DNA of 22,568 bases. Origin: a virus. The number at the start of each line of letters is the position of its first letter. Position 1 is the first letter of the stretch. The DNA lies in the IMG/VR virus record IMGVR_UViG_3300018481_000080, positions 1 to 22,568 of that record, one strand, 5' to 3'. Shown here in pieces: positions 1 to 22,568 of the stretch. The position numbers and the translations under genes are program-made. A model generated the notes under the pieces. That model did not search any database. It was not told the origin of the DNA and saw only the letters and a program-made list of their open reading frames with translations.

Positions 1-1386
1 AGCATTTTTCCATTTATGATATACTTCATCAAACTCCGGAAAAGTATTTAGAAAATCAGTTCCACGACGTCTATCGTGCTCATCAACGAATTTAATAAAA
101 TCTTTCTGATCAATAGTTACTTCGTCACTATCTTCTTTATGCATAATAAGTTCATAAATTCTTTTAAACTTATCAGCCTCCCATTGGTAAAAGCCTCTAT
201 TAGCAGTGCCGTACCATTCGGGATGTTGTAAATTTTTATAGACCATAGTTACCTGATCATAAATTGGTGCAAGCATCTTCTTCGGAAGAATAAAAATAGT
301 TTGATGAACAGGGAATCTTAAATATGGTGCATCAAGAATAATTGGAGATGTCGGTGCATCGTATCTACCATATTCTAATTTAATATCAAGAATATCTTGC
401 ATAAACTTCAAATAACTATGAACACTTAACGCATTATAGGTACTCATAACTGTAAATGTGCAGTTAGGAACTTCGTTAAGAATACGACGAATATTAAATA
501 ACCATTGATCATAATTTAAACCAAAGCGAATATATTCAGCACGTTCTCCATATGCTTCAGCACTTGTAAATATTTTAAATTTCTTTACTTTATTTTCTGT
601 ACAAATAATCTTAATCTTTTCAATGAACTTATCTAACAATCCGTCCGGTGGATTTAGATTGGTGTTGATTGAGAAATCAAGATTTGGATTTGGGTTTTCA
701 ATAATATAATCTAATACCTTAAATGTATCCTTTGCGAGTAAAGGCTCACCGCCAGTAACTCTAAAGTGTTCTAGTTTGGTATAAATTTCTGGCCACCATT
801 TCCAAAATGCATCAACATAAGGATTTTCTTCTTTATGTGGAATAGGCATTGCATCTTGCATCTTCAGCCACTCAATATTACCGAAACTTGATGATGTTGG
901 ATAAGGACCAAATTGCTGAATTTCTTCCATCCATTTACTGCTAATCTGCGGTGAACAATAACTGCATTTGAAATTGCAAACACTGCTAAATGATACTTCT
1001 AAATAGGAAGGTAATACGTCATCATCCCATGGCATATTTTTAATTGTATCTATGTATGGACGCGCCCATGAATCTGCTGATTTATAAACACGATCGCTAA
1101 TTGCATCAGGTCCACTATCTTCAATTTTCCAACAGTAATCACATTCTTTTGGTCGAACACCTTCGAGCATGTCTTTGCGTTGGAGTTTTTTGTAGCTGGT
1201 ATTGTGCAATGCACCGGGATTATCTTCTAGTTCACTTAAAGGAACTTTATGAGTTTTTGGGTGGTGACAACTATGGGTGTGCCCAGTTTGTAGATGCAAT
1301 GTTACCTGTTTCCATTTGGCCGCACAAAAGGAAGGGCTGATTGCATTCAGTTTATTCCTGACAAGCATGATTGGTGTTTCGTTCAT
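1..1386 (-). CDS. Radical SAM protein (twitch-type), 3' end beyond the window
   Basis: My translation gives 462 codons from the ATG at 1386 with no stop before base 1, so the C-terminus is missing. A canonical radical SAM cluster motif CxxxCxxC (C137, C141, C144, context VCNFKCSYC) should bind the 4Fe-4S cluster that cleaves S-adenosylmethionine. A GGEP motif at about 212-215 fits the SAM-binding strand. The N-terminal 130 residues hold extra cysteines (C21, C40 in SCHHP, C82 and C85 in CDYCW) that could bind an auxiliary cluster or metal. I recall this arrangement from 'twitch domain-containing radical SAM' proteins of marine T4-like phages. The start overlaps the methyltransferase stop by 4 bases (ATGA), suggesting coupled translation. 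The substrate is unknown; its place beside glycosyltransferases suggests sugar or peptide modification. The enzyme class is secure, the reaction is not. Confidence 0.9.
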   Translation of the reverse strand, partial: MNETPIMLVRNKLNAISPSFCAAKWKQVTLHLQTGHTHSCHHPKTHKVPLSELEDNPGALHNTSYKKLQRKDMLEGVRPKECDYCWKIEDSGPDAISDRVYKSADSWARPYIDTIKNMPWDDDVLPSYLEVSFSSVCNFKCSYCSPQISSKWMEEIQQFGPYPTSSSFGNIEWLKMQDAMPIPHKEENPYVDAFWKWWPEIYTKLEHFRVTGGEPLLAKDTFKVLDYIIENPNPNLDFSINTNLNPPDGLLDKFIEKIKIICTENKVKKFKIFTSAEAYGERAEYIRFGLNYDQWLFNIRRILNEVPNCTFTVMSTYNALSVHSYLKFMQDILDIKLEYGRYDAPTSPIILDAPYLRFPVHQTIFILPKKMLAPIYDQVTMVYKNLQHPEWYGTANRGFYQWEADKFKRIYELIMHKEDSDEVTIDQKDFIKFVDEHDRRRGTDFLNTFPEFDEVYHKWKNA

Positions 1387-1979
1387 GTAATTCCTATAAT
1401 CATAAATCTTGTGTACATCGGCATTTCTAATTTACCCTTATATAAGATATTTGTTAAACCGGTTTGTTCAACAAACTCATCTTCGTTTGAAACACAATTA
1501 ATATGACCATTGCCTTCCTTAAAGTTATTTGATTGTAATATTACTGTTCTACCCTTTGGTATTAAATCTAGCCATGTTTTAATATCTGGAATATGTTCAC
1601 AACTGGTATTAATAATAAAGTCTTCATTATAATAGTATTTATACATGTCATCTGTCACTACTTTCATGAAGCCGTTGTCGTAAATCATATTATGAATAAA
1701 CTTTTCGCAGCGTGGATCAATATCCATCATTGTTACATATATGCTTGGGAATCTAGCTTTTAGCATCATACCTAGTGTTCCAAACCAGGCACCTGCAACA
1801 CAGAAATGTTTATTTTGGTGAATAGGATCTAATCTAACTAATTCTCTTAATATCCATTCTTTGCTGTAAATCTGCCCTGAACTGAACATATCGCGGAACT
1901 CATCGTAGCGAGGCGCATCCTCTGTTGGTGTTGCGTAGAGTGAATTCGTATATTTAATAATAAGATCAGCGTCAATCAT
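1383..1979 (-). CDS. Class I SAM-dependent methyltransferase
   Basis: This 198-aa protein has the layout of a Rossmann-fold methyltransferase. A glycine-rich motif I (VAGAWFGTLG, residues 61-70) follows a hydrophobic strand. The acidic motif II region MMDIDPR (84-90) would hold the ribose of S-adenosylmethionine. A later NTSCEHI segment (124-130) sits where the substrate-side strand usually lies. At under 200 aa it is essentially only the catalytic core, with an N-terminal helical cap of about 50 residues. It overlaps the upstream glycosyltransferase-like gene by 4 bases (ATGA) and the downstream radical SAM gene by 4 bases, so it sits in the middle of a coupled unit. No strong ribosome-binding site precedes its ATG, consistent with translation by re-initiation. 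The target (sugar, protein or small molecule) cannot be told from sequence. Confidence 0.85.
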   Translation of the reverse strand: MIDADLIIKYTNSLYATPTEDAPRYDEFRDMFSSGQIYSKEWILRELVRLDPIHQNKHFCVAGAWFGTLGMMLKARFPSIYVTMMDIDPRCEKFIHNMIYDNGFMKVVTDDMYKYYYNEDFIINTSCEHIPDIKTWLDLIPKGRTVILQSNNFKEGNGHINCVSNEDEFVEQTGLTNILYKGKLEMPMYTRFMIIGIT

Positions 1980-2983
1980 TTATTTGTTTTTCTTAGTTCG
2001 TTTAGTTCTTCTTCGGTAAAAAGTTTACCCATGCGTGGAACATTAACATAAGCAGCCTTGTAGAATTTACTTTGTGTTTCATTAAGTTCAGCAACTTCGA
2101 GTCCTATACCTTTTCTTAAAGATTCTCCTAAACTTTCTATCGAACTCCATAAGGTGTCCCTGTCCCATGTATAATTAGTCTTATAACATTTTTCGATAGA
2201 TTCGCTAATTTTTCCAGGACGTGCTAGGAATTTAGGCTTTACTTCATCTTCGAATAAGTTGTTTAGATATTCAAAATCCCTAACTTGAATATAATCCCAT
2301 TCAGTTAAGGTTGTCATAAAACAACCTAAACGTGCTCCATACATTGCCCACATTCCATTTTCAACATCAGCACCTACACTGCACCAAGTGATTAATCTTT
2401 TATAGTTACCCCACCAGATACTTTTCTTAAAGTTATCGGGATCAGCTCTACCACCACGACGAAGACTCATTTTAACACCTTCTCTGAAGCCTGCGCGAAA
2501 TGCTTGTCTTGGACTTCCGTTCGGACGAGTAATACTATATTGATTTGTCATTTGAACATAACTATCTTCCCAACAAAAATCAACCTGATTTCTTTCATCT
2601 TCTTCATCAGAATTTTCATGTGTACGCATGTTCAGTACATATTCTTTAGGCCAACATTTTAGCCCACCATTACCATACTCGAGTCCATTAATATAATTCT
2701 GTGCGGCCCAACTTACAGCTTTATCTCGAAGAGTAGGATGATCGAAATCTAATTCCATATCGAAAAAGTTCGGATCAATAATATTATCACCATCAACGGA
2801 AATAAATCTATCAGTTTCAGATAAGTTTGCTGCGGCCTTATGTGCAGAATCAGAACCCTTAACACCGTGAACTCTTTGAGCCCATGGAACTTTATCTTGT
2901 AAATCTGCCCAATTTTCTTCGCAGTTATCTTCGTCGTAACTTATGAATATTACATCTAGCTCGTTTAATAATTTAAATGTCAT
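1976..2983 (-). CDS. Glycosyltransferase-like protein (GT-A type N-terminal half)
   Basis: The protein has 335 aa. The N-terminal half reads like a GT-A nucleotide-sugar enzyme: a first strand LDVIFISYDE (9-18), then a strand ending FISVDGDNIID (60-70) whose D64-G-D66 would be the metal-binding DXD motif. The C-terminal half is acidic and aromatic-rich (for example RLITWCSVGADVENGMWAMYG) and I cannot assign it to a domain. A good ribosome-binding site (AAAGAGGT, about 7 bases before ATG) makes the start secure. The gene shares one base with the stop of the 193-aa gene (TAATG) and overlaps the methyltransferase by 4 bases. It is not an obvious paralogue of the two MSRG glycosyltransferases nearby. 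Similar proteins occur, from memory, in marine T4-like phages. The fold call is reasonable; donor and acceptor are unknown, and a non-catalytic role is possible. Confidence 0.7.
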   Translation of the reverse strand: MTFKLLNELDVIFISYDEDNCEENWADLQDKVPWAQRVHGVKGSDSAHKAAANLSETDRFISVDGDNIIDPNFFDMELDFDHPTLRDKAVSWAAQNYINGLEYGNGGLKCWPKEYVLNMRTHENSDEEDERNQVDFCWEDSYVQMTNQYSITRPNGSPRQAFRAGFREGVKMSLRRGGRADPDNFKKSIWWGNYKRLITWCSVGADVENGMWAMYGARLGCFMTTLTEWDYIQVRDFEYLNNLFEDEVKPKFLARPGKISESIEKCYKTNYTWDRDTLWSSIESLGESLRKGIGLEVAELNETQSKFYKAAYVNVPRMGKLFTEEELNELRKTNK

Positions 2984-3564
2984 TAAGATACCTCTTTATA
3001 TCCATACCCACTAATAATTCTCCTTGTGTATGCACTAGCATTTTCAATAGTACCTTTGTAATTAAAATAAAGGCGATCTTGTCGAAACAGTTCTCCGGGT
3101 AAAAAAATTATTTTAAATAAAAAATGATATGGATTATGTTTTTTTGTAATATAGATGGTAGTAGCATTGCTTTTTAAAATATCTTCAATAACTTTTTTAT
3201 CTTCATCAGTACCATCATTATATAATAATTTGAATGCACGAGAAAACTCAACAATAAATACCTTGTCAGTTTTATTATTGGTAATAGTTATAATTGTTGT
3301 CTTCGGTTTTACATTTTCAATTTCAGTAAGGTAATTATCTAATGTTCTAGTATAACTTATACTAACAACAATCTTTTTTTCTAATATAAATTTTTCATCT
3401 TTTTTCTTTACTGTATAGTCAAATGTATTCTTTTTTCTTGTAAAGAATGGTTCAACCTCAGCAAAATCAAATATCGCAACAGATAATGTTTCATCTTGTA
3501 GATCATGTTCTGTCGGTGCCATTCCTCTAATCTCTCCGTCTTTATCAAAGAAGACACAAGTCAT
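2983..3564 (-). CDS. Unknown Lys-rich 193-aa protein of the modification cassette
   Basis: I do not recognise this protein. It is rich in lysine, isoleucine, threonine and aromatic residues and is probably mostly beta-stranded, with alternating hydrophobic stretches such as TTIITITNN and KIVVSISYT and a basic, aromatic C-terminal third (residues about 140-193). No signal peptide, membrane segment or catalytic motif is evident. Its DNA is visibly more AT-rich than that of its neighbours, with several runs of A or T of six or seven bases. It starts with a 4-base ATGA overlap on the upstream glycosyltransferase and ends in a TAATG overlap with the next gene, so it is clearly part of the unit. 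It could be an accessory or acceptor-recognition subunit for the glycosyltransferases, but that is inference from position only. Confidence 0.7.
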   Translation of the reverse strand: MTCVFFDKDGEIRGMAPTEHDLQDETLSVAIFDFAEVEPFFTRKKNTFDYTVKKKDEKFILEKKIVVSISYTRTLDNYLTEIENVKPKTTIITITNNKTDKVFIVEFSRAFKLLYNDGTDEDKKVIEDILKSNATTIYITKKHNPYHFLFKIIFLPGELFRQDRLYFNYKGTIENASAYTRRIISGYGYKEVS

Positions 3565-4406
3565 ACTCCAATTTTCCTTTCTAACTTACTAATCATATCA
3601 TCAGTTAACCATTCTTTAATCTGATAATGGAATGGTAGATACTGTTCATAATTTCCTATTTTAAATTTGCAATCTTCTGTAAAATAAGTCGGAATACTTT
3701 TTGTCCAATCTTCTTCAATAAGTTTTTGGTCTATATTTTGTAAAGCAGATTTCATGTGAACAAAGGTTGGTATAGAATTTGTATCAAAACATTCATTTTC
3801 AATTCCTAGTAATTTGATAGCAAGTGCATATGCAACATCACCCGAATTGAACTTAGGTCTTGTTTCGTCTAAATAATCATAATAAAATCTTTCCCAGTTA
3901 TTAAATATAAGTTCTGTTAGCTTAAATAATTCTGAGGCTAAATCACATTTCTTAAAATAGAAAAATGCTATATAAAAATGAGGAAGATTATTAGCAACAT
4001 GAACTTGTCTATATTTTGTTGAAGTTATTATTTCTCCTCTAAACGTTCTTGGCTTATCTGTAACCCACACATCTTTCATTGCAAGAACTTCCCACCAATA
4101 ACTAATATCTGTCGGAAATAACATGTCGGCGTCAAGGACAACAGTTTCATCAAATGGAGTCATGTAATAAAACTTCCATGTGTTTTCGATTTTCCATTCT
4201 GAATTCTTGGCATGATCCATCCAGGGTATTGGAACAATATGATCAAATGCATGTTTATATTTTTCCGGAATAATGTCATCTGTTGCAATGGCAACCTTAT
4301 TAACTTCTGATTGAGTACCTTTGATACTTAAGGCTAATGCATAAGCCATACGAATATAATCAGTCGACTCTGAATTTTGTGCTAAGATAAGATATCCTCT
4401 ACTCAT
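3561..4406 (-). CDS. GT8-like glycosyltransferase, copy B
   Basis: This 281-aa protein resembles GT-A enzymes of the glycogenin/GT8 type. It begins MSRGYLILAQN, has an early strand ending VAIATDD (38-44), and then FDETVVLDADMLFP (85-98), where D92-A-D94 is the expected metal-binding DXD. Further motifs fit the fold: FNSGDVAYALAI (186-197), resembling the acceptor-side 'NxGD' segment, and FVHMKS (215-220), whose histidine often provides a third metal ligand. It is a paralogue of the gene just upstream, sharing the MSRG start, the '(Y/D)Y(I/F)..A.A.AL.IK' helix and the 'K.TP(F/Y)DET' stretch before the DXD. A clear AAGGA site sits about 5 bases before the ATG, and only one base separates it from the upstream stop. 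Donor sugar and acceptor are unknown. Confidence 0.82.
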   Translation of the reverse strand: MSRGYLILAQNSESTDYIRMAYALALSIKGTQSEVNKVAIATDDIIPEKYKHAFDHIVPIPWMDHAKNSEWKIENTWKFYYMTPFDETVVLDADMLFPTDISYWWEVLAMKDVWVTDKPRTFRGEIITSTKYRQVHVANNLPHFYIAFFYFKKCDLASELFKLTELIFNNWERFYYDYLDETRPKFNSGDVAYALAIKLLGIENECFDTNSIPTFVHMKSALQNIDQKLIEEDWTKSIPTYFTEDCKFKIGNYEQYLPFHYQIKEWLTDDMISKLERKIGV

Positions 4407-4407
4407 T

Positions 4408-5289
4408 TTAGTCCTTGTATAATGAGATTAATTTATCTGCATATCTATTGATTGCCCATTTATTCATAATATGAACATCTGTATTTTTAATTCTAGATAG
4501 AATATATGTCCCCGGCACTTTAGGCTTTTCTACATAAAGAATAAGATTATTGTAATCAACCGAATGAATATCATTTACATCCCATGACATTAATAACCCG
4601 GGAATTGGTAGTTCTTTTACAACTGATTCAAACTCATTAAACCCATTCATCATGTGGATAGCAATGCTAAAGGCATGATCGTTTCGGAACATTCCGCTAG
4701 AGAAATAATATAAATCTTTATAATAGCGATAATTTTCTTGAATATGTTGCACCAAATAAAATAAATGTTTGGCTAGGGGAGATTTTCTAAAATAAATAAC
4801 CGTAGCCCAATATAATTTAATACCCATATCATCTATATTTTTTGAATATGGTGTCACTTGATCAATAGGAGAATAAATTTTGTGATTTATCATTATATCG
4901 TTTCTACTGTTCCAACAATTGCTAAGAGCCGAACTCATAATTAGATAATCACAATCTATAAATAATGTTTCATCGTATGGGGTAAGTTTATATGCTTCCC
5001 AATGATTACAATTATAAAATTGAAGACTTTTATTATTAAAAGATGTATCGTTAAAATTTTTTTCGTTTTTGAATTTGTAATTCTTTTTTATAATAATAAT
5101 ATTTTCAAAACATTGATTAACAAGTTCTTCAGTTAACGCCTCTTTCCCCCAATTAACTGAACCATCATCGGTTACCAATGTTACAGGCACCTGTAAATTC
5201 TTCTTAATCATTAAAGCATTTGCACATGCAATTTTGAAATAATCAATTTCTGGATTATTATGTGCATACATTAATACACCTCTGCTCAT
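4408..5289 (-). CDS. GT8-like glycosyltransferase, copy A
   Basis: This 293-aa protein is the first of two tandem related glycosyltransferases. It begins MSRGVLMYAHNN, has an early VTLVTDDGS strand-turn (36-44), and carries LTPYDETLFIDCDYL (102-116), where D112-C-D114 occupies the DXD position. RNDHAFSIAIH (near 202-212) and HIMNKW near the C-terminus correspond to the acceptor-side Asp and late His segments of its neighbour. Overall identity between the two copies looks modest, so the duplication is not recent; they may have diverged to different sugars or acceptors. The start overlaps the upstream 116-aa gene by 4 bases (ATGA), with a weak TGGAA-type ribosome-binding site, implying coupling. 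The metal-dependent GT-A assignment is an inference from motifs. Confidence 0.8.
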   Translation of the reverse strand: MSRGVLMYAHNNPEIDYFKIACANALMIKKNLQVPVTLVTDDGSVNWGKEALTEELVNQCFENIIIIKKNYKFKNEKNFNDTSFNNKSLQFYNCNHWEAYKLTPYDETLFIDCDYLIMSSALSNCWNSRNDIMINHKIYSPIDQVTPYSKNIDDMGIKLYWATVIYFRKSPLAKHLFYLVQHIQENYRYYKDLYYFSSGMFRNDHAFSIAIHMMNGFNEFESVVKELPIPGLLMSWDVNDIHSVDYNNLILYVEKPKVPGTYILSRIKNTDVHIMNKWAINRYADKLISLYKD

Positions 5290-5636
5290 TCAATTTCCAG
5301 GATAGATTTTACATTTCTTGCTTTTCTAATAAGTTGATATTCTCTTAAGAAATCATTTGATACTTCAAAGTAACGTGTTGTTACTTCTTTTAGAAATCCC
5401 GGTATATCTAATATTTCAACCGGTAATTTATTTCTATCAAAAATAGTTGCCCTAGTTCTTCCTTCTCTAATTAGATAATCCAGAAAGCAAATGAGTTCTT
5501 GGCTAACATAGAAAGTTCCGCCATTCTTAGCTAAGATTAGAAGTCCATCTGTTTTAATTTTAGATTTATTTAATTGAGTATTTAGAGTTTGTCTGTAGTT
5601 AGCAAACTCTAATGCTTTTTCTAATCTATCGTTCAT
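5286..5636 (-). CDS. Small unknown protein, first gene of the cassette
   Basis: This 116-aa protein has no function I can name. Features visible: a charged N-terminal helix (RLEKALEFANYRQTL), a short beta segment with LLILAKNGGTFYVS (32-45), a hydrophobic helix ELICFLDYLI, and a basic C-terminal helix (EYQLIRKARNVKSIL). I recall short proteins with the same 'LE.ALEFANYR.TLN...NGG.F....ELI.F' pattern in T4-like marine phages, where they are left as hypothetical. Its start is exceptionally well supported: GGAGG lies 6 bases before the ATG, inside the arm of a hairpin that also surrounds a late-promoter-like element. As the promoter-proximal gene of a seven-gene coupled unit it should be the best translated. 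Its role could be structural or regulatory; I cannot choose. Confidence 0.75.
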   Translation of the reverse strand: MNDRLEKALEFANYRQTLNTQLNKSKIKTDGLLILAKNGGTFYVSQELICFLDYLIREGRTRATIFDRNKLPVEILDIPGFLKEVTTRYFEVSNDFLREYQLIRKARNVKSILEIE

Positions 5637-5642
5637 AAAAAA

Positions 5643-5647
5643 CCTCC
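5643..5647 (-). promoter_or_regulatory. GGAGG ribosome-binding site inside the hairpin arm
   Basis: GGAGG on the minus strand lies 6 bases before the ATG at 5636 and fixes that start. It is part of the downstream arm of the 13-bp hairpin, so it would be paired in read-through RNA and free in RNA started at the loop promoter. Confidence 0.8.
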
Positions 5648-5653
5648 GTTACA

Positions 5654-5662
5654 CTATTTATC
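5654..5662 (-). promoter_or_regulatory. Late-promoter-like element GATAAATAG in the hairpin loop
   Basis: On the minus strand the loop reads GATAAATAG, one substitution from the T4 late consensus TATAAATA and matching two other gap elements in this window (7221-7229, 7941-7949). In T4-type phages such elements are read by RNA polymerase with the gp55-type sigma factor, and transcription starts about 5-7 bases beyond. Here that would give a leader of only about 15-20 bases before the ATG at 5636. It would drive the whole modification cassette late in infection. Confidence 0.65.
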
Positions 5663-5697
5663 TATAGCTTTAACGGAGGTTTTTGGTATTGAGTATA

Positions 5698-6669
5698 TTA
5701 GGTTAATACATACGATCCCGGTGTGAGACTAACTACCGCTGGACCTGGTCCTCCTGCTCCTGATAAGAAAGGAAGTGCACCTGCCGAGTGTACTTCAATT
5801 AAATAAAATTGTGTAGCTTGTGCTTTGGTATCAAGTGGTGGAACAGAATCAGTTTGCGTTAAGATCACTTGAAATTGTACAGTTCCGGCATTGACAGCTG
5901 GTGGTGTGCCAGCAAGTCTTACCCTTACAGATATTGAACTATTGGTATAAACACCACCCCCGCCGTAGACAGCACGAAAAACTTCGAAATAAGGTGCTGG
6001 ATCTACCGGTAATGGGTTTCCAGTTGTACCCCAAAATCCTCCAGTAGAAATTGAGTTTGGTCTGGAACCACCTGCAAACGAATCTTTTGCTCTTAAAAAT
6101 ATTTGTCCAACTTCAGTCCAAAAGGTACTCCACATTGCATCATCACCGGCACCTGTAGGATAAGTTGCTGTAAACCCGATTTGACCGCCGGAATTCATGA
6201 AATACCTTGCTTGATTCCAATTCCCCATATTAATTGAAAATGTATATGTAAGAGTATTTGTCCACGGTGCTGAACCAGTTGTAGCGGGGGTCGATGTAGT
6301 GAATGCTTGTTCTCCGCCCGGAAGAAGAAATCGATTTGTTCTTAATGTGGTTAGTAGTGTAGGTATGGCAGAATAGGCAATAATAGGACCACCCACAACA
6401 GGATTCGCCGGCAATGTAGCTGTTGAGGTTCCTTGGTGAGTTCCAGTATTTCTTATATTATTAAATAATGTACTCCATTGTGCTGCTGTAATGGTTTGAC
6501 CTATTGCAACATCTGTTGGTGATGTTCGACCATATCCGAAATCAGCGCCCGCCGCAACCGTAGTGGCATTAGAATGAAGATCAGCAAATACTTCGTCTAT
6601 ATTATTGGCAGCGGAGACGAAGGCATTATAATCTGCAGCAAGAATTGTTGAGCCGGTGGCGTAAGTCAT
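5698..6669 (-). CDS. Tail/fibre-like virion protein, 323 aa
   Basis: Probably a virion protein exposed on the tail. It is rich in Gly, Thr, Ala, Pro and Asn and predicted mainly beta, typical of fibre or baseplate accessory proteins. The N-terminus has two related short units: GSTILAADYNAFVSAANNI (6-24) and GQTITAAQWSTLFNNI (57-72), the second followed by NTGTHQG. The 'I.A.dyN.f...nNI' pattern is, from memory, common at the start of structural proteins in T4-like marine phages. The rest (about 100-323) contains aromatic-rich strands (WSTFWTEVGQIFLRA) and a glycine-rich tail (FLSGAGGPGPA). There is no signal peptide or enzymatic motif. A weak GGAAA ribosome-binding site precedes the ATG; the upstream gene ends 14 bases away, so the two are probably co-transcribed. 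A terminator follows directly. Confidence 0.75.
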   Translation of the reverse strand: MTYATGSTILAADYNAFVSAANNIDEVFADLHSNATTVAAGADFGYGRTSPTDVAIGQTITAAQWSTLFNNIRNTGTHQGTSTATLPANPVVGGPIIAYSAIPTLLTTLRTNRFLLPGGEQAFTTSTPATTGSAPWTNTLTYTFSINMGNWNQARYFMNSGGQIGFTATYPTGAGDDAMWSTFWTEVGQIFLRAKDSFAGGSRPNSISTGGFWGTTGNPLPVDPAPYFEVFRAVYGGGGVYTNSSISVRVRLAGTPPAVNAGTVQFQVILTQTDSVPPLDTKAQATQFYLIEVHSAGALPFLSGAGGPGPAVVSLTPGSYVLT

Positions 6670-6683
6670 TCAATAGTTTCCAA

Positions 6684-7196
6684 TTAACCGTAAACAGCAA
6701 TAGCTGGAAATACTTGATTCCATGTACCGCCGCCGTAAATACTAATTCTGGTAGGGCCTGTTAGAACTTGAATATCACCGGCCTTTGGTACGGCTGGGTT
6801 AATAATAGGGAGACCACTAGTACCCGAACCACCAATTGTAACTACCTGTTGCCAGTTAGCACTAAATGGACCAACATCATTTCCATCAGCAGTACCGGGT
6901 GTAATTCTTACATATAAATTATCTAAGCTTTTATCATACCAGAGTTGACCTTCTAATGCAAATTTTCCTTTTGGTTGCGTATTGGTAACACTTGCAAAAT
7001 TTTCAGTCAACTGTAAAAAAGTTTGTGCTATCGGTGCACCATAGCTAACTGCATTTTGACCAACAAGTTGAATACCGACACCGACTCCTCCAGTTCCCGT
7101 TCCACCACCTGCCGGGTTATATAATTCTTGATAAATTTGGTCTTGAGGAATGGTTATGATAACACCATCTGATCTGTGAATTGCGTAATCTGCCAT
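6684..7196 (-). CDS. Small structural protein with 'QLVGQNAVSYG' module, 170 aa
   Basis: Probable tail or fibre component. After a short N-terminal domain (1-27) comes a Gly-rich linker (PAGGGTGTGGVGVG, 28-41), then IQLVGQNAVSYGAPIAQTF (42-60), LTENFAS (63-69) and ALEGQLWYDKS (80-90). This block resembles, from memory, a recurring module of marine T4-like phage structural proteins ('LvGqN..nYG..i..nf..LlENFas...P...P..GQLWyd'). The remainder is beta-rich and ends hydrophobic (FPAIAVYG). The start at 7196 follows a late-promoter-like element by about 25 bases; its ribosome-binding site is poor (AGGG some 13 bases upstream), so translation may be modest. The gene likely shares a transcript with the 323-aa gene. 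It may help attach fibres to the baseplate; this is inference. Confidence 0.75.
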   Translation of the reverse strand: MADYAIHRSDGVIITIPQDQIYQELYNPAGGGTGTGGVGVGIQLVGQNAVSYGAPIAQTFLQLTENFASVTNTQPKGKFALEGQLWYDKSLDNLYVRITPGTADGNDVGPFSANWQQVVTIGGSGTSGLPIINPAVPKAGDIQVLTGPTRISIYGGGTWNQVFPAIAVYG

Positions 7197-7220
7197 TTTA
7201 TTTAAATTCCCTGGTTTTTA

Positions 7221-7229
7221 TTATTTATC
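7221..7229 (-). promoter_or_regulatory. Late-promoter-like element GATAAATAA
   Basis: The minus strand reads TGATAAATAA, where the TGA stop of the 230-aa gene runs directly into the late-type element. It lies about 25 bases upstream of the 170-aa gene's ATG and matches the other two gap elements at all but one position each. Confidence 0.6.
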
Positions 7230-7920
7230 ACGATACACCCATTTGTATGCGAAGTGTATAAACGATTTGTATAGAATTGGTTGCTAATTTGTCAATTTTA
7301 TCGAAAATAACATGTGTAAGCATTAGTTTAGATTTCGATCCCGTACTGTTTGAAAAATTAGGAGTTTGTTGAACAAAATTATCAATATCAGCTTGAGTTT
7401 GCGTATAACCGCCAGCGAATAGGTTAGGTGTTCCGGCAAATAGTCCAATTTCATTAATGGTTATAGTATTAGGTGCGCCTATGCTCAGTGCTGGTGGTGG
7501 TTCAAAGAAATCAATAGTAACATCAACAATAATGTCTTCATAGCTTACTGCATAGTTTTCTGCAGGAATATAAGCACGAGATGTTACATTAAAATTTGTA
7601 CTATCAGATGCTCCATTTGATATTTTCTTAACATAGGTGGTGTTATATAAATTTGCAGTAGGATTTTTAATGACACTTGAGGTACTACCTAAGGTAGGTT
7701 TGTACAAAACAGTACCCGGTCCGCTAATATATGCACCGCCGTCACCGAAGGCCATATAAGTTATAAAGCTACTGGGGTCTCCTATTAATGAATGTGCCAC
7801 CGCCATTGTCATATTACCATACAAGATATCATTATGAGTGTCAACTAACACTCTTTTTGTATCCTTATCGATAATTTTTAAAAATCCCCGAATTGAGAGT
7901 TTAACTAAATCTGTAAACAT
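7228..7920 (-). CDS. Baseplate/tail structural protein, 230 aa
   Basis: Likely a virion protein attached to the baseplate or fibre. The N-terminus (LVKLSIRGFLKIIDKDTKRV at 5-24, then LVDTHNDILYGNMTMAVAHSL at 25-45) is followed by TYMAFGDGGAY (54-64). Further on are TINEIGLFAG (154-163) and a C-terminal beta segment LMLTHVIFDKIDK...IQIVYTLRI. This sequence of motifs ('D.HN.I....M....A.sL', 'MAFG.GG', 'NEIGLF', 'l.THviF') I recall from structural proteins of T4-like marine phages; it also recalls tail-fibre attachment domains in other myoviruses. The ATG has a good AAAGG site about 5-6 bases upstream and a late-promoter-like element 21 bases upstream, so it can be expressed separately from the giant gene before it. 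A role linking the giant wedge protein to fibres is plausible but inferred. Confidence 0.75.
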   Translation of the reverse strand: MFTDLVKLSIRGFLKIIDKDTKRVLVDTHNDILYGNMTMAVAHSLIGDPSSFITYMAFGDGGAYISGPGTVLYKPTLGSTSSVIKNPTANLYNTTYVKKISNGASDSTNFNVTSRAYIPAENYAVSYEDIIVDVTIDFFEPPPALSIGAPNTITINEIGLFAGTPNLFAGGYTQTQADIDNFVQQTPNFSNSTGSKSKLMLTHVIFDKIDKLATNSIQIVYTLRIQMGVS

Positions 7921-7940
7921 TTTTACCTTTTATATTTTTA

Positions 7941-7949
7941 CTATTTATT
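7941..7949 (-). promoter_or_regulatory. Late-promoter-like element AATAAATAG
   Basis: The minus strand reads AATAAATAG between the stop of the 3508-aa gene (7969) and the ATG at 7920, leaving a leader of about 15-20 bases that contains the AAAGG ribosome-binding site. It matches the two other gap elements in the window. Confidence 0.6.
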
Positions 7950-7968
7950 CGAAAAATAAGTATATACT

Positions 7969-10900
7969 TTATTCTTCTGGAGGCGATGGCGGATAGAGAC
8001 GACCACTCTCTACAACAAAAGTTTGACTCCATGGACTCATATCCCAATGATCTGCAATACCGGCATCCCACGGGGCCGCTCCATAACTTACATAATCTAC
8101 AGTTTCTTGTATAACACTTCCTGTAGCAATATCCATGGTATGATAAGAACTAGTATAATTACGAATTTGTGTGTGATATGGTTTAACATCTTTAATATAA
8201 TCAATTATATTTCCTATTTGATCTGGAATAAAAAGTTGACTTTGTGTTAATGGAATATTGTCTTCTTTAATAAAGATGTATGACGTTTTGAATACCCAAT
8301 CAGGAGTTTTCTGTTCACTTAGAACATAATTAACCATTGAAAAGAACAATTCATTTTGATCTACAAGAAATTCGTTAATCATAACTTCTGTTCTAAATGC
8401 ATTTAACAATTCTCTTAATTCTACAGACAATTCATATCTGTTGATAATTGTGTACATAGTATCAAGTAATTTAATTGAACTATTTTCAATTCCTATTTCA
8501 TTTAAGCTTAATACCGGAATATTAGGATTTGGTTGAACTACCACATATAAAATATATCTTCCATCAATGGTTCCGTCGATGACCTGAACAATTGTATCCT
8601 TCGTTAAGTTTCCTAGAATTAATGCTTGATTGGCCTGAGTTAAGGTTTGGAATACAACTGTTGGTACAGCATCTTCATATCCAAGTTCATACCAATTTGT
8701 ATATGTCCAAAATTCAGTAGTTATACCATCGGCCCAACTTGGGCTATTATCCCTAATAGGAATATGTTTAAGTAATTCATTTGCTGCCTGAACAAAGATT
8801 TTTCTTGCGGCTTGAAGATTAACAAACATACTTTGACGTGGACGATATTTAATACCATACTTTTCTCTTTCACTAAGTGTTGGGTCGGGTACCGGTAAAA
8901 CTTCGCTTTCGCCTGGAACAATAACAATACCGTTATCCCACTCACCGTTAATGGGTAATTCTTCGGTGTATCCGGTTATACTATCAACCATTTTATTCCA
9001 AAATTGGTCAGTAACTATTGAATTTGGATCACCTTCACGGAATAATGCCCATTGTGTATGTTCTTGATCATCTCTTTCAGAAAGTTTATACTGAACTTGA
9101 ATATTATCTCCCTGATATGCAAGAATTTCTTGTACATTAGAAAACATGTAAGAATTGTTTGTTTCAGTTTGTTGTATTGGGCTAAAGAATGCGAATCCTT
9201 GACCTTTAGGATTTTGTAATAACCTTGCAACATCAACTGCTGCTACAGTTCTATTTTTAACATTCGGTAGATCAATTGAACCACGAACCCAGAAATAATA
9301 ATGTGTCTCGGTAATGCTTGTAAATCTATTGGATGTTGAAATTTGAACATAAGATGTAACATCACGAGGAATACCCGATCCTATGTATTCGGCTGGCGGT
9401 ACCGGACTTTTTGTCCATTCGTAGATTGCAACCGTTGATCCTGGAAATAACTGTCCCCAATGATCGCGTCTGTAAATGAGATTATCGGTTTCAGTTTCGA
9501 AACCGGGTATGGTCGGGTTAGTTTCTCGTGATTTTGGCTGTTCATAATAGACATATCTTGTACTTGATAGATCCCACCACAATTTTCCAACTTGTGCTTC
9601 TCCAAATGTAATAATATCGCTAAACAATCTTTCATCGCCAGTAACGTTATATCTTGCCGGATCTCTTAAAGATATATAAGAAATATTTTGTTTTGCAAGC
9701 CCCGGTAAAATAAATTTAAATGGATCATAAACTGGTAATTGAACAAGTTCAACTCCCTCATCATTAAATACACTTGCACTTTCGAACAGAGATGTATTAA
9801 TTAATTTTTCTTGTGTTCTAAATGGCCTATGACCTGTTGGTGGATATGATGCTGCTGTATTAACATCAAAGACATTCCATGTAATTGGAGTTCTATCAAT
9901 TCCATCGACCCAAATCCTATCATCAAGAGTAATCCAGTTATCACCGGTTAGTATTAAGGAATCAAATTCAGTTAAGAAACGCATTGGTTTAAATAACAAT
10001 AAATTTGTAAAATTAGCATATTCGGGTACATCTGTAGAAAGAATAGGAGTTCCATCTAGAGTTATTAGACCGTAATAATTATACTGTACTGGTCCCGGTG
10101 GTTGATTTGCTGTTTCAATTGGATCAAACACAAATGGAAGAGCAAAGTTTGTTGCAGGATTTACTGACCTTGGAGGATCAATCGTAACTTTAGTATTTTT
10201 ACCATATCCAGTACCACCAGCAGTAACAACAATATTTGATACCACGCCACCTGCAATTTCTGCAATTGCAGTTGCACCTACTCCAATTCCCGCCGGGTTT
10301 TCAGAAATTCTTACAAACGGTGGAGACGTATAGTTTGCACCAGTTTTTGTTATTTGAATATTTGTAATTATTCCAGGACCACCTGTCGGTGGTGCAATTG
10401 CCACTGTGGCAGATGTATAATTAGCACCTCCAGCGGTAACAGTAATAGAGGACACTTTTCCATCTGTTAGTGTTGCTACTGCTGTAGCGCCTGCTGCAAT
10501 TCCAGTTCCAGTAATAATAACTGTAGGAACAGTAGTATATGACGAACCAGGATCTGTAACTATAATTTCAAATACAGTTCCATTTCCCTCTGGTGCTTCT
10601 ATAGTAACCACAGGCTCAGCTGGATACCCGGTTCCGGGTTCTGTTACAATAATTTTTGAAACTGAACTTCCATTAAGTTCGGCTGTAGCTGCCGCTGTTA
10701 TTCCGGTAGGTGGTGCAATTTCAATAGTTGCATTTGTGTAACCTGTACCACCGCCACCAATAGTAATTGATGTTACCTGACCATTCGAAATTACTGCTGT
10801 GCCCCATGCACCTAATCCGTCTCCAAAAATACTAACGGTCGGTACCGTAACATAACCTGTTCCTAAATTACTCATCAGAATGGAAGTAATTGCACCACCG

Positions 10901-13900
10901 GCGGCCGGAGCGGCGACGCCACCTACTATAGCTGTCGCACGAGTGTGATGTTGAATATCAATTAATGGAGGTGTGTTGTATCCAAATCCTGCTGAAGTAA
11001 GATTAATATCACTAACCTTTCCTCCAGTGGATATAACCGATGTTGCCTTAGCAGCAAAAGGTACTACCGCAACCGCCGTTGCCGTAGTTAAGAATCCACC
11101 ATCAATTTCTGTAATAGCCCTTGCTTCATTCACATACAAGGAAATCATATTACCAAAATGAGTTTTATGTTCGGTAGGTCCAGGAGTTATAACATTCTGT
11201 GGAACAATTAAATAATTACTTTCAGTTCTTAAAAATAATTGGTCACCGTCACCTACTATTACATCGAAAGTTGTAGTTGCATATGGTACTGGTGCTAATG
11301 GATTAGTTGTAATGTCTACCATTTTATAGACACCCCAGTCTTCTGTAAATGTATTTGCTACCCAAACTGTATTATTTCTAATAGGATTAAATCCAGTTGT
11401 GCCCCATGCTGCTGTAAGTTGATTAACATCGAAAATACTAAAATCAACATCATTAAAATGAACATATCCTGCATTTGGAAGAGTATAGTCAATTTTATCT
11501 GTTAACGGAAATTCCAAGGCAACATCCGGTTCTATTGGGCGAACCACCCATTTTTCAGTGTCATCGATATCAATATTAATGATATTATCGAGTGTTGGAT
11601 CACGTAAAATTGCACCTTGCCAGACAGCATAAAGTACATCAAGATCGTGTGGTTCTGTACCTGAATCAATAGTCACTGTTGGGGCATCTGTATATCCAAA
11701 CCCTGGATCTGAAATATCAACACGAGCAATTCGATTATTGCCATCAAGTACAACATAAGCTTTTGCTGTTCTTGGAGCAAGAATTACTTCCCAATTTTCA
11801 GCATCAAATGGCCCTGGTCCCACAGTGGATTTGCTCGCATAGAAACCGGTAATCCCGGATGAACTAATAAATTTAACCACATCACCAATGCCGTAAGTCG
11901 CAAAATTATTAAAATCTGTCCAAACTATCGAAGGTGTAGCTGTCGGATCTGAAATTATTAATTTCGGAATATTACTGTAGATATTTTCAGCATTAAGAAT
12001 ATTAATTTGTTTTACAAAACCAATTGTCGATGGAACGAAATTTAATTTAGCAACAATAACTTCACCGGTGTTTTGTTCGGGCACCAGTTTAAATTCTGTC
12101 GAAACTTGCTCTACAGTATTTCCGAAATCACCAAGCTTAAGGGCCCATTCTTCAAATACCTTGATAATTTCATTGCCTTGAACTTTTGTAGATCTAAATA
12201 ATTTTTCGAATGCAAGCTTCGTACCTTTCTGTCTAATTACACCTTGATAGAATAGATATTGAACATCATTAGCAACTTCTAAATTGTCTAGATAACTTTT
12301 ACTTTCATAACCAATTAGGCTGCGTCCAAGATCTTCTAAACTTGGATTATCAATAGTAACATTGGAATCATAGTAGTAACGCATTGCGTCAACAATAGTA
12401 TCGTAATTAGGAACAAGTTGATCTTCAATAATCAGATATCCCGGTGCTTCCATTTTACCATACCAACCATTACTTCTAAATCCATTGAAACGTAGGCGTT
12501 GTTGTCTTGCTCGTAATAATGGATCGTAAATTATATCACCGAAGCTTGTTGTATTATCAAAAATTATAATATGTTCTGTTTCTGCCGCATTAATTTGTAG
12601 ATAATAGATTCCGCCAACAGATATATCCGTGGGTGCCACATTAATATATGGACCGTTTCTATCAGTCATGGTTCCGTTTGGTGGAATTGCTACACCGTAT
12701 TTGTCTAAAATACTATAGACACCATTTGATAACATTTCAACATCATTTGGATAACCACGCTTTACAATTAAGGAAGCTGAATTAGCAAGCGGGCTTAATT
12801 GTATAGATGCATCGGGTGCCCAGCTTGTATTCAACCAGAATAAGAATTGTTTAGCAGAAGATAACCAATCACTAAGCATGTTAGTTTCTTGACTTACCTC
12901 TGTGAATTGCCAACCTTGTGACTCAAGATAAGCACCCCACCCAATCATGAGATCGAAAACTTCTTGAACACTTGTTATGACTGAACCATATGGATATCTT
13001 GTAATTGTAACATCTGAAACTGGCTTATAGGTTACCGAAATACCACCAACTGTTGGCAATCCTTTTAGTTTATCCCACCCAGCTGGTTCAAATTTTGAAA
13101 CAGTTTGTGTTACCTTACTTGAATAATAAATGCCGTTATACCTGACAATTTCACCTTGTTTGTAAGTTGCACCTATTTCGAAATATCTAAATTCTGCAGG
13201 TGTTCCACCGACAGAAACTTCAATTAGTTTATCGGTTTTTCTATCTAGTGTAATAAATTCAGAATCTAATAAATCATATCCATAGACAACAAATGTTCCA
13301 TCTCCTTTAGCACGAATAATAATTCCACTGTAAGAATAGGTATCAATTACCGGACCTTTGTGTAATAATACTTCAAAATTATTCGTTGGAATAATCAATG
13401 ATCCTGCAGTTGATCCGGGAGTGGCAGAAGAAATATAAGTACTGGTTGTATCTTTATTAATAAATCCGGCAAGTTTATTTGCTAGATTAACATCAAGACT
13501 TCTTATTTTTTGTCCAAAGGTAGTAGTAAGATCTTTTCCAAGAAAAAGAATTCTATCGCTGATCCAATTCTGATAACCGAATCTTACTTGAGGTACACCA
13601 TCAATAATTTCACCGTGAACAATCTGATCTTTATTTTCAGGACGCATCCAATTAAAGAACGGATCTGGTTCGTGAGTAAATGGATCGACTTCGAATTTAT
13701 ATCTATCATTCTGAACATATTGCCAATTCTTATTGGACAGAACTGGGGTAGCCGAGTCCGGAACTGTAATCATTCCGGGCGATATTTCAGTACCTAATGT
13801 ATCCCATAATAATTCACCAAATGGACCAGGCCTCATCAGATATAAGAATTCCATTGCATTAAATGCATATCCAGAGGTTGACATCCAGGCCTGTTCAACA

Positions 13901-16900
13901 GGTCCACCATCGCCATAAACCCAAGGATCGTCGACGTGCGTTAATACTGAACTCATATCTAAATTAAATAGATCTTCAATAGTCCTAATTTTACCGGATA
14001 CATCAACAGGAACAAGATTCAATCCAACTAGTTCAGGACGCTCCCACATTTTTTGAGATTTAACTGGATTTGCTGGAGGTATAAGATCAGGATCAATATC
14101 TGGATCATAAATTGCAGACGGTCCTTGACGAATAATGCCGTCTTCGATATCTTGATACATATTATGAAGTCCTGCAGCATTTTTTCCCCAAACATCTTCT
14201 CCCAGTGGATCTGTTGGATTAGGAAGTGGATCTCCATATTCTTCACGCCACCATGCAGGTTCTTGGCTGAATCCAAGCATTTCCCAGGGACGAGTATCTG
14301 GATAATAGGTATCGTAGTAATATTGGAAGATACCTTTCCAATTTCCCGGAAGATCAGTTTGTTCGCCTGAAGCAGTCATTGCTTCTCTGTAATTATATAG
14401 TTTCCATAATTGATCGAGAGGTGTTGTTAGACTTGCTGTCGGCCAATCATTAACACGATAATTAGCCTTGTTTTTTGCAGCCCATTTATTTAGATATGAT
14501 TCTGTAATTTCGAGAAATTCATTTCTCGAAAAACGAGTTTTTCTAAAGAATCCTGATTTGATAGATTCAATACGTAATGGAATATTATATTCATTACGAT
14601 ATTTTGATTGTAGAAAATTATAAATTCTTGTTTCGAGGTCTAATAGAAGTTGATCTCTGTAATCCGGGCTATAATCCGGTCCTGAAAAATAATTACCATA
14701 TGCTATTGATTTAGAACCATCGTGCCCTATAATAACATGTGTTGGAACTGCATAACTAGTATCTAATTCAATTCTAGGAACATATGCTCCCCATGCTCCA
14801 ACTTTTGTTGGTGTAGAAGGAATGTATGTTGGTAAAGGATTTTCATAAAGTACAGCGAGGATATTAGTTCCAGTTCCAGCAGCAACACGAACTCCAGGTG
14901 TCTCACCGTCAGCTACAGGAATTATAGGGGTTTTATCAACTAAAAAACTTGTTGAATCAAGAATTTCTACAATTTTTGTGTCTGGTTGAAACTCGCCAGG
15001 TCCTGTACCGGGAACAACTACAACTTTCATACCTACTAAAAATCCGGTAGTTGAATCTACATATACAGTTTTATCAATCGAATATGCATTTGCATCTGCA
15101 CCAGAAATCACACCTGATAAGGTATCTGTATTAAATTGCACTGTAATTGGATTATCAACTGAAGTAATATTGTAATCAACTCCGGCAATTAAAATATGTT
15201 CATCTGTTGGATCTGAAATATCATAAAAATAAATTATATTTTTTGGATCATTTAGGTTAATAAAATTTGAAAGTTGAGATGATCCAAAGGCTGTAAGTAA
15301 TTCTGAATACGTCGGTGTTCCTTGTGCAACCATATATGAATATGCGAATGCATTTGAAAACTCTTTAGAAACATTAAGCCTTCTAAGTATTTCACCAACC
15401 CATATAGAAATATCTACAGTATTATTCTCTACCTGTAGTGCGATAAATTCTTGATTGATTAATTGTTGAGCTACACTTAAAAATCTATTCTTAAACTTAG
15501 TATATTCATCGCCGCTAAAACGAACACCTTTAATAAAATCTAAATCATCAGAAGATGATATAAGCATTGATTTTAATGCAGGTGCAACGTTTTGTAGAAT
15601 AAATGTACCAACACTTCTATTCTTCGGTGAGTTAATATAATTATTAATACCACCGAATGCAGTTCCTTCAAACCCTTCTTGATTTGAAATAATAGATGAA
15701 AAATGTTCAATTAATCCACTTGTGCTAATTTCTGAAATTTCGAGTTGTGTTGGATTAGCCTCGAGTTGTTGAGGTATTTCGAAGTAGCCAGGGCGTGACG
15801 GATCAAGTAATCCATGTGTATAAGTTTGAATTTCAACAACAGGTGCAATCGATTGAGGAATAATAAGAAGATTAGTTAGATATGATTCTAAATCAATATA
15901 AATTCTGTTGTTTAATTCAAAAAACCTAAATCCATTTTCATCATTTTTAACTTCAATTCCATTGACTGAAACTATAACATCGGCCAAAGGCTGAATTGGG
16001 CCACCGCCTATTTGATATCCATATGGTATAACGCTTAATTTAAATTGAAATTCAACGCCATAACCTACAGCAAATTTATCAATAACTCTTTGTTTACTTG
16101 ACTTTTGACAAAGTTGAGTTGGTACTCGTTCGGCTCCATAAAGAACAACATCATCGCCTGCAGCTAATGGTCTATTAAAAGTAAGTTGATTTGTACCGGT
16201 AACCTGATAATTTTTTGTTACTCCTTCTAGTTGAAAAACACCATTAAGATAAACCTGTATAAATGCCGCGTTTGCTGTTCCTGGAGAAATTAAGAACGGA
16301 AAAATAACGGTGGTTTGGCCTGATGTTGCTGTAATTCTTGAATAATTAGGAACTGAACTAAATTCTGATAGCCCATAAAGAACAATATCATCTCCCGGAA
16401 GTAATTCAACATTAGTAGTAAGTTGATTTGGACCAGTGACTCGGTAATTTTTTGTCTCGCCTTCTATTTGATAAACACCATTAACATAAACCTGCAGGAA
16501 TGATTTATTATTAGAAGTGTCTTCTGGTATTGTAGGAACTGTGGTAGTTAATATTGTCCTTGAAGGTGATATCTGAAGTTCATCATACTGTGGAATATTT
16601 CCGGGAATCAGAAAGGAAATAACAACAACTTCATCGGATGTTGATAATCCACGATTAAATGTAATTTGCTTTGGTCCGGTTACTCGATAATTTTTTCCAA
16701 CACCTTCTTGTTGAAGAACACCATTTAAATAAACTTGAAGATGGACTACATCTCCAGTTATTCCTATTGTCGGAATCGAGGTATCGAAAATTAATTGTCC
16801 GTTTGTAGGTATAAATTTGTTAAGATTTTCTACTCCTACTCCTGCCACATCTTCATCACACGGGCAACTATCATATAAATTCCAATTATTAAATGTAACA

Positions 16901-18495
16901 TTACTAGTAGTAATATTGTAATAATAATAACCATCAATTGGTGTTAAATTAGAGTCACGGATATATGTATATCTATCAGTAATTAAATCATTTTGAAAAA
17001 CGATATCTGATGATTGCCCTGATGATGTGTACACAATTGGAAATTTTAATATAGGATCAACAGTTGCATTTGGTGATTCATTTATTTTGTAGGAGAAGAT
17101 TTCACTTCCTCTAAATGAACTTTCTGGGTAGACATCTGGATCATCCAATACAACACCATTATGATCTAATAATTCAAATAGTGGTAATTGATTTGTAGAA
17201 ATTTTTTCATTATTAACTTCTTGCCATTCGTTATTTGAAAAATACCACGTTTGTCTAGCCTTCGCACTGTCTTCGGGTCCATCTCCGGTTACAATTACAA
17301 TGTCGCCCTCGGTTACAGATGCAGCAGAGGCAAAGGTGACAACATTAGTACCGGAAGCCACAGTGGCGACCCAAATTGTATTCTTAGATGCTGGATCATC
17401 CATCCAAACAATTAAATCTCCGGTGGACATTTGGACTTCGAAATTTGTAAGAATGTATCCAGTAGTTTGATTATCAAACTCAGTTTTTAAATAAGGTAGA
17501 CCGGTATCTTCACGGGAACCGAACCCAGCGGCAATGACATCCTTAAATTGAGTTCCGGATTTATAAAGTGGTATATCTGCTACAAATTGAATTATAGGAC
17601 GTAATGCTCTTATAGCAGTAGTTGGAAATGAAGTATTGGTTGCATTAATTGTTCCATTAATGGCAGAAATATGAAACCATTTATTACTTCTTGACCATGC
17701 ATTATTATCCTTTGCCCCTCTTTCAATAGTAATATAATCGTTACCAGTTCTTGATTGACCTTCGATCTCCCAGGTGGTCATATCCCAGTGTTCATTATCG
17801 AGTACCTTACCAGATGGTAATGTTTTTATACCATCCCATGGTAAAAATTCGAAGGTAGTTCCAAGATTAATATCTATGGGTGGTTCAACTAAGGCAAATC
17901 CAATACAACCACCAACATTTTCAAGAATGTGAGGACTATTATAAACTGGATCATCTAATAATACAATAGTCATACCGGAAACTAATGTTAGATTTGGTGG
18001 ATTATCATCGGGACCAGTAGTAAACGAAAATTTCCCTTCGATTTCTGAATACACAACGCCGGATATAGAGATAACAGGCAAACCTTGTTCAATCCAAAAA
18101 TAATTCTGATAATTAAGAAACATATCATAATCAATGGGTGGACCAAAACTGTAATACGGAGATTCAAAAAGTCTATCTTGATTTAGAGTATTACCTTCGT
18201 AATATTCGATATTATCAAGAAGATCTTCATAGAAGAAAATATTTGTCCTATTTGTGTCTGCATCACGTGCGTATGCAGTTGCTTCAAGTTGCCACCAAGT
18301 TCTATTTTTCGAAGGTTCTGGTAGATAAAAATCAGTAATAGGATTATAATGTCCGGGATTTCTACGACCGAGATACCCTACCAATAGATCGCTTTCTTTC
18401 TTTTGAAAGACCTGGTCGAATGTTGCATCGAAGAATTTCTTTTCAGTTACGGTTTGAAAAACCGCAGGTAATCTTTGGATATATTGAGCTGGCAT
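7969..18495 (-). CDS. Giant baseplate/tail virion protein, 3508 aa, in the gp7 position
   Basis: This single uninterrupted frame of 3508 codons (roughly 390 kDa) fills almost half the window. It follows the gp6-like gene after 3 bases, the place of gp7 in T4 (1032 aa), but I see no clear T4 gp7 match. The N-terminus (RLPAVFQTVTEKKFFDATFD at 8-27, then GYLGRRNPGHYNP and RTWWQLE) resembles giant structural proteins of marine T4-like phages, as does a Trp-rich stretch near 1390-1450 (PWEMLGFSQEPAWWREEYGD). Residues about 570-790 hold three tandem NGV repeats. Segments near 1770-1815 (GEIVRYNGIYYSS..W) and 2190-2238 (IGDVVKF..FYASK..W) resemble small carbohydrate-binding folds. Residues about 2490-2775 hold eight GxGY-type beta repeats. 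The C-terminus has a conserved-looking DYIKDVKPYHTQIRNYTSS and ends in acidic PPSPPEE. It probably spans the wedge and presents adhesive domains. A structural role is very likely; the exact name is not. Confidence 0.85.
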   Translation of the reverse strand: MPAQYIQRLPAVFQTVTEKKFFDATFDQVFQKKESDLLVGYLGRRNPGHYNPITDFYLPEPSKNRTWWQLEATAYARDADTNRTNIFFYEDLLDNIEYYEGNTLNQDRLFESPYYSFGPPIDYDMFLNYQNYFWIEQGLPVISISGVVYSEIEGKFSFTTGPDDNPPNLTLVSGMTIVLLDDPVYNSPHILENVGGCIGFALVEPPIDINLGTTFEFLPWDGIKTLPSGKVLDNEHWDMTTWEIEGQSRTGNDYITIERGAKDNNAWSRSNKWFHISAINGTINATNTSFPTTAIRALRPIIQFVADIPLYKSGTQFKDVIAAGFGSREDTGLPYLKTEFDNQTTGYILTNFEVQMSTGDLIVWMDDPASKNTIWVATVASGTNVVTFASAASVTEGDIVIVTGDGPEDSAKARQTWYFSNNEWQEVNNEKISTNQLPLFELLDHNGVVLDDPDVYPESSFRGSEIFSYKINESPNATVDPILKFPIVYTSSGQSSDIVFQNDLITDRYTYIRDSNLTPIDGYYYYNITTSNVTFNNWNLYDSCPCDEDVAGVGVENLNKFIPTNGQLIFDTSIPTIGITGDVVHLQVYLNGVLQQEGVGKNYRVTGPKQITFNRGLSTSDEVVVISFLIPGNIPQYDELQISPSRTILTTTVPTIPEDTSNNKSFLQVYVNGVYQIEGETKNYRVTGPNQLTTNVELLPGDDIVLYGLSEFSSVPNYSRITATSGQTTVIFPFLISPGTANAAFIQVYLNGVFQLEGVTKNYQVTGTNQLTFNRPLAAGDDVVLYGAERVPTQLCQKSSKQRVIDKFAVGYGVEFQFKLSVIPYGYQIGGGPIQPLADVIVSVNGIEVKNDENGFRFFELNNRIYIDLESYLTNLLIIPQSIAPVVEIQTYTHGLLDPSRPGYFEIPQQLEANPTQLEISEISTSGLIEHFSSIISNQEGFEGTAFGGINNYINSPKNRSVGTFILQNVAPALKSMLISSSDDLDFIKGVRFSGDEYTKFKNRFLSVAQQLINQEFIALQVENNTVDISIWVGEILRRLNVSKEFSNAFAYSYMVAQGTPTYSELLTAFGSSQLSNFINLNDPKNIIYFYDISDPTDEHILIAGVDYNITSVDNPITVQFNTDTLSGVISGADANAYSIDKTVYVDSTTGFLVGMKVVVVPGTGPGEFQPDTKIVEILDSTSFLVDKTPIIPVADGETPGVRVAAGTGTNILAVLYENPLPTYIPSTPTKVGAWGAYVPRIELDTSYAVPTHVIIGHDGSKSIAYGNYFSGPDYSPDYRDQLLLDLETRIYNFLQSKYRNEYNIPLRIESIKSGFFRKTRFSRNEFLEITESYLNKWAAKNKANYRVNDWPTASLTTPLDQLWKLYNYREAMTASGEQTDLPGNWKGIFQYYYDTYYPDTRPWEMLGFSQEPAWWREEYGDPLPNPTDPLGEDVWGKNAAGLHNMYQDIEDGIIRQGPSAIYDPDIDPDLIPPANPVKSQKMWERPELVGLNLVPVDVSGKIRTIEDLFNLDMSSVLTHVDDPWVYGDGGPVEQAWMSTSGYAFNAMEFLYLMRPGPFGELLWDTLGTEISPGMITVPDSATPVLSNKNWQYVQNDRYKFEVDPFTHEPDPFFNWMRPENKDQIVHGEIIDGVPQVRFGYQNWISDRILFLGKDLTTTFGQKIRSLDVNLANKLAGFINKDTTSTYISSATPGSTAGSLIIPTNNFEVLLHKGPVIDTYSYSGIIIRAKGDGTFVVYGYDLLDSEFITLDRKTDKLIEVSVGGTPAEFRYFEIGATYKQGEIVRYNGIYYSSKVTQTVSKFEPAGWDKLKGLPTVGGISVTYKPVSDVTITRYPYGSVITSVQEVFDLMIGWGAYLESQGWQFTEVSQETNMLSDWLSSAKQFLFWLNTSWAPDASIQLSPLANSASLIVKRGYPNDVEMLSNGVYSILDKYGVAIPPNGTMTDRNGPYINVAPTDISVGGIYYLQINAAETEHIIIFDNTTSFGDIIYDPLLRARQQRLRFNGFRSNGWYGKMEAPGYLIIEDQLVPNYDTIVDAMRYYYDSNVTIDNPSLEDLGRSLIGYESKSYLDNLEVANDVQYLFYQGVIRQKGTKLAFEKLFRSTKVQGNEIIKVFEEWALKLGDFGNTVEQVSTEFKLVPEQNTGEVIVAKLNFVPSTIGFVKQINILNAENIYSNIPKLIISDPTATPSIVWTDFNNFATYGIGDVVKFISSSGITGFYASKSTVGPGPFDAENWEVILAPRTAKAYVVLDGNNRIARVDISDPGFGYTDAPTVTIDSGTEPHDLDVLYAVWQGAILRDPTLDNIINIDIDDTEKWVVRPIEPDVALEFPLTDKIDYTLPNAGYVHFNDVDFSIFDVNQLTAAWGTTGFNPIRNNTVWVANTFTEDWGVYKMVDITTNPLAPVPYATTTFDVIVGDGDQLFLRTESNYLIVPQNVITPGPTEHKTHFGNMISLYVNEARAITEIDGGFLTTATAVAVVPFAAKATSVISTGGKVSDINLTSAGFGYNTPPLIDIQHHTRATAIVGGVAAPAAGGAITSILMSNLGTGYVTVPTVSIFGDGLGAWGTAVISNGQVTSITIGGGGTGYTNATIEIAPPTGITAAATAELNGSSVSKIIVTEPGTGYPAEPVVTIEAPEGNGTVFEIIVTDPGSSYTTVPTVIITGTGIAAGATAVATLTDGKVSSITVTAGGANYTSATVAIAPPTGGPGIITNIQITKTGANYTSPPFVRISENPAGIGVGATAIAEIAGGVVSNIVVTAGGTGYGKNTKVTIDPPRSVNPATNFALPFVFDPIETANQPPGPVQYNYYGLITLDGTPILSTDVPEYANFTNLLLFKPMRFLTEFDSLILTGDNWITLDDRIWVDGIDRTPITWNVFDVNTAASYPPTGHRPFRTQEKLINTSLFESASVFNDEGVELVQLPVYDPFKFILPGLAKQNISYISLRDPARYNVTGDERLFSDIITFGEAQVGKLWWDLSSTRYVYYEQPKSRETNPTIPGFETETDNLIYRRDHWGQLFPGSTVAIYEWTKSPVPPAEYIGSGIPRDVTSYVQISTSNRFTSITETHYYFWVRGSIDLPNVKNRTVAAVDVARLLQNPKGQGFAFFSPIQQTETNNSYMFSNVQEILAYQGDNIQVQYKLSERDDQEHTQWALFREGDPNSIVTDQFWNKMVDSITGYTEELPINGEWDNGIVIVPGESEVLPVPDPTLSEREKYGIKYRPRQSMFVNLQAARKIFVQAANELLKHIPIRDNSPSWADGITTEFWTYTNWYELGYEDAVPTVVFQTLTQANQALILGNLTKDTIVQVIDGTIDGRYILYVVVQPNPNIPVLSLNEIGIENSSIKLLDTMYTIINRYELSVELRELLNAFRTEVMINEFLVDQNELFFSMVNYVLSEQKTPDWVFKTSYIFIKEDNIPLTQSQLFIPDQIGNIIDYIKDVKPYHTQIRNYTSSYHTMDIATGSVIQETVDYVSYGAAPWDAGIADHWDMSPWSQTFVVESGRLYPPSPPEE
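10172..11025 (-). repeat. Eight tandem GxGY-type beta repeats in the giant protein
   Basis: Residues about 2490-2775 contain successive units of roughly 35-40 residues (about 100-120 bases) built on 'V..I.vt..G.GY...P.V.I..P'. The core appears in order as AGFGY, LGTGY, GGGTGY, PGTGY, PGSSY, GGANY, TGANY and GGTGY, often preceded by 'gkVSsItV'. The units are diverged in DNA, so this is an old protein-level repeat. It probably forms an extended beta-solenoid or bead-like stalk. An isolated related unit (PGFGYTDAPTVTI) lies near 11690, separate from the block. Confidence 0.85.
14508..14531. repeat. 24-base inverted repeat within the giant gene
   Basis: The two 11-base arms are perfect (TTTCGAGAAAT at 14508-14518, ATTTCTCGAAA at 14521-14531) with two bases between. 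It is entirely coding (FSRNEFLE on the minus strand). It may be chance, a protein- or resolvase-recognised site, or a local DNA or RNA structure; nothing nearby decides. Confidence 0.5.
16125..16800 (-). repeat. Three tandem ~80-aa NGV repeats in the giant protein
   Basis: Residues about 570-790 contain three copies spaced about 240 bases. Each has '(F/L/H)(I/L)QVY(L/V)NGV(L/Y/F)Q.EG..KNY(R/Q)VTG..Q(I/L)T.N', then 'GD(D)(I/V)VLYG' or its equivalent 'DEVVVISF'. The conserved DNA cores lie at about 16685-16740, 16443-16495 and 16205-16260. Units of this kind occur in phage fibre and tail proteins as small beta domains. Conservation is higher than in the GxGY array, pointing to more recent duplication or ongoing homogenisation. 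Confidence 0.85.
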
Positions 18496-18498
18496 GTA

Positions 18499-21400
18499 TT
18501 ATACTCTTAAATTCTGATCTGTTAGGTTAGCAACAATCTGAACATTATTCACGGTTGCTGTAGACATGAATAACTCTGTTGGGCCGGCAACAATTTCGAA
18601 TAAGTTACCGAATTGTGAATTAGCATTATTAGGAACAATAACTACTGAACTAATGATCCTTGATAATTGTTGGTGAATAAATGCTGATAATTCAGACCAG
18701 AAGAATTTTTCTCCAAAATCCCAATTTCTAATATCAAAATAAATATCAACTGCCTGAATTACCTTTGTCTTAACTTCGTTATCACTTATGTTTGTTGTTG
18801 GAGATTTAACAACCTTTATAGTTGCTTGTAATTCCGGTGCTGCCTGTGGACCAAATAAAATCTTGAATGTCCCAGAATTCCATATCATTGCATCACTAAC
18901 CATTTTATATTGTTCTAGATCTTGGAATTGAATTCTAAGTTCTTCAGTCGTTGGATGTTCTGGTATTGAAACAAGAGTGCCATTACTATTTTTCCAAATT
19001 AACATATCTCTATAATAACCATCAGTTACAACAATCATATCAATAATATTGGTTGGTGATGGATCAATACGCTGATCAATCGGAGCATAATGGCTCCATT
19101 TAAAATATAGAGGTAATCTGTCATTTTCCGGAATATCTGTATTTTGTGTGAATACTTTACCATTTCTATCAAAATGTTCTGTATCAACAGATGTTTCAAA
19201 CACTTGTCCTGTAGGATATGTCGATAAATTTGGAGTTGGATTTGATTGTAAAGAATAATAAACACCGGATCCTGCTGGACTTCCCGAAATTAAGAAAATT
19301 TTATCTATAAAATTTGCTGTCACGATATTTGATTTATCAACTATAGTATTAGTTCCGGCAAGCCATGAAAATGGAATTACTTCTCTTGTCGATGTACTAA
19401 TATTATTAAAAAATGCTGTAATTTGATTACCTATAGTTATGGCGGAGGGATCTACAGAATTAAATAATAATTGACCAATATTGTTAATAAAAATTAGATC
19501 AGCGGTATTAAGAAATACTGTAGTATCTGGTGGTGGATCATATTGACTTCCAGCGCCTGTTCCGGTGGGGAGTAATACACTCGAAATGAATGGTGAACCA
19601 TACAATCTGGTATTATCTGACAAATCAACCGGAAAATAAACATAGAGATTACCAGTTGAGCTAGAAAAAGTTGTCGACCAAGGTCCTATCCATGGACGAG
19701 TACTCTGGTATCCTGTAACTTCATTATTGTAATATTCAAAAACAACTCTATCGTCTGAACCTACAAGATTATTGAACCCGTTAGGATTATCCGGGATTCC
19801 ATCTTCATTACTATCAACTAGCGATACTTCCACCTTGGATGTGTCTACATATCCGTCGAGCTGAGTAAAGACACCGGTGATATCAAGTATCACCGGTTCT
19901 TCTAAGAAAGCTTCACACGGGGCAGAGATAACATCTTCTGGTAAATTATTATCAATTGAACTATTAGAATTAACAAATGGCATAATTTCAATTGTGTCTT
20001 GAAGTGCTTGTCCTGTTGCACTATCAAGTACAACTACACCCGGTTCCCAATAGAAACGAACGTTTCTATAAGATTCAAAAACATAAACTCTGCCCCGTGC
20101 AGTTAAATCATATGTAATAGTTCCGAGATCATTATTGCTTGCAATGTTTATATACAATAATCCACTGTCGGGATAACTTTGCCAAGTGGAATAAATTTGA
20201 GGGACTCCGCCAACCTCATCTGGTGCTGCATATTTCCAGGGTTGTTCTGCTTGATTAAATATTCCTGATGTGATCTGTATAGATGTTCCCCAGTGATCTC
20301 TCAATAAATCATAATATAACCAGAATGAAATTCCGGCGTCGATTCTTTGAGAAATTTCTGCAATTTCTTCGGGAGTTAAATCATTTCTAAAAACTGGATA
20401 AACCTTGATAGCTTGATAACCGAGTTGTTCTTCGATGCCGAGTTCAACAGGTCCAACAGCAGCATAAGGATTTGTTGGATCAACAATTAAAGGAATTCCG
20501 TTTTGAATTACACTCTTGACTGCCGCTGAATTTAAGTTTGTAAATTCTGTTCCGGGAGGAAATGGCTTAGCAAATTCTAATACCGCCCCTGTTGAAATAA
20601 ATTTCCATGGTTGATATAAACTATTATTAACGTTATTTGGGTTCAAATTATTAATTAATGGTAAAGCAGTTTCATCGGCTGTATTAGCACTTGCTGTGAA
20701 GAAACCTGTATCATTCTTAAATTTTCGAGGACTTGTTTTCCAGAACAAAGGTAAGCTAGGTTCTCCTGGCACAGGAACAAGTTCTAATAGTGATCTACCT
20801 GTATTTGGTGGATTAACTCGAATGGTTTCCTCAAATTGCGGAAGATATTCATCATAGAAGAATTGAGCCACTTGTGGATTTCTTAACATTTCCTGAATTG
20901 AATTAATTAAAATATTGTCAATATTACCAGCATTAGATACATCTTGAACAATTTCAATTAATACATCTTGATTGTCTCTATACAATGCGCCATCTTGGCC
21001 GAAAATAATTAAATCACGATGAAATCCAGTCGGATCATTTAAATCAATATAACGACTATGTCCACTATAGGTACGATTGGTAGATTGAATTTTTGCAATC
21101 TGATTGCCGTAAACAAGAGGAAGAACATTGTAGTCACTTCCATTAACCATGCGTGATTGTGTTGAAAATACTTCAGGCGCACGTAACCTAATTTGTTCAT
21201 CTGTTTCTGCTGCGGCAGCATTTCCAATTGTTTGTTCAAGATTAAATATAAGTCGTAGAACATATTGTTGCTGATCGACACCAATATAAGGAATGTTAAT
21301 TTGCAGCCCTTGTGCATCATCTGGACGAATTACAAGTGCTTGATTTGCACTAACACGAACCCAAGACCTAAATAAACCAGTTGGGACATTACCGAAGTTG

Positions 21401-22440
21401 CCATCAGCAAAACGAATACTAACTGTATTGTTGGGTCCGGAAATAACAGAGAAAATATTTCTTTCAGCAAAGTGAATACTATTATAGATAATATTTTCAC
21501 CTGCTAGTGCTGGAACTTTAGCCCATTTATTAATTACATTACCGTTCTCATCTGTTTCTTGAACATAAACATCATCTTGATTAATGTTTTGAATGTTAAT
21601 TGGAAACAAACGATTAGGTACTGGAAACTCAAAATTGGTATCAACGTTAAGTAGATTACCTTGTTTAAAATATAAGAAGAAACCTGTATTGTCCGATGCT
21701 ACACCTAAGCTGTCATTTCTGTAAATAAAGTGAAAGGCATTATTCGGGTCTGGGTCACGTTCGAAAATTGTTTGATTAGTTACAAAATCCGGATTAGCAA
21801 TATCTATTGGATATGTTTGTCCACTAACAGTAATTGTGGCAGGATAGGTTACATTTAATCGTTTGATGTTATTTAACTGGTATAAATCTGTTGGAATCGA
21901 ACCAATTGTGCCGCTCTTCGTTGGACGTCCAAACGGGTTTAGTGTGCTGAATGCTGCATTAACAACTTGAATAAATTGATCGAACCAATCTGGATTGTTT
22001 GGATCATTCCAAAATATTGAGACATCGTTAATAGGAACGCCATTGGCATCTATTAATTGTTGATTAGTTTGAACCGCAGCAATCTTGAATAGGCCACTTG
22101 CAGGAATATTTCTGCGAGGAATATAATTAACCATCTGAGCAAGACGTACAACACTTTCTCTACGCTCTGCGGTGTCGATGAAGTTTTCGCGACTGTTAAG
22201 ATCTGTCCTGAACGCAAGGCTTGTACCAAAGTAAGCAAGTAACTCAATAATTGCAATAAACTCAGAACTTTCAATATAGTCATTGAAATCCTCCGGATAG
22301 TAAGTTTGAATATAGTTGATTAAGGCTTGCTTTAAGGTATCAAAGTCGTAAGCGGTGTAATCAATAAACTGAAAGGCCTTGAATACTTTCTTGTAATCTT
22401 CGGCCGCGAATAAGTTAGATTGGCGAATTGATTCTGACAT
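18499..22440 (-). CDS. 6: gp6/J-like baseplate wedge protein, 1313 aa
   Basis: A wedge protein that joins neighbouring wedges and forms the baseplate inner ring in T4-like phages. The N-terminus (FDTLKQALINYIQTYYPEDF, near 33-52; then SEFIAIIELLAYFGTSLAFR, near 60-79; and ENFIDTAERRESVVRLAQMV, near 85-104) matches the start of T4 gp6, where a 'DLLAYN....NL.SSVVQ.A' stretch is found. Residues about 415-435 carry EQIRLRAPEVFSTQSRMV and then NGSDYNVL, the characteristic baseplate J signature. The C-terminal 130 residues (IYFDIRNWDFGEKFFWSELS and following) also fit J/gp6. At 1313 aa it is about twice T4 gp6 (660 aa); the extra length lies in the middle and includes a DSNEDGIPDNP calcium-loop-like motif (about 875-885). 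The start overlaps the upstream gp25-like stop (TAATG), and an AGAGAG site precedes it. Confidence 0.88.
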   Translation of the reverse strand: MSESIRQSNLFAAEDYKKVFKAFQFIDYTAYDFDTLKQALINYIQTYYPEDFNDYIESSEFIAIIELLAYFGTSLAFRTDLNSRENFIDTAERRESVVRLAQMVNYIPRRNIPASGLFKIAAVQTNQQLIDANGVPINDVSIFWNDPNNPDWFDQFIQVVNAAFSTLNPFGRPTKSGTIGSIPTDLYQLNNIKRLNVTYPATITVSGQTYPIDIANPDFVTNQTIFERDPDPNNAFHFIYRNDSLGVASDNTGFFLYFKQGNLLNVDTNFEFPVPNRLFPINIQNINQDDVYVQETDENGNVINKWAKVPALAGENIIYNSIHFAERNIFSVISGPNNTVSIRFADGNFGNVPTGLFRSWVRVSANQALVIRPDDAQGLQINIPYIGVDQQQYVLRLIFNLEQTIGNAAAAETDEQIRLRAPEVFSTQSRMVNGSDYNVLPLVYGNQIAKIQSTNRTYSGHSRYIDLNDPTGFHRDLIIFGQDGALYRDNQDVLIEIVQDVSNAGNIDNILINSIQEMLRNPQVAQFFYDEYLPQFEETIRVNPPNTGRSLLELVPVPGEPSLPLFWKTSPRKFKNDTGFFTASANTADETALPLINNLNPNNVNNSLYQPWKFISTGAVLEFAKPFPPGTEFTNLNSAAVKSVIQNGIPLIVDPTNPYAAVGPVELGIEEQLGYQAIKVYPVFRNDLTPEEIAEISQRIDAGISFWLYYDLLRDHWGTSIQITSGIFNQAEQPWKYAAPDEVGGVPQIYSTWQSYPDSGLLYINIASNNDLGTITYDLTARGRVYVFESYRNVRFYWEPGVVVLDSATGQALQDTIEIMPFVNSNSSIDNNLPEDVISAPCEAFLEEPVILDITGVFTQLDGYVDTSKVEVSLVDSNEDGIPDNPNGFNNLVGSDDRVVFEYYNNEVTGYQSTRPWIGPWSTTFSSSTGNLYVYFPVDLSDNTRLYGSPFISSVLLPTGTGAGSQYDPPPDTTVFLNTADLIFINNIGQLLFNSVDPSAITIGNQITAFFNNISTSTREVIPFSWLAGTNTIVDKSNIVTANFIDKIFLISGSPAGSGVYYSLQSNPTPNLSTYPTGQVFETSVDTEHFDRNGKVFTQNTDIPENDRLPLYFKWSHYAPIDQRIDPSPTNIIDMIVVTDGYYRDMLIWKNSNGTLVSIPEHPTTEELRIQFQDLEQYKMVSDAMIWNSGTFKILFGPQAAPELQATIKVVKSPTTNISDNEVKTKVIQAVDIYFDIRNWDFGEKFFWSELSAFIHQQLSRIISSVVIVPNNANSQFGNLFEIVAGPTELFMSTATVNNVQIVANLTDQNLRV
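19873..19897. repeat. Strong coding hairpin in the gp6-like gene
   Basis: A perfect 10-bp inverted repeat (ACCGGTGATA at 19873-19882, TATCACCGGT at 19888-19897) has a 5-base loop. It is coding (PVILDITG) and is not followed by a T run, so it is not a terminator. It lies just before the DSNEDGIPDNP segment, near the start of a probable domain. Half its stem is G+C, unusual in this AT-rich region. Confidence 0.55.
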
Positions 22441-22568
22441 TAGGTGCTCTCTCTATCTTTTAAGGTGAATCTAACAAATAGATTATCAGTTATTGATTCG
22501 GGTTTGAATAATAAAACCATAACAACATTCAGAGCCTGATCTTCTTGAAATGCATCAATGGACACAAG
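22440..22568 (-). CDS. 25: C-terminal end of a gp25/W-like baseplate wedge protein (partial)
   Basis: An open frame enters at base 22568 and ends at the TAA overlapping the gp6-like ATG (TAATG); 42 residues are visible. The visible sequence includes SIDAFQEDQALNVVMVLLF (about 3-21) and ends FVRFTLKDREST. The 'D.ALNV.....F.P' pattern fits the C-terminal strands of gp25/W-type lysozyme-like wedge proteins. The location directly before a gp6/J gene is the conserved W-J order of contractile phages. The N-terminus lies outside the window, so the assignment rests largely on context. Confidence 0.65.
   Translation of the reverse strand, partial: LVSIDAFQEDQALNVVMVLLFKPESITDNLFVRFTLKDREST

Follow-up and report, generated by a model that had tools for sequence, protein, structure and literature searches.

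In the 22.6-kb virus record IMGVR_UViG_3300018481_000080 (22,568 nt; the window, meaning the whole stretch of DNA that was analysed), a 48-base hairpin on the minus strand (5684-5637) probably serves as a boundary element between two late transcription units, a reading to which we give a probability of about 0.7. The hairpin would combine a terminator, a locked Shine-Dalgarno (SD) sequence and a promoter of its own in the loop. The order on the minus strand is 5'-CC AAAAACCTCCGTTA AAGCTATAGATAAATAGTG TAACGGAGGTTTTT T-ATG, with the following features:

5698..6669, minus strand: 323-aa ORF, last gene of the upstream tail module (ORF list and locus comparison)
5671..5684, minus strand: upstream (5') arm AAAAACCTCCGTTA, which holds the anti-SD CCTCC (arm pair of the inverted repeat 100% complementary; fold)
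5652..5670, minus strand: loop AAGCTATAGATAAATAGTG, 19 nt (repeat search and fold; conserved in the alignment of close relatives)
5668-5664 / 5657-5653, minus strand: small inner stem GCUAU/AUAGU within the loop (RNA fold)
5655..5662, minus strand: GATAAATA, putative T4-type late promoter octamer, in the loop (invariant in the orthologs; NATAAATA enrichment and late sigma factor in the relative G005)
5649, minus strand: predicted transcription start, 6 nt past the octamer, leader ACGGAGGTTTTTT (T4 rule and octamer-to-ATG spacing in homologs)
5638..5651, minus strand: downstream (3') arm TAACGGAGGTTTTT (inverted-repeat search)
5643..5647, minus strand: GGAGG SD in the 3' arm, 6 nt from the ATG (sequence; SD opening costs against background)
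5637..5642, minus strand: T6 run, putative terminator U-tract and SD-ATG spacer in one (T-runs after SDs are rare in these genomes)
5636-5634, minus strand: ATG of the 116-aa gene (sequence)
5286..5636, minus strand: 116-aa ORF, first gene of the downstream set, without family match (ORF list, family searches, AlphaFold model)
1..5289, minus strand: rest of the downstream set, 293, 281, 193, 335 and 198 aa plus a radical-SAM-like 462 aa (ORFs overlapping or adjacent, co-directional and closely packed)

The 323-aa ORF stops 13 nt ahead of the hairpin, and the gap between it and the 116-aa ORF is 61 nt. The downstream set behind the tail genes comprises seven genes and is opened by the 116-aa gene; a radical SAM match supports the label of the 462-aa ORF. 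The upstream tail genes include a 1313-aa gp6-like baseplate wedge protein (18499-22440), for which the nearest isolates are PA5oct-type Pseudomonas phages, Sinorhizobium phage Phosso, Salicola phage SCTP-2 and other jumbo phages. Contigs with relatives of the 116-aa protein reach 385 kb, and the element belongs to a group of very large uncultivated viruses of bacteria. Among 50,697 phage records, no near match was found for the window DNA, and protein searches gave no isolate match for the 116-, 293- and 335-aa genes. Altogether 218 IMG/VR stretches encode a relative of the 116-aa protein, and 80 of these loci (L141-L220) were examined. The order from the 116-aa gene to relatives of the 293-, 281- and 335-aa genes occurs in nearly all of them where the stretch is long enough, often with the radical-SAM-like gene, and relatives of the 230-, 170- or 323-aa tail genes precede the 116-aa homolog in many. 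Because this gene order is common to nearly all homologous loci, the junction appears to be an old boundary between the tail module and a second gene set.

The 116-aa protein matched no family in PHROGs or Pfam, these searches gave no DNA- or RNA-binding match, and its 44-member alignment likewise matched no PHROGs family. The AlphaFold model (pLDDT 90) consists of two long helices with small beta hairpins and has no significant match in PDB; its single significant match in BFVD is an uncharacterised phage protein, and a weak similarity to DUF4376 lies below significance. Judging from the model, the product is perhaps a small chaperone, and we claim no function for it.

A preliminary description of this DNA had placed a perfect 13-bp hairpin directly after the last tail gene. 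The hairpin and its span are correct, but the arms form 14 bp with zero mismatches (5684-5671 / 5651-5638). The predicted RNA fold has an energy of -23.3 kcal/mol, while shuffled sequences average -5.6 (z -6.9; 0/200 shuffles as good). In 200 dinucleotide shuffles of the whole window, a perfect 14-bp inverted repeat with a loop of at most 30 never appeared and a 13-bp one appeared in 0.5%, and chance would not be expected to give the window so long a repeat with its arms so near each other. The hairpin escaped a consensus terminator scan because loops there are limited to 3-8. An Rfam search gave one chance-level match (E 0.94) and no curated family, and blastn with the hairpin alone gave chance-level matches. 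A loose pattern, CCTCC-ATAAATA-GGAGG, was also run over viral contigs; the matches listed were mostly chance, and we set them aside as evidence.

All ten close IMG/VR relatives (58-72% protein identity) have the hairpin arms, a loop containing GATAAATA and an SD within the 3' arm, which makes 11/11 orthologs with the window, and there is exactly one such element per genome in the six genomes tested. In locus L147 both arms have changed from T-A to C-G, turning CCTCC/GGAGG into CCCCC/GGGGG inside the SD itself; L150 has an extra C/G pair in both arms together with an altered outer pair (ATCTCCC/GGGAGAT), and a G-U wobble is present in L144. We identified the pair changes by eye, as MAFFT placed the alignment gap at the ATG side. 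Paired changes, though few, that hit the SD itself argue that the arms are not merely frozen by separate roles, and the pairing thus appears to be conserved by compensatory change (L147 and L150; few events). Such changes, keeping GGAGG paired and the loop element intact, had been proposed as a check in the preliminary description, which had also counted the loss of pairing beside a kept promoter as evidence against it. None of the ten close relatives has lost the pairing, but several more distant ones (L151-L155, L162, L163 and L190) have the promoter without SD pairing, and in other distant relatives the transcript is predicted to be leaderless. For this reason the nesting is best seen as clade-specific, not obligatory, and the distant relatives that manage without it speak against our reading.

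The loop element had been called late-promoter-like from the window sequence, and comparison with relatives bears this out. G005, a 385-kb relative, has 130 NATAAATA sites, of which 63 are found no more than 60 nt ahead of an ORF start, against 4.7% expected, and the commonest form of the motif is GATAAATA. Searches of this genome with T4 gp45 by tblastn and phmmer gave nothing significant. With the placement of the motif and a gp55-like late sigma factor in the same genome (phrog_12791, E 7e-76), NATAAATA behaves in G005 as a T4-type late promoter would, and the window octamer is a putative one of the same type, a TATAAATA-like octamer shortly upstream of late genes. In T4, late transcription starts 6 nt after the octamer. 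The window transcript would accordingly be expected to start near 5649 with the leader ACGGAGGTTTTTT, and the octamer-to-ATG spacing in SD-less leaders of homologs fits this distance. The same motif and a gp55-like sigma factor are described for the jumbo phage CBB, in which homologs of the coactivators gp33/gp45 are not detectable (PMC5259590); in cyanophage S-PM2 the motif was reported as NATAAATA, with N at the first position (PMC2984593). Two further minus-strand octamers in the window, at 7949 and 7229, lie just ahead of the 230-aa and 170-aa genes, and with these NATAAATA elements the RNA from upstream is probably late too.

Among 62 distinct leaders of 116-aa homologs, 28 have the ATG 5-6 nt beyond a late-type octamer (exactly 5 in 26 of them). 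All 28 lack an SD, and 26 have a T6 run just upstream, mostly behind a clear terminator hairpin; of the remaining 34 leaders, 33 have an SD. The same gene is therefore predicted, from sequence, to be expressed in many related phages from a leaderless late mRNA. Such loci lack an SD and have a terminator followed by a late-type octamer, with usually exactly 5 nt between octamer and ATG; they include L156, L157, L158, L159, L164, L165, L168, L174, L176, L179, L181-L183, L186, L189 and L202.

The SD stands, as first described, in the downstream arm six bases before the ATG (5647-5643, then six T), and folding supports the proposal that it is locked in read-through RNA and free in self-started RNA. 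Freeing GGAGG is predicted to cost 17.4 kcal/mol in the read-through RNA versus 2.8 in RNA from the loop promoter; across the orthologs the costs are 11.5-19.7 kcal/mol in upstream RNA versus 0.7-4.6 when self-started. As background, 379 other SDs in three relatives have a median of 2.2, a 99th percentile of 13.1 and a maximum of 15.3 kcal/mol. The residual structure of 0.7-4.6 kcal/mol that the freed leaders retain counts against our reading. For T4 gene e and I-TevII, which have similar geometry, the opening costs are 13.6 and 11.2 kcal/mol.

The proposed terminator also gains support. The 14-bp GC-containing stem is followed by U6, as in an intrinsic terminator. At least four T directly after the SD occur in 10 of 490 SD genes of these genomes, and six of the ten are the hairpin locus; among other genes the rate is about 1%. 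Where more distant homologs share the gene order, a canonical terminator occupies this junction, immediately followed by a late promoter. With a T-run specific to this locus and a positional match to clear terminators in distant homologs, termination at the hairpin is likely. Several orthologs have a short or broken U-tract (TTTTCC, TTTCTT, ATTTC), and there the terminator may vary in strength or be weak, which counts against our reading. SD-containing terminator-like hairpins also recur in other phages (L221, L222, L228, L230 and L231), in which CCTCCGTT...AACGGAGGTTTT stands directly before the ATG of unrelated genes.

Taken together, these observations suggest the following course. Polymerase arriving from the tail genes would make the full hairpin and U6 and mostly terminate there; in RNA that reads through, GGAGG would be paired in a very stable stem and poorly translated. 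Polymerase carrying the phage late sigma factor would start at GATAAATA in the loop, near 5649, and this RNA, which lacks the upstream arm and begins ACGGAGGUUUUUU-AUG, would be translated. The downstream set would thus be expressed essentially only from its own promoter. The mode of action would resemble that of T4 gene e and I-TevII, supplemented by a terminator. The preliminary description had proposed a late switch of the T4 kind, and the gene e precedent holds. An early/late timer is improbable, however, because NATAAATA elements are also present at the upstream tail genes; the hairpin more likely insulates one late operon from RNA that reads through from another. That the upstream genes look late also counts against our reading, since the classic reason for hiding an SD is missing.

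Similar pairing is found at other promoters of these phages. Late-octamer leaders with an SD number 122; in 19 of them the SD pairs with the upstream flank at a score of at least 18, compared with 3.8 when flanks are swapped. Seven of the 19 are the hairpin locus and 12 lie elsewhere, for instance CTCCTTG-TATAAATA-AGAAA-CAAGGAG in G005 (minus 19048); for at least two of these 12, a sigma70-like promoter is the better reading. At sigma70-like promoters the corresponding numbers are 13 versus 6.9 (score at least 18) and 7 versus 0.9 (score at least 24), an enrichment weaker than at late promoters because the sigma70-like ones have a conserved spacer and leader in common. For the 116-aa gene of a sister clade, the promoter is sigma70-like with a 17-nt spacer; its -10 lies in the loop, and the 3' arm contains GGAGG and then T6-7 (L170, L184, L187, L191, L194 and L216). 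In the protein tree the late-promoter and sigma70 labels each form one group, with weakly supported deep order. Some early-type promoters, with weaker statistics, have an anti-SD in the -35/-10 spacer and a complementary SD after the start (G003 minus 108311, 82655 and 114268; G002 plus 29348, 4165 and 31656; G005 minus 357647). We tentatively suggest, at slightly less than even odds, that a promoter within an SD hairpin is a general module of these large phages for translating only self-started RNA. It would occur with late promoters, and with sigma70-like promoters (anti-SD in the -35/-10 spacer) in the sister clade and at some early-type genes; an added U-tract would make it a combined operon end and start.

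The hairpin might instead be a compact terminator and late promoter in which placing the SD in the 3' arm saves space and hiding it has no selected role. The short ORF gap, the late appearance of the upstream genes, which removes any need for timing, and the unrelated phages with CCTCCGTT...AACGGAGGTTTT just before an ATG all speak for this. It leaves aside the excess of SD pairing at other late-promoter genes, which extends to the 12 leaders without the hairpin locus; T-runs are rare at other genes, so termination does not explain the pairing there. We consider this account unlikely. Far less probable still is that the hairpin stabilises the tail mRNA at its 3' end or serves as a site where RNase processes it, with promoter and SD nearby by coincidence. 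Stable hairpins can protect RNA 3' ends, and the fold here is very stable, but neither the octamer in the loop of every ortholog nor the co-change of the SD arm with its partner would be explained.

An operator, at which a regulatory protein binds the palindromic DNA or the RNA hairpin, is very improbable as well. Autoregulation of this kind has T4 precedents in I-TevI (at a late promoter) and gp43 (at an RNA hairpin) (PMC2988022, PMC3014915); the locus is unique per genome, and the inner stem around the octamer is largely kept. One pair of that stem is broken in L145 and L149, however, the co-varying arms fit pairing better than a fixed binding sequence, and the 116-aa protein lacks a nucleic-acid-binding match.

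The boundary element, if it works as proposed, would show that a control familiar from a few T4 genes also operates in large uncultivated phages, there fused with a terminator. It would suggest a reason other than timing, namely the insulation of neighbouring operons in a dense genome, and the 48-base part would be a compact self-insulating expression element.

The closest known systems are T4 gene e and I-TevII, both of which were recovered when the same scan was run on T4. They share the late octamer in the loop, the SD in the 3' arm and self-started RNA without the 5' arm, and the window has the corresponding predicted layout, with the octamer between the arms and the putative start after the 5' arm. 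The SD-hiding mechanism is established for T4 (PMC3014915, PMC2988022), and hairpin control of gene e amounts to about 100-fold (PMC3014915). The T4 cases differ in having no U-tract terminator and unrelated genes, and the RNA they hide is early/middle, whereas in the window the upstream genes appear late. The leaders of I-TevI, segB, Aeh1 mobE and T4 soc and 49 similarly have an SD that is sequestered in upstream-started RNA and freed by a nearby late promoter (PMC2988022, PMC3014915). These are homing endonuclease or other genes, with no terminator described in the available text of these papers, and in the T4 members the octamer lies elsewhere relative to the arms. Riboswitch attenuators acting on both transcription and translation have a terminator near enough to the ORF for its 3' side to include the ribosome-binding site, so that read-through RNA is poorly translated (PMC2258182); they have no promoter in the loop, and no ligand-binding domain was seen in the window hairpin. 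RaK2-like jumbo phages such as CBB have ATAAATA late promoters before structural genes and a gp55-like sigma factor, and a nested hairpin is not described in the available sections of PMC5259590. The layout had been regarded as unusually compact; the promoter in the loop of an SD hairpin is already known from T4 and terminators bearing a ribosome-binding site from riboswitches. New here are the joining of the two in one element, its conservation by a new phage group at what is probably a late/late boundary, and a sister clade in which a sigma70-like promoter takes the same place.
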